Origin: Gemmatimonadota bacterium
GTDB taxonomy: Bacteria; Gemmatimonadota; Gemmatimonadetes; Longimicrobiales; Gaopeijiaceae
Length of the DNA stretch: 64,000 bases
Assembly (NCBI GenBank): GCA_040882465.1
Contig: JBBEBG010000029.1
Location: forward strand, 1-64,000
Direction of reading: 5' to 3'
The position numbers and the translations under genes were made by a program. The notes beneath the pieces are model-generated. The model was not told where the DNA came from, searched no databases, and saw nothing but the letters and a program-made list of their open reading frames with translations. Shown here one piece after another: positions 1 to 64,000 of the stretch. The stretch's first letter is position 1, and every line of letters begins with the position of its first letter.

Positions 1-95
1 CGCTCTTCTTCCGCGTGCTTCGTTTCACCACCGTCGGGGGGTTATGTCAAAAAGCTGGACCACCGCTGCGCACGAAGCGTGCGGTAGAGCCTACA

Positions 96-123
96 AATAT
101 AGCGACCGTTCCCGGTCCGTCAA
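96..123 (-). promoter_or_regulatory. Sigma-70-like promoter reading off the left edge
   Basis: On the minus strand TTGACG (118-123) and TATATT (96-101) are separated by 16 bp. The spacer contains the palindrome GACCG-TTCC-CGGTC, which looks like an operator. Downstream, at 62-86, is a stem-loop built on CGCAC/GTGCG. A possible GTG start lies at 26-28, opening a reading frame rich in Lys and Arg that leaves the window at base 1; it has no convincing Shine-Dalgarno and I do not recognise it. The promoter is well formed, but its gene lies outside the window. Confidence 0.45.
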
Positions 124-137
124 CGAATCCCCGAGTC

Positions 138-947
138 CTACATGCCCCCGGCTTCGAGAAACCGGGAAACCTCGGAGGCATGCACGCGGAACTCGCCCAG
201 CGGCCCCCCCTCGGGACCGTGCCAATCGGAGCCGCCCGTGACCAGGAGGCCCGCGCTCCGGGCCGCGGCTTCGATCCGGAGCATCCGGTCGCGCCCGAGG
301 AAGGGCCGGTAAACTTCGAGACCATCGAGCCCCCACTGCCGAAGCTCCGGCAGGAGGGTTTCGAGGCGGTGGGCCGGCGGGTGTGCCCAGACGGCGATCC
401 CTCCGGCACCATGGATGAGCCGAATCGCCTCACCGGGATCGAGGAGGAGGGTCGGGATATAGGCGGGATGGTTGTTCCCGATGTACCGGTCGAAGGCCTC
501 GGGAACAGAGGTCACGACGCCCGCCTCGACCATCGCCCGCGCCAGGTGGGGCCGGCCGGGAGCCCCTTCTCCGGCCGCCTCGGCCACCCTTTCGAAGGCG
601 ACGTCCACGCCCTGGTCCCTGAGACGGGAGACCATCTCGCGGAGCCGGGCCTCGCGGCGCCCCACGGCGCGTTCGCAGTGCTCCTGGATCCGCGGATCCA
701 TGGGGTCCACGAAATAGCCGAGGATGTGGAGATCGGCGTCGTCCCAGGTCGTGCTGATCTCGAGCGCGGGGATCACGGCGAGCGCCTGCCCCCGTGCGGC
801 CTCGACGGCCGCGAAGACTCCGGCGAGGGTGTCGTGATCGGTGAGCGCGATTACGTCGAGGCGCGCGGCGATCGCGGCAGAGACAACCTCAGCGGACGGG
901 AGCGTGCCGTCCGAAGCGGCGGAATGGAGGTGTAAGTCGAGGTCCAT
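138..947 (-). CDS. PHP-domain phosphoesterase (YciV/TrpH, RNase AM-like)
   Basis: A 269-residue protein. It is a metal-dependent phosphoesterase of the PHP family that includes E. coli YciV (RNase AM; nucleoside 3',5'-bisphosphate phosphatase / 5'-3' exonuclease). The metal-binding residues are visible: H6-x-H8, D13, the TDHD motif (D37, H38, D39), E63 and H74, then a WAHPPAH motif in the middle and GGSDWHG near the C terminus. Length fits the stand-alone family rather than a DNA polymerase PHP domain. The start is ATG at 945-947. It is cytosolic, with no signal peptide. The next upstream gene on the same strand (FAD oxidase) is 174 bp away, so it is probably transcribed separately. The family call is firm; the exact substrate is inferred. 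Confidence 0.85.
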   Translation of the reverse strand: MDLDLHLHSAASDGTLPSAEVVSAAIAARLDVIALTDHDTLAGVFAAVEAARGQALAVIPALEISTTWDDADLHILGYFVDPMDPRIQEHCERAVGRREARLREMVSRLRDQGVDVAFERVAEAAGEGAPGRPHLARAMVEAGVVTSVPEAFDRYIGNNHPAYIPTLLLDPGEAIRLIHGAGGIAVWAHPPAHRLETLLPELRQWGLDGLEVYRPFLGRDRMLRIEAAARSAGLLVTGGSDWHGPEGGPLGEFRVHASEVSRFLEAGGM

Positions 948-1121
948 GAGAACTCGACGAACCCCGCGGGGCCAGCGAGGATCCCCGGGTCGGCCTCTAC
1001 CGCACGGATTTTCCGCGGAAGGGGGGGAGGATATGGACCGGGAAAGAGTCTCCCGGCGAGGCCCGCGTGGGTTCGCCGGAGGCCCCAGGCTTCCTCGAGG
1101 CAGGAACCGAACGACCGGAGA

Positions 1122-2633
1122 CTATACCGTCGGCTGCACGTTCGCGTTCAGGCGGAACAGATTCCGCGGGTCGTACTCGTTTTTCACCGCGACGAGCCGC
1201 TCGTGGTTCTGCCGGTAGTTTTCGCGAATGGTCGCGGCCGTCATGTCGGCATCGAGGTCATTCACGTAGAAGCCATGGGTGAAGGGCTCGAGACCGATCC
1301 AGAACTCCCGAATCCAGGCGACGTGGTCCGCGGGGTCCTCTCCGTTCGGCCAGTTCACGAAGCAGAGCAAGTTGGCCATGGCGTCCCGCTGCGCAAAGGC
1401 CGTGGCCCCCGGCGCCACTCGTGCGATGGCTCCGCCCCCCTGCTGGAAGGCGAGGATGGTATCACGCCGCGGGTCGCCTTCGAAGCGATCCGCGATCGCG
1501 GAGACGAGCCCCGCCGGGAGATTGGGGATGAATCCGCTCTTGATGTACTGCCCGACCGCGCGCGGGTCAGAAATGTCCCCCGACCGCTGGACCGCAACGT
1601 AGTCCATGGAGGCGAGCGTATCCGCGATCGGCGTGCCGAGCGCGCGAATCGGGGCGATGACACGCTCGAGGGAGTTCGGGTCACCCGACCAGCAAAGATT
1701 AAATCCCGCGAGCCCCGGAGCGCCGCCCGCCGGCTGCACGACCACGGCTCCAAGCGCCAGCTGATCCGGTGCGCCGGGACCGTATTCCCCATAAAGGCCC
1801 AAGACGTCGCGAGCGCGCGCGAGGGGGAAGAGGATGTCTCCAAAGACCACCTCGCGCTGCATCGAATGCAGGCGGAACTCGAAAGATGTAACCACCCCGA
1901 AATTGCCGCCCCCACCTCTCACGCCCCAGAAGAGGTCGGCGTTCTCGTCCTCGGTCGCGTGCCGGAGGCGGCCGTCGGCGCCCACGACGTCCACCGACAA
2001 GAGATTGTCCACCGAGAGGCCGAATCTCCGCCCCAGCCGACCGAATCCACCGCCCGTGACGAGCCCGCCGACCCCGGTGTGGGAGACCGTGCCCATCGTC
2101 GTTACCAAGCCGTGCGCCATCGCCTCGTGGTCGAGCGCACCCAACAGGGTTCCCCCAGTCACACGTGCCGTGCGCGCGAAGGGATCGACGCGAACACCCC
2201 GGAACGGGGAGAGGTCGATCATCATCCCGCCGTCGCATGAGGACTGCCCCGATGCGCTGTGGCCACCGCACTTCACCGCGAGGAGGAGGCCTCCGTTGTC
2301 CCTGGCGAAATCCACGGCGGTTGCAACGTCCGCGGCCCCCGTGACCTGGGCGATCAACGCAGGATATTTGTCGAAGGACGGATTTAGAATCCTGCGGGCG
2401 TCGTCGTACCCGTCTTCTCCCCGAAGTAGGACACGTCCGCGTAGCGCCTGTGCGAACTCCGCGACCACGTTGTTCGCCAGGGTGACGGTGCGCCCGTCGC
2501 CGGTGACGACGTCGAGGTCGCGTCGCACCCTTGATACAGGACGGAACAGGCCGGCGTGAAGAGGTCGGTACGGGAGCGCCAGCCCCGCTGCCGCGGCGAG
2601 GGCGGAGCGGCGGAGGAAGGAACGGCGGTTCAT
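1122..2633 (-). CDS. Tat-exported FAD-linked oxidase (BBE / 6-HDNO-like family)
   Basis: A 503-residue flavoprotein oxidase of the PCMH-type FAD-binding / berberine-bridge family. The N terminus has a Tat signal (RRSFLRR followed by an alanine-rich stretch), so it is probably exported folded with its cofactor. The FAD domain carries KCGGHS, in which H125 matches the histidine that forms the 8-alpha-histidyl FAD bond. The second site, Cys in bicovalent members, reads VSHTGVGG at about 183-190, so the flavin should be attached once at most, as in 6-hydroxy-D-nicotine oxidase. The C terminus ends with the BBE-type Y-D-P-x-N-L-F-R-L-N motif (YDPRNLFRLN). The substrate cannot be read from the sequence. 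It is a single gene; 108 bp downstream the atp operon ends on the same strand. Confidence 0.85.
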   Translation of the reverse strand: MNRRSFLRRSALAAAAGLALPYRPLHAGLFRPVSRVRRDLDVVTGDGRTVTLANNVVAEFAQALRGRVLLRGEDGYDDARRILNPSFDKYPALIAQVTGAADVATAVDFARDNGGLLLAVKCGGHSASGQSSCDGGMMIDLSPFRGVRVDPFARTARVTGGTLLGALDHEAMAHGLVTTMGTVSHTGVGGLVTGGGFGRLGRRFGLSVDNLLSVDVVGADGRLRHATEDENADLFWGVRGGGGNFGVVTSFEFRLHSMQREVVFGDILFPLARARDVLGLYGEYGPGAPDQLALGAVVVQPAGGAPGLAGFNLCWSGDPNSLERVIAPIRALGTPIADTLASMDYVAVQRSGDISDPRAVGQYIKSGFIPNLPAGLVSAIADRFEGDPRRDTILAFQQGGGAIARVAPGATAFAQRDAMANLLCFVNWPNGEDPADHVAWIREFWIGLEPFTHGFYVNDLDADMTAATIRENYRQNHERLVAVKNEYDPRNLFRLNANVQPTV

Positions 2634-2707
2634 GAGGCCCTCGAAGTCACGATGGAATTCGTTGGGGGAACGAACCCATCCTATGCCGTTTCGGAGGGCG
2701 GGACAAC

Positions 2708-2750
2708 AAAAAAATCGTCGCCTCGTGCCCCGGCCACAAGATCAGTGGCC
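2708..2750 (-). terminator. Candidate intrinsic terminator of the atp operon
   Basis: On the minus strand a 6-bp stem GGCCAC/GTGGCC with a 7-nt loop (2732-2750) spans the atpC stop codon, and a run of seven T follows at 2714-2708. The gap of about 17 nt between stem and T-run is longer than in a classical terminator, so the call is tentative. The rest of the 2634-2741 gap shows nothing else. Confidence 0.35.
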
Positions 2751-3089
2751 CGGATTTCCCGTCGAGGTGTCCTCGAACTCCTGGGGGTCGAGCCATGCCT
2801 GGCGCGGGTCGTATCCCGCCGGGGGCTCGGTGCCCGCGTACTCCGAGAGGACGGTGACCCTGTCCCCCTCGACCTTCACCACGCCGCGGACAACGAAAAA
2901 CTGCCGGCTCCCTCCGCCCGGGAGGTCCACTTCCAAGGTTCCGCCTCCGAGGAGGGCGAGGAAAGGGGCGTGACCGGGCAGGATCCCGACTTTGCCGTCC
3001 CAGGCGGGAAGGACGGCCGAAGTGATTTCTCCTTCGAAGACGGTCGCGACCGGGGAGACCAGGCGGAGCGTAAGAGTCTTGCCTTCCAT
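2742..3089 (-). CDS. atpC: ATP synthase epsilon subunit (short form)
   Basis: A 115-residue F1 epsilon subunit, the last gene of the atp operon. The N-terminal beta-sandwich (about residues 1-84) is intact, with the typical EITSAVLPAWDGKVGILPGH signature. The remaining 31 residues are rich in Pro, Gly and Asp (EPPAGYDP...) and do not look like the two-helix arm found in the 130-140-residue forms. In E. coli that arm inhibits the enzyme, so this version probably lacks epsilon-arm inhibition. The ATG lies 1 bp after the atpD stop, so translation is probably coupled. Identity is firm; the loss of inhibition is inference. Confidence 0.93.
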   Translation of the reverse strand: MEGKTLTLRLVSPVATVFEGEITSAVLPAWDGKVGILPGHAPFLALLGGGTLEVDLPGGGSRQFFVVRGVVKVEGDRVTVLSEYAGTEPPAGYDPRQAWLDPQEFEDTSTGNPGH

Positions 3090-3090
3090 C

Positions 3091-4569
<1,479 letters not shown>

Positions 4570-5430
4570 TCATTCGAAGGCTGCCGCGCCGCCCACGATC
4601 TCGGCGATCTCTTGCGTGATCTGGCCCTGGCGGGCCCGGTTGTATTTAGTGCGAAGCGCATCCAGCATATCGGAAGCGCTGTCCGTCGCGCTCTTCATCG
4701 CCGCCCTTCGGGCACCGTGTTCCGCCGCGGCGTTTTCCACCAGCGCCCGGTAGACGACGTTTCGGACGTAGAGGGGAAGGAGACGCCGGAGGATCTCGTC
4801 TCGCGAGGGGGAGAGGAGATACCGGTCGGGCGAAACCCCTCCCTCCTCCGCGCGAATCGGAAGGAGTCGCCGCGTCGTCGGTGGTGTGGAGAGCGCGGAC
4901 CGGAATTCGGACGCAACGACCCAGACGCCGTCCAACTCCCCTGACTCGAAGCGCGCCTGCAGCTGCCCTACGAGCGTTTCGGCGTCTTCCGGGGTCGGGT
5001 TGTCCCCGATCCCCGTCCAGCTCTGGACGAGGGTCTCGCCCTGGAATCGGAAGAATCCGATCCCCTTTTTTCCCGAGACGTGCAGTTCCGCTTCGATCCC
5101 CTGGCCACGCAGCTCCCTGAGGAGGTCCCGTGCCCGCCGGATCAAATTCACGTTGTAGGCGCCCGCCAGCCCACGATTCGCCGTGAGAAGGAGGACGGCA
5201 CCACGCCGGGGTTCGCTGGGATCCCGGAGGAGCGGAAAACGGTCCGCTAGGGAAGGATCGTAGAGACTCCGCACGACCTCTTCCAGCGACTCGCCATAGG
5301 GACGTGACGCATGAACACGATCGGTGGCCTTCTTCAGCTTGGAGGTCGCGACCATTTCCATGGTGCGCGTGATCTGCCGCGTGTTCTCGACGGAGCGGAT
5401 CCGCCGCTTGACCTCGCTCGCTTGCGCCAT
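4570..5430 (-). CDS. atpG: ATP synthase gamma subunit
   Basis: The central shaft of F1, 286 residues. I place the start at the ATG giving MAQASEVKRRIRSVENT, because the family begins here and because this ATG lies 1 bp after the atpA stop. The longer reading frame (to 5487) would add 19 low-complexity residues that overlap atpA. The N-terminal helix (NTRQITRTMEMVATSK) and the C-terminal helix (ALRTKYNRARQGQITQEI) form the conserved coiled coil that turns inside the alpha/beta ring. The length matches the family. Confidence 0.96.
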   Translation of the reverse strand: MAQASEVKRRIRSVENTRQITRTMEMVATSKLKKATDRVHASRPYGESLEEVVRSLYDPSLADRFPLLRDPSEPRRGAVLLLTANRGLAGAYNVNLIRRARDLLRELRGQGIEAELHVSGKKGIGFFRFQGETLVQSWTGIGDNPTPEDAETLVGQLQARFESGELDGVWVVASEFRSALSTPPTTRRLLPIRAEEGGVSPDRYLLSPSRDEILRRLLPLYVRNVVYRALVENAAAEHGARRAAMKSATDSASDMLDALRTKYNRARQGQITQEIAEIVGGAAAFE

Positions 5431-5431
5431 G

Positions 5432-6994
5432 TCAGGCCGCCGGGCCGGCCCCGTGCTCTGCCTCGAAGCGGGCGTTGTAGTCGCCAAGCGCTTCTTTCAG
5501 CGTCGCCTCGAGCGCTTCGCTCAACACCTTCTCCGTCCGAATCCCGTCGAGCAGCTCGGAGCGCTGTGCTTCTAGAAACTGCATGAAGCCCCTCTCCCAC
5601 GCCCCCACCCGCTCGACCGGTACCAGGTCCAGGTAGCCGTTGGTCACCGCGTAGATCGAGACGACCTGCTGCTCGACCGCCATGGGGGCGTACTGGGGTT
5701 GTTTGAGGAGCTCCACCGTCCGCTGGCCTCGAGCCAACTGGCGCTGTGTCGCCGCGTCCAGGTCGGAGCCGAACTGCGCGAAGGCCTCGAGCTCACGGAA
5801 CTGCGCCAGGTCGAGGCGAAGCCGCCCGGCCACCTTCTTCATCGCCTTGATCTGCGCGGCGCCGCCGACGCGGGACACCGAAATCCCCACGTTCACCGCG
5901 GGGCGGACCCCGGCGTAGAAGAGATCGGGCTCGAGAAAGATCTGGCCGTCCGTGATCGAGATCACGTTCGTCGGGATGTACGCCGATACGTCGCCGGCCT
6001 GCGTCTCGATGATCGGTAGCGCGGTGAGCGATCCGCCGCCGTGGGCCTCGGAGAGCTTCGCGGCGCGCTCCAGGAGGCGGGAGTGCAGGTAGAAGACGTC
6101 CCCGGGGTAGGCCTCGCGCCCCGGAGGCCGCCGTAGGATCAGGGAGAGCTGGCGATACGCCTGGGCCTGCTTCGTGAGGTCGTCGTAAACGACGAGGGTG
6201 TGTTTCCCCTGCCACATGAAGTGCTCGGCGAGCGCCGTGGCGGTATACGGGGCGATGTACTGCATCGGCGCGGGATCGGAGGCGTTCGCCGCGACGACGA
6301 TCGTGTAATCCATCGCGCCCGCTTCGCGGAGCGTTTCCACGACGGCCGCGACTTTTCCGGCGCGCTGCCCGATCGCGCAGTACACGCAGATGACGTCCTG
6401 CCCCTTCTGGTTGATGATCGTGTCCACGGTGATCGCCGTCTTCCCCGTGGAGCGGTCACCGATGATCAGCTCGCGCTGGCCGCGTCCGATCGGCGTCATG
6501 GCGTCGATGGCCTTGATCCCGGTTTGGAGCGGCTCCGCCACAGGCTTCCGCGACACGATCCCGGGAGCGACGATGTCGATCATCCGGGAGCCCTCGATGG
6601 GCTCGATGGCACCCTTCCCGTCCACCGGGTCGCCCAGCGCGTCCACCGTCCGACCGAGATACCCCTTTCCCACCGGCACTTCGAGCACACGCCCCGTACA
6701 GCGGACCTCGTTCCCCTCGTGGAGGCTCGTCCAATCGCCCAGGACGACGGCACCGATGTTGTCCTCTTCGAGGTTCAGCGCGAGCGCGGTGATCGGCGCC
6801 CCCCCGCCCGAGGGAGTGATCTCGAGCATCTCGCTGGCCATCGCGTTCTTGAGGCCGTAGATGCGGGCGATCCCGTCCTTGACTTCGAGGACCTCTCCCA
6901 CCTCGTCCGCGTGGAGCTCCTCTTCGTAATGCTCGATCGCCTGAAGGAGGACGCCCTTGATTTCGCTCGCTCGGAGCCCTGATTCGCTCGCCAC
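5432..6994 (-). CDS. atpA: ATP synthase alpha subunit
   Basis: A 520-residue non-catalytic F1 subunit. The P-loop GDRSTGKT is at 179-186. Typical alpha signatures follow: the [19 protein letters not shown] segment before the P-loop, and later the [20 protein letters not shown] segment carrying the arginine-finger neighbourhood. A small insertion around residues 57-68 (rich in Gly, Ser, Pro) lengthens a loop of the N-terminal barrel compared with E. coli. It lies 56 bp after atpH and 1 bp before atpG. Confidence 0.97.
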
Positions 6995-7050
6995 TGGCTA
7001 ATCCCCTGAGTCGTTCATCGAGGCCGGACTACACCGGCCGATTCTTTCGA

Positions 7051-7614
7051 TCATGCCCCGCCCTCCGGATGGAGGTGGGTCGTCAACAAGCTGCGGCGCA
7101 TTCCGTCCAGCCGACGCCGCAAGGATCCGTCATAGATGGTGTTCCCCGCCCGAATGACGACGCCCCCCAGGATCGCCGGCTTGACCCTCACGCTCGGGAT
7201 GGCCTCGCGACCCAGGAGCTCCGTGAGCCGCTGCTGGAGCTCTTCGATCGCAGCGCTGTCGAGCGGACGGGCCACAGCAACCTCCACCCGCTCGCGGTTC
7301 ATCCGTACGTCGAGAAGGAGGTGATACTCCCTCGCGATCTCCCGGAGGAGCCGTTGCCGCCGGCGGTCGAGCGTCACGAGCAGGAAGTTGACCAGTGTCG
7401 GCGGGAGTGTTTCCCCGAAGGCCTTGCGAATGACCGCTTTTTTTTCGCCTAGCGCGATTCTCGGAGTCACGAGGAAGGTGCGAAAGTCCGGATTCTCGTC
7501 GAGCAGGCGCGCCACGACCTCGATACCCTCGCCGAACGCCTCGAGACCCTCCTGCCTTTCCGCCACCTCGAAGAGTGTCTTGGCGTAGTTTCTGGCGACG
7601 GTCTCGTCTCTCAC
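7051..7614 (-). CDS. atpH: ATP synthase delta subunit (OSCP)
   Basis: A 187-residue protein that caps F1 and ties it to the b-subunit stalk. The N-terminal helical domain begins VARNYAKTLFEVAERQ, typical of OSCP/delta. The C-terminal half has the conserved GGVVIRAGNTIYDGSLRRRL motif. The start is GTG and overlaps the atpF stop by 4 bp, so translation is probably coupled to atpF. The order atpF-atpH-atpA is the standard bacterial one. Confidence 0.95.
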   Translation of the reverse strand: MRDETVARNYAKTLFEVAERQEGLEAFGEGIEVVARLLDENPDFRTFLVTPRIALGEKKAVIRKAFGETLPPTLVNFLLVTLDRRRQRLLREIAREYHLLLDVRMNRERVEVAVARPLDSAAIEELQQRLTELLGREAIPSVRVKPAILGGVVIRAGNTIYDGSLRRRLDGMRRSLLTTHLHPEGGA

Positions 7615-8114
7615 GCCTGCGCACCTTCGTCGCGCCGGCCCAGCTCTTCGATGTATCCCATGACGAGCTCGCGGTCCTTCGGACCGTCGAGCTTCTCCTC
7701 CATCAGTCTCCCGGCAGCGGCGATAGCCAGGTCCACGGCCTCCCGGCGCAACGCCTCGATCGCGGACTCCTTCTCCTGCTCGATCGCTTCACGTGCCCGC
7801 TCGATGAGGGCCTGCCCCTCCACCCGTGCCTTGTCCTCGATGTCCTGACGGACCTTCTCTCCCCCCTCGCGCCCCTCTGCGATCAGCTGCTGGGCTTTCC
7901 TGCGGGCGTCGGCCATCTGCTCCCGATGTTCGGCCAGGAGCTTCGCGGCCTCTTCCCGCTCGGCGGCGGCCCGATCCAGGGCCGCCTGAATCTTCTGCTC
8001 GCGCGCATCCACGGCGGCGAGAACGGGACCCCAGGCGAACTTCCAGAGGATACCGAGCAGCGCGAGAAAAACGATGCTCGTCCAAACGAAGAGCCCGAAG
8101 TTTAGGTCGAACAT
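7611..8114 (-). CDS. atpF: ATP synthase b subunit
   Basis: A 167-residue peripheral stalk protein. One membrane helix (residues about 9-29, FVWTSIVFLALLGILWKFAW) anchors it. The rest is a long charged helix rich in Ala, Glu, Arg and Lys, typical of the right-handed coiled coil of the stator, ending near delta. Only one b gene is present, so the stalk is a b homodimer rather than b/b'. It overlaps atpH by 4 bp. Confidence 0.95.
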   Translation of the reverse strand: MFDLNFGLFVWTSIVFLALLGILWKFAWGPVLAAVDAREQKIQAALDRAAAEREEAAKLLAEHREQMADARRKAQQLIAEGREGGEKVRQDIEDKARVEGQALIERAREAIEQEKESAIEALRREAVDLAIAAAGRLMEEKLDGPKDRELVMGYIEELGRRDEGAQA

Positions 8115-8157
8115 CCGGCCTCCTTAACAGGTCGCTGGTGATGCCGCTGTCGGGGCG

Positions 8158-8412
8158 TCAGGCGAACACCAGAAAAACGAGACCCAGACCAAAGAGGGCG
8201 GCGCCTTCCACGAGGGCCGCGAAAATGATGGCCGCCGTCTGAATCTGAGCGGTGGCCTCCGGCTGGCGGGCGATTCCCGACGCGGCCGCGAATCCGATCG
8301 GGCCGATTCCAAGACCGGCACCGATCACGGCACCAGCGATACCGAGCCCCGCGCCGATGAGACCCGAGCCTCCTCCAGCCGCAACCTCTTGAAGTGCCGT
8401 TGGCAAGAGCAT
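8158..8412 (-). CDS. atpE: ATP synthase c subunit (proteolipid)
   Basis: An 84-residue protein that forms the rotor ring in the membrane. Two glycine/alanine-rich helices flank the polar loop ARQPEA. The ion-binding carboxylate is E69 in the second helix (FAALVEGAALFG). The Gln and Ser that sodium-binding rings carry (Ilyobacter Q32 and S66) align with Ile and Gly here, so the ring should translocate protons. ATG is at 8410-8412. It is 23 bp after atpB and 43 bp before atpF, wider gaps than elsewhere in the operon. Confidence 0.95.
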   Translation of the reverse strand: MLLPTALQEVAAGGGSGLIGAGLGIAGAVIGAGLGIGPIGFAAASGIARQPEATAQIQTAAIIFAALVEGAALFGLGLVFLVFA

Positions 8413-8435
8413 CTTTCTTCCCTTGTGAGAAGTGA

Positions 8436-9353
8436 CTAGTGGGCGTGACGAATGAGACCGATGAATACGGACGTGAGCATGGCGAAGATATAAGCCTGCA
8501 GAAAGGCCACGAAGAGCTCCAGGATCATGAGAGTGCTTGCGATCACCACGGAGCCGACGCCCATGAGGTAGCTCTGGAGCACGAAGATCATCCCCAGGAT
8601 GGCCAGGATCAACGTGTGCCCCGCTGTCATGTTGGCCAGGAGCCGGACCGCCAGCGCGAAGGGCTTGGTCAGCTTGCCCAGCAATTCGACCGGGGTAAGG
8701 ATGACGAGCATCAGGGGCTTCATCAGGGTCGGAAGCCCCGGCGGGAGGAAGAAGATCGTCTTCGCGTACCCGGCCGGACCCAGCGCCCGGAATCCGGAGA
8801 TCTCGGTCACGACGAAGCTGATCACCGCGAGCGCGGCCGTCACGGATAAATTCGCGGTCGGCGTGATCCCGAGCGGGGTCAGCCCGACCAGATTCATCCC
8901 CAGGATGAAGAAAAAAAGCGTCAGGATGAACGGGGTGTAACCATCCGCCCCATGACCGATGTTTGGCCGGACGACCTCGTCCCGGAAGTAGAGGATCATC
9001 GCCTCCATCGAGTTCGTAAAGCCTCGGGGCGCCTTCTCGATTCCCTTGGAGCGGATCGTGCGCGCCACGGGGATGAAGATCAGGATGAGGAGGATCGCCA
9101 CCAGCAGCATCACGACGAGCTGCCTCGTCGGGGAGAAATCCACGGTGATGGGACCCAACTGGAATGGCTCGATCGCGAGGCCGTGCAGGTCGAGATGTAG
9201 CCCGGCGAACTCGATGACCTGATCGTCTCCGATGTGATGCGAGATCCAATCCGGGAGCCCCTCCATAAGGAGAGGTTCGCCGGCTTCCGGACCGTGTGCG
9301 GCTTCCTGGGCCGCGACCGCCGATTCCTCCTGTAAAGCCCCGATCGGATTCAT
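8436..9353 (-). CDS. atpB: ATP synthase a subunit
   Basis: A 305-residue membrane stator that carries the proton half-channels. The essential arginine is R237 in AVRLLANMTAGH, followed by the conserved asparagine and histidine. At least five hydrophobic segments are visible from residue 78 on. The N terminus is extended: about 75 mostly hydrophilic, Glu- and His-containing residues precede the first helix, longer than in E. coli but seen in other phyla. The ATG overlaps the stop of the upstream atpI-like gene by 4 bp. Confidence 0.95.
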   Translation of the reverse strand: MNPIGALQEESAVAAQEAAHGPEAGEPLLMEGLPDWISHHIGDDQVIEFAGLHLDLHGLAIEPFQLGPITVDFSPTRQLVVMLLVAILLILIFIPVARTIRSKGIEKAPRGFTNSMEAMILYFRDEVVRPNIGHGADGYTPFILTLFFFILGMNLVGLTPLGITPTANLSVTAALAVISFVVTEISGFRALGPAGYAKTIFFLPPGLPTLMKPLMLVILTPVELLGKLTKPFALAVRLLANMTAGHTLILAILGMIFVLQSYLMGVGSVVIASTLMILELFVAFLQAYIFAMLTSVFIGLIRHAH

Positions 9354-9727
9354 GCCGTCGTCTTCACGCCCTTGTGTTCACCCTTGAGGAACAGCGGCTC
9401 CAGGAGCAGCAACACGAAAAAAAATCCTGCCAGCGACAGGACCAGGGACGTGCGACCAACCGGGGCGATTCCGGCCGACGCGATCCCCGTCACCGCGAAC
9501 ACGACGACCCGGAGGGCGATGCCCGCGCCCCACCAGGCGAAAAACCGCGTCACATCATCTCGGGCGCGGGCCAGCAGGCCAAAGGCCAGGACCTGCACCG
9601 GCAGAGCGATCCCCGCGGCAAGGAGCACTCCGCTTCGCGCGGCGGGCTCGAGCAAGGCGAGAAGGACCGCGGATCCCACTCCCACAACGAGAAAAGAGAT
9701 CAGGGTATACCGAACGACGGCGCTCAA
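9350..9727 (-). CDS. atpI: ATP synthase protein I-like membrane protein
   Basis: About 125 residues with four predicted membrane helices, at the position where AtpI lies. I place the start at TTG (9725-9727), which overlaps the atpZ stop as TTGA; a GGGGGGAG purine run lies about 9 nt upstream. A longer frame to 9865 would translate antisense-like Arg-rich sequence overlapping atpZ. AtpI family members help to assemble the c-ring or to handle Mg2+. Sequence in this family is poorly conserved, so the call leans on topology and context. Confidence 0.7.
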   Translation of the reverse strand: MSAVVRYTLISFLVVGVGSAVLLALLEPAARSGVLLAAGIALPVQVLAFGLLARARDDVTRFFAWWGAGIALRVVVFAVTGIASAGIAPVGRTSLVLSLAGFFFVLLLLEPLFLKGEHKGVKTTA

Positions 9728-9999
9728 TCCTCTTCGCTCCCCCCCGAATCCCGCTTTTTCTCTTCTCTGGGCCGCACCACGAGCTGCGCATACATGCTGT
9801 AGAAACCCGCCGCGCCCCCGAACAGGATGCCGAGGAGCGTGAGAATCGCCTCGGCTCCGAGCCACTCACCCACCTTCGAGCCGATCCATCCGAAAAGAGC
9901 GACGGACGCGGCCAACCCCATCCCATGACCCAGATACCGGGAAGAGGTTCGGATCAGCTCCTCACGCGAATCTGGTCCCGGATCCCGCGAGTCCGACAT
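9724..9999 (-). CDS. atpZ: AtpZ/AtpI-type F0F1 ATPase accessory protein
   Basis: A 91-residue protein with two membrane helices (about residues 24-40 and 49-68) joined by a short loop, and a charged C-terminal tail (REEKKRDSGGSEED). This fits the AtpZ / F0F1-ATPase subunit family encoded first in many atp operons. I start it at the ATG at 9997-9999, because GGGAGGTG lies just upstream; the frame extends to 10080 without a ribosome site. It is the first gene of the operon, under the promoter at 10037-10065. Confidence 0.75.
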   Translation of the reverse strand: MSDSRDPGPDSREELIRTSSRYLGHGMGLAASVALFGWIGSKVGEWLGAEAILTLLGILFGGAAGFYSMYAQLVVRPREEKKRDSGGSEED

Positions 10000-10036
10000 C
10001 GTCTGGAACACCTCCCGGCGCGCCCTCAGCCGAAAA

Positions 10037-10065
10037 AAATTAGGCGCTTGTGAAAAAATGCGCAA
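10037..10065 (-). promoter_or_regulatory. Promoter of the atp operon
   Basis: On the minus strand TTGCGC (10060-10065) and TAATTT (10037-10042) are separated by 17 bp. This is the only good -10/-35 pair upstream of atpZ, about 40 bp from its ATG. The pair is framed by an inverted repeat CGCTTG-N12-CAAGCG (10045-10068), which covers the -35 and spacer and could bind a regulator. Confidence 0.55.
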
Positions 10066-10204
10066 GCGTAACTCCCCCACCCTGAAGCGGTGTCCCGCAC
10101 CCCCATGGCGGGGGGCCGGAGCGGGGCGTATCCTTCGTCCGGACGACGGCTCGGAATGGGCGCCGAATGACCCTCCGCGGGGGTGCCGCGGCCCCCTTCG
10201 GGAC

Positions 10205-10224
10205 CCCGCTCCCCGGGGAGCGGG
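10205..10224. repeat. 20-bp perfect GC palindrome in the atp/moxR divergent region
   Basis: CCCGCTCCCC joined directly to GGGGAGCGGG makes a perfect 20-bp inverted repeat. It lies 45 bp upstream of the MoxR start. Further GC-only inverted segments occupy 10080-10200 (for example CCGCGG and CCCGC/GCGGG pairs). The divergent gap 10000-10268 holds the atp promoter on one side and these structures on the other; I found no clear promoter for the plus-strand genes. Confidence 0.6.
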
Positions 10225-10268
10225 TAGCCCCGCTTGTTCCGGGACGGCCCCCCGCGAGGCTGGCCCGG

Positions 10269-11312
<1,044 letters not shown>

Positions 11313-11399
11313 GCCTCGATGGACCTGGGACACGATGGACGTAGACCGAGGTAGTCCCCCCGGAGGGGACGATCCTCTTCCTCCGGCCGGCGCACACCT

Positions 11400-12653
11400 G
11401 TGACCGGAGTCCTCCTCCTCGGGACCGGTCTCCTCCTCGCATTTTCCGCGCTTCTCTCCGCGATGGAGTCGGCCGTCTTTGGAGTCGGCGCATCGCGACT
11501 CCGCACCCTCATCGCGGAGGGGTTCACCGGAGCGGACGGACTGGATCGCGTACGGGCGCGCGCACGACAGGTGCGCGCCACCGTCTTCGTCGTCAACACC
11601 CTGACGAACCTCATTGCCGCCGGCCTCTTGGTGGGATTGGCGGTGATGCGCCGGGGCGCTCCGGGGATGATCTGGGCGATCCCGGGTGCGGCCGTCGGCG
11701 TCCTGCTCGTCTCGGAGGGAGTGCCCCGTCTTGTGGCCTCCTTTCAGCCGATTCGGCTCGCCCTTCTCACCGCGCCGGCCCTCCTTTTCCTGGAGCGTGC
11801 CCTTCGACCCCTGCTCGCCCCGTTCGTCCTTCTCGATGGACTCTTCAAGCGGAGAACCGCGGAAGAGGTCGGGACTCCGGAGGCACGCGAGCTGCGGGAG
11901 CTCACCGAGCTCGGCCGAAAAGAAGGCGTGCTCGAGGAAGAAGAACACCTACTCGTCGAACGCGCGTTCAGGATGGACGAGCTGACCGCCTGGGACATCA
12001 TGACACCGCGGGTGGACATCTTTTCCTGGCGCGACGCCCTCACGATCGAGGAGATCGTGCCGAAGCTGAAGACCGTCCCCTACTCCCGAGTCCCCGTTTT
12101 CGGCGCAAGCATCGACGACATCACGGGCATCCTTTACGTGCGCGAGGCCTACGAGGCTTATGCAGGCGGCCGCGGAGGGCTGAAGCTTTCGGAGCTCTCC
12201 CGCGAGCCCTTCTTCGTCCCGGGTTCTCTCTCCCTCCCGCGGCTCCTCCGTGACTTCCAGCTTCGCAGGATCCACATGGGAATCGTCGCCGACGAGTTTG
12301 GTGGAACGGACGGACTGGTGACATTGGAAGACGTGATCGAGGAGCTCGTGGGAGAGATCGAGGATGAGAGGGACGTGGCGGAGGAGTCCATTCACCGGAT
12401 CTCGAAGAACGAGTTGGAGGCCGCGGGCACCGTGGAGCTGCGGGAGGTGAATTACGCCTTCAACGTGTCCCTGCCACAGCTCGAGTATCGCTCACTCAAC
12501 GGCTTCATCCTCGAGGAGATGGGGCGGGTGCCGGAGGCGGGGGAGCGGATCGAGCTTCCAGGTCTCGAAATCGAGATTCTCGACGCCACGGACACCCAGG
12601 TGATGCGGGCCCGCATCCGAAAGCTGCACACGACGCCGGCGGACGAAGTCTGA
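11400..12653 (+). CDS. CorC/HlyC-like membrane protein (CNNM + CBS pair + CorC domain)
   Basis: A 417-residue protein. The N-terminal CNNM membrane domain (about residues 1-140) has three or four helices and the family's small-residue motif around SAMESAVFGV. Two CBS repeats follow (about 185-320; TAWDIMTPRVD and MGIVADEFGGTDGLVTLEDVIEELVGEIEDE), then the C-terminal CorC/HlyC domain (about 340-410). Families of this type are linked to Mg2+/Co2+ efflux; the name haemolysin is historical. The start is GTG at 11400 with a weak ribosome site. A 6-bp stem-loop GTCCCC/GGGGAC (11354-11370) lies just upstream. It ends 1 bp before the next gene. Confidence 0.9.
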   Translation: MTGVLLLGTGLLLAFSALLSAMESAVFGVGASRLRTLIAEGFTGADGLDRVRARARQVRATVFVVNTLTNLIAAGLLVGLAVMRRGAPGMIWAIPGAAVGVLLVSEGVPRLVASFQPIRLALLTAPALLFLERALRPLLAPFVLLDGLFKRRTAEEVGTPEARELRELTELGRKEGVLEEEEHLLVERAFRMDELTAWDIMTPRVDIFSWRDALTIEEIVPKLKTVPYSRVPVFGASIDDITGILYVREAYEAYAGGRGGLKLSELSREPFFVPGSLSLPRLLRDFQLRRIHMGIVADEFGGTDGLVTLEDVIEELVGEIEDERDVAEESIHRISKNELEAAGTVELREVNYAFNVSLPQLEYRSLNGFILEEMGRVPEAGERIELPGLEIEILDATDTQVMRARIRKLHTTPADEV

Positions 12654-12654
12654 G

Positions 12655-13206
12655 ATGGCGCTGCTCCTTCCCTTCCGAGGGAAGTCCCCCCAGGTCGCGG
12701 AGGATGCCTTTCTCGCTCCGAATGCGGTTCTGATCGGCGATGTCCGGGTCGAATCTCGCGCGAGCATCTGGTTCGGGGCGGTCCTGCGCGGGGATGATCC
12801 CACGAACCCGATCGTCGTCGGGACCGATGCGAACGTGCAGGACGGCGCGATCGTACACGTCGGGATCTGGGGGCCCACGATCGTGGGTCCCCGGGTCACG
12901 GTGGGACACGGTGCCGTGTTCGAATGCTGCGAAATCGGCGAAGGAACTCTCGTGGGGATGAACGCAGTCATCCTCCAGGAGGCGGTGATCGGCCGCGAGT
13001 GCCTCATCGCGGCGGGGAGCGTCGTCCTCGAGAAGGCGGTGGTCCCGGACCGGAGCCTGGTCGCGGGAATCCCCGCCAAGATCCGCAAGTCGCTCGACGG
13101 CTCGTCGGCCGGGTGGGTCGCACGAAGCTGGCGTCATTATGTCGAGCTGTCGCGGAGTTACCTCGAGCAGGGGCTCGACGGGCCGCCCACCGAGGACCGA
13201 GAGTGA
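12655..13206 (+). CDS. Gamma-carbonic-anhydrase-like hexapeptide protein
   Basis: A 183-residue left-handed beta-helix protein of the gamma-CA/PaaY/YrdA group. Hexapeptide turns run from about residue 15 to 125. Two zinc-ligand histidines are seen at H68 (AIVHV) and H85 (TVGHG). At the third site, five residues after H85, the family normally has the His of HGC; here it reads ECC (E90-C91-C92). The metal site is therefore altered, and carbonic anhydrase activity is uncertain. It lies 1 bp after the CorC-like gene, so it is probably cotranscribed. The fold is firm and the activity is open. Confidence 0.88.
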   Translation: MALLLPFRGKSPQVAEDAFLAPNAVLIGDVRVESRASIWFGAVLRGDDPTNPIVVGTDANVQDGAIVHVGIWGPTIVGPRVTVGHGAVFECCEIGEGTLVGMNAVILQEAVIGRECLIAAGSVVLEKAVVPDRSLVAGIPAKIRKSLDGSSAGWVARSWRHYVELSRSYLEQGLDGPPTEDRE

Positions 13207-13248
13207 CGGGGCGGGAACCACGCGCGAACGGAATGCGACGGGTTTTCA

Positions 13249-13269
13249 CACGAGCGGGTGCCCGTCGTG
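13249..13269. terminator. Bulged hairpin between convergent genes
   Basis: CACGA-g-CGGG pairs with CCCG-TCGTG around a tiny loop, in the 73-bp gap between the gamma-CA gene (plus) and the prepilin peptidase gene (minus). No T-run follows on either strand, so its role as a bidirectional terminator is a guess from position. Confidence 0.3.
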
Positions 13270-13279
13270 ACGTAAGGCG

Positions 13280-14050
13280 CTAACCGCCGAACGCCCACTC
13301 GGTATACCAGTCCACCAGTGCCTCGCCCCACCCGTAGGTCACCGCGGCCCCGACGGCGAGAAAAACTCCGAAGGGGACGAGTCTCTTGGTCTTCACGGAG
13401 ATCGGCCCGAAGATCAGGGTGCCGAGGAGGGACCCGAGGAAGAGGGTGAGGAAAACGCCCTGGAGCCCGAGGAAGGCGCCGATCATCGCCATCATCTTGA
13501 TGTCTCCTCCCCCCATCGCCTCCTTCTTGAAGACCTTCTCTCCTGCCCACGCGACGAACCAGAGGAGCGCGAATCCCGCCGCGGCACCGGTCAGCGCCGG
13601 CAGGATTCCCATTGTGGGCACGAGGGGGGCCAGCGCCAGCCCGATGACGAGACCGCCCAAGCTGAATTGGTCCGGGATGATGTAGAAGCGGGCGTCGCTC
13701 ACGGCGATTCCCAGCAGGATCGTGAGGAAAATCGCGCCCCGGACGGCCTCCGGCTCGAGCCCGTGAAGGAGGACCATCCCACCCCAAATCGCTCCCGTCG
13801 CGAGCTCGACCGCGGGATACTGGATCGAGATCCCTTTCCCGCAGTCGCGGCAGCGTCCGCCGAGGAAGAGCCAGCTCAGCACGGGGAAGTTGTCGAACCA
13901 CCGGATCGCCTTCCCACACCCCGGGCACCGAGAGCTGGGCCGGACGACAGATTCGTTCTCCGGCCATCGAAGGGTGCAAACGTTCAGGAAGGAACCCAGG
14001 GCCAGCCCGAAAAGCGTGGCGGCGAGAGCGGCGAAGTGAGTGTCGCTCAT
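13280..14050 (-). CDS. pilD: Prepilin peptidase / N-methyltransferase (A24 family)
   Basis: A 256-residue inner-membrane aspartic protease that cuts class III signal peptides and methylates the new N terminus. The N-terminal domain has the GSFLNV motif and a zinc-binding pair CPGC...CRDC (about residues 42-72). The two catalytic aspartates are seen in SDARFYIIPD (about 118-127) and in the GxGDxK motif GGGDIKM. Six or more membrane helices are visible. Its substrates are probably the eight prepilin-like proteins encoded at 55.4-61.2 kb. It overlaps the upstream trmH-like gene by 4 bp. Confidence 0.95.
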   Translation of the reverse strand: MSDTHFAALAATLFGLALGSFLNVCTLRWPENESVVRPSSRCPGCGKAIRWFDNFPVLSWLFLGGRCRDCGKGISIQYPAVELATGAIWGGMVLLHGLEPEAVRGAIFLTILLGIAVSDARFYIIPDQFSLGGLVIGLALAPLVPTMGILPALTGAAAGFALLWFVAWAGEKVFKKEAMGGGDIKMMAMIGAFLGLQGVFLTLFLGSLLGTLIFGPISVKTKRLVPFGVFLAVGAAVTYGWGEALVDWYTEWAFGG

Positions 14051-14964
14051 GCGCCCTTCCCGCCCGACGAGGGCGCGGATTCACGTCCCGGCCCGAGCGC
14101 CCAGAGGAGGATCGCCCCCGCGATGGAGACGTTCAGGGAATCCACGCTGGCCGCCAGGGGAATCGCGATTTGCGCGGCCGCCCGCGCCCTGGCCGCGGCA
14201 CGCGGACCCTGCCCCTCGTTTCCGAGGAGGAGCGCCCACCCGAGACCCCCTTCGCCCCGGCCCATGGAGCCCGACGCCGACAGACCGGAGATCCGCGGCC
14301 CCGCTCTCGAAGCGAGCCAGGAACGGATGTCCTCGCCCCCACGTTCGGCGACGAGGAGGGGAAGTCCCGCCGACTCACGCCAGGCGTCGGCCTCCTCCCA
14401 CGGGAACGCCAGGACCGGGAGGGCGAAGCAGAGTCCCGCGGAGGCCCGCACCGCTTTGGCGCTCCAGGGGTCGGCGGTCCCGTCCAGGGCGAGAACGCGC
14501 GTGATTCCCAGGGCGGCGGCCGTGCGGATCAGCGTCCCGACGTTTCCCGGATCCTGGACTCCGTCGAGCAGGAGGCACCGCTCGGCGCCGGCGGACTTCG
14601 GATCGGGGAGGGTCGCTCGCGGCTCGGCGGCGATCCCGAGAATCCCCTGCGGCGAGTCCGTCTGCGCGAGCTCCGCGAAGGCGGTCGCCGGTACTTCGAC
14701 GACCTCGGCGCCGGCGCGCGCAAGATTCTCCGTCAGGACGTCCAGGTCGTGTGAGCTCTCCCGCCCCCCCCGCACCAGAAAGGACGGGACCACGCCGTGC
14801 GCCAACGCCGCTTCGAGGACCCTCGGACCCTCGAGGAGGACGACCCCCTCGGCCTCGCGCCCCCGCCGCGAGGCGATCCTTCGAAGGAGCCGTTCCCGAC
14901 TCCGGCTCAGCTCCACCGCGAGTGCCTCCGGGGAGGCGATTCCCGTATCTTCCCGGGCGTCCAA
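14047..14964 (-). CDS. TrmH/SpoU-family RNA 2'-O-methyltransferase
   Basis: A 305-residue SPOUT-class enzyme. The N-terminal substrate-binding domain (about 20-110) is followed by the knotted SAM-binding domain, with motif 1 [19 protein letters not shown], motif 2 [10 protein letters not shown] and motif 3 [20 protein letters not shown], all typical of TrmH/SpoU. The target RNA (23S rRNA or tRNA) cannot be read. It is transcribed divergently from thiD (30 bp gap) and overlaps pilD by 4 bp, so the pair is probably one operon. Confidence 0.92.
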
Positions 14965-14994
14965 ACCTTTCCACTCTTCGAGCCCACGCCACTC

Positions 14995-15834
14995 ATGACT
15001 TCATCGAAGCGGCGGATCGCGCTGACGATCGCGGGGAGCGACAGCGGCGGCGGTGCCGGAATCCAGGCGGACATCAAGACCTTCCAGGCGTTCGGAGTGT
15101 TCGGGACGACCGCGGTGACCGCGATCACGGCGCAAAATACCACCGGCGTCTTCGCGGTGCATCCGGTCCCGCTCGACATCGTGCGGGCCCAGATCGCGCG
15201 GGTGGCGGAGGACCTCCCACCTTCGGCCACAAAGACCGGGATGCTCGCCACAGCCCCCCTCGTGGCATCGGTCGCGGAAGCCATCGAAGCGCACGGGCTC
15301 ACGCCCTACGTGCTCGATCCCGTCATGGCATCCACCTCGGGAGATTCACTTCTCGACCCGGACGCGGTGGAGGCGGTGACCCTTCGCCTCCTCCCCCTCG
15401 CGACCCTGGTGACCCCGAATCTGGACGAAGCCCGCATCCTGACAGGGCTTCCGGTCGAGGACGCGGAGGGAGCGCGCGCGGCCGCGCGTGCCCTCGTGGA
15501 GTTGGGCGCCCGGGCCGCGCTGATCAAAGGAGGGCACGGCGAAGGGGACGAAGTCTTGGACCTCCTCTGGGACGGAGAACGCGAAAGGGAATGGAGGCAC
15601 CCGCGCATCCGAACGCGCAGCACGCATGGGACGGGATGCACCCTCTCCGCCGGGATTGCGGCCGGACTCGCGCTAGGCGATCCGCTGGAGCTCGCCGTGG
15701 ACCGCGCGCTCGCCTTCGTGGCGGCGGCGATCCGCGAAGCGCCCGGGCTCGGTTCGGGACACGGACCGCTCAATCACTTCGTCGAAGTTCCCCCGGGAGC
15801 CCGCTGGGTTGACGGCACCATGAGCGATCCTTGA
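14995..15834 (+). CDS. thiD: Hydroxymethylpyrimidine (phosphate) kinase
   Basis: A 279-residue ribokinase-fold enzyme of thiamine synthesis that phosphorylates HMP and HMP-P. Signatures: [20 protein letters not shown] at the N terminus, [11 protein letters not shown] in the middle, [10 protein letters not shown], and the anion-hole/catalytic motif [19 protein letters not shown] start at the ATG at 14995, where the family begins; the open frame to 14797 only runs antisense to the trmH gene. No thiE or other thiamine gene is adjacent. It could be co-transcribed with the next gene (49 bp gap). Confidence 0.93.
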
Positions 15835-15883
15835 CCCCGCAAATGCCCGCATCCACCTTCTTTTTCCCTTTCACCGCGAGCCC

Positions 15884-18670
15884 ATGGCCCCCCGTCCCCG
15901 CACACCCTCCGGCCGGTCCCGAACAGCCCCACTACTCCTTGGGATAGCCCTGGCCTGCGCACCCGCGAGCCTGATCGCACAAGGCGTCCCCGCGGAGGGA
16001 GGAGCGGCGGCGCCCACTCAACATGCCGGGGCGGGCTACGATCACACCTTCGCGCCGGGAGCGCGGGCAGCTCGACTGACGGGCTCGATTTCGGTGGACG
16101 GGATCCTGGACGAGCCGGTCTGGGACACCGTTCCTCCCATCACCGACCTTCGCCAGACGGTCCCCGTCGAAGGGGCGCCCGTGAGCGAGCGCACCGAGGT
16201 GCGGGTCGCCTACGACGACGATGCTCTCTACGTGGCGGCCCGGCTCGACGATCGGAGTCCCGTGGTCACGCGCCTCGCTCGCCGCGACGCCGGCCTCGGG
16301 GACTCCGACTCCTTCGCCATCCTCTTCGACAGCTACCACGACCACGAGACCGCTCACCGGTTTTGGACCAATCCGTCGGGGGTGAAGGGGGACGCCATCG
16401 TCACAGGGAACAGCACGGGGGGCGGAGACTCCTCCTGGGATCCGGTCTGGGAGCTCGCGACCGGGATCGGCGCGCACGGATGGACCCTGGAGATGCGCAT
16501 TCCCTTCAGCCAGCTCCGCTTCTCGCGACAGGAAGTGCAGCGCTGGGGGATCCAGGTCGAACGCCGCATCAACCGAAATCAGGAGGACGCGACCTTCCCC
16601 TTCACTCCGACGCTCGAGCGGGGTGGCGTCTCCCGGTTCGCACATCTCGAGGGGCTCGAAGGAATCGAGCCGGGAAGGCGCCTCGAGCTCCTTCCTTACG
16701 TCGTGGCGCGCGGAGAATGCCTGCAACTCGAGACCCCGGCCGGGGTCGGCCTCGCCAACCCCTACCGGAGCGGATCGGACCACTTCGGCGACGCGGGATT
16801 GGACCTGAAGTACAGGCTCACTTCGAACATGACGCTCGACGCCACGGTGAATCCCGACTTCGGACAGGTCGAGCTCGATCCCAGCGTCATCAATCTCACG
16901 GCCTTCGAGACACAGTTCAGCGAACGGCGTCCTTTTTTCGTGGAAGGGGCCGACATCTTCGTTTTCGGCGAAGGAGGACCGACGGGGTCGGTGGGCCGTG
17001 GGCCGGAAATCGTTTACTCACGCCGGATCGGGGCGGCGCCCCGCGGATCGGTCCCCTCCGAGGCCGTGTTCTCCGACCTGCCCAACTGGACGACGATTCT
17101 GGGAGCGGCGAAGGTCACCGGACGCCTCGAAGGCGGCTGGTCGCTCGGCGTGCTCGAGGCGGTGACGGCGCGGGAGAGCGCACCCTGGGTCGGCGAGGGC
17201 GGAACGGAGGAGAAACTCGTGGTGGAGCCGGCCGCGAACTATTTCGTCGCGAGAGCCCGCCGGCAGATCAGCGGAGGACAGACGCGCTTCGGCGCGATCG
17301 CCTCGGCAGTGAATCGAAGCCCCGAGGGGACCCCGCTCGCGGGCCAGCTCCATGCCGCAGCCTACTCCGCCGGGCTCGACTTCGCGCACGAATCTCAGGA
17401 CCGCGCCTGGCTCTTCAGCGGCCTCGTCTCGGCGAGCACCGTGCGCGGGGACTCACTCGCGATCGCCAGGACTGAACGCGCGTCTCGCCGCTACTTCCAG
17501 CGCCCCGACGCGCAGCATATCGATCTCGACACATCGGCGCGCTCGATGTCGGGTTTTTACGCGATGGGCTTCGTCGGGAAGCAGGCCGGAAACTTCACGA
17601 TGCGAAACGCGGTGGCCGTGATCGGTCCCGGCTACGAGGTGAACGACCTCGGATTCCACACGAACGCCGACCGCATCCTCCTGGATACGCACTACCAGTG
17701 GACGGACCGGGAACCCGGCCGCTACTTCCGTACGTGGAACGTTTCCGGAAGCCCGGACGCGGTTTGGAACCTGGCCGGGAACCGCACTTTCGCGAACTTC
17801 AACACCCAACTCTCCGTCGAATTGCTGAATTACTGGCGGGGCTCCGTCCGGCTCCAGTGGGACCCGTGGACGGACGACGACCGTCTCACCCGCGGTGGAC
17901 CGATGGCGCGCTCGCCGCGCCGCTCCGACGCGCGCTTCACGGTGAATTCGGACGGACGCCGCGCGGCGGTGTTCGGCGCAAACGGGGGGTAGAACAACGA
18001 CGTGGCCGGGGCGCGGGGGCGAAGCGCTTCCGCGAACCTCAGCGTCCGCTTCGCCGAGACACTCCAGTTCCGGGTGGCCCCATCCTACTCGAAGTCCTTC
18101 TCGACCGCGCAGTACGTCACGCGGATCTCGGACCCGCTCGCGACCGCGACATGCGGTGCCCGCTACGTCTTCGCGGAGCTGAACCGCACGACCGTTTCCC
18201 TCGAAACCACGCTCAACGTCACGTTGTCGCCGGCCTTTTCCCTCCAGCTCTACCTGGAGCCCTTCATCTCGACGGGGGACTACGGGGCGGTGAAGGAGTT
18301 CGTGGCGCCAGGCGCGTACGATTTCTCCGTCTACGGGGAAGATGCGGGAACGATCTCTCAGGACGTCGAGGGGCGGTACCTGGTCGACCCGGACGGGGAG
18401 GGGCCGGCGGAGGGATTCAGCGTGTCCAACCGCGACTTCAGCTTCCGCAGTCTCTTGGGGAACGCCGTGCTTCGATGGGAGTGGCGCCCCGGCTCCACCG
18501 TCTTTCTGGTCTGGCAACAGGAGCGCGTGAACTCGGTCACCGGAGGCGGCGTTTCGGACGATGCAGGCTGGGTCGGAAGCTTCGACTTGGGGCGAGATGC
18601 GGGTGACATGTTCTCCGCCGCCCCGAACAACATCTTCATGATCAAGGTGAGTTACTGGCTGAACCCCTGA
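15884..18670 (+). pseudogene. DUF5916-type outer-membrane protein interrupted by an in-frame amber codon
   Basis: One continuous reading frame of 929 codons is broken only at codon 703, a TAG at 17990-17992. The first part (702 residues) has a signal peptide, a CBM9-like beta-sandwich domain (about residues 60-230, starting ISVDGILDEPVWD) and the start of a DUF5916 beta-barrel domain. The same frame resumes at once after the stop (NNDVAGA...) and runs to 18670 with a barrel-like ending ([12 protein letters not shown]), where outer-membrane proteins usually end in an aromatic or hydrophobic residue. From my memory of homologues, Trp is common at this point, so TGG-to-TAG is a simple explanation. 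Such proteins are thought to lie in the outer membrane; function is unknown. The gene may be dead, may rely on suppression, or may hold a sequencing error. The 3' end overlaps the convergent PNP gene by 19 bp. Confidence 0.8.
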
Positions 18671-19548
18671 CGCGGTCGCCCGTCACCCCCGAAGTCGAGG
18701 TCGGGTGCGCCGAGCTCCTTCTCGGGCAGTCCCCGCACGATCCGGCGCACCAGCTCGAAGAGCGGCCCCGCGGACCGCGCCCCGACCGCCAGCACCTCCT
18801 CGTGTGAGAGGGGTCTCGCGGTGAGTCCCGCCGCCGGATTCATCACGACCGAAATCGCCAGGACCGCGAGACCGAGCGCCCGCGCCACGATGGCTTCCGG
18901 GACGGTGGACATCCCTACCACGTCGGCGCCGAGGAGTCGGAGCATCCGGATCTCGGCGGGCGTCTCGAAGTTGGGCCCGAGCACCCCGCCATACGTGCCG
19001 CGAGCCAGCGCGATACCGAGGTCCGCGGCAGCCCGCTCCGCGAGAAGACCGAGCTGGGGATCGTAAGGGGCGCTCATGTCCGGGAAGCGCTCCTCGCCGG
19101 ACGCGACGGGTCCGGCGAGTGGAGCCCGCCCCTGAAGATCAATATGGTCCTCGACGAGAACGAAGGAGCCCGGGATCAGATCGGGGCGGATTCCGCCCGA
19201 AGCGTTGGTGAGAAGCACACGAGGGATTCCGAGGGCTGCCGCCACGCGGATCGGCGCGCCGACCACCGCGCGGGAGTGTCCCTCGTAGAAGTGGTACCGG
19301 CCGCGTTGAAACAGGACGAGCCGTCCCTCCAGGCGCCCCGCGAGGTAACGCCCGGGGTGTCCCATGACTCCCGCCGGGGGAAACCCGGGGAGCGCTTCGA
19401 ACGGAAGCTCCACCGGATCCTCGACCGCGGCCGCCGGAAGGGCGAGCCCCGATCCGAGAACGACGAGGAGCTCCGGTGCCTCTCTCAGCCGGGTGGCGAG
19501 CAGCTCGGCGGCCTTCGCCGGATCGGGGAGGGGTGGGAACGGGGACAC
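18652..19548 (-). CDS. Purine nucleoside phosphorylase
   Basis: A 298-residue enzyme of the trimeric PNP type, which splits purine nucleosides with phosphate. It has VVLGSGL near the N terminus, the GRYHFYEGH segment (phosphate/nucleoside site), [11 protein letters not shown]...[10 protein letters not shown], and the purine-pocket segment [14 protein letters not shown] with the [13 protein letters not shown] motif. I start at the GTG at 19546-19548, because GGAGGTG lies five bases upstream; the frame is open to 19707 but has no other good site. It is convergent with the DUF5916 gene and divergent from dnaK. Confidence 0.9.
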
Positions 19549-19792
19549 CTTTTCACCTCCGCGAGCTGGGGCCGGGGCCACGTGCAAGAGACCAACGGAG
19601 CGGTCCCCGAGTCGCGGCGGCGCAGCCGGGATCATCGCTTCCCCGGCAGATTCCTGCCACTCCGGCGGACCGTGGAGCCCAAACCCGCCGATATGGCGGA
19701 AGATCACCGCTTTCGGGCGGCACGGAGGTTGCGACTACCGGATGTCCAGGGCAGTCCACGCTGATTTCCGAAAAAAAGGGGAACCACTCATC

Positions 19793-21721
19793 ATGGGGAA
19801 GGTCATCGGAATCGATCTGGGAACCACCAACTCCGTCGTCGCGGTGATGGAGGGGGGCGAGCCGGTCGTGATCCCGAACGCGGAAGGCGGGCGAACGACG
19901 CCTTCGGTCGTCGGCTTCACCAAGGATCAGGAGCGGCTCGTCGGACAGGTGGCTCGCCGACAGGCGATCACCAATCCCAACAACACGATCTTCTCCATCA
20001 AGCGGTTCATGGGGCGGAAGTTCTCCGAGGTCGAAGGCGAGCGAAGGCTCGTCCCTTACGAGGTTGTGCGGGGCTCCGACGACCGCGTGCAGGTCCGCGT
20101 TCCGAACGTGGACAAACCTTTCGATCCTCCCGAGATCTCGGCGATCATCCTCCAGAAGATGAAGCAGACGGCCGAGGACTACCTGGGCCAGAAGGTGGAC
20201 CAGGCGGTGATCACCGTGCCCGCCTACTTCAACGACTCCCAACGCCAAGCGACGAAAGACGCCGGGAAGATCGCGGGACTCGAGGTCCTCCGGATCATCA
20301 ACGAGCCGACCGCGGCGGCCCTCGCCTACGGTCTCGACAAGAAGAAGGACGAAAAAATCGCGGTCTTCGACCTGGGTGGCGGGACGTACGACATCTCGGT
20401 CCTCGAGCTGGGCGACGGCGTCTTCGAAGTGAAGGCGACGAACGGGGACACCCACCTCGGCGGTGACGACTTCGACCAGCGAATCATCGACTGGCTGGTC
20501 GAGGAGTTCCGCCGCGACCAGGGGATCGACCTCGCGAAGGACGCCATGGCCCTCCAGCGCCTGAAAGAGGCGGCGGAAAAGGCCAAGATGGAGCTCTCCT
20601 CCACGATGCAGACGGACATCAACCTCCCCTTCATCACGGCGACCCAGGAAGGTCCGAAGCACCTGAATATGACGCTCTCGCGGGCGCGCTTCGAGCAGCT
20701 CGTAGAGGACCTCATCCAGCGAACGATCCCCCCGATGAAGGCCGCGCTCGAGGATGCGGGGCTCGACCCCTCCGCCATTGACGAGGTGATCCTCGTCGGG
20801 GGTTCGACCCGGATCCCGAAGATCCAGGAGATCGTGAAGGGCTTCTTCGGAAAGGAGCCGCACCGCGGCGTGAATCCGGATGAGGTCGTGGCCGTGGGAG
20901 CCGCGATCCAGGGCGGCGTCCTCTCCGGCGACGTGAAGGACGTCCTCCTCCTCGACGTGATCCCGCTTTCGCTGGGGATCGAAACGCTCGGCGGGGTCAT
21001 GACGCCCCTCATCGAGCGGAACACGACGATCCCCACCAAAAAGACCGAGGTCTTCTCGACTGCGGAGGACAACCAGACGACCGTCGAGATCCATGTGCTC
21101 CAGGGCGAACGAAAGATGGCCATGGACAACAAGACCATCGGGAAATTCCAGCTCACCGGGCTTCCGCCGGCGCCTCGCGGGATCCCCCAGGTCGAGGTCA
21201 CCTTCGACATCGACGCGAACGGGATCCTGAACGTGTCGGCGAAGGACCGCGCGACCGGGAAGGAGCAAAAGATTCGGATCGAAGCCTCTTCGGGGCTCTC
21301 CGACTCCGAGATCGACCGGATGGTGAAGGACGCCGAGGCGAATGCTTCGGAAGACGAGGAGCGACGTAAGAAGGTCGAGGCGCGCAATACCCTCGATTCA
21401 CTCGTCTATCAGGTGGAGAAGGACTCCCAGGAGTGGGGCGACAAGGTCGCCGCCGCCGAGAAGAGTCGCCTCGAGACGGCGGTCGAGGCCGCCAAGACCG
21501 CGCTCAAGTCGGACGATGCCGAAGCCATGAACAGCGCCCGAGACGCGCTGATGCAGGCCTTCAGTGCGGCCGGGCAGCAGGTCTATCAAGCCCAGGCGGA
21601 GCAGGCGAAGTCCTCCTCGGAGGGAACGGGGCCTCAGGCCGGGGAAGAGCCGACGGGCGCGGACGCCGGGGAAGACGTGGTCGAGGCCGACTTCGAGATC
21701 GTGGAGGACGAAAAGAACTGA
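19793..21721 (+). CDS. dnaK: Chaperone DnaK (Hsp70)
   Basis: A 642-residue Hsp70. The ATPase domain begins [19 protein letters not shown] and has the second phosphate-binding loop ([18 protein letters not shown]) and the adenosine motif ([11 protein letters not shown]). The substrate-binding domain begins at about residue 390 and ends with a helical lid and the acidic tail [15 protein letters not shown]. The start is ATG at 19793; upstream frame to 19364 is antisense to PNP. A weak ribosome site (AAGGGGAA) lies 14 nt upstream. No grpE or dnaJ is adjacent and I see no CIRCE element in the 244-bp gap to PNP. Confidence 0.97.
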
Positions 21722-21731
21722 CACGGCGGGT

Positions 21732-21767
21732 GGACGGGGGGTGGGGGGGACCCCGCCCCCCCCGTCC
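21732..21767 (+). terminator. GC hairpin after dnaK
   Basis: GGACGGGGGG (21732-21741) pairs with CCCCCCGTCC (21758-21767), and the intervening G-run and C-run can extend the stem. No T-run follows. It fills most of the 108-bp gap between dnaK and htrA and may slow or end transcription. Confidence 0.45.
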
Positions 21768-21829
21768 GTGTAAGAAGGTGCAGGGTTCGAAGAAACGCAC
21801 GACGGGACCAACGGGAAGGAACCGCACTC

Positions 21830-23413
21830 ATGTTCGATCCACTTCAGTCGAAAGCTCGGGTTCTCCTTTACACGCTCATCGCCGTCGCCCTCGGAGTCGG
21901 AGGGGCATCCGCCCTCGGCTGGAACAGCCTGACGGCGAGCCCCACGATCACCCTCAGCCCCCAGGTTGCGGACGCGCAGGTGCAACCTGCACTGGACCTG
22001 AGCGACGCGTTCGTGAACCTGGCGAAGGTCGTGACCCCCGCCGTGATTCGAATCGAGGCGGAACGGCCGGGGAACGGGCAGGTCATCACCCAGATGCCGG
22101 ACCAGATTCCCGAGCAGTTCCGCGACTTTTTCGGGCCCTTCGGGTCGCCGCAGGACCCGAACGCCGAGCCGCTCCCGAACATGGCCGGGGGAAGCGGCTT
22201 CATCGTGTCGCCCGACGGATACATCCTGACGAACGATCACGTCGTGGCCGACGCGACCCGGATTCGCGTCTTCCTCTCGGATCGCCGGGAATACATCGCC
22301 GAGGTCGTCGGAACCGATCCGCTCACCGATGTCGCGGTGATCAAGATCAATGGCGGGGACCTCCCGACGCTCAGCATCGGGAGCTCCGCATCCCTCCGGG
22401 TCGGGGAATGGGTTCTGGCGATCGGGAATCCGGGGCTGGGCGGGCCGGGATCTCAGCTCGACTACACGGTGACGGCCGGGATCGTGAGCGCGATGGGACG
22501 TCGCCTCCCCGTGATCAGCGACGGGCTCCGCCGCAACGGCGAAGAGGAGGAGACCTTCAGGTTCGCGATCGAGGACTTCATCCAGACGGACGCGGTGATC
22601 AATCCCGGCAACTCGGGCGGTCCTCTCGTGAACGTCCGAGGTGAGGTCATCGGGATTAACTCCGCGATCGCGTCGCAGACCGGATACTACCAGGGGTACG
22701 GCTTCGCGATTCCCATCGATCTCGCCCAGCGCGTGATGGAGGACCTGATCGAGTTCGGTGAAGTGCACCGCGCCTACCTCGGCGTGCAAATGCGTCCCGC
22801 CGACGCGGTGGACGCGGAATATTATGGGCTCCCGCGGACGACCGGCGTTCTGGTCCAGGAAGTCCCAGCGAATGGCCCCGCCTCCGCGGCCGGACTCCAG
22901 CCCGAGGACGTGATCGTCGCGGTGGACGGAGAGGATATCGAGCGCTCCGCTCAGCTCCAGTCGCTCATCGCACAAAAGCGGCCGGGCGACGAGGTCAGGG
23001 TTCGCTTTTACCGGGGCGGACGCGTACAGGAACTCGATATCCGCCTCGGCGAGGCACCACTCCAGCCGCGCGTGGCGCAGGTTCCGGCCGCGACACCGAC
23101 TGTGCCGGCCTTGCTCGGTTTGGAATTTCGGCCGCTCGACGCCGCGGCGGCGCAGGAGCTCGGGTACTCCGGCCCGGGAGGCGTCGTCATCGGCTCGGTG
23201 AGCCCGGCGGGTCCCGCCGTTCGCCAGGGAATCACGGGCGGGGAGAAGGTCCTCCAGATCGGGCGCGCGCGCGCCGGCGATCGAGAGCCGGTAAACTCGC
23301 TGGAAGACGTGAACCGGATCCTCGGAGACCTCGGCCGCGGCGAGATCGTGTCGCTCCAGCTCCAGCGCCCGGACGTCAACCCCTTTGTGGTCAACTTGCG
23401 CGTCCCGGAGTAG
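21830..23413 (+). CDS. HtrA/DegP-like periplasmic serine protease
   Basis: A 527-residue Do-type protease for misfolded envelope proteins. An N-terminal membrane segment (about 11-30) exports or anchors it. The trypsin-like domain shows the triad H137 (TNDHVV), D167 (LTDVAV) and S262 (GNSGGP). Two PDZ domains follow (about 295-390 and 420-520). ATG is at 21830. It follows dnaK by 108 bp, past a GC hairpin. The content of this neighbourhood is protein quality control. Confidence 0.94.
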   Translation: MFDPLQSKARVLLYTLIAVALGVGGASALGWNSLTASPTITLSPQVADAQVQPALDLSDAFVNLAKVVTPAVIRIEAERPGNGQVITQMPDQIPEQFRDFFGPFGSPQDPNAEPLPNMAGGSGFIVSPDGYILTNDHVVADATRIRVFLSDRREYIAEVVGTDPLTDVAVIKINGGDLPTLSIGSSASLRVGEWVLAIGNPGLGGPGSQLDYTVTAGIVSAMGRRLPVISDGLRRNGEEEETFRFAIEDFIQTDAVINPGNSGGPLVNVRGEVIGINSAIASQTGYYQGYGFAIPIDLAQRVMEDLIEFGEVHRAYLGVQMRPADAVDAEYYGLPRTTGVLVQEVPANGPASAAGLQPEDVIVAVDGEDIERSAQLQSLIAQKRPGDEVRVRFYRGGRVQELDIRLGEAPLQPRVAQVPAATPTVPALLGLEFRPLDAAAAQELGYSGPGGVVIGSVSPAGPAVRQGITGGEKVLQIGRARAGDREPVNSLEDVNRILGDLGRGEIVSLQLQRPDVNPFVVNLRVPE

Positions 23414-23458
23414 TCCGGATCGGCAGGCAGTCCCGGAACGTTCTCCCCGCCGGCGCCC

Positions 23459-23487
23459 GGGGGGGGGGGGCCCCCCCCCCCCCCCCC
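23459..23487. repeat. G12-C17 homopolymer block
   Basis: Twelve G are followed directly by seventeen C, then G and five more C, and another run of eight C lies at 23505-23512. The G/C block is self-complementary and can form a hairpin of up to about 10 bp. It lies in the 148-bp gap between htrA and tRNA-Leu, where it could end htrA transcription. Long homopolymers are also a common place for assembly errors, so the exact length should be read with care. Confidence 0.6.
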
Positions 23488-23561
23488 GCCCCCGCGCCTT
23501 TATTCCCCCCCCGGCGCACGGTTATCTTTTTCCCTGGCGCGGCCTTGGCGCTGACCGAAAC

Positions 23562-23644
23562 GCGAAAGTGGCGGAACTGGCAGACGCGCGAGACTTAGGA
23601 TCTCGTGGCCTTGGGCCGTGGGGGTTCGAGTCCCCCCTTTCGCA
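23562..23644 (+). tRNA. tRNA-Leu (anticodon UAG)
   Basis: The acceptor stem GCGAAAG (23562-23568) pairs with CTTTCGC (23637-23643), followed by discriminator A. The T arm is GGGGG-TTCGAGT-CCCCC (23620-23636). The D arm carries TGGCGGAACTGGCAGACGC. The anticodon loop ACTTAGGA contains TAG, so it reads CUA and possibly other CUN leucine codons. A long variable arm (CGTGGCCTTGGGCCGTG) is typical of leucine tRNA. CCA is not encoded. It stands between htrA and tig. Confidence 0.95.
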
Positions 23645-23685
23645 CTCTTCCGTTCGGCGGCCGTTCACCCCTGATCCGGACCGTG

Positions 23686-24951
23686 ATGGCGATCGACGTG
23701 TCGAGGCTTCGGGTGTCTGTGGAGGAAGGGGAGCGCTGGCGGCGCACCCTCCGCATCACCGTGCCCTCGGAGATCGTTCAGGCGGAGCGTCGGGCCGCGA
23801 TGAAGAAGCTCTCGTCGGGTCTCAAGCTCCCTGGCTTCCGGGCGGGCAAGGTCCCTGAGGCCGTATTGGAGAAACGCTTCGGCCCGGCCGTCGAGCAGGA
23901 GCTCCTCGACCGGGTAATCGGCGAAGCGTATCGAAGCGCCCTGCGCGAGCAGGCTCTCCGTCCCATCAGCGACGGCGAAGTCGGCGAGGTGGAATACCAG
24001 CCCCAGGCCGACCTCACCTTCCGGATCTCCTTCGACGTGGCCCCGGTGGTGAAGCTCGCGCGACTGGGCGGGTTCAAGGTCGAACGCCCTTCCCTCCCCG
24101 TTCCCGACGAAGACGTGGACAAGGTGCTCGAGCGGATCCGAGAGCAGAAGGGAACCTGGGTCCCGGTCGAAGAGGAAGGGACCCCGAGCACGGGCGAGCG
24201 TGTGAGCGTCCGGATCGAGAGGCTCGACGCGGAAGGGGAAGAGCCCCGGCGTTACGAATTCGTCCTGGGCCAGGGAGAGGCGATCCCCGAGGTCGAGGGC
24301 GCGATCGGCTCTCTCGCCGTGGGGAGTTCGGGTGAGTTTATGATTCACATCCCCGCCGACTCGGGCCCAGAGGCCGCTTCGGCGGAGGAACGCCGCCTCC
24401 GGATTAACCTGGACGGACGCCAGCGCCTCGAGCTTCCTCCCCTGGACGACGCCCTCGCGAAGGCCGCGGGCGAGTTTCAAACCCTGGAAGAGCTCCGCTC
24501 CCGCGTTCGGGAAGACCTCCTCTCGGAGGCGAAGAGAGAAGAAGAGGCGCGGCTGAGGGCCCTCCTCGTGGAGCAGATCGTCGCCGCGAATCCCTTCGAG
24601 GTTCCGGAATCCATGGTGGACCAATTCGTTCGCTCGGCCCTCGGAGATCCCAAGGAGGTCCCGGAAGAGCGCTTCGCCGAGGTGAAGGAACAGCTTCGCC
24701 CACGGGCGATCCAGGCGGTGAAGCGCTTCCTCGTCGTGAACGAGGTCTCGGAGAGCCGTGGCCTCCGGGCCACGGAGGAAGAGGTGGACGCGCGAATCGA
24801 GGAGCTCGCGAACAAGGGCCGCACAAACCCGTCCGACCTTTACGCCCGCCTCCAGAAAGCCGGGCATCTCGAGCAACTCGAGCGGGAGATCACCGAACGC
24901 AAAGTCTTCGACTTCCTCAAGGGGGAGTCCAACCTCGTCGAGGCCGCCTGA
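23686..24951 (+). CDS. tig: Trigger factor
   Basis: A 421-residue ribosome-bound chaperone and peptidyl-prolyl isomerase. The N-terminal ribosome-docking signature GFRAGKVP is at about residues 45-52. The FKBP-like PPIase domain follows (about 150-240), then the helical C-terminal arms (about 250-415). I start at the ATG at 23686, giving MAIDVSRLRVSV; the frame is open upstream into the tRNA, which cannot be coding. Next come clpP and clpX, the order seen in many bacteria. Confidence 0.95.
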   Translation: MAIDVSRLRVSVEEGERWRRTLRITVPSEIVQAERRAAMKKLSSGLKLPGFRAGKVPEAVLEKRFGPAVEQELLDRVIGEAYRSALREQALRPISDGEVGEVEYQPQADLTFRISFDVAPVVKLARLGGFKVERPSLPVPDEDVDKVLERIREQKGTWVPVEEEGTPSTGERVSVRIERLDAEGEEPRRYEFVLGQGEAIPEVEGAIGSLAVGSSGEFMIHIPADSGPEAASAEERRLRINLDGRQRLELPPLDDALAKAAGEFQTLEELRSRVREDLLSEAKREEEARLRALLVEQIVAANPFEVPESMVDQFVRSALGDPKEVPEERFAEVKEQLRPRAIQAVKRFLVVNEVSESRGLRATEEEVDARIEELANKGRTNPSDLYARLQKAGHLEQLEREITERKVFDFLKGESNLVEAA

Positions 24952-25003
24952 GCGGAGGCCGCCGGCCTCCCGGGTTGCCTGAAGAAAACAACGGACACAC
25001 CGG

Positions 25004-25639
25004 ATGCCGATTTATCCCCCCTATGTGATCGAGCGGACGAGCCGCGGCGAGAGAAGTTATGACATCTTCTCGCGGCTCCTCATGGACCGGATTGTTTTCC
25101 TCGGAAGCCCCGTGGACGACACCGTCGCGAATATCATCATCGCCCAGCTCCTTTTCCTCGATGCGGATGATCCCGAGCGCGACATCTACCTATACGTCAA
25201 CTCCCCCGGGGGGAGCGTCTACGCGGGACTCGCGATTTACGACACGATGCAGCACCTACGCGCCCCCGTCGCCACGTTCTGTGTCGGAATGGCGGCATCC
25301 ATGGGCGCGGTTCTCCTCGCCGGGGGCGCGGACGGAAAACGAAGCGCCCTCCCGAATTCCCGAATCCTCATTCACCAGCCTTCGTCGGGCTACCAGGGGA
25401 CCGCCGCGGACATCGAGATCGCCGCGAAAGAGGTCCTCAGCATCCGCGAGCGGCTGAACCAGATCCTCGCGCACCACACCGGCCAGACCACGGCGAAGAT
25501 CGCCGACGATGTGGACCGCGACTATTTCATGAGCCCGGAGGACGCCAAGGCCTACGGCCTGATCGATCGAGTCCTGGCACACCGGGACGAAGTCGGAAAA
25601 CCTCGTGACACGGAGGAAGGTGCCGCCGGAGGTTCGTGA
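25004..25639 (+). CDS. clpP: ATP-dependent Clp protease proteolytic subunit
   Basis: A 211-residue serine protease that forms the two-ring chamber served by ClpX. Catalytic Ser is S99 in GMAASMGA and His is H124 in [11 protein letters not shown]; the Asp lies in the DRDYF motif near residue 171-175. The N terminus [20 protein letters not shown] is the usual start of the mature chain, so the propeptide is very short. It is 45 bp before clpX and forms one operon with tig, clpX and lon. Confidence 0.97.
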
Positions 25640-25684
25640 TCCGGAGCATCCCCAACCGCGCGACCGGAGAACGGAAGGGAGCCC

Positions 25685-26941
25685 ATGTCCACTGACAAGC
25701 ACCTGCGCTGCAGCTTCTGCGGGAAGTCCAAGGACTCGGTCCGGAAGTTCATCTCGGGCCCCAGCGTCTACATCTGCAACGAGTGCGTCGCGCTCTGCAA
25801 CGAGATCCTGGCAGAGGAAGAGGAGCGGATCGCGCCCGAAGCGGCAGTCCGGACGCTGACCCCGCGCGAAATCAAGGATACGTTGGACGAGTACGTGATC
25901 GGACAGGACGACGCGAAGAAGGCTCTCTCCGTCGCCGTTTACAATCACTACAAGCGGGTGAACCACCAGGGGATGCTGGACGATGTGGAGGTCGAGAAGG
26001 CGAATATCCTCCTCCTCGGCGCCACCGGTGTCGGCAAGACCCTCCTCGCTCAGACGCTCGCGCGCACCCTGAATGTCCCCTTCACGATCGCGGACGCAAC
26101 GACGCTCACCGAAGCCGGATACGTCGGCGAAGATGTGGAAAACATCCTCGTGCGGCTCCTCCAGGCGGCGGACTACAACGTCACCGAGTGCCAGCGAGGG
26201 ATCATCTACATCGACGAGATCGACAAGATCTCGCGGAAGTCGGAGAACCCCTCGATCACACGGGACGTCTCGGGCGAAGGTGTGCAGCAGGCCCTCCTCA
26301 AGATCCTCGAAGGGACCGTCGCTTCCGTTCCCCCGCAGGGCGGACGGAAACATCCCCAGCAGGAATACATCCAGATTGACACGCGGAACATTCTCTTCAT
26401 CTGCGGCGGCGCCTTCGACGGGCTCGAGAAGATCGTGGAGGGGAGAATTGGACAGCGCCGGATCGGCTTCGGAAAAGTGGTATCGGAGGGCGAGGAAGAG
26501 ATGCCCGAGGTGGACCGCGAGTTCCTCCTCGCCCACACCGAGCCCGAGGATCTCCAGCGTTTCGGTCTCATTCCCGAGCTCGTAGGCAGGCTCCCGGTGA
26601 CCGTGGCGCTGGAGGAGCTGGACGAAGAGGCGCTCGTGCGGATCCTTCAGGAGCCTAAGAACGCCCTCATCAAGCAATACACGAAGATGCTCGCGCTCGA
26701 GGGAATCGGCCTCACCTTCGACCCCGAGGCCATACGCGCCGTGGCCCGCAAGGCGCTGAAGCGCGGAACGGGGGCACGAGGGCTCCGCGCCGTGATCGAG
26801 TCCATCATGCGGGAGGTGATGTTCGACGCCCCCTCGCGCGAGGACATTCGGGAGGTCGTGGTGACACCCGAAGCCGTCGAAAAGGGGATCACTCCCCTCC
26901 TCGTCTTCCACAATGAACCGAAAAAGAAGAAGGAGGCGTGA
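25685..26941 (+). CDS. clpX: ATP-dependent Clp protease ATP-binding subunit
   Basis: A 418-residue AAA+ unfoldase. The N-terminal zinc-binding domain has C9, C12, C31 and C34 (CSFCGKS...CNECVALC). Walker A is GATGVGKT, and the pore loop region and the ClpP-docking IGF-type loop (here RRIGFGKV at about 258-265) are present. The C-terminal sensor-2 segment reads [15 protein letters not shown]. It delivers tagged proteins to the ClpP encoded just upstream. Confidence 0.97.
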
Positions 26942-26993
26942 CCTCGGCGCCAGGACTGGACAGACGTAGCAAGGAACTCTTCATGAGGCACCG

Positions 26994-29435
26994 ATGGACG
27001 ACGTGACGTCCACGTCACCCCCTCCGGCGCTCCCCGAGCGCCTTCCCACTCTCGCGCTCCGCGATCTCGTCTTCTTCCCCTCGATGGTCCTCCCCCTCCT
27101 CGTGGGGCGCGCTCCGTCCGTGGCGGCTCTGGAAGAGGCGACGAAGGGCGACGGAGACGGTCTACTCTTGCTGCTGGCCCAGCGAGATCCGGGTGCGGAG
27201 GATCCGACTCCGTCCGAGCTCTATCGGGTCGGAACGGTGGCGCGCGTCGTGCAATCCACTCCCCTTGCCGACGGGACCTGCCGCGTCGTGTTCGAGGGGC
27301 TCCTGCGCGCGCGTGTTCGGGAATTCCAAGCCGGGCCGGGACCACTCCACGCGGAGGTTATACCCCTCACCTATCCGGACGCCGCGGGGTCGGGCGGGCC
27401 ACAAGGTCAGGCCATCGTCCGCCGGGTCGAACGCATCTTTCGCGAATACGTCCACCTCCACCCCGACCTCCCCTCCGATCTCGCGAGCTTCCTCGCCGAC
27501 ATCGGGGCGCCGCCGCGGGCTGCCCACATGGTCGCGGGACACTTGCTCGTAGGGGCGCCCGAGAAGCAGGCCCTTCTCGAAGAGGAGACGCTCGAAGGAC
27601 TCTTCGCCCTCCTTCTCCAACTCCTCGAGCGCGAAGTCGAGATCCTCCAGATCGAGAATCAACTCGACCAGGAGATGCGGCGGAAGATGGACGACGACCG
27701 TCGCCAGCACTACCTCACGGAACAGCTCAGGGCGATTCAGAAGGAGTTGGGGTCGGGGAGCCCCGAATGGGAGGACCTGGAAGCGACGCTCGCCGCCGCT
27801 TCTTTGCCCGAAGCCGCGCGGGAGCGCGCGGAGCGGGAATTCGAGCGGCTCCAGCGGATGAACCCAGTCGCCCCCGAGGCCACCGTGATTCGCTCCTACC
27901 TCGAATGGATTCTCTCCCTCCCGTGGAACGAGCGCACCCGCGACAACCCCGACGTGGCCCATGCGCGCGCGGTCCTCGAGGAGGCCCATTTCGGCCTCGA
28001 CGAAGTCAAGGACCGGATCCTCGATCACATCGCGGTCCTCTCCCTCGTCGGTGAGCTCCAGGGTCCGATCCTCTGCCTCGTCGGACCCCCGGGCGTCGGA
28101 AAGACCTCCCTCGGGCGAAGTATCGCCCGGGCGCTGGACCGCCGCTTCGTCCGAGTCGCGTTGGGGGGCGTGCGCGACGAGGCCGAAATCCGTGGGCACC
28201 GGCGGACCTATGTGGGAAGCCTTCCCGGGCGGATCCTGCAGGGAATCCGTCGCGCCAAGAGCCGGAATCCGGTTTTCCTCCTCGACGAGGTGGATAAGTT
28301 GACCAAAGACGGGCACGGCGACCCGTCCGCCGCTCTCCTCGAAGTCCTCGATCCCGAGCAGAACCGCACCTTCCAAGACCATTATCTGGAGCTCGAGTTC
28401 GACCTCTCCGAGGTCTTATTCGTAGCGACCGCGAATACGTTGGTCGGCATCCCGGATCCCCTTCGGGATCGGATGGAGGTCATTCGCATTCCAGGCTACC
28501 TGGACACCGAGAAGCGCAGCATCGCGGCCCAGTTCCTGATTCCCGAGCAGCTTCGGCGGCATGGGCTGGAGCCGGAGAGGATCACGATCCCCGGCGACGT
28601 GGTGGGTCGCATCGTCGAAGATTACACGCGAGAGGCAGGTGTGAGGGAACTCGACCGCCTTCTCGCGCGGATCGCGCGAAAACAGGCGAGGCGGCTCGCC
28701 GAGGGCCACATCTCTCCGGGAGAGGCGGTGCGCATCGAGTCGTCGCACCTCGGCGATCTCCTCGGGCCCCCCAAGCACCTCAAGACCGGCCTGGACGGCG
28801 GCATCGAACGGATAGGGATCGCGACGGGGCTCGCCTGGACGACCGCCGGCGGCGAAATCCTGGAAGTCGAAGTCTCGGTCGTCCCCGGGTCGGGCCAGAT
28901 CCAGCTCACGGGTACCCTCGGAGACGTGATGAAGGAGTCCGCGGTCGCGGCGGTCACCTACGCCCGGTCGCGCGCCCGGGAGCTCGGACTCCGAGCCCAA
29001 TTCCACCGCGAGGTGGATCTTCACATCCACATCCCGGAGGGAGCGACTCCGAAAGACGGGCCCTCGGCGGGGATCACGATCGCATCCGCCCTCGTGTCGG
29101 CTCTCACCGGGACTCCCACCCGCCCGGACGTCGCGATGACCGGAGAGATCACGCTCCGCGGCCGCGTTCTCCCGATCGGGGGCCTCAAGGAAAAGGCAGT
29201 GGCGGCACTCAGGAACGGGATGCACACCGTGATCATTCCGGCGGGAAACGCCCCGGAGCTCGAGACCCTCCCCGCGGAAGTCCGGGAGCGCATCACCTTC
29301 CACGCCGTTGACCGGATGGACCAGGTCCTCGAACGGATCTTGGAAATCGTGCCCGGAACAGGCTTCGCCACCGGGTCCCTCATGAGCGAGCTGGTCGGCG
29401 GCTCGGCGGATCCCGGCGCGCGGCTTTCGCAGTGA
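26994..29435 (+). CDS. lon: ATP-dependent Lon protease
   Basis: An 813-residue LonA-type protease. The N-terminal substrate domain (about 15-210) is followed by a coiled coil, the AAA+ domain (Walker A GPPGVGKTS, Walker B FLLDEVDK) and the protease domain with the dyad S691 (PKDGPSAG) and K734 (GGLKEK). The start is ATG at 26994. The last codons overlap the GTG start of engB by 4 bp (GTGA), so translation of the two is probably coupled. Confidence 0.97.
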   Translation: MDDVTSTSPPPALPERLPTLALRDLVFFPSMVLPLLVGRAPSVAALEEATKGDGDGLLLLLAQRDPGAEDPTPSELYRVGTVARVVQSTPLADGTCRVVFEGLLRARVREFQAGPGPLHAEVIPLTYPDAAGSGGPQGQAIVRRVERIFREYVHLHPDLPSDLASFLADIGAPPRAAHMVAGHLLVGAPEKQALLEEETLEGLFALLLQLLEREVEILQIENQLDQEMRRKMDDDRRQHYLTEQLRAIQKELGSGSPEWEDLEATLAAASLPEAARERAEREFERLQRMNPVAPEATVIRSYLEWILSLPWNERTRDNPDVAHARAVLEEAHFGLDEVKDRILDHIAVLSLVGELQGPILCLVGPPGVGKTSLGRSIARALDRRFVRVALGGVRDEAEIRGHRRTYVGSLPGRILQGIRRAKSRNPVFLLDEVDKLTKDGHGDPSAALLEVLDPEQNRTFQDHYLELEFDLSEVLFVATANTLVGIPDPLRDRMEVIRIPGYLDTEKRSIAAQFLIPEQLRRHGLEPERITIPGDVVGRIVEDYTREAGVRELDRLLARIARKQARRLAEGHISPGEAVRIESSHLGDLLGPPKHLKTGLDGGIERIGIATGLAWTTAGGEILEVEVSVVPGSGQIQLTGTLGDVMKESAVAAVTYARSRARELGLRAQFHREVDLHIHIPEGATPKDGPSAGITIASALVSALTGTPTRPDVAMTGEITLRGRVLPIGGLKEKAVAALRNGMHTVIIPAGNAPELETLPAEVRERITFHAVDRMDQVLERILEIVPGTGFATGSLMSELVGGSADPGARLSQ

Positions 29436-30037
29436 AAATCCGGAGTGTCGAGTTTTCGGGGACCGTCATGGATCCCCGGGCAGCCTTTCCCGGCGATCTC
29501 CCTCAGGTGGCGTTTTCGGGGCGGTCGAATGTCGGAAAGTCCTCGCTCATCAACGTTCTTCTCGAACGAACGCAGAAGAAGATCGCACACGTCTCGGCCA
29601 CGCCGGGAAAGACTCAGGGACTCAATTTCTACCGGGTGAACGCCCGGTTTTTCCTGGTGGACCTTCCCGGATTCGGTTTTGCCAAGGCCCCTTTCGCCGT
29701 GCGCGAGAGCTGGAAGAAGCTCGTGGAAGGGTACCTCGCACGGCCGGATGGCCCGAAGGCCGTGGTCCATCTGGTTGATATCCGGCGCGATCCGACCGAA
29801 CATGATCTGGTGATGCTGGACTATCTCGCGGGGGTGGGGATCCCCGCTCTCGTCGTCCTCACCAAGATGGACAAGCTCACCAAGTCCCAGGGGAAGAAGC
29901 AGGTGACCGAGCTGACCGAAAAGCTGGGGCTGGATCCCGAGCAGATCGTCCCCTTTTCTTCGGTGACGCGCGAGGGGCGGGAGCCTCTCCTCGACGCGAT
30001 CGCCTCCCTTCTCGGGCCGGGGAACGAGGCCGAGTGA
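29432..30037 (+). CDS. engB: Ribosome-assembly GTPase EngB/YsxC
   Basis: A 201-residue GTPase needed for large-subunit assembly. G1 is GRSNVGKSS, the G2 threonine lies in ATPGKTQGLNFY, G3 is DLPGFG, and G4 is TKMDKL. The GTG start overlaps lon by 4 bp and the GTGA end overlaps the next gene by 4 bp. lon followed by engB is a common bacterial order (as in Bacillus lonA-ysxC). Confidence 0.95.
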   Translation: MKIRSVEFSGTVMDPRAAFPGDLPQVAFSGRSNVGKSSLINVLLERTQKKIAHVSATPGKTQGLNFYRVNARFFLVDLPGFGFAKAPFAVRESWKKLVEGYLARPDGPKAVVHLVDIRRDPTEHDLVMLDYLAGVGIPALVVLTKMDKLTKSQGKKQVTELTEKLGLDPEQIVPFSSVTREGREPLLDAIASLLGPGNEAE

Positions 30038-30705
30038 TTCCGGCCCCGCGGCTCCGTTTCCTTCACCGGTGCGCCGCGATGCTGGCGGCCGCCGCGGGAG
30101 CGGGGTGTGGACTCCTTTTCCCGGGCAACCCGGACCCCGCGCCCGCTCGATCACCCTCGGCGGCCCTTCCCGCCGACCTGCCCCCCGACGCGGAAATTCC
30201 CGTGGGAATGGGGACGCTGCTTCAGGAGGAGATCTCCCTCGCTCTGCGCAGAGGAGAGCTCCAGATCCTCGTGACTCCCCTCGAAGAATCCATCGTCCGG
30301 CTTACGGCCCCCGACACCTACGAGCGACTTTCGGCACTCGGGCGGGGTTATCAGGACATCTTCGTCGAACGGACCGGCTCAGCCGTACCCTTCGAGCTCT
30401 TCCTGGTCTCGCTATTCTCCGAGGCCGTGGAAGTCGCGTTTGAACCGGAAGCGCTGAACCTTGTCAACCGCGCGCTTCGTTACCGCCCCGTGGACATCCG
30501 ACCCCTGACCCCGGACTGGGACTCGCGGCGCGTCCTCCCCCGCCAGACCTCGATGGCCGTGTACGCCTTCCCGGGCGACCTCGACTTCCAGCGGCCGACG
30601 GAGGTGGAATACCAGGAAGTTAGAAGCCGCGAGTGGGAACGTGTCCTTCCGCTCCTCGAGCGGGAGCGGTCCCGACTGCGGTCGAGGACGCCAGCGCCGA
30701 ACTGA
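30034..30705 (+). CDS. Putative lipoprotein of unknown function
   Basis: A 223-residue protein. The N terminus has a signal peptide ending in a lipobox (AGAGC, C25), so it is probably lipidated and attached to a membrane. The mature part is mixed charged and hydrophobic, with no family I recognise; a conserved-looking segment lies at about 80-150 (VRLTAPDTYERLSALGRGY). GTG start overlaps the engB stop by 4 bp, so it is the last gene of the tig-clpPX-lon-engB run. Function cannot be inferred from this context alone. Confidence 0.75.
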   Translation: MIPAPRLRFLHRCAAMLAAAAGAGCGLLFPGNPDPAPARSPSAALPADLPPDAEIPVGMGTLLQEEISLALRRGELQILVTPLEESIVRLTAPDTYERLSALGRGYQDIFVERTGSAVPFELFLVSLFSEAVEVAFEPEALNLVNRALRYRPVDIRPLTPDWDSRRVLPRQTSMAVYAFPGDLDFQRPTEVEYQEVRSREWERVLPLLERERSRLRSRTPAPN

Positions 30706-30775
30706 CGGCAAGGCGATCGGGGCACCCTGGAACGACTGAGGGAAGCCCAATCCCCACATCCCCTGCATGTTGCCG

Positions 30776-30791
30776 TGGCACGGAATTCGCG
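30776..30791 (+). promoter_or_regulatory. Sigma-54-like promoter upstream of the beta-helix gene
   Basis: TGGCAC-GGAAT-TCGC has the -24 GG and -12 GC elements ten bases apart, as sigma-54 requires. The -24 box is perfect and the -12 box has one mismatch from TTGC. The expected start is near 30802, leaving about 134 nt of leader before the ATG at 30936. Confidence 0.45.
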
Positions 30792-30820
30792 TGACAAGAC
30801 GGGGCCGAAGCCCTGGTTAC

Positions 30821-30870
30821 GCAGGAAATTCCGTCCCCATCGCATCCGTGCGACGGAACAGATTCCCTGC
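30821..30870 (+). other. Long stem-loop in the leader of the beta-helix gene
   Basis: An outer stem GCAGGAAAT / ATTCCCTGC (one mismatch) encloses TTCCGTC / GACGGAA and a small CGCA/TGCG hairpin, giving a 50-nt two-part structure between the sigma-54-like promoter and the gene. I cannot match it to a known riboswitch. The remainder of the 30706-30935 gap shows nothing else. Confidence 0.45.
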
Positions 30871-30935
30871 TCGGGGTCAGGTCTTTCCGATGTTCACCGG
30901 GGGGGTCGGGGGATCATCGGTTGCGGGAGGCTTCC

Positions 30936-31955
30936 ATGCCCGGTCGGCGCCCGTTCTTCTCCTCGTTCGTGGTCCTCGCGACCGCGCTCCTCGCCCTCTC
31001 TTGCGACAGCGAGGGCGGGAGTCTTACGGACACGGGCAACGACGTGGCGACGGTGAGCGGCACCGGACTCGTCCTGGCCCTCAACGCTGGTCCTGCCACC
31101 ATCCGCGCGACGAGCGAGGGAAAATCCGTGACGGCCGATATCACCGTCGTGGACGGCGGCTTCGTCGGACCGAGCGGCGGAACCATCATCGCCGCCGCCG
31201 GCACCGTCACTCTCGTCCTTCCTCCGGGCGCATTGGCGCAGGGAGCCGCGCTCACCGTGGCCCCGCTCGCCAATCCTCCGGTGCCCGCGAGCTTGATCCC
31301 GGGAACGGCCTTCAGCCTGGGACCGGGCGGAACGAACTTCGCCCAGCCGGTGACGGTGGGAATTCGGTACGAGCCCGGCAATCTTCCGGGGGGCGCGAAT
31401 CCGGCTCTCTTCGTCGTGCATCGGTGGAATGGGACGACCTGGGCGCCCCTCGGCGGAACAAACGTAGATCAGGGGACACGCCTGGTCTCCGGGCAGACCA
31501 CCGCCTTCAGCCCCTTCGCCCTGATCCAGGTGGCGGTGCAGAATCCGGTCCCCACGCTCACGGCGCTCAACCCGACCAGCAAGATCGCGGGCGAGGCTGA
31601 ATTCGTGCTGACGGTGACGGGATCGAACTTCGTGAATGGTGCCGAGATCCATTGGAACGGAGTGGAAAAAGTCACACAATTCGGGTCGGGATCGCAGTTG
31701 ACGGCAACGATTCCCGCCTCGGGCATCGCCCAGGCCGGGCAGGCGAATGTGACTATCTTCAACCCGGGTCCGGGAGGCGGGACCTCGGCGGCCCTTGATT
31801 TCACGATCCTCTCCGGCATGGGCGCGACGGTCACGGTGACGACTTCCTCGGACTCACAGGGTGGAGGCTGTTCCCTGCGCTCGGCGATCGAGGCGGCAAA
31901 CACGAACGGTCCCGTTGACAGCTGTTCGGGGGGAAGCGGCGCCTTCGAACGATGA
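30936..31955 (+). CDS. Surface lipoprotein, N-terminal part of a split beta-helix gene
   Basis: A 339-residue protein. I start at the ATG at 30936 because GGGAGG lies five bases upstream. A lipoprotein signal ends at LALSC (C23). A ZU5-like segment follows (about 75-180, starting GGTIIAAAGTVTLVLPPGALAQG), then an IPT/TIG domain (about 200-285) and then the CSLRSAIEAANTN motif that opens beta-helix adhesin-like regions. Just there the frame ends with TGA at 31953-31955. The helix continues in another frame from 31952, so this looks like the front half of one protein after a small deletion or frameshift. An ATGA overlap could also mean two coupled proteins. Probable place: outer surface. Confidence 0.75.
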   Translation: MPGRRPFFSSFVVLATALLALSCDSEGGSLTDTGNDVATVSGTGLVLALNAGPATIRATSEGKSVTADITVVDGGFVGPSGGTIIAAAGTVTLVLPPGALAQGAALTVAPLANPPVPASLIPGTAFSLGPGGTNFAQPVTVGIRYEPGNLPGGANPALFVVHRWNGTTWAPLGGTNVDQGTRLVSGQTTAFSPFALIQVAVQNPVPTLTALNPTSKIAGEAEFVLTVTGSNFVNGAEIHWNGVEKVTQFGSGSQLTATIPASGIAQAGQANVTIFNPGPGGGTSAALDFTILSGMGATVTVTTSSDSQGGGCSLRSAIEAANTNGPVDSCSGGSGAFER

Positions 31956-32965
31956 TCGGCGACGGAGCGGCGACCATGGGTGGCGGAATTCTGAATCGGG
32001 GAACGCTCACGCTGACCGACGTGACGATGACGGGACATGGAGCTACGGCCGGATCGGGCGGAGCGATCTTCACGGACGCCGGCTCGACCTTGCACGTCAG
32101 CGGCTCGCGCTTCGAGTCGAGTCAGGCCTCGGACAGGGGCGGCGCGATCTGGGTGGATTTGGGAGCGACCCTCACGATGACGAACTCGGTCCTGCTCTCG
32201 AACACAGCGACGCAGGGAGGAGGGATCTTCAGCTTTCATGGCATCCTCGGCCTCGAGTACGTCTCGATCCGCAACAACTCCGCGCAGAACGGCAATGGAG
32301 GTGGAGTGAACAACTCCGGTGGTTCTCTGGTGCTCAGCGGGTCCGCCATCGCGACGAACGTGGCGCAGGCGCGTGGGGGCGGACTCTACAGCGCGGGTCC
32401 CGCCGGGAGCACGATCGTCTCGATCGTGAACAGCACGATTACAGGGAACATCGCTCAGGGGACGGGCGGGGCTCCTCACTTCGGAGGCGGCGTGGCGGGA
32501 GAGAGTGGCACGATCTCTTTCTACAACGCGACGATCGTGGACAACACGAGCGCCTCGGGGGGCGGGAGCGGGGTCCACAGGGTGGTGACGGGTCAATGGA
32601 CCGGAGCCACCTTCGACTTCCGAAACACGATCGTCGTGGGCCACCGGATTCTCGGGCATTCAGCCTGTTCCGGCGGACCGGCGGGATTCGTCTCCAATGG
32701 TCATAATCTAGATGAGGACAACACATGTAATTTTATCGTCAACAGCGATTTACCAGGCGGGAACGCTAACCTGTCGCTCGCGGCGACCCTGAACGGCGGA
32801 ACGACGGAGAGCCACTCCCTCCAGATCCCGGGCGACGCGATCGACGCGGGGGATCAGTCGGCCTGCCAGGCCAATCCCGTGAACGGGGGGGACCAGCGGG
32901 GGTTCGGCCGGTCGGACGGAATGTGCGACATCGGCGCCTTCGAGTTCCAGGCGCTGGCGGGATGA
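31952..32965 (+). CDS. Right-handed beta-helix repeat protein, C-terminal part of the split gene
   Basis: A 337-residue protein with no signal peptide of its own. It is built of polymorphic beta-helix repeats, with recurring GGG/GGGI turns, alternating small and hydrophobic residues, and N-rich ladders (TITGNIA, TIVDNTSASGGG). It ends with the conserved cap DIGAFEFQ, common in such proteins (RGFGRSDGMCDIGAFE). The ATG overlaps the stop of the previous frame by 4 bp, but there is no ribosome site for independent initiation. About 50 residues that homologues carry between the CSLRSAI motif and the first turn seem to be missing (my memory of the family, not checked). Best read as the rest of the upstream protein. 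Confidence 0.7.
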   Translation: MIGDGAATMGGGILNRGTLTLTDVTMTGHGATAGSGGAIFTDAGSTLHVSGSRFESSQASDRGGAIWVDLGATLTMTNSVLLSNTATQGGGIFSFHGILGLEYVSIRNNSAQNGNGGGVNNSGGSLVLSGSAIATNVAQARGGGLYSAGPAGSTIVSIVNSTITGNIAQGTGGAPHFGGGVAGESGTISFYNATIVDNTSASGGGSGVHRVVTGQWTGATFDFRNTIVVGHRILGHSACSGGPAGFVSNGHNLDEDNTCNFIVNSDLPGGNANLSLAATLNGGTTESHSLQIPGDAIDAGDQSACQANPVNGGDQRGFGRSDGMCDIGAFEFQALAG

Positions 32966-33013
32966 AGTCCGCCGCCTGAGGGAGGCCCGGCGTCGCGAGA
33001 ACCGGCCCTCTCC

Positions 33014-34651
33014 TTACCCCTCGATCCCATACTTCCGAATCTTCCGGTAGAGGGTTCGCTCGCCGATTCCGAGGCTCTCGGCCGCCTTTCTGCGGTTGCC
33101 GCCGACTTCGAGGAGGACGTGGCGAATCGCCTCCGCCTCCATCTCCTCGATGGTCATTCCCGCCTGGTACAGGACGCGGCCGTCGCCGGCCCCGTCGCTC
33201 CCCGCCTTCGCACCGATCGGAAGTTCTTCGGACGACGGCACAACACTGGCGTCGCCCACTCGCCCCTCCCAGACTCCGACCTCGATCCCACCATCCGTGC
33301 CAGGGAGGGCGAAGCGCGAGCTCTCGGGCGCGACCAGGCGCTCGTCCAGGTCGTCCCGGTAGAGGTCGAACTCGCGGCGGAGCTGGTCCACGTCCATCCG
33401 GAGATCCACGAGAGTCCGGAATACAAACTCGAGCTCGGGACGAAAGCGGGGGCGGTCTCCGCCCTCGCCTCCCTCCCCCGCGCGCATCTCTTCCGCGGGG
33501 CGCGCCACCGGGACCGGGAGGAGTCGCGAATACTCGCCGGGGTGGCGGATCTCCTTCGGAATGTCCGCGGGGGCGATCTCCTTTCCCGGAGAGAGGACGA
33601 CCATGCTCTCCACGAGGTTCCGGAGCTCGCGCACGTTTCCCGGCCAATCGTAGCGGACCAAGAGCTCCATCGCGTCGTCCGAAATGCCGGGAAAGGGGCG
33701 ACCCATTCCCTCGGAGAGCTCGCGTACGAAGTGATGGACGAGCCGGGGGATGTCTTCGCGTCGGTTACGGAGAGGGGGAAGCTCGATCCCCAGGATGTTC
33801 AGGCGGTAATAAAGATCTCGCCGGAAGCGTCCAGTGTGCACCAGGTTTCGAAGCTCATGGTTCGTTGCGGCGATGATGCGCACGTCGATCTGGATCGCCT
33901 TTTCTCCGCCGACCCGGAGAAATTCCCTCTGCTCGAGCGCCCGGAGGAGCTTCGTCTGCGTGGAGGGGGGCATCTCCCCGATCTCGTCGAGGAAGAGGGT
34001 CCCCTTGTGGGCGAGCTCGAAGAAACCCTTTCGCGAGTCTATCGCTCCCGTGAACGCGCCCTTTTCATGGCCAAAGAGCTCGGACTCGAGGAGCGTCTCG
34101 GAGAGGGCGGCGACGTTCACGGCAAGAAAGGCGCGGTGCCTCCGCGGGGAGAGGCCATGGATCCCCCGCGCCACCAGCTCCTTCCCCGTCCCGGATTCCC
34201 CCGTGATGAGCACGGTCGAATCCACCGGCGCGATCTGCACCATCCGCTCGAGGACTTCGCGGATGGGGTCCGCCTCACCCACGATCCCGGTGACCCGTTG
34301 GAGCTCGCGCCGCTGAATCGTTCGATGCCCGAGGAGGACGACTTCGTCCGGGTCCGGGTCGGCGGAGAAGGACTCCTCGGCCCCGCCGCGACGCCCTCGG
34401 AGGTCTCCCCCGGCGCCCTGAAGCGCTGTGAACACCGGGATCGAGCGGCCCTCCCTCGCGGCGTGCAGCCAGGCGGCGAGATCCTCGGGACCCCGGTCTC
34501 CCGTCAACACCAGCAGGACCGGATCCTCCGCGAGCCCGAGGTGCGCCACGTCGGGGACGAGGTCCACGGCGTATCCCTCGGCCCGAAAGGCGTCGCGAAG
34601 TTTTCCCGCGAGGGGAAGACGGTGCGAGCTGATCAGGACGGTGCCGCTCAT
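33014..34651 (-). CDS. Sigma-54-dependent activator with a degenerate receiver domain
   Basis: A 545-residue protein. The N-terminal 110 residues resemble a receiver domain, but the acidic pocket is missing (the start reads VLISSH rather than an Asp pair) and no conserved Lys is seen; only D52 could match the phosphorylation site. The AAA+ domain is intact: Walker A GESGTGKE (151-158), GAFTGA loop (198-203), Walker B LFLDEIGEMP. A linker of about 130 residues with a predicted coiled coil (FRTLVDLRMDVDQLRREF) precedes a Fis-type helix-turn-helix (RKAAESLGIGERTLYRKIRKYG). It starts at the ATG that overlaps the mog stop by 4 bp. Phosphorelay control is unlikely; another signal probably acts on it. 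Confidence 0.88.
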   Translation of the reverse strand: MSGTVLISSHRLPLAGKLRDAFRAEGYAVDLVPDVAHLGLAEDPVLLVLTGDRGPEDLAAWLHAAREGRSIPVFTALQGAGGDLRGRRGGAEESFSADPDPDEVVLLGHRTIQRRELQRVTGIVGEADPIREVLERMVQIAPVDSTVLITGESGTGKELVARGIHGLSPRRHRAFLAVNVAALSETLLESELFGHEKGAFTGAIDSRKGFFELAHKGTLFLDEIGEMPPSTQTKLLRALEQREFLRVGGEKAIQIDVRIIAATNHELRNLVHTGRFRRDLYYRLNILGIELPPLRNRREDIPRLVHHFVRELSEGMGRPFPGISDDAMELLVRYDWPGNVRELRNLVESMVVLSPGKEIAPADIPKEIRHPGEYSRLLPVPVARPAEEMRAGEGGEGGDRPRFRPELEFVFRTLVDLRMDVDQLRREFDLYRDDLDERLVAPESSRFALPGTDGGIEVGVWEGRVGDASVVPSSEELPIGAKAGSDGAGDGRVLYQAGMTIEEMEAEAIRHVLLEVGGNRRKAAESLGIGERTLYRKIRKYGIEG

Positions 34652-35169
34652 GATGCGGCGCCCTTGGGATGGGGATCTTCCCGCCCGCGCATGAGGGCCG
34701 TCCCGTGCGCGAGGAGAGGGTGGAGCGCCGCGAGCCCGTCGCGAACCCCACCGGGGCTTCCGGGGAGATTCACGATGAGGCATTCGGCGCGCGTCCCCGC
34801 CTCCCCTCGTGAAATGACCGCCATCGGCGTCGCTTCGGCCCCGGCGCGCCGAAGGGCTTCCGCGATCCCAGCCGCAGGGCGCTCGAGGACGGCCCGCGTC
34901 GCTTCGGGCGTGAGGTCGCGAGGCGTGAGCCCGGTGCCTCCCGTCGTCAGAAGGAGATCCACCTCCCCCGAGTCGCACCACTCCAGGAGGACGGGCACGA
35001 CGGCCGCGGTTCCGTCGGGAACGATCTGGGCCCGCGCAACGGCGTAGCCGCACTCCACGCACCACTCCCGAATCAGGACGCCGCTCCGATCCTCTCCTTC
35101 TCCCTTGGAGAGGCGGTCGCTCACCGTGAGAATTCCGACCCGAAGTGGGGGTTTCGCCTGGCCGTTCAC
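34648..35169 (-). CDS. mog: Molybdenum cofactor biosynthesis protein (Mog/MoaB family)
   Basis: A 173-residue protein of the MogA/MoaB family, which binds molybdopterin and adenylates it before metal insertion. It has RVGILTVSDRLSKGEGEDRSG at the N terminus and the signature TTGGTGLTPRDLTPEATR, then LPGSPGGVRDGL. The start is GTG and overlaps the gcvT stop by 4 bp. No other moco gene is nearby, so its place here is probably just operon-sharing. MogA and MoaB are hard to separate by eye. Confidence 0.87.
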   Translation of the reverse strand: MNGQAKPPLRVGILTVSDRLSKGEGEDRSGVLIREWCVECGYAVARAQIVPDGTAAVVPVLLEWCDSGEVDLLLTTGGTGLTPRDLTPEATRAVLERPAAGIAEALRRAGAEATPMAVISRGEAGTRAECLIVNLPGSPGGVRDGLAALHPLLAHGTALMRGREDPHPKGAAS

Positions 35170-36278
35170 CGTTTCCGCGACCCTTCCGTATAAAAAGGTG
35201 GCTTCGTGACTACGCCGGGGACGTCGCGCTCGCGAATTTCAACCGCCACCTCGGTCCCCGGCTCCGCGAGCCCGGCGGGGAGATAGGCGAGCGCGATCCC
35301 CGCCCCGAGCGTTGGGCTCACCGTCCCCGAAGTCACGGCTCCGACCGGCTCCCCCTGGGACACGACCGGGTATCCATGGCGGGGAAATCCGGGGACGGTG
35401 AGCCGGATCCCGGTGAGGAGGCGCGAGACACCCGCTTCTTTTTGGCGCGCCAGGGCATCCCTTCCCAGGAAGTCGCCCTTGTCGAATCGGACGATCCATC
35501 CGAGGCCCGATTCGAGCACGGTGTGCCGTTCGTCGAGGTCGTTCCCGTACAGGGCGTATCCGACTTCCAGTCGAAGTGTGTCGCGAGCCCCAAGCCCGAC
35601 CGGGGCGATGTCCCGGGAGCCCCCGCCCTCGAGGAGCGCGCGCCAAACGCGTACGGCCCCGTCGGCCGGGAGGTAGAGCTCGAAGCCGTCCTCTCCGGTG
35701 TAACCCGTCCGCGCCACGATCGCGGGAACACCCGCCACCGGCGCGCGGAGGAAGCGGTAATAACCGATCCCCCCGAGCCCGGCCTCGACCAACGGCTGGA
35801 GGATCGCCTCGGAGTGGGGGCCCTGAATGGCCAGGAGCGCGGAAGCCTCGGTGCGGTCCTCCACCCTCGCGTCGTGGCCGGAGTGATGCGCCTCGATCCA
35901 CGCCGCATCCTTCGCACGATTCGCGCCATTCACGACGAGAAAGTAGGCCAACTCGTCCAACCGATAGACGAGGAGATCGTCCAGGACCCCACCGTCCGCC
36001 TGGCAGAATGCCGAATACTGGGCCTGGCCCACCGCGAGGCGGGCAGCGTCGTTCACCGTGAGGAGCTGCACGAGGCCGAGTGCGCCGGGACCGGCGATCT
36101 CGATCTGCCCCATGTGCGAGACGTCGAAGAGCCCCGCGGACTCACGCACCGAGCGGTGCTCCGCCTGGATCCCGGCAGGATACTGAATCGGGAGGGAGTA
36201 GCCGGCGAAAGAGACGAGCTTCCCGCCCAGCCGCCGGTGTTCTTCGTGAAGGGCCGTGGTCTTGAGCTCGTCCTGCAT
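35166..36278 (-). CDS. gcvT: Glycine cleavage system T protein (aminomethyltransferase)
   Basis: A 370-residue folate enzyme that takes the methylene group from the H protein. It begins LKTTALHEEHRRLGGKLVSFAGYSLPIQYP, which is typical. The family motifs QGPHSEAIL, ARTGYTGEDGFELY and LGARDTLRLEVGYALYGNDL follow, the last including the folate-binding region. I start at the ATG giving MQDELKTTAL; the frame upstream overlaps argF out of frame and is not real. gcvH and gcvP are not in this window, and no glycine riboswitch fits in the 14-bp gap to argF. Confidence 0.93.
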   Translation of the reverse strand: MQDELKTTALHEEHRRLGGKLVSFAGYSLPIQYPAGIQAEHRSVRESAGLFDVSHMGQIEIAGPGALGLVQLLTVNDAARLAVGQAQYSAFCQADGGVLDDLLVYRLDELAYFLVVNGANRAKDAAWIEAHHSGHDARVEDRTEASALLAIQGPHSEAILQPLVEAGLGGIGYYRFLRAPVAGVPAIVARTGYTGEDGFELYLPADGAVRVWRALLEGGGSRDIAPVGLGARDTLRLEVGYALYGNDLDERHTVLESGLGWIVRFDKGDFLGRDALARQKEAGVSRLLTGIRLTVPGFPRHGYPVVSQGEPVGAVTSGTVSPTLGAGIALAYLPAGLAEPGTEVAVEIRERDVPGVVTKPPFYTEGSRKR

Positions 36279-36292
36279 GCTCGCCGCCCTCC

Positions 36293-37204
36293 CTACCCCA
36301 AAAGGAATAGGAGAAGCGCCTTCTGCGCGTGAAGACGATTCTCCGCCTCGTCGAACACACGCGAGCGGGGACCGTCCATCACCTCCGCGGTGACCTCCTT
36401 CTCGCGGTAAGCCGGAAGACAGTGAAGGAAGATCCCCTCGGGGTGGGCCCGATCCATCAGCGCCTTTGTAACCTGATACGGGGCAAAGACTTTTGCACGG
36501 GCATCCGCCTCTTCCTCCTGGCCCATGGATGCCCAAGTATCGGTCGTCACGACATGCACGCCTACGACCGCCTCCGCGGGATCGCGAGTCAGAACGATGC
36601 GTCCCTCTCCACGGGCCTTCTCCAGGATACGGGGATGGGGGTCGTACCCTTCGGGAATGGCGAGCCGGAGCTCGAAGCCGAGAAGGGTGGCGGCATTGAT
36701 CCAGGAGTTCGCCACGTTGTTCCCGTCGCCGACCCACGCCACCGTCAGTTCATCCAGGCCCGACCCGAATTCTTCCCTTACGGTGAGGAGGTCCGCCAGG
36801 AGTTGGCAGGGGTGGACGAGATCGGTGAGCCCGTTGATCACCGGGACCGACGCATGCCGTGCAAACTCCTCCACCTCGTCGTGACGAAAGGTTCGGATCA
36901 TGATCCCGTCCACGTAGCGCGAGAGGACGCGCGCCGTGTCCGCGATCGTCTCCCCCCGCCCCATGTGGGTTTCACGGTCGGAGAGGAAGGTGCTGTGGCC
37001 GCCGAGCTGAAACATCCCCACGTCGAAAGAGACGCGGGTTCGCGTGGAGTGCTTCCGGAAGATCATCCCGAGCGTCTTCCCCCGAAGCGGGCGATCCGGG
37101 GCCTCAGCACCGCTTTTCAGCCGGTGCGCCGTCTCGAGGAGCCCTCGGAGCTCCTCAGCGGTGAGATCGCGGAGATGAAGGAAGTGCCTGTTCGCGTCGG
37201 TCAA
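36293..37204 (-). CDS. argF: Ornithine carbamoyltransferase
   Basis: About 303 residues. It makes citrulline in arginine synthesis. The carbamoyl-phosphate motif is STRTR (RKHSTRTRVSF), the ornithine-side motif is HPCQLLADLLT, and the catalytic HCLP motif is in IFLHCLPAYREKEV. I start at the TTG at 37202-37204 because GGAGGA lies six bases upstream; a GTG at 37261 is possible but has no ribosome site. It sits 76 bp after hslU. It is the only arginine gene seen here. Confidence 0.93.
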   Translation of the reverse strand: MTDANRHFLHLRDLTAEELRGLLETAHRLKSGAEAPDRPLRGKTLGMIFRKHSTRTRVSFDVGMFQLGGHSTFLSDRETHMGRGETIADTARVLSRYVDGIMIRTFRHDEVEEFARHASVPVINGLTDLVHPCQLLADLLTVREEFGSGLDELTVAWVGDGNNVANSWINAATLLGFELRLAIPEGYDPHPRILEKARGEGRIVLTRDPAEAVVGVHVVTTDTWASMGQEEEADARAKVFAPYQVTKALMDRAHPEGIFLHCLPAYREKEVTAEVMDGPRSRVFDEAENRLHAQKALLLFLLG

Positions 37205-37280
37205 CCTCGGTCCTCCGAAGTGGCGACGCCGCCCCCGGGTGGCCTCGAATGGCGATCCCACGAGCGGCGCACTACAGGAA

Positions 37281-38867
37281 TCAGAGAATGTATCGCCGGA
37301 GGTCTTCGTCTTCCACGATGGCGGCCAGGTTCTTCAAGACATAGGCCCGGTCCACCACGAGCTCCCCGTCGGGCGCCGTTCCGTCCGGAAGCTCGAAGAG
37401 GACGGCCTCGAGGAGCGTGGTCATCACCGTCTGGAGCCGGCGAGCGCCGATGTTTTCCATCCGTTCGTTGAGCTGGAAGGCGATCCGGGCGATCTCGTGG
37501 ATCCCGTCCTCCTCGAACCGGATCTTCGCCGCCTCCGTTTCCACGAGCGCCGTGTACTGGCGGATCAGGGCGTTGCGAGGCTCGGTCAGGATCCGGACGA
37601 AGTCCGCCTCCTCGAGGGGGCGGAGCTCCACCCGGATCGGAAACCTTCCCTGAAGCTCGGGGATGAGATCGGAGGGCTTCGAGACGTGGAAGGCTCCGGC
37701 CGCGACGAAGAGGACGTGGTCGGTGCGGACCAGGCCGTACTTCGTCTGCACGTTGGATCCCTCGACGATCGGAAGAAGATCGCGCTGGACCCCCTCTCGG
37801 CTCACGTCCGGACCGACCCCACCGCGGTCCCCCGCGATCTTGTCGATCTCGTCGAGGAAGACGATCCCGTTCTCTTCTGTCCGGTCGAGGGCCTCGTTGA
37901 CGACCTCGTCCATGTCCACGAGCCGGTCCAGCTCCTCCTGGAGGAGGATCCTCCGCGCCTCGGAGACCCTCACGGACCGCTTTTTCGTCCTCTTGGGGAG
38001 CATGTCCTGGAGCATTTCGGTGAAGTTGTGGTCCATTCCTTCGACGCCCATCGGGATCATCATCCCGTCGAGGTTGGGCGCCTGCTGGACCTCTACCTCG
38101 ACCATCCGTTCCTCGAGTTTCCCGTCGCGGAGGAGCGCGCGGAGTTTTTCCCGTGTCCGCTGCCGCCGCTCCTCGAGCGCTGCCCCCTCCTCGTCGGTCG
38201 TCGGTGCCGCGGCGACGGAGAGGTCCTGGATCTCCCGGTCCACCTCGACGGCGACCGGCGCATGGATCCCGCCCGGACCCGCGACGAAGACAGGAGGGCT
38301 CGCCCCGGGGCGCGGTGCCGCCTCTTTCCCCCGGAGAGGGGGGAGAAGGAGGTCGAGAAGGCGTTCCTCGGCCGCTGCGACCGCCAGATCCTCCACGTCG
38401 TCCTCCCGTTCCGCCCGGACAAGGTTCACCGCCGTGTCCACGAGGTCGCGGATCATGGACTCGACGTCGCGCCCGACGTAGCCGACTTCGGTGAACTTCG
38501 AAGCCTCCACCTTTACGAAGGGAGCCCCCGCGAGGCGGGCGAGGCGCCGGGCGATCTCGGTTTTTCCGACCCCGGTCGGTCCGATGAGGATGAGGTTGTT
38601 CGGGAGAATCTCGTCCCGGAGCTCACCCTCCACGCGTTGGCGGCGCCAGCGGTTGCGAAGCGCGATCGCGACCGCCTTTTTCGCCGCGCGCTGCCCGATG
38701 ATGTACCGATCGAGCTCGGCCACGATCTGGCGAGGCGTGAGCTGGTCGATCCAGACCCCTTCCTCCGGACGATCCTGCGCGGAGGGTTCCCGCTCGACGG
38801 GAGGTTTCCCCCCATCGGTGGTGCGGTTGACCGCGCCCCCACTCCCCTCCCGGTCGCTCGAGCTCAT
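37281..38867 (-). CDS. hslU: ATP-dependent protease ATPase subunit HslU
   Basis: A 528-residue AAA+ ATPase that feeds HslV. Walker A is [15 protein letters not shown], the GYVGRDVES pore-loop motif follows, Walker B is [10 protein letters not shown], and the C-terminal tail DEDLRRYIL matches the end that docks into HslV. The length is about 80 above the E. coli form; much of the excess is in the I-domain (about 150-300) and a 35-residue polar N-terminal lead. Its start overlaps the hslV stop by 4 bp. Confidence 0.96.
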
Positions 38868-39469
38868 CTTTCCTTCTTCCCTTCCTCGGCTTCGGATCGA
38901 GGCTCGGACTCGGCGTCCGGATCCACGGTCGAAAGCTCCAGCACCGTGATGTGGTCGTTCGAGTAGATGCAGATGCTCGCGGCGATTTCGAGAGCGTCCT
39001 GGACGATCTCACGCGGAGTGAGTTCTGTGCGTAGTCGGAGGGCGCGCGCCGCCGCGAGGGCGTACGATCCGCCCGACCCGATCGCCGCCACCTCTTCATC
39101 CGGTTCGAGGACGTTGCCGTCGCCACTGACCATGAAGAGGTGACTTCGGTCCGCCACTAGGAGGAGGGCGTCCAGCCGACGGAGGTAGCGATCCACCCGC
39201 CAGTCCTTCGCCAGCTCGACGCAGGCCCGGGTGAGATTTCCCGGATAACGCTCCAGCTTCTCCTCCAGACGCTCGAAGAGAGTGAAGGCGTCCGCAACCC
39301 CTCCGGCAAATCCCGCGAGGATTCGTCCCCCTTTGAGGGTGCGGACCTTCACGGCCCGCCCCTTGGCGACGGTGTCGCCCATCGTGACCTGGCCGTCCGC
39401 GCCCATCGCGACGGCCCCGTCGCGGCGCACGGCCACCACGGTGGTGGATCGAATTCTTGGACGAGTCAT
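38864..39469 (-). CDS. hslV: ATP-dependent protease subunit HslV
   Basis: A 201-residue threonine protease of the proteasome beta fold. I start at the ATG at 39467-39469 because GAGGAGG lies about 5 bases upstream. The catalytic Thr is expected to be the first of TTVVAVRR, at residue 9, so eight residues (MTRPRIRS) would be removed; in E. coli only Met is removed. The conserved [11 protein letters not shown]-like segment ([15 protein letters not shown]), [11 protein letters not shown] and the SNDHI end are all present. It forms an operon with hslU. Confidence 0.95.
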
Positions 39470-39515
39470 CGCCCTCCTCGGTCTTTGTGGGCTGAACAAA
39501 CCATTCTTGTCATCT

Positions 39516-40421
39516 CTATGCGCGCGGGTGCGTTTCCCGGTATACCCGCTGGAGCCGCTCCCGTGACGTGTGGGTGTAAATCTGCGTGGTGGAGAGGGAC
39601 GCGTGCCCCAGGAGCTCCTTCACGGCCATCAGGTCGGCGCCCGCGTCCAGGAGATGAGTCGCAAACGAGTGCCGGAGTGAGTGAGCGGAAATCCCTTCGC
39701 GCTCCCCGGCGCGGTCCAGGAGCGCCCGGACGGCGCGCTGAATCGAGCGCCGGGAGAGCCGTTCGCCGCCCTGGTTCACGACGAGTGGCCCTCCGTCGGA
39801 AGGGGCCGCCGTTTCCCGGCGCCGCAACTCGTACTTTCGAAGGGCCCGGGTGGCGGAAGAGGTGAGGGGGACGATTCGTTCCTTCCCTCCCTTCCCCCGG
39901 ACCTTCACCTGTTCCCCCACGGTGTCCAGCTCCTCCAAGTTCATCCCATGGAGTTCGGACAGGCGGAGCCCGCTCCCATAAAGCAGCTCCAGGATGGCGA
40001 GGGTGCGTGTCCCCTCGAGCGCATTTTTCGCCGCGTCCGCCTCCGCGAGCCCGAAGACCGCGTCCACTCCCTTCCGGGCCAGGTGCGGAGGCAATTCCCG
40101 TTCCGAACGGAGCGAACGGAGGCCCCGCGCCGGATTCGCCGTGAGCGTCCCCTCCCGGTGGAGAAAACGGAGAAGCGTGCGCACGGCGGAAACCTTTCGG
40201 GTGATCGAACGCTTCGCGAGTCCCCGCACCTGGCATGCCCCGAGGAAACTTCGGAGTGCGAGACGGTCCACCTCGGTCCAGCGCCACTCCGGCGTCCCCA
40301 GGTAGTCGCCGAGAAAGTCTTCGAGGTCCTGGAGGTCTCGCCGGTACCCGATCAGGGTGTTTTCCGAGAGTTGGCGTTCGTCGGCCAGGTGCCGGAGGAA
40401 GAGCTCCGATTCCCCCGTCAT
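39516..40421 (-). CDS. xerC: Tyrosine recombinase XerC
   Basis: A 301-residue site-specific recombinase for resolving chromosome dimers. The N-terminal SAM-like domain (about 5-100) is followed by the catalytic domain with R153 (GSGLRLSEL), K177 (GKGGK), H247 and R250 (HSLRHSF), H273 (LGHASL) and the nucleophile Y282 (IYTHTS). The start at 40421 overlaps the trmFO stop by 4 bp. The housekeeping context (topA-trmFO-xerC-hslV) supports XerC rather than a phage or transposon integrase. Confidence 0.93.
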
Positions 40422-41797
40422 GGAGACACCCCGGCCACTTCGGCTGCCTCGGGGGGCCGCACGAATTCCAGCCCCTCGGCGAAGGGCACTCCCGAATCCT
40501 CCATCCACGCGAGGAAGTCCCGCTGGGCCCGCTCCGCGAGGAGCTCCCGCTTCCGTTTTTTGTCACGAACATGGACTCCCAGTGGATCCACGAGACCCCA
40601 GTTGGAATTCATCGGCTGGAAGTGCCCGGGATCGCTCTCGGCCAGATACCGGAGGAGCCCTCCCAACATCGTCGCCGGTGGAGGGATGGCCGGGTCGAGG
40701 CCACGGAGGACGCGGTCGAGATTGACCGCCGCGAGGATCCCCGACGCGGCCGACTCGGTGTACCCTTCCACTCCCGTGATCTGTCCCGCGAAGAGGAGCT
40801 CGGGCCGGTCACGCAGCGCCCCATGCCGGCTGAGGGCGCCGGGAAAGTTGAGGTAGGAGTTTCGGTGGATCGAACCGAAGCGCAGGAATTCCGCGTCCTG
40901 GAGCCCCGGAATCGTGCGGAAGACCCGCTGTTGCTCCGCGATCCGGAGCCGCGTCTGGAACCCGACCAGGTTCCACATCTGGCCGGCCCGGTCTTCCCGA
41001 CGCAGTTGTGCGACGGCATACGGGCGTTTTCCAGTGCGCGGATCCGTGAGGCCGAGCGGCTTCATCGGACCGAAGCGGAGTGTGTGCGGCCCGCGCGCCG
41101 CCATCACCTCGATGGGAAGACATCCCTCGAAGTAGGGCACCGCGTCCCAGTCGTGGCCGGGCTCATGCACGTCGGCCGCGGCGACCGCCGCGACGAAGGC
41201 TTCGTATTCGGATTGGGAGAATGGGGAGTTGAGGTAGTCGGGCGATTGTTCGAAGCGCCCCTGTGCGAAGACCACCGTATGATCCAGGGAATCGCCGTCC
41301 ACGATCGGTGCGATCGCATCGAAGAAGGCGAGTCCCTCTTCCCCCAGCTCCGCGCGAATCGCCTGGGAGAGGGCGTCCGAGGTGAGGGGGCCGGTCGCAA
41401 CGATCGCGGGGCCGGGAGGGACTTCCCGTACCTCCGCGCGCTCGACCTCGATCCCGGGGTGCGCCTCGATCGTGCGGGTCATCGCGCGGGCGAATGTTGT
41501 CCGGTCCACGGCCAGGGCGGCCCCCGCCGGCACTCGGGCTTCATCTGCCGCGCGGAGGAGGAGCGAGCCGAGCGCCGTCATCTCGCGCTTGAGCTGGCCG
41601 TGCGCGTTTGCCGGGTCCTCGCTCTTGAAGGAGTTTGTGCAAACAAGCTCCCCGAGCGCGTCCGTCTGGTGCGCGGGGGTCCGCTGGACCGGACGCATTT
41701 CGGCGAGGCGGACGTGGTAACCGCGTTCGGCCAGGTGGAGCGCGGCCTCACAACCAGCCAGCCCACCCCCGACCACCGTCACCTCCCGGTCACTCAA
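40418..41797 (-). CDS. trmFO: Methylenetetrahydrofolate-tRNA (uracil-5-)-methyltransferase
   Basis: About 459 residues. It methylates U54 of tRNA using folate and FAD, making the T of the T-loop. The FAD-binding motif VVGGGLAGCEAALHLAERG is at the N terminus, followed by ELVCTNSFKSEDP and FGPMKPLGLTDPRTG. The end segment has NLVGFQTRL and GYTESAASG. I start at the TTG (41795-41797) because GGAGGGAGG lies eight bases upstream; it overlaps the topA stop by 8 bp. A GTG at 41839 is the alternative. Confidence 0.93.
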   Translation of the reverse strand: MSDREVTVVGGGLAGCEAALHLAERGYHVRLAEMRPVQRTPAHQTDALGELVCTNSFKSEDPANAHGQLKREMTALGSLLLRAADEARVPAGAALAVDRTTFARAMTRTIEAHPGIEVERAEVREVPPGPAIVATGPLTSDALSQAIRAELGEEGLAFFDAIAPIVDGDSLDHTVVFAQGRFEQSPDYLNSPFSQSEYEAFVAAVAAADVHEPGHDWDAVPYFEGCLPIEVMAARGPHTLRFGPMKPLGLTDPRTGKRPYAVAQLRREDRAGQMWNLVGFQTRLRIAEQQRVFRTIPGLQDAEFLRFGSIHRNSYLNFPGALSRHGALRDRPELLFAGQITGVEGYTESAASGILAAVNLDRVLRGLDPAIPPPATMLGGLLRYLAESDPGHFQPMNSNWGLVDPLGVHVRDKKRKRELLAERAQRDFLAWMEDSGVPFAEGLEFVRPPEAAEVAGVSP

Positions 41798-44447
41798 CGG
41801 ATTCGCCTCCCTCCTCTTTCGGAGCTGCCTTTCGGGCACCGCCTCGGGCGGCTCGCTTTTTCACTCCCCCACTCCGGGCCTTGCCGGTGCCGGAGCCCTT
41901 CTTCCCCTTCGAGGAGCCCTTCTCCAATCCGGCGCCCCTCTCCTTCGCCGGCGGCCCTCCGCGACCGCGGCGACCGCGGCCTCCCTTTCCCTTTCGAGCG
42001 GAAGCGGCAAGGAGCTCGACGGCTTCCTCGACCGTCACCACCTCGGGGTCCCCGCCCTTCGGGATACTCGCGTTCACCGACCCATCCGTGACGTACGGGC
42101 CGTAACGCCCATCCAAGATTCTGAGCTGAGCACCAGACTCCGGGTGAGTTCCGAGCTCCTTCAAAACCCGCGCGCCGGACTTGTTCGCGAGAAGCTCGAG
42201 CGCTGCTTCCAAGGTCACCGAGAAGATCTCGTCGGCGTTTCGGAGGTTTCTGTAGGTCCCTCCCCGTTCGACATAGGGACCGTAGCGTCCCAGCCCGGCG
42301 GTGATGGCCGTACCGCTCTCCGGATCGGTCCCCACGGTCCTCGGGAGGGAGAGGAGCCGCAGAGCGAAGTCGAGTCCGACGGTGGAGGGGTCCGACCCAC
42401 GAGGGAGGCTCACGCGGCGCGGCTTTTCTCCTTCAGGCGCGGTCTCGCCGAGTTGAACGTACGGACCGTAGGGTCCCTCCTTGAGGAGGACCTGGAGCCC
42501 CGTCGCCGAATCGCGCCCGAGGTCGGTCCCCGCCGCGCCGTCTCCCCCGCCGTCGAGAGACCGGGTGTTCCGGCATTCCGGATAGGCGGAGCACCCGAGA
42601 AATCGTCCATAGCGGTTCCACCGGACGAGCATCGGGCTCCCGCACTTGTCGCAGACCTCTCCCTCCGCGGCGAGAATCTCCTTCACGATCTGCTCGGAGG
42701 AAGCCTTCCCTTCCTCGAGCCGCTTCTTGAAGGACGGATAGAAAGCCTCGAGGACCCCCTTCCAGGGCACTTCCCCCTCTTCGACCCGGTCGAGGTCACC
42801 CTCCATGCGAGAGGTGAACTCGGGGTCGAAAAGATCGGGAAAGACACGGACGAGGAGCTTCGCGACGGTGTCGCCGAGCGGGGTCGGGACGAAGCGCCGC
42901 TCCTCCATCTCCACGTACCCCCGGTCGCGGATCGTGGAGAGGATCTGCGCGTAGGTGGAAGGGCGCCCGATCCCCTGCCTCTCCAGCTCCTTCACGAGAC
43001 TGGCCTCGGAGAATCGCGCTGGAGGCTGAGTGAAGTGCTGTTTTGGCTCGAGCCGCTTCAGCGTCCCGTGGTCCCCCTGGGCGAGGGAGGGAAGAGGGGC
43101 CAAATCGTCGAGCCGGCGGTGCTCCCCGGCTTCGGTCGCCTCCTGGTAGAGGCGGGCGAATCCGTCGAATCGCACGATGGAACCCGTGGCGCGGAAGAGA
43201 TAGGTGCGTCCGCTCAGCCCCGCGAGGTTGAAATCCGCGGTGGTGGTGTCGAAGATCGTCGCGTTCATCTGACCCGCCACGAAGCGGAGCCAGATCAATT
43301 CGTAGAGGCGGGCCTCGTCCTCGTCGAGGAAGTTACGGGCCTCATCGGGGTGCAGGGACGGATCGGTCGGGCGGATCGCCTCGTGGGCCTCCTGGGCGCC
43401 CTTTTGCTGCTTTCCCGACCAGAGCTGGGGGGCCGACGGGAGGTAAACGTCTCCGAACTCTCCCGCGACCCAGCGGCGCGCACCTTCCGCCGCCTCGGCG
43501 GAGACACGCGTGGAGTCCGTGCGCATATAGGTGATGAGCCCCGCGGCCCCGCGGGCCCCGATCTCCACACCTTCGTAGAGGCGTTGGGCGGAAGACATCG
43601 TGCGGCGCGCCGAAAAGCGGAGCCGCTTCGCCGCTTCCTGTTGAAGGGTCGACGTCGTAAACGGAGCGGGCGGATTTTTCCGCCGCTCCCGCCTCTTCAC
43701 CTCGGTGACGACAAAAGGAAGCCCGGCAACGTCCGTGAGCACCTCTGTGGCCGACGCTTCGTCGCCCAGAGTGAAGGCCTTCCCGTCCAACTGGTGGAGC
43801 TTAGCCTCGAACGGTTGATCGTCTTTTTCGAGATGCGCCGTGATGGACCAGTATTCCTGGGCCACGAACGCCTTGATCTCGTCTTCCCGCTCGCAGATGA
43901 GGCGGAGCGCCACCGTCTGCACACGCCCGGCGGAGAGCCCGGGGCGGATCGGTTTCCAGAGGAAGGGAGAGACCTCGTATCCCACGAGCCGGTCGAGGAT
44001 GCGCCGTGCCTGCTGGGCCTCGACCTTTTTCATGTCGAGCGTCCCGGGCGCGCGGAGCGCCTTCTCGACGGCGACCTTCGTGATCTCTCGGAACTCTACC
44101 CGGCGGAAGCGGTCGGGGTTGTCGCCGAAACCGAGGTGATCGGCGACGTGGAAGGCGATAGCCTCGCCCTCTCGATCCGGGTCGGTCGCGAGGATCACCA
44201 TGTCCACGTCCTTCGCTTTGCGCTTCAGCTCCTGGAGAACCTTCGCCTTGCCGCGAATGGTCACGTAGTGCGGCTCGAAGCCGTTCTCCACGTCCACTCC
44301 GAGCTCTTTCGGCGGGAGGTCACGGACGTGCCCGACAGAGGCGGCGACGTCGAATCCGCGGCCGAGGTAGCGACCGATCGTCCGCGCCTTCGCGGGCGAC
44401 TCGACGATCACGAGATGTCGGGTGGTGTGGCCGTTCCCCTTCGCCAT
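41790..44447 (-). CDS. topA: DNA topoisomerase I
   Basis: An 885-residue type IA topoisomerase that relaxes negative supercoils. The Toprim domain begins HLVIVESPAKARTIGRYLG and has the metal-binding ATDPDREGEAIAFH. The nucleophile is the Tyr in GLITYMRTDSTR. The tail holds one C4 zinc ribbon (CDKCGSPM...CSAYPEC, about 617-640), three Topo-C repeats (each with GPYGPYV, GRYGPYV or the like), and a Lys/Arg/Gly-rich tail of about 70 residues which may bind DNA. It is the first gene of the topA-trmFO-xerC-hslVU set. Confidence 0.96.
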   Translation of the reverse strand: MAKGNGHTTRHLVIVESPAKARTIGRYLGRGFDVAASVGHVRDLPPKELGVDVENGFEPHYVTIRGKAKVLQELKRKAKDVDMVILATDPDREGEAIAFHVADHLGFGDNPDRFRRVEFREITKVAVEKALRAPGTLDMKKVEAQQARRILDRLVGYEVSPFLWKPIRPGLSAGRVQTVALRLICEREDEIKAFVAQEYWSITAHLEKDDQPFEAKLHQLDGKAFTLGDEASATEVLTDVAGLPFVVTEVKRRERRKNPPAPFTTSTLQQEAAKRLRFSARRTMSSAQRLYEGVEIGARGAAGLITYMRTDSTRVSAEAAEGARRWVAGEFGDVYLPSAPQLWSGKQQKGAQEAHEAIRPTDPSLHPDEARNFLDEDEARLYELIWLRFVAGQMNATIFDTTTADFNLAGLSGRTYLFRATGSIVRFDGFARLYQEATEAGEHRRLDDLAPLPSLAQGDHGTLKRLEPKQHFTQPPARFSEASLVKELERQGIGRPSTYAQILSTIRDRGYVEMEERRFVPTPLGDTVAKLLVRVFPDLFDPEFTSRMEGDLDRVEEGEVPWKGVLEAFYPSFKKRLEEGKASSEQIVKEILAAEGEVCDKCGSPMLVRWNRYGRFLGCSAYPECRNTRSLDGGGDGAAGTDLGRDSATGLQVLLKEGPYGPYVQLGETAPEGEKPRRVSLPRGSDPSTVGLDFALRLLSLPRTVGTDPESGTAITAGLGRYGPYVERGGTYRNLRNADEIFSVTLEAALELLANKSGARVLKELGTHPESGAQLRILDGRYGPYVTDGSVNASIPKGGDPEVVTVEEAVELLAASARKGKGGRGRRGRGGPPAKERGAGLEKGSSKGKKGSGTGKARSGGVKKRAARGGARKAAPKEEGGESVE

Positions 44448-44496
44448 TCCCGTCGTGGAATCCCTGGTTGAAAAAATGGAACGCGGCCCCTCGCCC

Positions 44497-45078
44497 TCAG
44501 GCTCGAAGAGGCCGCTCCGGATCGGTCGCCAAATGGTCCATCACCAACCGAACGATTTCCTCGGGGCGGCGGTTCCCCGTCTCGACCCACCACGCCGCTT
44601 TTTTGTAATGGGGCTCCCGCGCCGCGAGGAGCTCCTCGATCCGCTCTCGCGGTCGCGAAACCCGGAGGAGGGGACGCGACCCCGGTTCTCGGCTCACGCG
44701 CTCCCATACCTCCGCACCCGGAACCCGAAGCCAGACGGAAAGGGTCCCTTCTCCGACCGACTCCATTCGTCCCTCGTGGCACGGCCACCCGCCCCCCGAG
44801 GCGAGGACGACTGCCGTCTCCTCGAGGAATTCGCCGGCCACGCGCGCCTCGGTTTCCCGGAAGGCCGCCTCCCCTTCCTCGCGAAAGATCTCCGGGATCG
44901 TGCGCCCGGCCCTCTCCTCGAGGACGGAATCGAGATCCACGAAACTCCACCCGAGCTCCCGCGCGAGGAGAGCACCCACCGTGCTCTTCCCGCTCCCCAT
45001 GAATCCCACGAGGAGGATGCGCCGAAAGGGAAGCTCGGCGGGGTGTCCCGGCAGGTGCGCATCCGGGGCCGGCGCCAC
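44497..45078 (-). CDS. aroK: Shikimate kinase
   Basis: About 193 residues. It phosphorylates shikimate in chorismate synthesis. The P-loop is GFMGSGKST, followed by the shikimate-binding VDLDSVLEERAGRTIPEIFREEGEAAFRE region with Asp and Arg, and the GGGWP segment (family GGG). The lid carries RPLLR. I start at the GTG at 45076-45078, 2 bp after the aroC stop; a TTG at 45096 overlapping aroC is possible. Neither has a strong ribosome site, which suggests coupling to aroC. Confidence 0.92.
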   Translation of the reverse strand: MAPAPDAHLPGHPAELPFRRILLVGFMGSGKSTVGALLARELGWSFVDLDSVLEERAGRTIPEIFREEGEAAFRETEARVAGEFLEETAVVLASGGGWPCHEGRMESVGEGTLSVWLRVPGAEVWERVSREPGSRPLLRVSRPRERIEELLAAREPHYKKAAWWVETGNRRPEEIVRLVMDHLATDPERPLRA

Positions 45079-45080
45079 CG

Positions 45081-46301
45081 TCAGCGTTCGCCCCAACCGC
45101 GCTCGGACAGGTACGCGAGGTATCCCTCGAAGTTCCGGCGTGTCTCCTGGATGGAGTCCCCCGCGAATTTTTCCATGAACGCGTCCGCAACGACGAGCGC
45201 GACCATCGCCTCGCCCACCACTGCGGCAGCGGGGACCGCGCAGACGTCGCTCCGCTCCGTGGCGGCCTCCTGGGCGCTCCCATCGCGGAGGTCCACCGAA
45301 GGGAGGCGCTGCTTCATGAGCGTCGAGATCGGCTTCATCGCGCCGCGAACCACGATCGGCTCGCCCGTAGTGACGCCCCCTTCGAGCCCCCCGGCTCCAT
45401 TGGAGGAGCGCGCGAATCCCCCCGCGCGGTCGGCCGCGCTGCTCCGTACGATCGGGTCGTGAACGCGGGAGCCCGGACGCCGGGCCCCCTCGAAACCGAG
45501 CCCGATCTCGACTCCCTTGATCGCCTGGATGGACATCATCGCACCCGCGAGGCGGCCGTCCAGCTTTCGGTCCCAGCTGACGTGGCTTCCCAGCCCGACG
45601 GGAACCCCGGTCGCGACGACCTCGAAGACCCCACCGAGGGTGTCGCCTGCGTCCCTGGCCCGGTCGATCGCCTCCACCATCCGCGCGCTCGCCTCGGGAT
45701 CGAGAGTGCGAACCGGTGAAATATCTGCCGCCCCATTCAGGTCGTCGGGAAGCGCCTCGGGAGGGCGCGCCTCGACGTCCCCGATGGAGCGAACGTGACT
45801 CCCGATCTCGATCCCGAACTCGGAAAGGAGGCGGCGCGCCACGGCGGCACAGGCCACGCGGGCCGCGGTCTCCCGGGCGCTGGCCCGCTCCAGGATGTCG
45901 CGAGTGTCCCGTCGGTTGTATTTCAGCACGCCGACCAGGTCGGCATGACCTGGGCGGGGGAGGTACATGGCGCGTAACGCTTTCGGGTTCTCGTCGGCGG
46001 GGGGAGGCAGGGGGCTCATCGCCGTGGTCCAGTTTTCCCAGTCCCGATTCCAGATGAGCATGGAGATCGGAGACCCGAGCGTCTCGCCGAGGCGGACCCC
46101 GGAGATGATCTCGGCCCGGTCCGACTCGATCTCCATCCGGCGCCCGCGGCCATGTCCGCCCTGGCGCCTCGCCAGATGAGGGTCCACGTCCCGCGCCATT
46201 TCCAGAGAAAGACCGGCGGGGATCCCTTCGAGGAAGGCCACGAGTCCCCTCCCGTGGGATTCCCCGGCGGTCCCAAAAGAAATGCTGCGAAGGAGCGTCA
46301 T
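45081..46301 (-). CDS. aroC: Chorismate synthase
   Basis: A 406-residue FMN-dependent enzyme that makes chorismate. It has FGTAGESHGRGLVAFLEGIPAG at the N terminus, with the catalytic His, GHADLVGVLKYNRRDTRDILERASARETA in the middle, and KGVEIGLGFEGA and SSNGAGGLEGGVTTGEPI toward the end. The ATG at 46299-46301 has no obvious ribosome site: a 15-bp hairpin ends 11 bases upstream. It pairs with aroK, next on the strand. Confidence 0.94.
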   Translation of the reverse strand: MTLLRSISFGTAGESHGRGLVAFLEGIPAGLSLEMARDVDPHLARRQGGHGRGRRMEIESDRAEIISGVRLGETLGSPISMLIWNRDWENWTTAMSPLPPPADENPKALRAMYLPRPGHADLVGVLKYNRRDTRDILERASARETAARVACAAVARRLLSEFGIEIGSHVRSIGDVEARPPEALPDDLNGAADISPVRTLDPEASARMVEAIDRARDAGDTLGGVFEVVATGVPVGLGSHVSWDRKLDGRLAGAMMSIQAIKGVEIGLGFEGARRPGSRVHDPIVRSSAADRAGGFARSSNGAGGLEGGVTTGEPIVVRGAMKPISTLMKQRLPSVDLRDGSAQEAATERSDVCAVPAAAVVGEAMVALVVADAFMEKFAGDSIQETRRNFEGYLAYLSERGWGER

Positions 46302-46312
46302 CGAGGTAAGCT

Positions 46313-46347
46313 CACGCCCGGTCTGGAACGTGTCCAGACCGGGCGTG
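46313..46347 (-). terminator. 15-bp perfect hairpin between the surface-protein gene and aroC
   Basis: CACGCCCGGTCTGGA pairs perfectly with TCCAGACCGGGCGTG around an ACGTG loop. No T-run follows on either strand. It may end or trim the long pil transcript before aroC, or fold over the aroC start region, which begins 11 bases beyond the stem. The rest of the 46302-46421 gap has a small GGCC-TGAT-GGCC hairpin. Confidence 0.55.
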
Positions 46348-46421
46348 GCGAATACCGGTCAGGAATGACGCGCTCTCCTCAGGAGGGTCCGGCCTGATGG
46401 CCGTCACCCCGGAAGCGCGCA

Positions 46422-49400
46422 TCAGGGCCCACGGAGGATGTCCGCCTTGGTGACGTTGATGACGACCACGCCGCCCTGGCTCCCGACCCCGTAAAGCTTC
46501 ACGGCGACGCATGCGTCGTCGGACCCTGCCAAAATGACAGCCCCAGAACCGTCTGTCCCGCAGGTCAGTCCCGCATTGTCGCCCGGGAACGGAAGGGTCG
46601 AGCGCACCGGTCCGACGATGGTGTCTCGGATATGCACATGGCCACTCCGGAAGTAGTTACGGGTGTCGTAGATCTCGACCCGGTTGTTCCCTACCGGAAC
46701 GAATGCGTACGCCCGATTCGCCGGTGTTGCGAGCCCTTCTCCGGTGTGCGTCGGGTGCAACGCCACGCCGCCGCCTCCGGCGGAAATCGCCGGGCTCCCG
46801 ATGAGGCGGAGATCCCTGTCGAAGAAGTATACGCCGAACAACCCGCGTCCAACGCCCATCGTCCCGTCCTGATTCATCGCCACGCCCAAGACCCGCTCGG
46901 CCGCGTTCCCGACGAGGTCCACTACGGTGATCGCGTCCGTGATGGACTCGTCCGCGGCCCGCCAGAGGAAGATCCGGCCCGTCGTCGCCGTGGCGCCTTC
47001 GCCGATCGCCACGACGCTTCCGTCACCCGACCTCGCGATAAAGGTGGTGTCGGTGAGCCCCACGGACTCGATGTCCCACCGGCCCTGGAATCCGACGGGC
47101 CAGAAGAGGGGGTCGGCAGGGACGGCGGTGGAGACGTCGCCGAGCAGTTCGGCGAAAGCGCCGCAGGTTCCGTCCGTGGGGCACACGCCCGTGTAGACTG
47201 CCGTGGTGAATTCAGTCGCCGGGGTTCCCGGCTGGTGCGTGCGCAAGAAGATGCCGCCGGGCTCGGTGAAGGCCCGATCCACATTCCCCAACGCCCGCCA
47301 GCCGTCCGAGGGCGTCGTCCGACCATGCCCCGTGAAGAGCAGAACCTCGGGCGTCGGTCCGACTCCGAAGTCCACGAGCCGAATCGTTCCGTCCGGCGCG
47401 GCTCCCGTGGGCCGTGTCGAATACACGAGCCGACCCGCAACGTCTTCGGCCACGAACTGGGGCCGGTCGGAGAAGTCGAAGGGAATCGCCGTGAAGTTCA
47501 CCTGACCCTGGTTCACCGACTCCTGCACGTCCCAGAGGAGCGTATTCGGCGTGGAGATTCGATTCAGCTCCATGCGCCCGCCCACATCGACCCTCGAGAT
47601 GTTCGTCCCCCCCGAATTCGCCACGAAGAGGAGGTTTTCGTCAATCAGTCCCGGGGCGAGCCCCCACGGGTCGGACCCAACGAGAATCGGACTCTCATAC
47701 GTCCGCGTCGCGAGGTCGAAAACCTCGAGATGCCCGAGCGAGATATTCGAGAGAATGAGGAGGCCCTCGGGGGCATGGATCGCCGCGTCGGCGATGGATC
47801 CGCCGGCCGGGAGGCGAACCGTTTCGCCTGAGACCAGGGCCAGGACCACGTGCTGTCCAGTCTCTCCCGTCGCGACTGTGAAGTCGTCGCCGCCGTCCGT
47901 TACGGTGGCGCAACCGAGTCGCTGGAAGAGGGTGGACGACACCGCCGCCGCGCAGTTCCCCATCGCGTCCATGGACCACCCGAAGAAGTCGAGATCGAGT
48001 GTGTCCGGGCGATTGACCGGGTCATAGAACGGGTCACCGAGGGAGTCCACGAAGTCTTCGAGCGCGCGGAGCCTGAAGACCCGCGTGACGGTGCCGCCCA
48101 CGCCACCGCCCGTCGAGATCGTATCGGCAAGCCAGAGCGTGTCCGCCTGGTTGTCTCGCCGGACCACCCGCACGGTGTATCCGGTCCGCTGGACCCCCGA
48201 GCCACCGGCGTTGTCGCGCGCGGTGACGCTCACCCGGATCGAGTCGGTCACCTCGATCCGATTCGGGTCGCCGACCGCTCCCTGGGGCTCGATGAGGATC
48301 CGCACTTCGGGGGCGATTCCGTCTACCCCGCCGCCCCCACTGATGACGTTCAGGGTCACGAGCGGCGCGGTTCCGAAGATACCGTTCGTGTTGCGCGCGG
48401 TGGCCCGAATCGTCAGCGGACCCGATGCGAGCGCGGGAATCGTGTAGTCGAAAGTCAGGTCTATGGCATTCGGATTCTGGCCGGCCAGCACGAAGTCTTC
48501 GAGGGTGGCCGTGTCCGCGCCGCTGATCTCGACACGTACCAGGTTCACCCCGGCCGGGTCCGTGGCCGTCACCCGGATCGGGAGCGCCTGGCCGGCCGAA
48601 ATGGATTGCCCGTCCACGAGGTCGGGGAGTTGGACCGAGGGTCCACCCATCGTGATCAGGACCGAATCGCGGCCGACGACTCCGAACGCATCCTCCGCCA
48701 CGACCCGGATATACACGGACTCCGAAACGGTACCGAGCGGCTGGAGGAAACGGGCAATGATCGTGTCCATGGGAAGCGGACTACTGAAGTCCACGACCTT
48801 GGGCGCGTAGCGGAGAACCTCCTGGTGTGTTCCCAGGTCACGATCTCCCCGGTGGGCAACCCCCGAAAAGATGACGCGGGCCACCCCGATGGGATGCTGG
48901 ATCCGGGCCCGCACGAAGATGGAATCCGTGAGAGATGAGCCGGAGTCCACCGTGGGATTCAGGATCTGGATCGAGGGGGCGAGCTCCTCCGTTGCCGTCA
49001 GTGTCACCGTGATCGTATCGGCGGCGACGTTCCCACGGGCGTCGGTGGCCGTCACGATGAAGTGGACGGCCTCCTCCGTCGTATCTGGCACCGGGATCAT
49101 CAGGCGGAGGATCTGCTGCGGGAGGATGCGCGGCGGATCGAGCTGGACCTCCCGCGGCTGGAACCGGACGATCTCCTCCTCCGCGAGGAGATCGGGGTCG
49201 CCGCGGAGAGAGATCCCCTGGAATCGCACCGAAACGACGCCGCTCTTCACGAAACCGTTGGGATCGGAGACCGTCGCCAGGAGCGAGATCGAATCCCCGA
49301 TGTTGAAGATGGCGCCGGTCCCGGGGGCATTGATGACGACCACGGGGGGACTCTCGTCCGCCAGGATCTGGATCGAGACGGTGTCGGCGGAGACATTGTC

Positions 49401-50459
49401 TTGCCTGTCGGTCGCGGTGACGATCACCTGGACCATTTCCGCGCCGATGAGTGCGTTCGCTTTGAGGAAGCGGGTGAGCGTGGTGTCCGCTGAAGCCTGG
49501 ACGAGGTTGATGTTCCAAGGATTGTAGCGGTCGATGACCTCGAAGGTCCCGAGATCCGGGTCGCCTCGGAAGGCGACGCCTTCGATCCTCACCAGCGACA
49601 CCTTGTCGTTGTCGGTGACCCGCACGCGCACCAGAACCGAGTCGGCCTCGGCCACCTGGAGGCCCGGCGCCGGAAGCTGGATGTCCACGACCGGGTCCTC
49701 TTCGTCAATGAAGATGACCTCGATCGAGTCGGCTTCCATCCCCATCCCGAAATTCCCCTCGAGGTCCCACGCAAAGGGATTCAGCGCATAGTCGCCAAGG
49801 GGGAAATCAATGGGGACATCGAAGGTGAATTGGGCCACGTTCACGAGGCCGCCGATCAGGACGGAGTCCCGCGCCACCTGCTGCTGCGCCGGCGAGAGCA
49901 TCTGATAGCCGATCGCCCGCAACCCGATGTTATCCTCCCCCTGCACTTCGATGTCGAAGCTCTTTCCCTGTCCGACGACCCCCTGTCCGACCGCGAGTGT
50001 CGTGGTCGGCGGCGTCGTATCAATGGCCCGGACCGTGTCCACGCTCGGAAGGCTTCGGTTTCCCTGGGCGTCGTACGCGATCGCGGTGACCACGACGAGG
50101 GTGTCCGTAATCGGTTTTGGAATCTCGAAGTCCGTCCCGGCCGAGAAGTCCGTTTCGTTGTTCTGCGACATCTGGACGCGCCGGAAAGCGAACTCGCCTC
50201 CGGTCGCGGTCAGGACGATCGAGTCCACCCGCACGAGTGCCACGGCTCGGGTTTCAACGGACAGGAGCCCGCCCGACATCACGGAGGGCGGGAGGAGGAA
50301 GTTGATGATCTGCGGACCGATGCCGACGCCCGGCCCGAAGAGGTTCTGGCCTTCGCACCCCCATGCGGCAAGCGCGACAAGAGCGCCCGTTACGGGGGCT
50401 CTCCAGCGTCTCCGCCGCCGAGCGGCGCGTGCCAAGGGGCCAATCATCGGAGTCGTCAC
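46422..50459 (-). CDS. Large repeat lipoprotein of the pil operon
   Basis: A 1345-residue protein that I do not recognise as a named family. A long Arg-rich start precedes a hydrophobic segment and a lipobox (LAAWGC, C35), so it is probably an outer-membrane lipoprotein. Residues about 60-710 are a row of Ig-like beta-sandwich modules. Three neighbouring modules share a core RGDPDLGT (298-305), RGDPDLLA (419-426) and RGDRDLGT (537-544), spaced 121 and 118 residues apart. From about 870 on, the sequence looks like a beta-propeller or strand-repeat domain with alternating Gly/Asp turns. GTG start, 1 bp after the pilQ stop, so it is coupled to pilQ and may act at the pilus exit or as a surface adhesin. 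Confidence 0.75.
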   Translation of the reverse strand: MTTPMIGPLARAARRRRRWRAPVTGALVALAAWGCEGQNLFGPGVGIGPQIINFLLPPSVMSGGLLSVETRAVALVRVDSIVLTATGGEFAFRRVQMSQNNETDFSAGTDFEIPKPITDTLVVVTAIAYDAQGNRSLPSVDTVRAIDTTPPTTTLAVGQGVVGQGKSFDIEVQGEDNIGLRAIGYQMLSPAQQQVARDSVLIGGLVNVAQFTFDVPIDFPLGDYALNPFAWDLEGNFGMGMEADSIEVIFIDEEDPVVDIQLPAPGLQVAEADSVLVRVRVTDNDKVSLVRIEGVAFRGDPDLGTFEVIDRYNPWNINLVQASADTTLTRFLKANALIGAEMVQVIVTATDRQDNVSADTVSIQILADESPPVVVINAPGTGAIFNIGDSISLLATVSDPNGFVKSGVVSVRFQGISLRGDPDLLAEEEIVRFQPREVQLDPPRILPQQILRLMIPVPDTTEEAVHFIVTATDARGNVAADTITVTLTATEELAPSIQILNPTVDSGSSLTDSIFVRARIQHPIGVARVIFSGVAHRGDRDLGTHQEVLRYAPKVVDFSSPLPMDTIIARFLQPLGTVSESVYIRVVAEDAFGVVGRDSVLITMGGPSVQLPDLVDGQSISAGQALPIRVTATDPAGVNLVRVEISGADTATLEDFVLAGQNPNAIDLTFDYTIPALASGPLTIRATARNTNGIFGTAPLVTLNVISGGGGVDGIAPEVRILIEPQGAVGDPNRIEVTDSIRVSVTARDNAGGSGVQRTGYTVRVVRRDNQADTLWLADTISTGGGVGGTVTRVFRLRALEDFVDSLGDPFYDPVNRPDTLDLDFFGWSMDAMGNCAAAVSSTLFQRLGCATVTDGGDDFTVATGETGQHVVLALVSGETVRLPAGGSIADAAIHAPEGLLILSNISLGHLEVFDLATRTYESPILVGSDPWGLAPGLIDENLLFVANSGGTNISRVDVGGRMELNRISTPNTLLWDVQESVNQGQVNFTAIPFDFSDRPQFVAEDVAGRLVYSTRPTGAAPDGTIRLVDFGVGPTPEVLLFTGHGRTTPSDGWRALGNVDRAFTEPGGIFLRTHQPGTPATEFTTAVYTGVCPTDGTCGAFAELLGDVSTAVPADPLFWPVGFQGRWDIESVGLTDTTFIARSGDGSVVAIGEGATATTGRIFLWRAADESITDAITVVDLVGNAAERVLGVAMNQDGTMGVGRGLFGVYFFDRDLRLIGSPAISAGGGGVALHPTHTGEGLATPANRAYAFVPVGNNRVEIYDTRNYFRSGHVHIRDTIVGPVRSTLPFPGDNAGLTCGTDGSGAVILAGSDDACVAVKLYGVGSQGGVVVINVTKADILRGP

Positions 50460-50460
50460 G

Positions 50461-52266
50461 TCAGCGACTGATCTCGGGAGTGACCAGGATCAGGAGGTCC
50501 CGCTGGATCGTCTGTTCCCGGGACAGTCGGAAAAATCGCCCGATGAGGGGAAGGTCCTGAAGAAGGGGGATCCCTGCCCGCGACTGCGTCAGCTCGGTGA
50601 CAGTGAGGCCGCCGATGACCACGGTTTCGCCGTCCGGGACCAGAACCTGCGTGTCCACGGACTGTGTGTTGAAGATGAAGCCGATGTCGGCGTTCGGAGA
50701 GATCTCTAGGCCCGACCTTTCCGCGCGGACATCCATCCAGATGAGATCTCCGGCCGTCACGTGCGGCGTCACCTCGAGGATGATCCCGGTCTCCTCGATC
50801 TGGACCGTGGCCTGCGGGAACTGCGCGCCCGCCTGTTGGCCGCCACCAGCCGCTCCCGCGTCCACGACGCGGATCGGGGTGCGTTCGCCAACCACGATTC
50901 GTCCGAGACGATTGTCGAGAACGCGCGTGGACTGCGCGGACTGGACGTCGCTCAGATTGACCGACTGCAGTGCTTCCACGAAGGAGATCAGGGTATGGCG
51001 CCCCATGATCAGCGAGGTGAGGAGTTGGAGCGCCGGCCCGGTGACCCGCTGGTTCGCGTTCCCGAGCGCCGCGATCGAATTCCCTCCGAGGGCGACGACG
51101 TTCGTCCCGACCCCGACTACCTCTCCATCCTCGGGATCAACGCTGATCTGACCATCTCCGTTTACGTCGATCCCTCCCGGCGTGAGTTGATTGAGCTGGT
51201 TCCCCTGCGAGTCCTTGAGATCGTAGGTGATGCCGAACTCCTGCAGGTCCGTCCGGTTCACGAAGAAAATCTTCGCCGAGATCATCACTTCGGGAGTCCG
51301 CAGATCGAGCCCGTTCACAAGCTGTTCGACGGAGGCCATGACCCGCGGGATGTCGGTCACCACCAGCTGATTGGTGGATGTGCTGACGGCGACGCTGCCA
51401 CGCTCGCTCAGGAGAGTCTCGATCGAAGTCTGGAGCTCGGATGCAGTCGCGTAGTTGACGCGGAACGTGCGGGTCACAACCTGCTCGACCTCTTCGCGAC
51501 TCTGAAGCGCGGAGAGTTGATCCACCAAAATGATCCCCGACGCCAGCTCTTCGGCCGCGAGCCCCTGGGACTCGAGGATCGCCTGGAGCGCGATGTCCCA
51601 GGGCTGGCCGCGAATATCCAGGTTGACGGTCCCCGTGACCCCCGCGCCCGGCACGATCGAACGATTCGAGAATTCCGCGAAGTCGAAGAGGACTTCGAGG
51701 ATGGGAGTGTTCACGTAAGTGACCGAAATCGGGTCCACGAACTGCTGCGGCGCCAGGCCGCTCCAGCGCGGGCGGCTGGCCGTCGCCGCGGCCGCCGCGG
51801 GCGTGAGCAATGCAGAGGCGACACCGGTCGAGGCAGGGGACGAAACCGAGGTCGCGGAAGCCCAAGGCTCAAAGTCTCCCCAGGGGTTTTCGAGGGAGAT
51901 ACGGACGTAGCCGTCCCCCGACGAGAGCGAGTACCCGACCGGTCCCAGGACTTCGAGTACGATCCGGACGATGTCGTCCGAATACTGGCTTGCGCGAATC
52001 GTCTGCACGCCGCCCCGCCCGAGATTCTCGAAGCTCTCTCGGGGAAGGAGAAAGCGCGCGTTGATGAGGTCCACCACGATTCGATGGGGGCCCTCCATCA
52101 TGAAGTCGCGCGTCTCCACGCCTCCGGCGACCGCGATGACCACCTCGGTCTTCTGGGCCGACGGAAGGATCTGTAATCCGGTCACGTCTCCGGCGGCGGT
52201 GCCGTCCGCTCTGACGCCAGTCGCCATCAGGAGTGCGACGGTCCAAGTTGCCCATACCGAAGTCAT
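50461..52266 (-). CDS. pilQ: Type IV pilus secretin PilQ
   Basis: About 601 residues. It forms the outer-membrane gate for the pilus. A signal peptide is followed by an AMIN domain (about 30-120, GGVETRDFMMEGPHRIVVDLINARF), an STN domain (about 185-250), a secretin N domain and the C-terminal secretin barrel, with the signature PLLQDLPLIGRFFR and the ending DLLILVTPEISR. I start at the ATG at 52264-52266: GGAGG lies six bases upstream and the codon overlaps the pilP stop as ATGA. Confidence 0.95.
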   Translation of the reverse strand: MTSVWATWTVALLMATGVRADGTAAGDVTGLQILPSAQKTEVVIAVAGGVETRDFMMEGPHRIVVDLINARFLLPRESFENLGRGGVQTIRASQYSDDIVRIVLEVLGPVGYSLSSGDGYVRISLENPWGDFEPWASATSVSSPASTGVASALLTPAAAAATASRPRWSGLAPQQFVDPISVTYVNTPILEVLFDFAEFSNRSIVPGAGVTGTVNLDIRGQPWDIALQAILESQGLAAEELASGIILVDQLSALQSREEVEQVVTRTFRVNYATASELQTSIETLLSERGSVAVSTSTNQLVVTDIPRVMASVEQLVNGLDLRTPEVMISAKIFFVNRTDLQEFGITYDLKDSQGNQLNQLTPGGIDVNGDGQISVDPEDGEVVGVGTNVVALGGNSIAALGNANQRVTGPALQLLTSLIMGRHTLISFVEALQSVNLSDVQSAQSTRVLDNRLGRIVVGERTPIRVVDAGAAGGGQQAGAQFPQATVQIEETGIILEVTPHVTAGDLIWMDVRAERSGLEISPNADIGFIFNTQSVDTQVLVPDGETVVIGGLTVTELTQSRAGIPLLQDLPLIGRFFRLSREQTIQRDLLILVTPEISR

Positions 52267-52883
52267 GACCACCCTCCGTTACCGTTCAAGGCGGTGTGCG
52301 CGTGCGCCCCATCGGGAGCGGCGTTCTCCACGGAGCCACCCGCCGGGGCTTGCTCGGGGGCAGGTCGGTCCTGGGCATCCTGCACGGCCGCGATGGCCGG
52401 ATCGGGCGTGCTAAAGTTCCGCCTGAGCTCCAACATGCGCGTTTCCCTCAACCCGAACTCCACGACTTCCAGGAGAACCATTTGGTCGCGGATCTCCAGA
52501 AGCCTGATGTCGCCGAGGATGTCACCGACCCTGAGGCGATAGGTTCGCTCCGGGGCACCGCCCTGCTGAGTGCCTGGTTGCCGCGCTCCCACGAGGGCGA
52601 TGGATGAAGCCGGATTCGAAGAGATGATCCGGCCCATGAGCACCAGATCCTCGAAGCGCGGACCCACCGAAGCCGCCCCGGTGAGAGGACGAAATGGATT
52701 CCTCCGGTCGTAACCCGGATAGCTGAAGACTTCACGGTCGTACACGAGCTCGATCGTATCCGCGGGGACGTCTAGCGGAGTTCCTCCCGGAGACGTTTGC
52801 TGCTGCGCGAAGATCGGGTCCCCGTTCAGGGTCCCGCCTGCCAGGAGCGCCGCGGTTGCCATGGCTTTCAGTCCCCCACTCAT
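52263..52883 (-). CDS. pilP: PilP-like pilus assembly protein
   Basis: A 206-residue protein with a short signal-like hydrophobic segment (about 6-26) and no clear lipobox. The central HR-type domain (about 55-150, GYDRRNPFRPL ... RVGDILGDIRLLEIRD) resembles PilP/GspC HR domains, which link the inner-membrane platform to the secretin. Low similarity is usual for this family, so the call leans on position between pilO and pilQ. It overlaps pilO and pilQ by 4 bp. Confidence 0.8.
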   Translation of the reverse strand: MSGGLKAMATAALLAGGTLNGDPIFAQQQTSPGGTPLDVPADTIELVYDREVFSYPGYDRRNPFRPLTGAASVGPRFEDLVLMGRIISSNPASSIALVGARQPGTQQGGAPERTYRLRVGDILGDIRLLEIRDQMVLLEVVEFGLRETRMLELRRNFSTPDPAIAAVQDAQDRPAPEQAPAGGSVENAAPDGAHAHTALNGNGGWS

Positions 52884-53494
52884 TCGTTGACCCTCCCGAC
52901 GTCCGCGGGGACGGCAGCCACGCCGGCGGCGCCAGGGAGGACGTACGTGAGGACGCGGAAGCGCGCGGTGACGGGAGCCACCATCGTTTCTTGGGGAGGT
53001 GTACCGGTGTAAGGCTCCACGTCCAGCCCAATCGGCGTGATGATTCGTGAAAGGGAGGCGATGGAAGCCAGAAACCGGCCGACGGGATGGAAGTCCCCCA
53101 CCACGGCGACCTCGTAGCTCTGCTCCGTATAGAACTCGCCCGCTTCGCTGGGACCTGGATTCAGCGCCCCCATCTCTACTCCCACGCGCCGCGCCTCGAG
53201 CACGATGCTGTTCAGGAGCGCGGGCACTTCGTCATTTTGGGGGATGAGTTCCTCGAGCCGCCGGACGTGCCGCTCGTAGATCACGAGATCGTCTTCGAGA
53301 TCGGCGCTTCGGGCCTCCACCACACGCGCCTGCCGATTGCGGTTCTCGAGGCCGTCCAGCCGGGCCTGAAGCGAGTCTATCCCGTCGAGCTGGGGCGTGT
53401 ACCAATACTCGTAGAATCCATAACCGACGGAGATCGCCGCGATGATGATGATCAGCGCGATCTGATGGTTCCTCTCCTTGGGGAGGAGTGACAT
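52880..53494 (-). CDS. pilO: PilO-like pilus alignment protein
   Basis: A 204-residue protein with one N-terminal membrane helix (about 12-27), a coiled coil (about 35-90; LQARLDGLENRNRQARVVEA) and a C-terminal ferredoxin-like domain (about 105-190). This layout is typical of PilO. It pairs with PilN in the inner-membrane platform. It is 3 bp after pilN and overlaps pilP by 4 bp. Confidence 0.85.
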   Translation of the reverse strand: MSLLPKERNHQIALIIIIAAISVGYGFYEYWYTPQLDGIDSLQARLDGLENRNRQARVVEARSADLEDDLVIYERHVRRLEELIPQNDEVPALLNSIVLEARRVGVEMGALNPGPSEAGEFYTEQSYEVAVVGDFHPVGRFLASIASLSRIITPIGLDVEPYTGTPPQETMVAPVTARFRVLTYVLPGAAGVAAVPADVGRVNE

Positions 53495-53497
53495 CGC

Positions 53498-54193
53498 TCA
53501 GTCCCCCTGCACGCCGGGCGGAACCACCGATGGCCCGAAGAGGGGAATGAGCTCGATCACTTCCGGGGGAGGTTCGCGGCTGAACCCTTCGAGAGTAAAC
53601 GAGTAGACGAACTGGCTGGTCCCGGGTCCGGTCGGAACGGAGACCTGCTCGGAGGAGATGAGCGACACGCGTTCGATGAAGGGCGACGCCTCGAGGTTCT
53701 CCATCAGCGTCGTGAGCCCGAAGTAGGTTCCCGACTGTCCTTCCAGTCGGAAGAGGACTTCCGCTCCCCCCCCGGTCACCTCCGTCATGCGGGTAAGCCA
53801 GGTGTAGTCCGGGAGCGCTCGCCCGACCTCGTCCATCAGGTGAGGCCAAAGATATCGCGCGTCGTCGATGTCCTGAATCACGGCAACCCGCCGCGCGATC
53901 GTGTCGCGGCGAGCTTGAAGCACTCCAGTCCGGCGAATGATCTCGGAAAATCGCGCGGAATCCGCCTGCTGGAGCTCAATCTGAACTTGGAGCTCTTCGG
54001 CGACGCCGATGACCCCCAGGAAGAGCCAGGCGGCGCCCCCGAGGACTCCGATCACGGCGATTCCCGCCGCCATGGACCAGCGGCCCATCCTGGGCGCCTT
54101 CCCCCCACCCCCGAACTTGGGAAGCGAGAAAGAAAACTTGGGCCCGCGAGAGGATTTCCTCCGGGCGCCGGGCCTGAGGTCTACCTCGATCAC
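53498..54193 (-). CDS. pilN: PilN-like pilus alignment protein
   Basis: About 231 residues. I start at the GTG at 54191-54193 (GGAGGA five bases upstream), because it gives MIEVDLRPG, close to the cytoplasmic PilN motif that binds PilM (family I-N-L-L-P). The longer frame upstream runs antisense-like through pilM. One membrane helix (about 41-65) and a coiled coil follow, then a ferredoxin-like domain. It forms the PilMNO platform with its neighbours. Confidence 0.85.
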   Translation of the reverse strand: MIEVDLRPGARRKSSRGPKFSFSLPKFGGGGKAPRMGRWSMAAGIAVIGVLGGAAWLFLGVIGVAEELQVQIELQQADSARFSEIIRRTGVLQARRDTIARRVAVIQDIDDARYLWPHLMDEVGRALPDYTWLTRMTEVTGGGAEVLFRLEGQSGTYFGLTTLMENLEASPFIERVSLISSEQVSVPTGPGTSQFVYSFTLEGFSREPPPEVIELIPLFGPSVVPPGVQGD

Positions 54194-54212
54194 CCGATCC
54201 TCCGCATCTCGG

Positions 54213-55250
54213 TCATGGAGCGCGGAGCGCCAGACCCAGGGGGAGAAGGAGCATCGGACCCACCTCGTCGAGGACCAGGTTGGTCGGCGTCCCAGCGCGG
54301 ACGGGGATCCTCTCGAATGGATTGACGAGGATCGTCTCGACGGCGAGGCGCCCCCCAATCGCTTCGGCGAGCCCGGAGATCCGCGCTCCGCCGCCCGAGA
54401 GGTAGATGCGGCCGAGCCCGGCTCCCGAGTCCCGCGTGGTCAAGAAGGCGGCAGCCCGTTCGACACCCACGGCAACTTCGTCGGCGCTGCCGCGGACAAA
54501 AGCCATGATGTCCTGTGGGCGCACCTTAGCCTGGAGGAGCTCGTCGGCCGCTTCGGCTGTGAGGCCCCGCTCTCTCTGCAGATCCTCACGCATTTTCCGG
54601 GAGCCGAAGGGAATGTCGCGCGTGAGGATCGGACTCCCGTCCTCGAGAATGTTCACGTTCGTCATCTCGTGTCCGACATTCACGAGCGCAACGATCCCCT
54701 GCATCCCCTCGGGATAATTTCGCTCGAACGCGTTATGAAGCGCGAAAGCGTCCACGTCGATGAGACGAGGCGACAGCCCCGCCTCGGCGAGGAGCGCGAC
54801 CTTGTTTTCCACGAGCTCCCTTTTCGCCGCGACCAGCAGAACCTGCATCTGAAGGCCGTCCGAATCCGGATCCAGAATCTCGAAGTCGAGCTCCACGCTG
54901 TTGATGTCGAAGGGCACATGCTGCTCGGCTTCCCAACGGATCACCTCGCGTGCGTCCGACTCCTTCATCCGGTCCATCTCGATCTTCTTGATGATCACGT
55001 CGTGGCCGCCGACCGCGGTCACGACCTCCTTCTTCTTGAGGCCGGACTCGGCGACGAGCTCCCTTACGGTTTCGGATACCAGTCCAGGATCCATGATTTC
55101 CCCCTCCACGATGGCGTCGGGGAGGAGGGGTCTCATTGCGATCCGAACCACTTCCGGATAGTCCCCGGAGTGGTCCACCTCGACGAGCTTCACGAAACCG
55201 CTCCCTATGTCGAGGCCGATCGAGGTCTTTTTTTGTCCGAATAGGCCCAT
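54213..55250 (-). CDS. pilM: Type IV pilus assembly ATPase PilM
   Basis: A 345-residue actin-like cytoplasmic protein. It begins SIGLDIGSGFVKLVEVDH, the phosphate-1 loop, and has the internal motifs ALVNVGHEMTNVNI and LSGGGARISGLAEAIGG. It binds the N-terminal tail of PilN. It is the first gene of the pilMNOPQ operon, with a promoter at 55301-55330. Confidence 0.94.
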   Translation of the reverse strand: MGLFGQKKTSIGLDIGSGFVKLVEVDHSGDYPEVVRIAMRPLLPDAIVEGEIMDPGLVSETVRELVAESGLKKKEVVTAVGGHDVIIKKIEMDRMKESDAREVIRWEAEQHVPFDINSVELDFEILDPDSDGLQMQVLLVAAKRELVENKVALLAEAGLSPRLIDVDAFALHNAFERNYPEGMQGIVALVNVGHEMTNVNILEDGSPILTRDIPFGSRKMREDLQRERGLTAEAADELLQAKVRPQDIMAFVRGSADEVAVGVERAAAFLTTRDSGAGLGRIYLSGGGARISGLAEAIGGRLAVETILVNPFERIPVRAGTPTNLVLDEVGPMLLLPLGLALRAP

Positions 55251-55300
55251 CGAAGTCTATGCCGCCTTAGAGTAAACAGATTTTTCCCTTAGGCGATAAC

Positions 55301-55330
55301 AGGTTACCACCCGTCATCGAATGTTGTCAA
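55301..55330 (-). promoter_or_regulatory. Sigma-70-like promoter of the pilMNOPQ operon
   Basis: On the minus strand TTGACA (55325-55330) is perfect and TAACCT (55301-55306) follows after 18 bp. It gives a leader of about 45 nt before pilM and follows the end of the minor pilin operon. Confidence 0.6.
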
Positions 55331-55384
55331 GCAAGTAATTCCGCAAGCCCTCGGGGTTCCTGTACCTCCGTGAACTGTTTTTGC

Positions 55385-56623
55385 TCAGAACGATGCCCCC
55401 GTGATGTCGACCCACCCGCGTTCCGCGAGCGGGGCCAGCCGATTGAGTGCCGAGTTGTTCATGACCGCCCGCTGGACCGCGCATCGGGAATTGCGAACGA
55501 TGGAGGACCCGACGAAGGACTGCTCCCCGCCCGCGAGCGTGTCCCCAAGAATGGCCAGGTTGGCGGACATGACACCGCCCGACACGCGCGGGGCGTCCTG
55601 CCCCGAGCCCTGGACGCCGAACTCCCCCTGCACGATGATGATTCCGTAGTAGTGGAACGAACCTCTGAGGTCCAAGTCGCCATCGACGAGCAGGATTCCT
55701 TGCCCCCGCCCGTTGGACTGGAGATTTGCGTTCCCGTTGATGTAGACGATCGGGAAGTAGCTCCCACAGGCTCCGGACGGGTCGTTGGGATCCCCCCAGT
55801 TCATGGGGTCCGCGTAGTTGCATGCCCCTGAACCCGTGAGAGACGGGGTCATCCCGTTGTGGCTTCCGCCCGGAAGGGTGATGGTCGCCATCGCCGCGAG
55901 GTCTTCCCAAGTCGTGTCGCCGAACTGCTGGAAGCTCTCCGCGTTCAGATTCGGATCCTCGACGTGTGCCTCCGGGGACCCGCTCACTACCGCGTTTCCC
56001 TGGGTCGTCACGGTCCGCGGGGGTGTGGCGACGTCGGTGACCACCGCGGGGAGATCCTCCAGGGGACTCGGGCACAGATCCGCGCCCCAGCCCGCGGGAT
56101 TTTGATCCTCTCCGCGGATCTGCGCGGATCCGCGAACGGTCACGTCGCCCCGCGTCACGAGCGCCGCCGGGGGCGCGAGATCCACCGAGAGGACTCGCGC
56201 GAGAATGCCGAGCGTACGGCTGGCCTCAGCGCCCATGGGAGCCGGAACGGTGCCCGTCGTAATCACGAAGAAGAGCCGATCGTCCACCTTTCGGACCTCC
56301 GCCTCCCAAGCACCCTGCGGAGAGGATCCATTGATCGTCTCGGTATTTCCCCAAACGGTAAGCGTGCTCGCTCCAGGGTTGTACGTACCGAGAACGGTGT
56401 TCATGCCGTTCTCCGCGACGTAGAAGGCCTGAGAGCCGCGTTCCGTCGCCTGCCCGATGCGTGATTCCTGGGTCGCGAGAACGATCCCCCCGGTCACCAA
56501 CACACCAACCACGACGAGGGCGAACACGGCCGCGGGCAGTGCGAAGCCCCGCGATGTAGCGCATGGCCGCGCGACACCTGCCACTCCCCTGGACACAAAT
56601 TCACACCTCAGTGACTCGCTCAT
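55385..56623 (-). CDS. PilX-like pilus assembly protein with a beta-repeat domain
   Basis: About 412 residues. I start at the ATG at 56621-56623 (AGAGG eight bases upstream); a GTG at 56656 is possible. A class III-like N-terminal segment (SRGFALPAAVFALVVVGVLVTGG) fits PilX-type minor pilins, though position +5 is not Glu. From about residue 155 the sequence becomes a row of short beta turns (TRGDVTVRGSAQIRG and later INGNANLQSNG, LLVDGDLDLRGSFH), like a beta-solenoid. This is larger than usual PilX. It is the last of four minor pilin genes. Confidence 0.7.
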   Translation of the reverse strand: MSESLRCEFVSRGVAGVARPCATSRGFALPAAVFALVVVGVLVTGGIVLATQESRIGQATERGSQAFYVAENGMNTVLGTYNPGASTLTVWGNTETINGSSPQGAWEAEVRKVDDRLFFVITTGTVPAPMGAEASRTLGILARVLSVDLAPPAALVTRGDVTVRGSAQIRGEDQNPAGWGADLCPSPLEDLPAVVTDVATPPRTVTTQGNAVVSGSPEAHVEDPNLNAESFQQFGDTTWEDLAAMATITLPGGSHNGMTPSLTGSGACNYADPMNWGDPNDPSGACGSYFPIVYINGNANLQSNGRGQGILLVDGDLDLRGSFHYYGIIIVQGEFGVQGSGQDAPRVSGGVMSANLAILGDTLAGGEQSFVGSSIVRNSRCAVQRAVMNNSALNRLAPLAERGWVDITGASF

Positions 56624-56670
56624 CTTGAAGACCTCTTCTCTTGTAAGTTCTTTCACTGTTGTCGTTTTCG

Positions 56671-57663
56671 TCAGTTTCTGAGCTGCACGGAGGTGGTCAG
56701 GCTGTCCCCGATCGCCCCGCCGCTCTCCGTCGTGGCGAGCGAGGCTGTCCTGAGTTCGAGAGTGACGATTCGAACCTGCGCCGGGGTCGCGGCTGGATCT
56801 CCGTCCTCATCGAAGTAGTCGAAGCGGAGTCCGTCTTCATCGCGGAGCGGCCCCACCAGCCGTGCGACCGAGCCCCCTGCGACCCGTACGAGGTACAGTT
56901 CCCCCGAGAATTCCTCCACCGTGTACTCGATTTCTTCCCAGGATCTCAGCGGCGCCCCCTGACGGATCCAAGTCCAGTCCGTGGCGTCGAAGCCAGTCAC
57001 GGTGAGGTTCTGGGCCGGATGGTTGTCGGCCCCGCACGTCTGTTCATCCTCGGCATCCTGAATCGTCGTCTCGAGCCAGGCGTCGTCCGCCGCCGTTTCG
57101 GGATCGAGATCGGCGAAGACGTAGAGCGATTCGCCCTCCAGGAAGGGACGGGTCATGACCGCCGCTCTCAGGACTGGCGTGGTCACGGATCCGACCACAC
57201 AGACGAGGCCGTGGGCGCGGAGGGCGCGAAAGGACACCCGGTCTTCCTCGATGACGAGAAGATCTCCACCGGCCGCACTCACTTCCCTCAGCTCCTGCGT
57301 GAGCAGGTCGATTCCGGCACGCACCGTCTGGTGTCCCGCGACCTGTTCACTCTGGACGACCGACACCCGCTGGTTCGTCACCAGGACCCGATAAACGGCG
57401 CCCATGAGCACGCTTGCGATGAGGGCCGAAACGATGAGTTCCACGATCGTGAACCCAGCCGTCCCGCCCGGTCTTGCCGAGCGACCAGCATTACGGCTGG
57501 CTCTGCGAGCCCACAGGCGAGCTAACCCAGCCGTCCCACCCGGTATCGAAGAGCGACCAGAAATGCGGGTGGCTCCGCGAGACGACAGGCGAGCTAATCC
57601 AGGCGTCTCATCCGTTCGGAGGGCGGGCACCGCTTCCCGGAACTGACCGCTCGTTACGCTCAT
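56671..57663 (-). CDS. PilW-like minor prepilin with a 70-residue repeat leader
   Basis: A 330-residue protein. The prepilin site is G70-F71-T-I-V-E75, with the Glu at +5, then a hydrophobic helix. The leader of 70 residues is very long for a prepilin (usually 6-30), and residues 22-45 and 46-69 are two copies of a 24-residue unit, GLARL...RPGGTA-like. The mature part is like PilW/ComGF-type pilins. It overlaps the pilV-like gene by 4 bp (ATGA). No good internal start is seen, so the long leader seems real; a shorter start cannot be excluded. Confidence 0.72.
   Translation of the reverse strand: MSVTSGQFREAVPALRTDETPGLARLSSRGATRISGRSSIPGGTAGLARLWARRASRNAGRSARPGGTAGFTIVELIVSALIASVLMGAVYRVLVTNQRVSVVQSEQVAGHQTVRAGIDLLTQELREVSAAGGDLLVIEEDRVSFRALRAHGLVCVVGSVTTPVLRAAVMTRPFLEGESLYVFADLDPETAADDAWLETTIQDAEDEQTCGADNHPAQNLTVTGFDATDWTWIRQGAPLRSWEEIEYTVEEFSGELYLVRVAGGSVARLVGPLRDEDGLRFDYFDEDGDPAATPAQVRIVTLELRTASLATTESGGAIGDSLTTSVQLRN
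57457..57600 (-). repeat. Two 72-bp tandem repeats in the PilW-like leader
   Basis: Units 57529-57600 and 57457-57528 agree at 59 of 72 bases by my alignment, and a weaker partial copy starts at 57601. The length is a multiple of three, so the frame is kept. The end of each unit lines up with the cleavage-site glycine. Confidence 0.85.
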
Positions 57664-58037
57664 GGCCGATTGATCCGGTACTCGAGTGTGTCCGCCACTG
57701 AACTTTCGATTGCCGCCCGGGGTCCAATGCTTCCGGGAGCCCGACCCGGCCCGACGATCACGAACTCCACGCGCTTCCAGTTCGGCGACGACTCGACAAC
57801 CGACCAGGAGACGTCGAACTCACCTTGGCTCGCCGATCCCGATCCCACGACGGCGAAGGGGGAGCCCCGCACGACTTCCACGCTCGCCTGGAGGGCCACG
57901 GCTCGGTTCGTGTCGAGCTTCGTGAGACCCGTGGACCGGACCATCCAGCCCGTGCCCGCCGCAAGACCCAACACGCCGACGGTCAGCACGACCATCGCGA
58001 CGACGATCTCGATCAGCGTAAGTCCGGCCCGATTCAT
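57660..58037 (-). CDS. PilV-like minor prepilin
   Basis: A 125-residue prepilin. The cleavage site is G5-L6-T-L-I-E10, so the leader is only five residues, followed by one hydrophobic helix and a short domain. It resembles PilV/GspI-type minor pilins. ATG overlaps the fimT-like stop by 4 bp. It should be processed by the prepilin peptidase at 13.3 kb. Confidence 0.75.
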   Translation of the reverse strand: MNRAGLTLIEIVVAMVVLTVGVLGLAAGTGWMVRSTGLTKLDTNRAVALQASVEVVRGSPFAVVGSGSASQGEFDVSWSVVESSPNWKRVEFVIVGPGRAPGSIGPRAAIESSVADTLEYRINRP

Positions 58038-58495
58038 GGAGTGACCGCCTGTCCGAGAGGAAAAAGCACTACCGCCACCGACGCGGTCCCTCGCACGAAC
58101 GCCACCTCGACTTCGTCGTTGAACGAGTTCAACGCAGGGCTCGCCACGCCCTTCGGAGTCATGCAGAGCGAGAGCGCATCTCCGCTGACCTCCAGTTCGA
58201 CCGCGAAACTATCGGCGAAGTCCCGCGACTCGAGAACCGCCCCGAGCCCGTCACAGCCGACCTGAACGGAAACGACCCCACTCCCCGCGTCCGCCACGAG
58301 GCTCACCAGCCCCCCTCGCTCCACCGCGAGGGCACGAGCGTGTGCATGACTCGAGAGAAAGGCGGCTCGAGCCGAGCGCACCGTGAGGCGACCGTGCACG
58401 TCGCCGAAGCCTGACACCGCAATGGCACTCAGGACGCCGGCGACCACCAGGGCCACCATCATTTCCATCAATGTGAATCCGCTCGTATCCCTCAT
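58034..58495 (-). CDS. FimT/GspH-like minor prepilin
   Basis: A 153-residue prepilin, with the cleavage site G6-F7-T-L-M-E11 and a long hydrophobic helix. The following domain has the repeated beta-strands of FimT/GspH proteins, ending GQAVTP. It is the first gene of the minor pilin operon, 103 bp downstream of a sigma-54-like promoter. Confidence 0.78.
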   Translation of the reverse strand: MRDTSGFTLMEMMVALVVAGVLSAIAVSGFGDVHGRLTVRSARAAFLSSHAHARALAVERGGLVSLVADAGSGVVSVQVGCDGLGAVLESRDFADSFAVELEVSGDALSLCMTPKGVASPALNSFNDEVEVAFVRGTASVAVVLFPLGQAVTP

Positions 58496-58597
58496 CGCCG
58501 CCCGCCCATCGAGTGCGTCCCGCCCCTCCGCCCCGGCGCGCAGGCCCCGTTGCGGGGAATCGCTTCATCCCCCGGGACTAGCCGCGCCCTCTCATCG

Positions 58598-58613
58598 TGC
58601 CAGTTCCATGCCA
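58598..58613 (-). promoter_or_regulatory. Sigma-54-like promoter of the minor pilin operon
   Basis: On the minus strand TGGCAT-GGAAC-TGGCA has the -24 GG and -12 GC ten bases apart. It differs from TGGCACG-N4-TTGCA at two places. The expected start is near 58586, about 90 bp before the fimT-like ATG. It stands just after a terminator and close to two sigma-54 activator genes, as in the PilR-pilin system. Confidence 0.55.
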
Positions 58614-58637
58614 CCCTGGCGGACTCCAAAGTCTCTG

Positions 58638-58659
58638 AAAAATCGGCCCCCCTGGCCGA
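58638..58659 (-). terminator. Intrinsic terminator of the second pseudopilin cluster
   Basis: On the minus strand TCGGCC-AGGGG-GGCCGA (58659-58643) forms a perfect 6-bp stem and is followed at once by TTTTT (58642-58638). It lies 75 bp past the stop of the 58734-59636 gene. The 58496-58733 gap thus holds this terminator and the sigma-54-like promoter. Confidence 0.8.
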
Positions 58660-58733
58660 GATTTCAGGGGCCGCCGGTTCCGGCTTCGACACAAAGTTCC
58701 GGTCTTCGCGGGCCAACCGCCTAACCATGCTCG

Positions 58734-59636
58734 TTAGAAGCGGCCCAGCCGTTCGCCTCCGGACACTGCGTGAGTTCCCGAGAGCCGAGGGTGGGAGAGC
58801 GCGATGGCCGCGAGCCCTCGGCAGCCTGTCACGCGGCCGTGATCGGTGACGCGAACCGACCCTCCGGCAAGGAGAACGCCTTCGACGAGGGCTTCCCCGC
58901 CCACCTCGATAGTCCCGGCCGCCATGACGATTCCCCGCACGTGCGCCGTGCCTCGAATCGTGAGATCTCCTTCCGACAGGATCATTCCGCGGCCTTCCCC
59001 CGCGACGACGGCTACTCCGGGGAGGACGCGCACGATTTCGACGGACTCTCCCTCCGGGAGAGTGCCCGCGGTTGCGAGCGTCACGGTGGCGACGTCGAGG
59101 AGCCGATCCAAACCGAGGGGTCCCAGTCGAGGTCCCTCAAACAAGGGAGGATCGGCTCCCGGAAAGGGGGGCGGCCGAGGCCGAATCAGCGCGCGTGTTT
59201 CGGACCCCCCCGGGCACTCCGGTCCCATCGCCTCGATCGTGCCGGACGGCGCGGCGGATCCGAACTCCAGGGCTCCCGGGAGGGTCGCCGCGATGGAATC
59301 CGGATTCAGACGCCAGAGGAGGGCGTGGTGCCTGGGGCCGCCCACCCGACTCCCCGCTCGGCCCAGGATGTAATCGGTGGCGAGGGGCTCGATCGTCGGA
59401 GTGGCCGCTGGGCTCGAACCCCCAGGGGAGAATCCTCCGTCCCCCGGAAGCCGCGCGAGTGCCGCCTCACTCAGAACGCGATCTCCCAGGTATCGGAGGG
59501 CGGCGCTCTCCACGACCCGCTCCGCGCGAGCCAGGACGAGAATGGAGGTCGCTGCCCCGCCGAGGGCCAGCGTCAGGAAGAGGACGACCGGGAGAATCAT
59601 CCCGCACGGGGAGGAGAGGCGGCCTCGGAGGGTCAT
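58734..59636 (-). CDS. PilX-like membrane-anchored protein with a beta-repeat tail
   Basis: A 300-residue protein with one N-terminal hydrophobic helix (about 12-34) and no clear class III cleavage site. The C-terminal region (about 195-275) has repeated short strands (SEGDLTIRGTAHVRGIV...GTIEVGGEALVEG), similar to the PilX-like protein at 55385-56623. It is the last gene of the second pilin-like cluster and overlaps its neighbour by 4 bp. Family call is tentative. Confidence 0.62.
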   Translation of the reverse strand: MTLRGRLSSPCGMILPVVLFLTLALGGAATSILVLARAERVVESAALRYLGDRVLSEAALARLPGDGGFSPGGSSPAATPTIEPLATDYILGRAGSRVGGPRHHALLWRLNPDSIAATLPGALEFGSAAPSGTIEAMGPECPGGSETRALIRPRPPPFPGADPPLFEGPRLGPLGLDRLLDVATVTLATAGTLPEGESVEIVRVLPGVAVVAGEGRGMILSEGDLTIRGTAHVRGIVMAAGTIEVGGEALVEGVLLAGGSVRVTDHGRVTGCRGLAAIALSHPRLSGTHAVSGGERLGRF

Positions 59637-60373
59637 GGCCCGCCGGACGCACCGGGGTGAATCGCCGCCCCCTCTAGACTCCAGCTGTAGAACTCACCTG
59701 CGCCGCCGTTCGGAGGGACGAGTTCGAGCGTGACGTCGAGCCCCCTCGCGGTTGCGCTGAATGCGCTCCCCGCGCCGAGCCGCTCAGGGGTGAGGGGCTG
59801 GCGACCCCCGCCGCCGCGGCGATACCGCAGCGCCCCATCCGCAAGGTGGTATTCACCGCGCTCGTAGAGACGCGCCAGGATCGGCGGAGGAGCCGAACCC
59901 TGCGTCCAGCCCCAGCGCTGCGCGACCTCCCCCTCGCGGGCAACGCACTCCCCCCCACCCTGCACCGACTCGAGCGCGAAGGCTCGCCACCCCCCGTCCC
60001 CGCCGAGAACCAGGACGGAATCGCGCCCCGGTTCCGGCTCCCTTCGTCCCCTGAAGGCTACCGGCCACGGACCTGGTACGGTCTCGACGGTACAGACACG
60101 CGCGAGGCCACGATAGGCCCGGAGACCTACCCAGTCGCCTCCGTCGTGGACCTGCCAGTCCCGACCGGGCATCCCCGATCGTAGCTCCTCGTCCAGGACG
60201 GTCCAAACCGTGTGGACGACGTCGAGCGCTTCGGCCCGAGCCCAGAGCACCGCGATCCAGCGTAGCGAACCAACGAGTGCACCGGCAAAGGCCGCGATGA
60301 CGAGGAGGCCGAGGGCAAGAGAGACGATCGCTTCCGCCAGGAGAGCACCGGAACGGCTTCGGAGGACCGTCAC
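59633..60373 (-). CDS. Pseudopilin-like protein
   Basis: A 246-residue protein with a prepilin-like N terminus: G9-A10-L-L-A-E14, then a hydrophobic helix (about 15-35). The rest is rich in charged residues, and repeats of GDGGW-type turns (DGGDWVGLRAY, LGGDGGWRAF) are seen. It overlaps both neighbours by 4 bp (GTG start). No named family is clear; it may be a PilW/GspJ-like component. Confidence 0.6.
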   Translation of the reverse strand: MTVLRSRSGALLAEAIVSLALGLLVIAAFAGALVGSLRWIAVLWARAEALDVVHTVWTVLDEELRSGMPGRDWQVHDGGDWVGLRAYRGLARVCTVETVPGPWPVAFRGRREPEPGRDSVLVLGGDGGWRAFALESVQGGGECVAREGEVAQRWGWTQGSAPPPILARLYERGEYHLADGALRYRRGGGGRQPLTPERLGAGSAFSATARGLDVTLELVPPNGGAGEFYSWSLEGAAIHPGASGGP

Positions 60374-60738
60374 GGCCGGCTCGGAAGTGACCAGCTACGC
60401 GGATGGTGGTAACCGGACCCCGCCCCGACTTCCCCCTCGCGTCCCCCTCCGGAAGGCGGATGGTATTCCACCCGAATGGCCCCGCTGTCCGCGGAGGGGA
60501 TGAGGATGCCCGGTCCGGCGATTTGCTCCCCGGGTGCGAATCCCGACGACACGCCATCATGGAGCTCAGAGAGGAGGAGAGTGGCGCGCGCTCCGAGATC
60601 GGCGGCGTCGAGCTCCCGCGCGGCCAGCTCCAGGGTGCGGGCCGAAAGAGCCGCACCGATCCCCAAGATCGTGAGGCCAACGACGAGCTCGACGAGGGAG
60701 GCCCCCGCCCTGGATTCGAGAGACGTCCATCCCCTCAT
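60370..60738 (-). CDS. Pseudopilin-like protein
   Basis: A 122-residue protein. The prepilin motif is G12-A13-S-L-V-E17, followed by a hydrophobic helix (about 18-33), and a short mature domain of about 85 residues. It resembles the short PilV/GspI-type pilins. It overlaps both neighbours by 4 bp. Confidence 0.62.
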   Translation of the reverse strand: MRGWTSLESRAGASLVELVVGLTILGIGAALSARTLELAARELDAADLGARATLLLSELHDGVSSGFAPGEQIAGPGILIPSADSGAIRVEYHPPSGGGREGEVGAGSGYHHPRSWSLPSRP

Positions 60739-61163
60739 CGCCGGACGCGCCCGTATCCGGAGACCGTGAGCGATAGGATCGCCTTCCTCTTCCGCAGCCG
60801 AATGGAGGCGGCCGCGAAGTGCGCGGTCCCGAGTGGACCGAAGTGGAGGTCCAGATCGGCTCGGGCGCCGAGGAGGTCCAACTCGACGCCGCGACCTCTG
60901 AGGAGGAGGCGCACCGGCGGTCGCCCGTCGGGGAGGACAAGGAGGGGATCCCCCCCATCGGCGAGAAGGAGGCGAGCCTCGCCATGCGCGCGCGCCTCCC
61001 CGCGCGCACGGCGGAAGAAAGAGATCAACTCCTCTCGCGCCCCCCTGAGGAGGAGGGCGTCGGCCTGGTGGATCGCCGGGCCAATCGCGAGACTGGCGGC
61101 AACCCCGGCGAGGAGGAGGACGAGGACGAGTTCGGGGAGAGTGAAGCCACGGGTCGAAGTCAT
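60735..61163 (-). CDS. GspH/FimT-like pseudopilin
   Basis: A 142-residue protein with a clear prepilin site G6-F7-T-L-P-E11 and a hydrophobic helix. The mature part has the strand pattern of GspH/FimT proteins. It is the first gene of the second cluster, 125 bp after the regulator gene. A stem-loop abuts its ATG, and no ribosome site is visible. Confidence 0.7.
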   Translation of the reverse strand: MTSTRGFTLPELVLVLLLAGVAASLAIGPAIHQADALLLRGAREELISFFRRARGEARAHGEARLLLADGGDPLLVLPDGRPPVRLLLRGRGVELDLLGARADLDLHFGPLGTAHFAAASIRLRKRKAILSLTVSGYGRVRR

Positions 61164-61178
61164 GCCGAAAACTTCGGC
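61164..61178 (-). promoter_or_regulatory. Stem-loop abutting the start codon of the pseudopilin cluster
   Basis: GCCGAA-GTT-TTCGGC is a perfect 6-bp stem whose last base is next to the ATG at 61161-61163. It occupies the place of the ribosome site. It could control translation of the cluster. The rest of the 61179-61288 gap is GC-rich with no clear promoter. Confidence 0.4.
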
Positions 61179-61288
61179 GACCCGTATGGGCGTGGGGATG
61201 GCTGTTCGAGCCCGCGCATTACGCGGAAGTCGGCGACTCCACGCTCAACCGCACCCCGCGGGGCCGGAGGCTTCCCGAGACGGGCCGC

Positions 61289-62695
61289 TTACTCCAGGCC
61301 GTACTCTCGAATCTTATAGCGAAGGGCGCGGTCGCTCAGGTCGAGGAGGGCGGCAGACTTTCCGCGATGCCCGCCCGTCCGCCTCAGCGCGGTCTGGATC
61401 AGTTGCCGCTCCAACTCTGCCGAGCGGCGCTTCACCGAGAGGTCGTTGTCGTCCAGCGCGCCCCAGGGAGCGCCGGAGCCGCCGCCGTCGTCCCGTCCTT
61501 CTCCGATGCCAAGCCCACCCGATGCGCCCGGTTCCCTCACTTGCAACGGGAGGTCTTCCAGGCGGATGCGTGGACCTTCGCACAGCACAAGCGCCCGCTC
61601 GAGGACGTTTCCGAGCTCGCGCACATTTCCGGGCCATGAATACTGGAGAAGGGCGTCCATCGCCGGACGCTCCACTCCCGAGGTTTCGACGTTCAGGCGC
61701 TGCCGATGAACGTCGAGGAGATGGTGGACGAGGAGGGGAAGGTCCTCCGGCCGGTCCTTGAGCGGGGGAAGTGCGACCGTCACGACCGCGATGCGGTAGT
61801 AGAGGTCCTCGCGGAAGCGACCGACGCCGACGTCGGTCTCGAGCAAGCGATTCGTGGCCGCCACGATGCGCACGTCGGCCTCCCTCGTCTTGGTGTCGCC
61901 GACGCGCCGGATCTCGCCTTCCTGGAGGGCCCGCAGAAGTTTCACCTGGAGGGACTCGGGAAGCTCGCCGACCTCGTCCAGGAAGAGGGTCCCGCCGTTC
62001 GCGGCCTCGAAGAGCCCTTCCCGATCGGAGTCCGCACCGGAAAACGCACCCTTCACGTAGCCGAAAAATTGCGATTCGAGGAGCCCTTCGGGAATCGCGC
62101 CGCAGTTCACCGCGACGAAGGGAGCGGACGCGCGCGCGCTTTCCCGGTGGATAAGGCGGGCGAGGAGCTCCTTACCCGTTCCGGTCGGCCCGGTGATGAG
62201 GATCGAAGTCGGGTGCTGGGCGACCTTGGTCGCCACCTCGAGGGCCCGCACCATTTCCGGGGATCGTGCCACGATCTCGCCGTACCGCTTCTCGGTACGC
62301 ACCTCCTGGCGAAGGCGCCCCACCTCGTTCCGCAGCCGCTCGCGTTCCTCGACCTTTTTGAGCGTGAGTAGGATTTCCTCGCCGCCAAAAGGCTTGGCGA
62401 TGAAGTCTGCGGCCCCCTTTCGCGTGGCGTCCACGGCGACGTCAATATTTCCGTAGGCGGTCATGACGACTACGGGCGCCGTACCCCCCGACTCCCGGTA
62501 GCTCCCGAGGAAGGCGAGGCCATCCATCCCCGGCATACGAACGTCCACGAGGATGAGGTCAGGGGTGGTGTCACGGGCGATCTTGAGTCCTTCCGTGGCG
62601 TCGCGCCCAGATTGGACCGTGTAACCCGCGTCCCCGAGAATCAGAGAAAGCGACTTCCGCAGTCCAGCATCATCATCCACGACAAGAACTCTCAT
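61289..62695 (-). CDS. NtrC-type sigma-54 response regulator
   Basis: A 468-residue response regulator. The receiver domain is complete: D7-D8 acidic pair, phosphorylation site D51 (LVDVRMPG), T79 and K101. The AAA+ domain has Walker A GPTGTGKE (169-176), but the sigma-54 loop reads GAFSGA (216-221) instead of GAFTGA. A Fis-type helix-turn-helix ends the protein. It overlaps the histidine kinase stop by 4 bp. By position it is likely to control the pilin genes that follow, like PilR. Confidence 0.93.
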   Translation of the reverse strand: MRVLVVDDDAGLRKSLSLILGDAGYTVQSGRDATEGLKIARDTTPDLILVDVRMPGMDGLAFLGSYRESGGTAPVVVMTAYGNIDVAVDATRKGAADFIAKPFGGEEILLTLKKVEERERLRNEVGRLRQEVRTEKRYGEIVARSPEMVRALEVATKVAQHPTSILITGPTGTGKELLARLIHRESARASAPFVAVNCGAIPEGLLESQFFGYVKGAFSGADSDREGLFEAANGGTLFLDEVGELPESLQVKLLRALQEGEIRRVGDTKTREADVRIVAATNRLLETDVGVGRFREDLYYRIAVVTVALPPLKDRPEDLPLLVHHLLDVHRQRLNVETSGVERPAMDALLQYSWPGNVRELGNVLERALVLCEGPRIRLEDLPLQVREPGASGGLGIGEGRDDGGGSGAPWGALDDNDLSVKRRSAELERQLIQTALRRTGGHRGKSAALLDLSDRALRYKIREYGLE

Positions 62696-63975
62696 CCGCC
62701 CTCCGAAGCCTCTGGAAGCCTGACAGTGAAGCGCGCCCCACCCTCCGGGCGATTCCCGGCTTCGATTCGACCGCCGAGTTCCTGCACGATCCTTGTGGTG
62801 ATGGCGAGTCCCACCCCGGTGCCCTTCCCCGGTTCCTTCGTCGTATAAAAGGGGTCGAAGATGAAGGGGAGGCTGTCGGCGGGAATCCCCGGGCCGTTAT
62901 CGGAGACGATCAAGACGACGTCGCGGGCCGCCTCGCCACCGGCCATCGCCCTTCGGGCCGTCCCTTCCGAGAAGAGGAGGGGGATTCGCCGGCGGTGCGA
63001 ATAGTCCACTTCCGGCGGATCGTCATCACGCCGCCGCTTGACGGGGAGGTCACGTACGGCCGGCCCCGCCCTGAGGTCAATCAGGATCTCGGGACTCTCC
63101 GACTCCCGCACCGCCCACAAGGCGTTCATGAGCAAATTGACCAGGACCTGTTCGAGGTATTGGGGGCGTGCGTTCACGATGTGATCGCCGGGTTCGGCGC
63201 GTGTGGTCACTGTTATGCCGTCGAGGGCCCCTCGCGTCTTGAGAAGCTCCAGTGAGCGATCGATCACTCGGATGACCGAAACGGTGGGGGGGCCCTCGGC
63301 GTCCCGCCCCGGATCCGCGAAGTCGAGCACGCTTCGGACGATGCGGTCAATGCGGCGGGCCTCGTCCATGGCGGATTCCATCGGTCCCTCGGAGTCGCCA
63401 CCGGAGTGCATCCGGTTTCGCGCCACGCCGAGGTAGGCCATGAGCGCGCCGAGGGGGTTCCCAACCTCGTGTGCGAGCCCAGCCGCCAGCGTTCCGATCG
63501 AAGCCATGCGCGCAGCCCGAACCAGCTCCTCGGTCGTCTCCACGAGATCCTGGTTCGTCCGATCGAGGGAGACGACGTTCTCGGCGAGTTTTTCACGGTC
63601 CGCGAGGAAGGCCTGGGCCATCGTGTTGAGGCTCTGCGCGAGCCGGTCCAGCTCGGCGCCGTCGCCCCCCGGGATCCGCTCCTCGTAGGCGCCTCCGGCA
63701 ATCCACTCCGCCTGTGCGGCAATCCGCTCCAGCGGTCGAAAGACGGTACGCTGGAGGAAGTACCGCATGAAGATGAAGGTGATCGCGAGGTCCGCGGTCA
63801 CGATCCCTGCGATGAGAAAGGCGCCCTGTGCAGGCGAATCCAGCCGTGGGAGCGTGACCGCGAGGGCGGCGAGTGCGAGAAGAACGGCGCCTGTGAACAG
63901 GACCGCCATGGAGACGAGAAGCTCCCGGCGGACCGACCGGCGGGGGCGAGACGTCGGCGCGGCGGTGGCGGTCAT
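62692..63975 (-). CDS. Sensor histidine kinase of the pilin two-component system
   Basis: A 427-residue kinase. Two membrane helices (about 19-41 and 51-74) have only about ten residues between them, so there is no real periplasmic sensor. A HAMP domain (about 75-128) and a short coiled coil follow. The HisKA box has H169 (GLAHEVGNPLGAL), and the ATPase domain has the N, G1 (DNGPGIP) and G2 (GTGVGLA) boxes. It lies directly upstream of the regulator with a 4-bp overlap. The last 25 bases of the window upstream hold no other feature I can see. Confidence 0.93.
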   Translation of the reverse strand: MTATAAPTSRPRRSVRRELLVSMAVLFTGAVLLALAALAVTLPRLDSPAQGAFLIAGIVTADLAITFIFMRYFLQRTVFRPLERIAAQAEWIAGGAYEERIPGGDGAELDRLAQSLNTMAQAFLADREKLAENVVSLDRTNQDLVETTEELVRAARMASIGTLAAGLAHEVGNPLGALMAYLGVARNRMHSGGDSEGPMESAMDEARRIDRIVRSVLDFADPGRDAEGPPTVSVIRVIDRSLELLKTRGALDGITVTTRAEPGDHIVNARPQYLEQVLVNLLMNALWAVRESESPEILIDLRAGPAVRDLPVKRRRDDDPPEVDYSHRRRIPLLFSEGTARRAMAGGEAARDVVLIVSDNGPGIPADSLPFIFDPFYTTKEPGKGTGVGLAITTRIVQELGGRIEAGNRPEGGARFTVRLPEASEGG

Positions 63976-64000
63976 CCTCCGCCGTGACGGTGCGGCGGTC

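Follow-up and report, generated by a model that had tools for sequence, protein, structure and literature searches.

What is a large lipoprotein without a family name doing directly behind the gene for a type IV pilus secretin? Type IV pilus machines have been well mapped in a few phyla. The question arises from a window of 64,000 nucleotides of Gemmatimonadota DNA, in which a gene for a 1345-residue protein is the last of a pilMNOPQ cluster (Table 1). A sequence-only reading of the window had described this product as a lipoprotein encoded immediately after pilQ, and this is confirmed by the open reading frame with its lipobox and by the 1 bp that separates the pilQ stop codon from the GTG start codon. 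The same reading knew of no named pilus protein with such a build. We can only agree, as no Pfam or NCBIfam family covers the lipoprotein family, and a literature search found no study of Gemmatimonadota PilQ partners and no paper on the family itself.

On the other side of the gene lies aroC, its conserved downstream neighbour, preceded by a perfect 15-bp hairpin (dG -31.4) that is a possible transcript end for the lipoprotein gene. A promoter and terminator scan at the locus gave no signal exceeding that of shuffled sequences. Near the minor-pilin genes, at 61289-63975 of the window, there is also a histidine kinase with a sigma-54 response regulator resembling PilS/PilR.

Table 1. Positions of the features of the pil locus and of the lipoprotein in the window; the last row refers to loci of relatives.
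Feature	Position	Strand	Basis or remark
aroC (chorismate synthase), conserved downstream neighbour	45081..46301	-	
Perfect 15-bp hairpin between lipoprotein gene and aroC	46313..46347	-	no T run
Lipoprotein gene, 1345 aa, last of the pilMNOPQ cluster	46422..50459	-	ORF, lipobox, conserved order
Seven-bladed beta-propeller, residues ~867-1345	46425..47861	-	AF2, profile and fold matches
Ig-like domain with nearly invariant Cys836 and Cys850, before propeller, residues ~717-850	47910..48311	-	
Ig domain (Big_7), residues 607-706	48342..48641	-	
Ig module 3, RGDRDLG at residue 537	48645..48986	-	profile E 5.2e-40
RGDRDL, residues 537-542, hairpin tip	48834..48851	-	
Ig module 2, RGDPDLL at residue 419	48996..49358	-	profile E 3.5e-37; low AF2 confidence
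RGDPDL, residues 419-424	49188..49205	-	
Ig module 1, RGDPDLG at residue 298	49365..49706	-	profile E 1.4e-42
RGDPDL, residues 298-303, hairpin tip	49551..49568	-	end of long predicted strand
Two N-terminal Ig-like domains, residues ~50-249	49713..50312	-	AF2 model
Tether motif C-[DE]-G-x-N-x-F (here CEGQNLF), right behind lipobox	50337..50357	-	
Signal peptide up to lipid-acceptor Cys35 (LAAWG^C)	50355..50459	-	lipobox pattern
pilQ secretin, one AMIN domain	50461..52272	-	domain matches
pilP-like gene	52263..52883	-	position and conserved order
pilO	52880..53494	-	
pilN	53498..54358	-	
pilM	54213..55250	-	
Three minor-pilin-like genes (PilX/PilW/PilV-like)	55385..58037	-	
~230-aa secreted-protein genes behind paralogues	L072:5894-6604, L095:8439-9143, L100:6844-7539, L110:6077-6763, L121:7115-7819, L122:5576-6286		

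Predicted Anchor, Stalk and Head of the Lipoprotein

The lipobox pattern with Cys35 assigns the product to the bacterial lipoproteins, and it is probably membrane-anchored. An equivalent of Cys35 was found, by pattern, in 26 of the 26 family members examined. Behind it, the glycine, asparagine and phenylalanine of the tether motif are each conserved in at least 90% of the pilQ-linked members. The motif C[DE]GxNxF is not a tag private to this family, as two of its seven other matches in 19 genomes are themselves lipoproteins (L204 and L205), the remaining five appearing to be due to chance. These two proteins of relatives are unrelated to the family and share the start C-[DE]-G-x-N-L-F, a possible sorting signal.

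AlphaFold2 (AF2) models the chain as almost all-beta, with a string of Ig-like domains (pLDDT 83) followed by a propeller (pLDDT 90). There are seven Ig-like domains altogether: two N-terminal of the modules that carry an RGD triplet, the three modules themselves, and two C-terminal of them. The three modules had been recognized in the sequence-only reading, which did not mention the four further Ig-like domains or the propeller. A Foldseek search with the Ig half returned complement and alpha-2-macroglobulin chains (TM 0.15-0.24), a generic Ig-string match that carries no meaning.

The propeller is the most conserved part of the lipoprotein, with the motifs VGSxPWGL, ANSGGTN, FSDRPQ, YST and GEG and a C-terminal strand GVVVINV. 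It belongs with the YncE/YVTN-type seven-bladed propellers, being YncE-like by fold (TM-score 0.66-0.70 on target length, at ~10% identity) and YVTN-like by profile (E 1.8e-23 to 1l0q); the count of seven blades is our own reading of the strands in the AF2 model, together with the matched propellers. The same head fold occurs in the YncE/YVTN S-layer propellers (3vgz, 1l0q) and in Leptospira Lp49 (3bws), which differ from the lipoprotein in having neither a pilus link nor a multi-Ig stalk. Lp49 also couples an Ig domain to a propeller.

A propeller in a pilus operon invites comparison with PilY1/PilC (PF05567, T4P_PilY1), a member of the type IVa pilus gene set in which a variable N-terminus is followed by a C-terminal seven-bladed propeller (PMC13190605). 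PilY1 itself is encoded with the minor pilins, sits at the pilus tip and has an EF-hand-like Ca site (PMC13190605), whereas the lipoprotein has a lipobox and an Ig stalk and is encoded behind pilQ rather than after pilX. This gene place and the lack of a PF05567 match rule it out as a PilY1. PF05567 was matched neither by the 1345-residue protein nor by the C-terminal halves of 25 members, and it had no match across 58 relatives, though with the control genomes silent as well, a PilY1 may still be encoded there. The lipoprotein could still act as a functional stand-in for PilY1, its variable N-terminus and conserved propeller travelling with the pilus tip. The shared plan and the missing PF05567 matches would suit this, as would the minor-pilin genes of the locus, next to which no PilY1 gene was seen on inspection. 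We nevertheless regard it as very unlikely given the lipid anchor and the position of the gene, and a profile search of the PDB with the head returned S-layer, hydrazine synthase and Lp49 propellers, not PilY1.

RGD-Type Modules

The repeat that first drew attention to the protein is real. As had been described, three Ig-like modules with an RGDxDL core follow one another at intervals of about 120 residues; the triplets lie exactly at residues 298, 419 and 537 (spacings of 121 and 118), and the modules align as one unit of ~115 residues, identity to module 1 being 35% for module 2 and 33% for module 3. The core of module 2 has to be corrected from RGDPDLG to RGDPDLL. Three RGD triplets are within the reach of chance, with at least three found in 618 of 20,000 shuffles; the longer RGDxDL was expected 0.004 times and observed three times. 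In modules 1 and 3 the triplet would form the tip of a hairpin, as it sits where a long strand ends in the AF2 model. Module 2 is poorly modelled (pLDDT 40-60).

Judged from profile matches, the module type is a remote relative of Pfam Big_7 (PF17957). The whole protein scores 43.3 bits against a Big_7 cut-off of 24.1, module 1 alone falling below it at 22.0. In 16 of 17 modules the first strands match Big_7, and the match in module 1 ends after position 36 of 70. What sets the RGD-type module apart from Big_7 is an extra long hairpin with G..LGT..R[YF], which is also the conserved core of the module. The module profile matches relatives with E-values mostly between 1e-24 and 1e-44, and across 58 genomes it hits this lipoprotein family only, save for one marginal hit (E 1.6e-4) to an ordinary Ig domain of a paralogue. 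The thought that the modules might fall into a well-described family of unrelated context thus holds for their remote Big_7 kin but not for this version of the domain. Members carry from zero to six RGD-type modules, and one relative (G035, L078:7966-12384) has six in tandem within a 1473-aa open frame.

A functional RGD, by contrast, finds no support in the comparison. Of the 72 modules compared, which come from 54 proteins, 41 read RGD; elsewhere the triplet is RGS, RGN, RGR, RGV or RGE, or takes a looser form such as KGS, so that in many relatives N, S, R, V or E stands in place of the aspartate. An integrin-type ligand was rejected on this lack of conservation, and the family does not qualify as RGD-dependent adhesins. 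We read the RGDxxLG hairpin tips instead as part of the rod fold or of domain-to-domain contacts.

Linkage to pilQ, Loss and Reduced Forms

Among 58 relatives, the gene is present in 37, all of which have PilQ, and it is missing from all eight relatives that lack PilQ (Fisher p 1e-4, without correction for kinship). One genome per species was scanned with two peptide patterns drawn from the lipoprotein family itself, which gave 146 loci, of which 79 were kept; patterns of this origin could fail to find distant relatives outside the phylum. By title, 77 of the 79 are Gemmatimonadota, and we regard the other two, labelled Gammaproteobacteria and Kuenenia, as contigs with a wrong label or placed in the wrong bin. 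In the one collection scanned, the family as defined by these patterns is confined to Gemmatimonadota. Within the phylum, 189 of 297 genomes gave a match, some of them weak; those at about E 1e-4 probably reflect generic propellers. In the other class of the phylum, five genomes encode PilQ-like secretins and give no strong match to the lipoprotein. Here and throughout, E-values come from single-genome searches and counts are uncorrected for kinship except on the tree.

Far from never sitting beside pilQ, homologues are found there as a rule. The gene adjoins pilQ in 66 of the 73 loci with room upstream on the contig, the order pilQ-gene-aroC is seen in 61 of 79 Gemmatimonadota loci, and within the taxonomic order of the source organism there are 21 pilQ-adjacent loci with this arrangement. 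A place behind pilQ kept across most of the class suggests that the pilus machine has a new accessory component. Such linkage also bears on the idea of an unrelated envelope enzyme or housekeeping lipoprotein, with a lactonase-like propeller and an accidental position. Lactonase or PQQ-repeat models do match some members weakly, but no catalytic signature was recognized in the propeller lipoprotein, the linkage holds across families of the class, and the gene is absent where PilQ is absent, which makes this idea highly improbable. A link to the retraction ATPase PilT was dropped, as PilT-family ATPases occur both with and without the gene in no clear pattern.

The gene is not indispensable. 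On a tree of PilM and AroC from 29 loci (a quick tree without direction, L093 being a long branch), its presence changes five to six times; at least four of these changes fall on well-supported branches, and pilMNOPQ and aroC remain where they are throughout. At least four clean losses are the simpler reading, preferred since distant families share the same slot, and it follows that the lipoprotein gene is accessory. The pilQ-aroC gaps of the losers (88-270 bp) contain no lipoprotein gene. On the tree, an AMIN-bearing PilQ accompanies the slot lipoprotein in 20 of 20 members, and the six loci with AMIN-less PilQs (L082, L083, L084, L085, L089 and L093) are without it. This association is only a lead, since it comprises just two independent contrasts and is not significant. 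In Myxococcus, AMIN domains place PilQ at the pole (PMC10653833), and the AMIN-less loci might mark a switch in pilus placement.

Some genomes fill the slot with less. G040 (L099) has a complete Ig-only lipoprotein behind pilQ, with ~515 residues after the cysteine and no head, and in G042 and G054 it is reduced to a single Ig domain, again headless; all three keep the C-x-G-x-N-x-F tether. Such propeller-less lipoproteins, in which the tether is followed by between one and about four Ig domains, lie at L099:5714-7426, L091:795-1354 and L094:8429-8987. Paralogues away from the pil locus, present in some genomes, have a short stalk or none. Together with the headless forms, they suggest that the protein is built from separable tether, stalk and head units. 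At six off-locus paralogue loci, two close pairs included, a homologous gene for a small secreted protein of ~230 residues follows, and two copies of this protein score against Pfam outer-membrane beta-barrel families, below the curated cut-off. Pairing with an outer-membrane protein may therefore recur, and the paralogue with its barrel-like gene may be a second, putative lipoprotein/barrel pair in the phylum.

A Proposed Accessory of PilQ or a Surface Adhesin

Our preferred reading, held tentatively and with somewhat less than even confidence, is that the lipoprotein is a lipid-anchored stalk-and-head protein serving as an outer-membrane accessory of PilQ in Gemmatimonadota. It would be made together with PilQ, and its acylated cysteine and tether would anchor it in the outer membrane beside the PilQ pore. 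The Ig rod would hold the propeller at a distance from the membrane, and there the head could bind the pilus as it emerges, a surface polymer or an adjacent cell, and in this way gate or tune pilus exit and adhesion. An outward rod is favoured because the range of stalk lengths would fit poorly in a periplasm of fairly constant depth. In a more specific form, which we consider improbable, tether and rod would build an outer-membrane collar on PilQ with the head at the pore mouth, taking over the tip adhesion and gating role of PilY1.

Several observations count against a PilQ accessory. Gene position alone can be explained by shared regulation, the core pilus genes persist after the losses, and the forms in G040, G042 and G054 have no head. 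The residue after the lipobox cysteine is Asp or Glu, which counts against the outer-membrane placement. An Asp in this position means inner-membrane retention in E. coli, a rule that may not hold in Gemmatimonadota.

A surface adhesin could share the operon for display with pili, its Ig rod projecting the propeller towards surfaces or polysaccharide without any contact to PilQ. An Ig-string stalk that changes in copy number, a propeller head and a lipid anchor would all fit, as would the paralogues away from the pil genes. A free-acting adhesin would be expected to move, yet 66 of 73 copies remain behind pilQ, and with the RGD not conserved we think this reading rather unlikely.

The protein might also face the periplasm as a factor that assembles or anchors the secretin, much as a pilotin or TsaP does, with the tether and Ig domains helping PilQ to multimerise or holding it and the propeller in the periplasm. 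Pilotins are small and built of TPR repeats, and TsaP has a LysM domain; a Pfam scan found neither domain in the lipoprotein, and its models are almost all-beta. The type IV pilus pilotins (Tgl, PilF), which are outer-membrane lipoproteins, and TsaP act on PilQ, PilF doing so through TPR1 (PMC10653833). A lipoprotein gene adjoining the secretin gene, its restriction to AMIN-type PilQ in our sample, the survival of single-Ig forms in the slot and the Asp or Glu after the cysteine would agree with such a role. It is improbable in view of the missing domains, the repeated loss with pilQ kept and the large variation in stalk length.

A large protein so firmly linked to pilQ across most of a bacterial class, for which neither a family name nor a paper was found, points to an unexamined component of the pilus machine or of the apparatus for its adhesion. 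The lineages that repeatedly dropped the gene cleanly and retained the core pilus genes are natural knock-outs for comparison, and as Gemmatimonas genomes carry the gene (L148 and L168, for example), a bench test in cultured Gemmatimonas is conceivable. Should a collar on PilQ prove true, the type IV pilus machine would have a structural component that is new.
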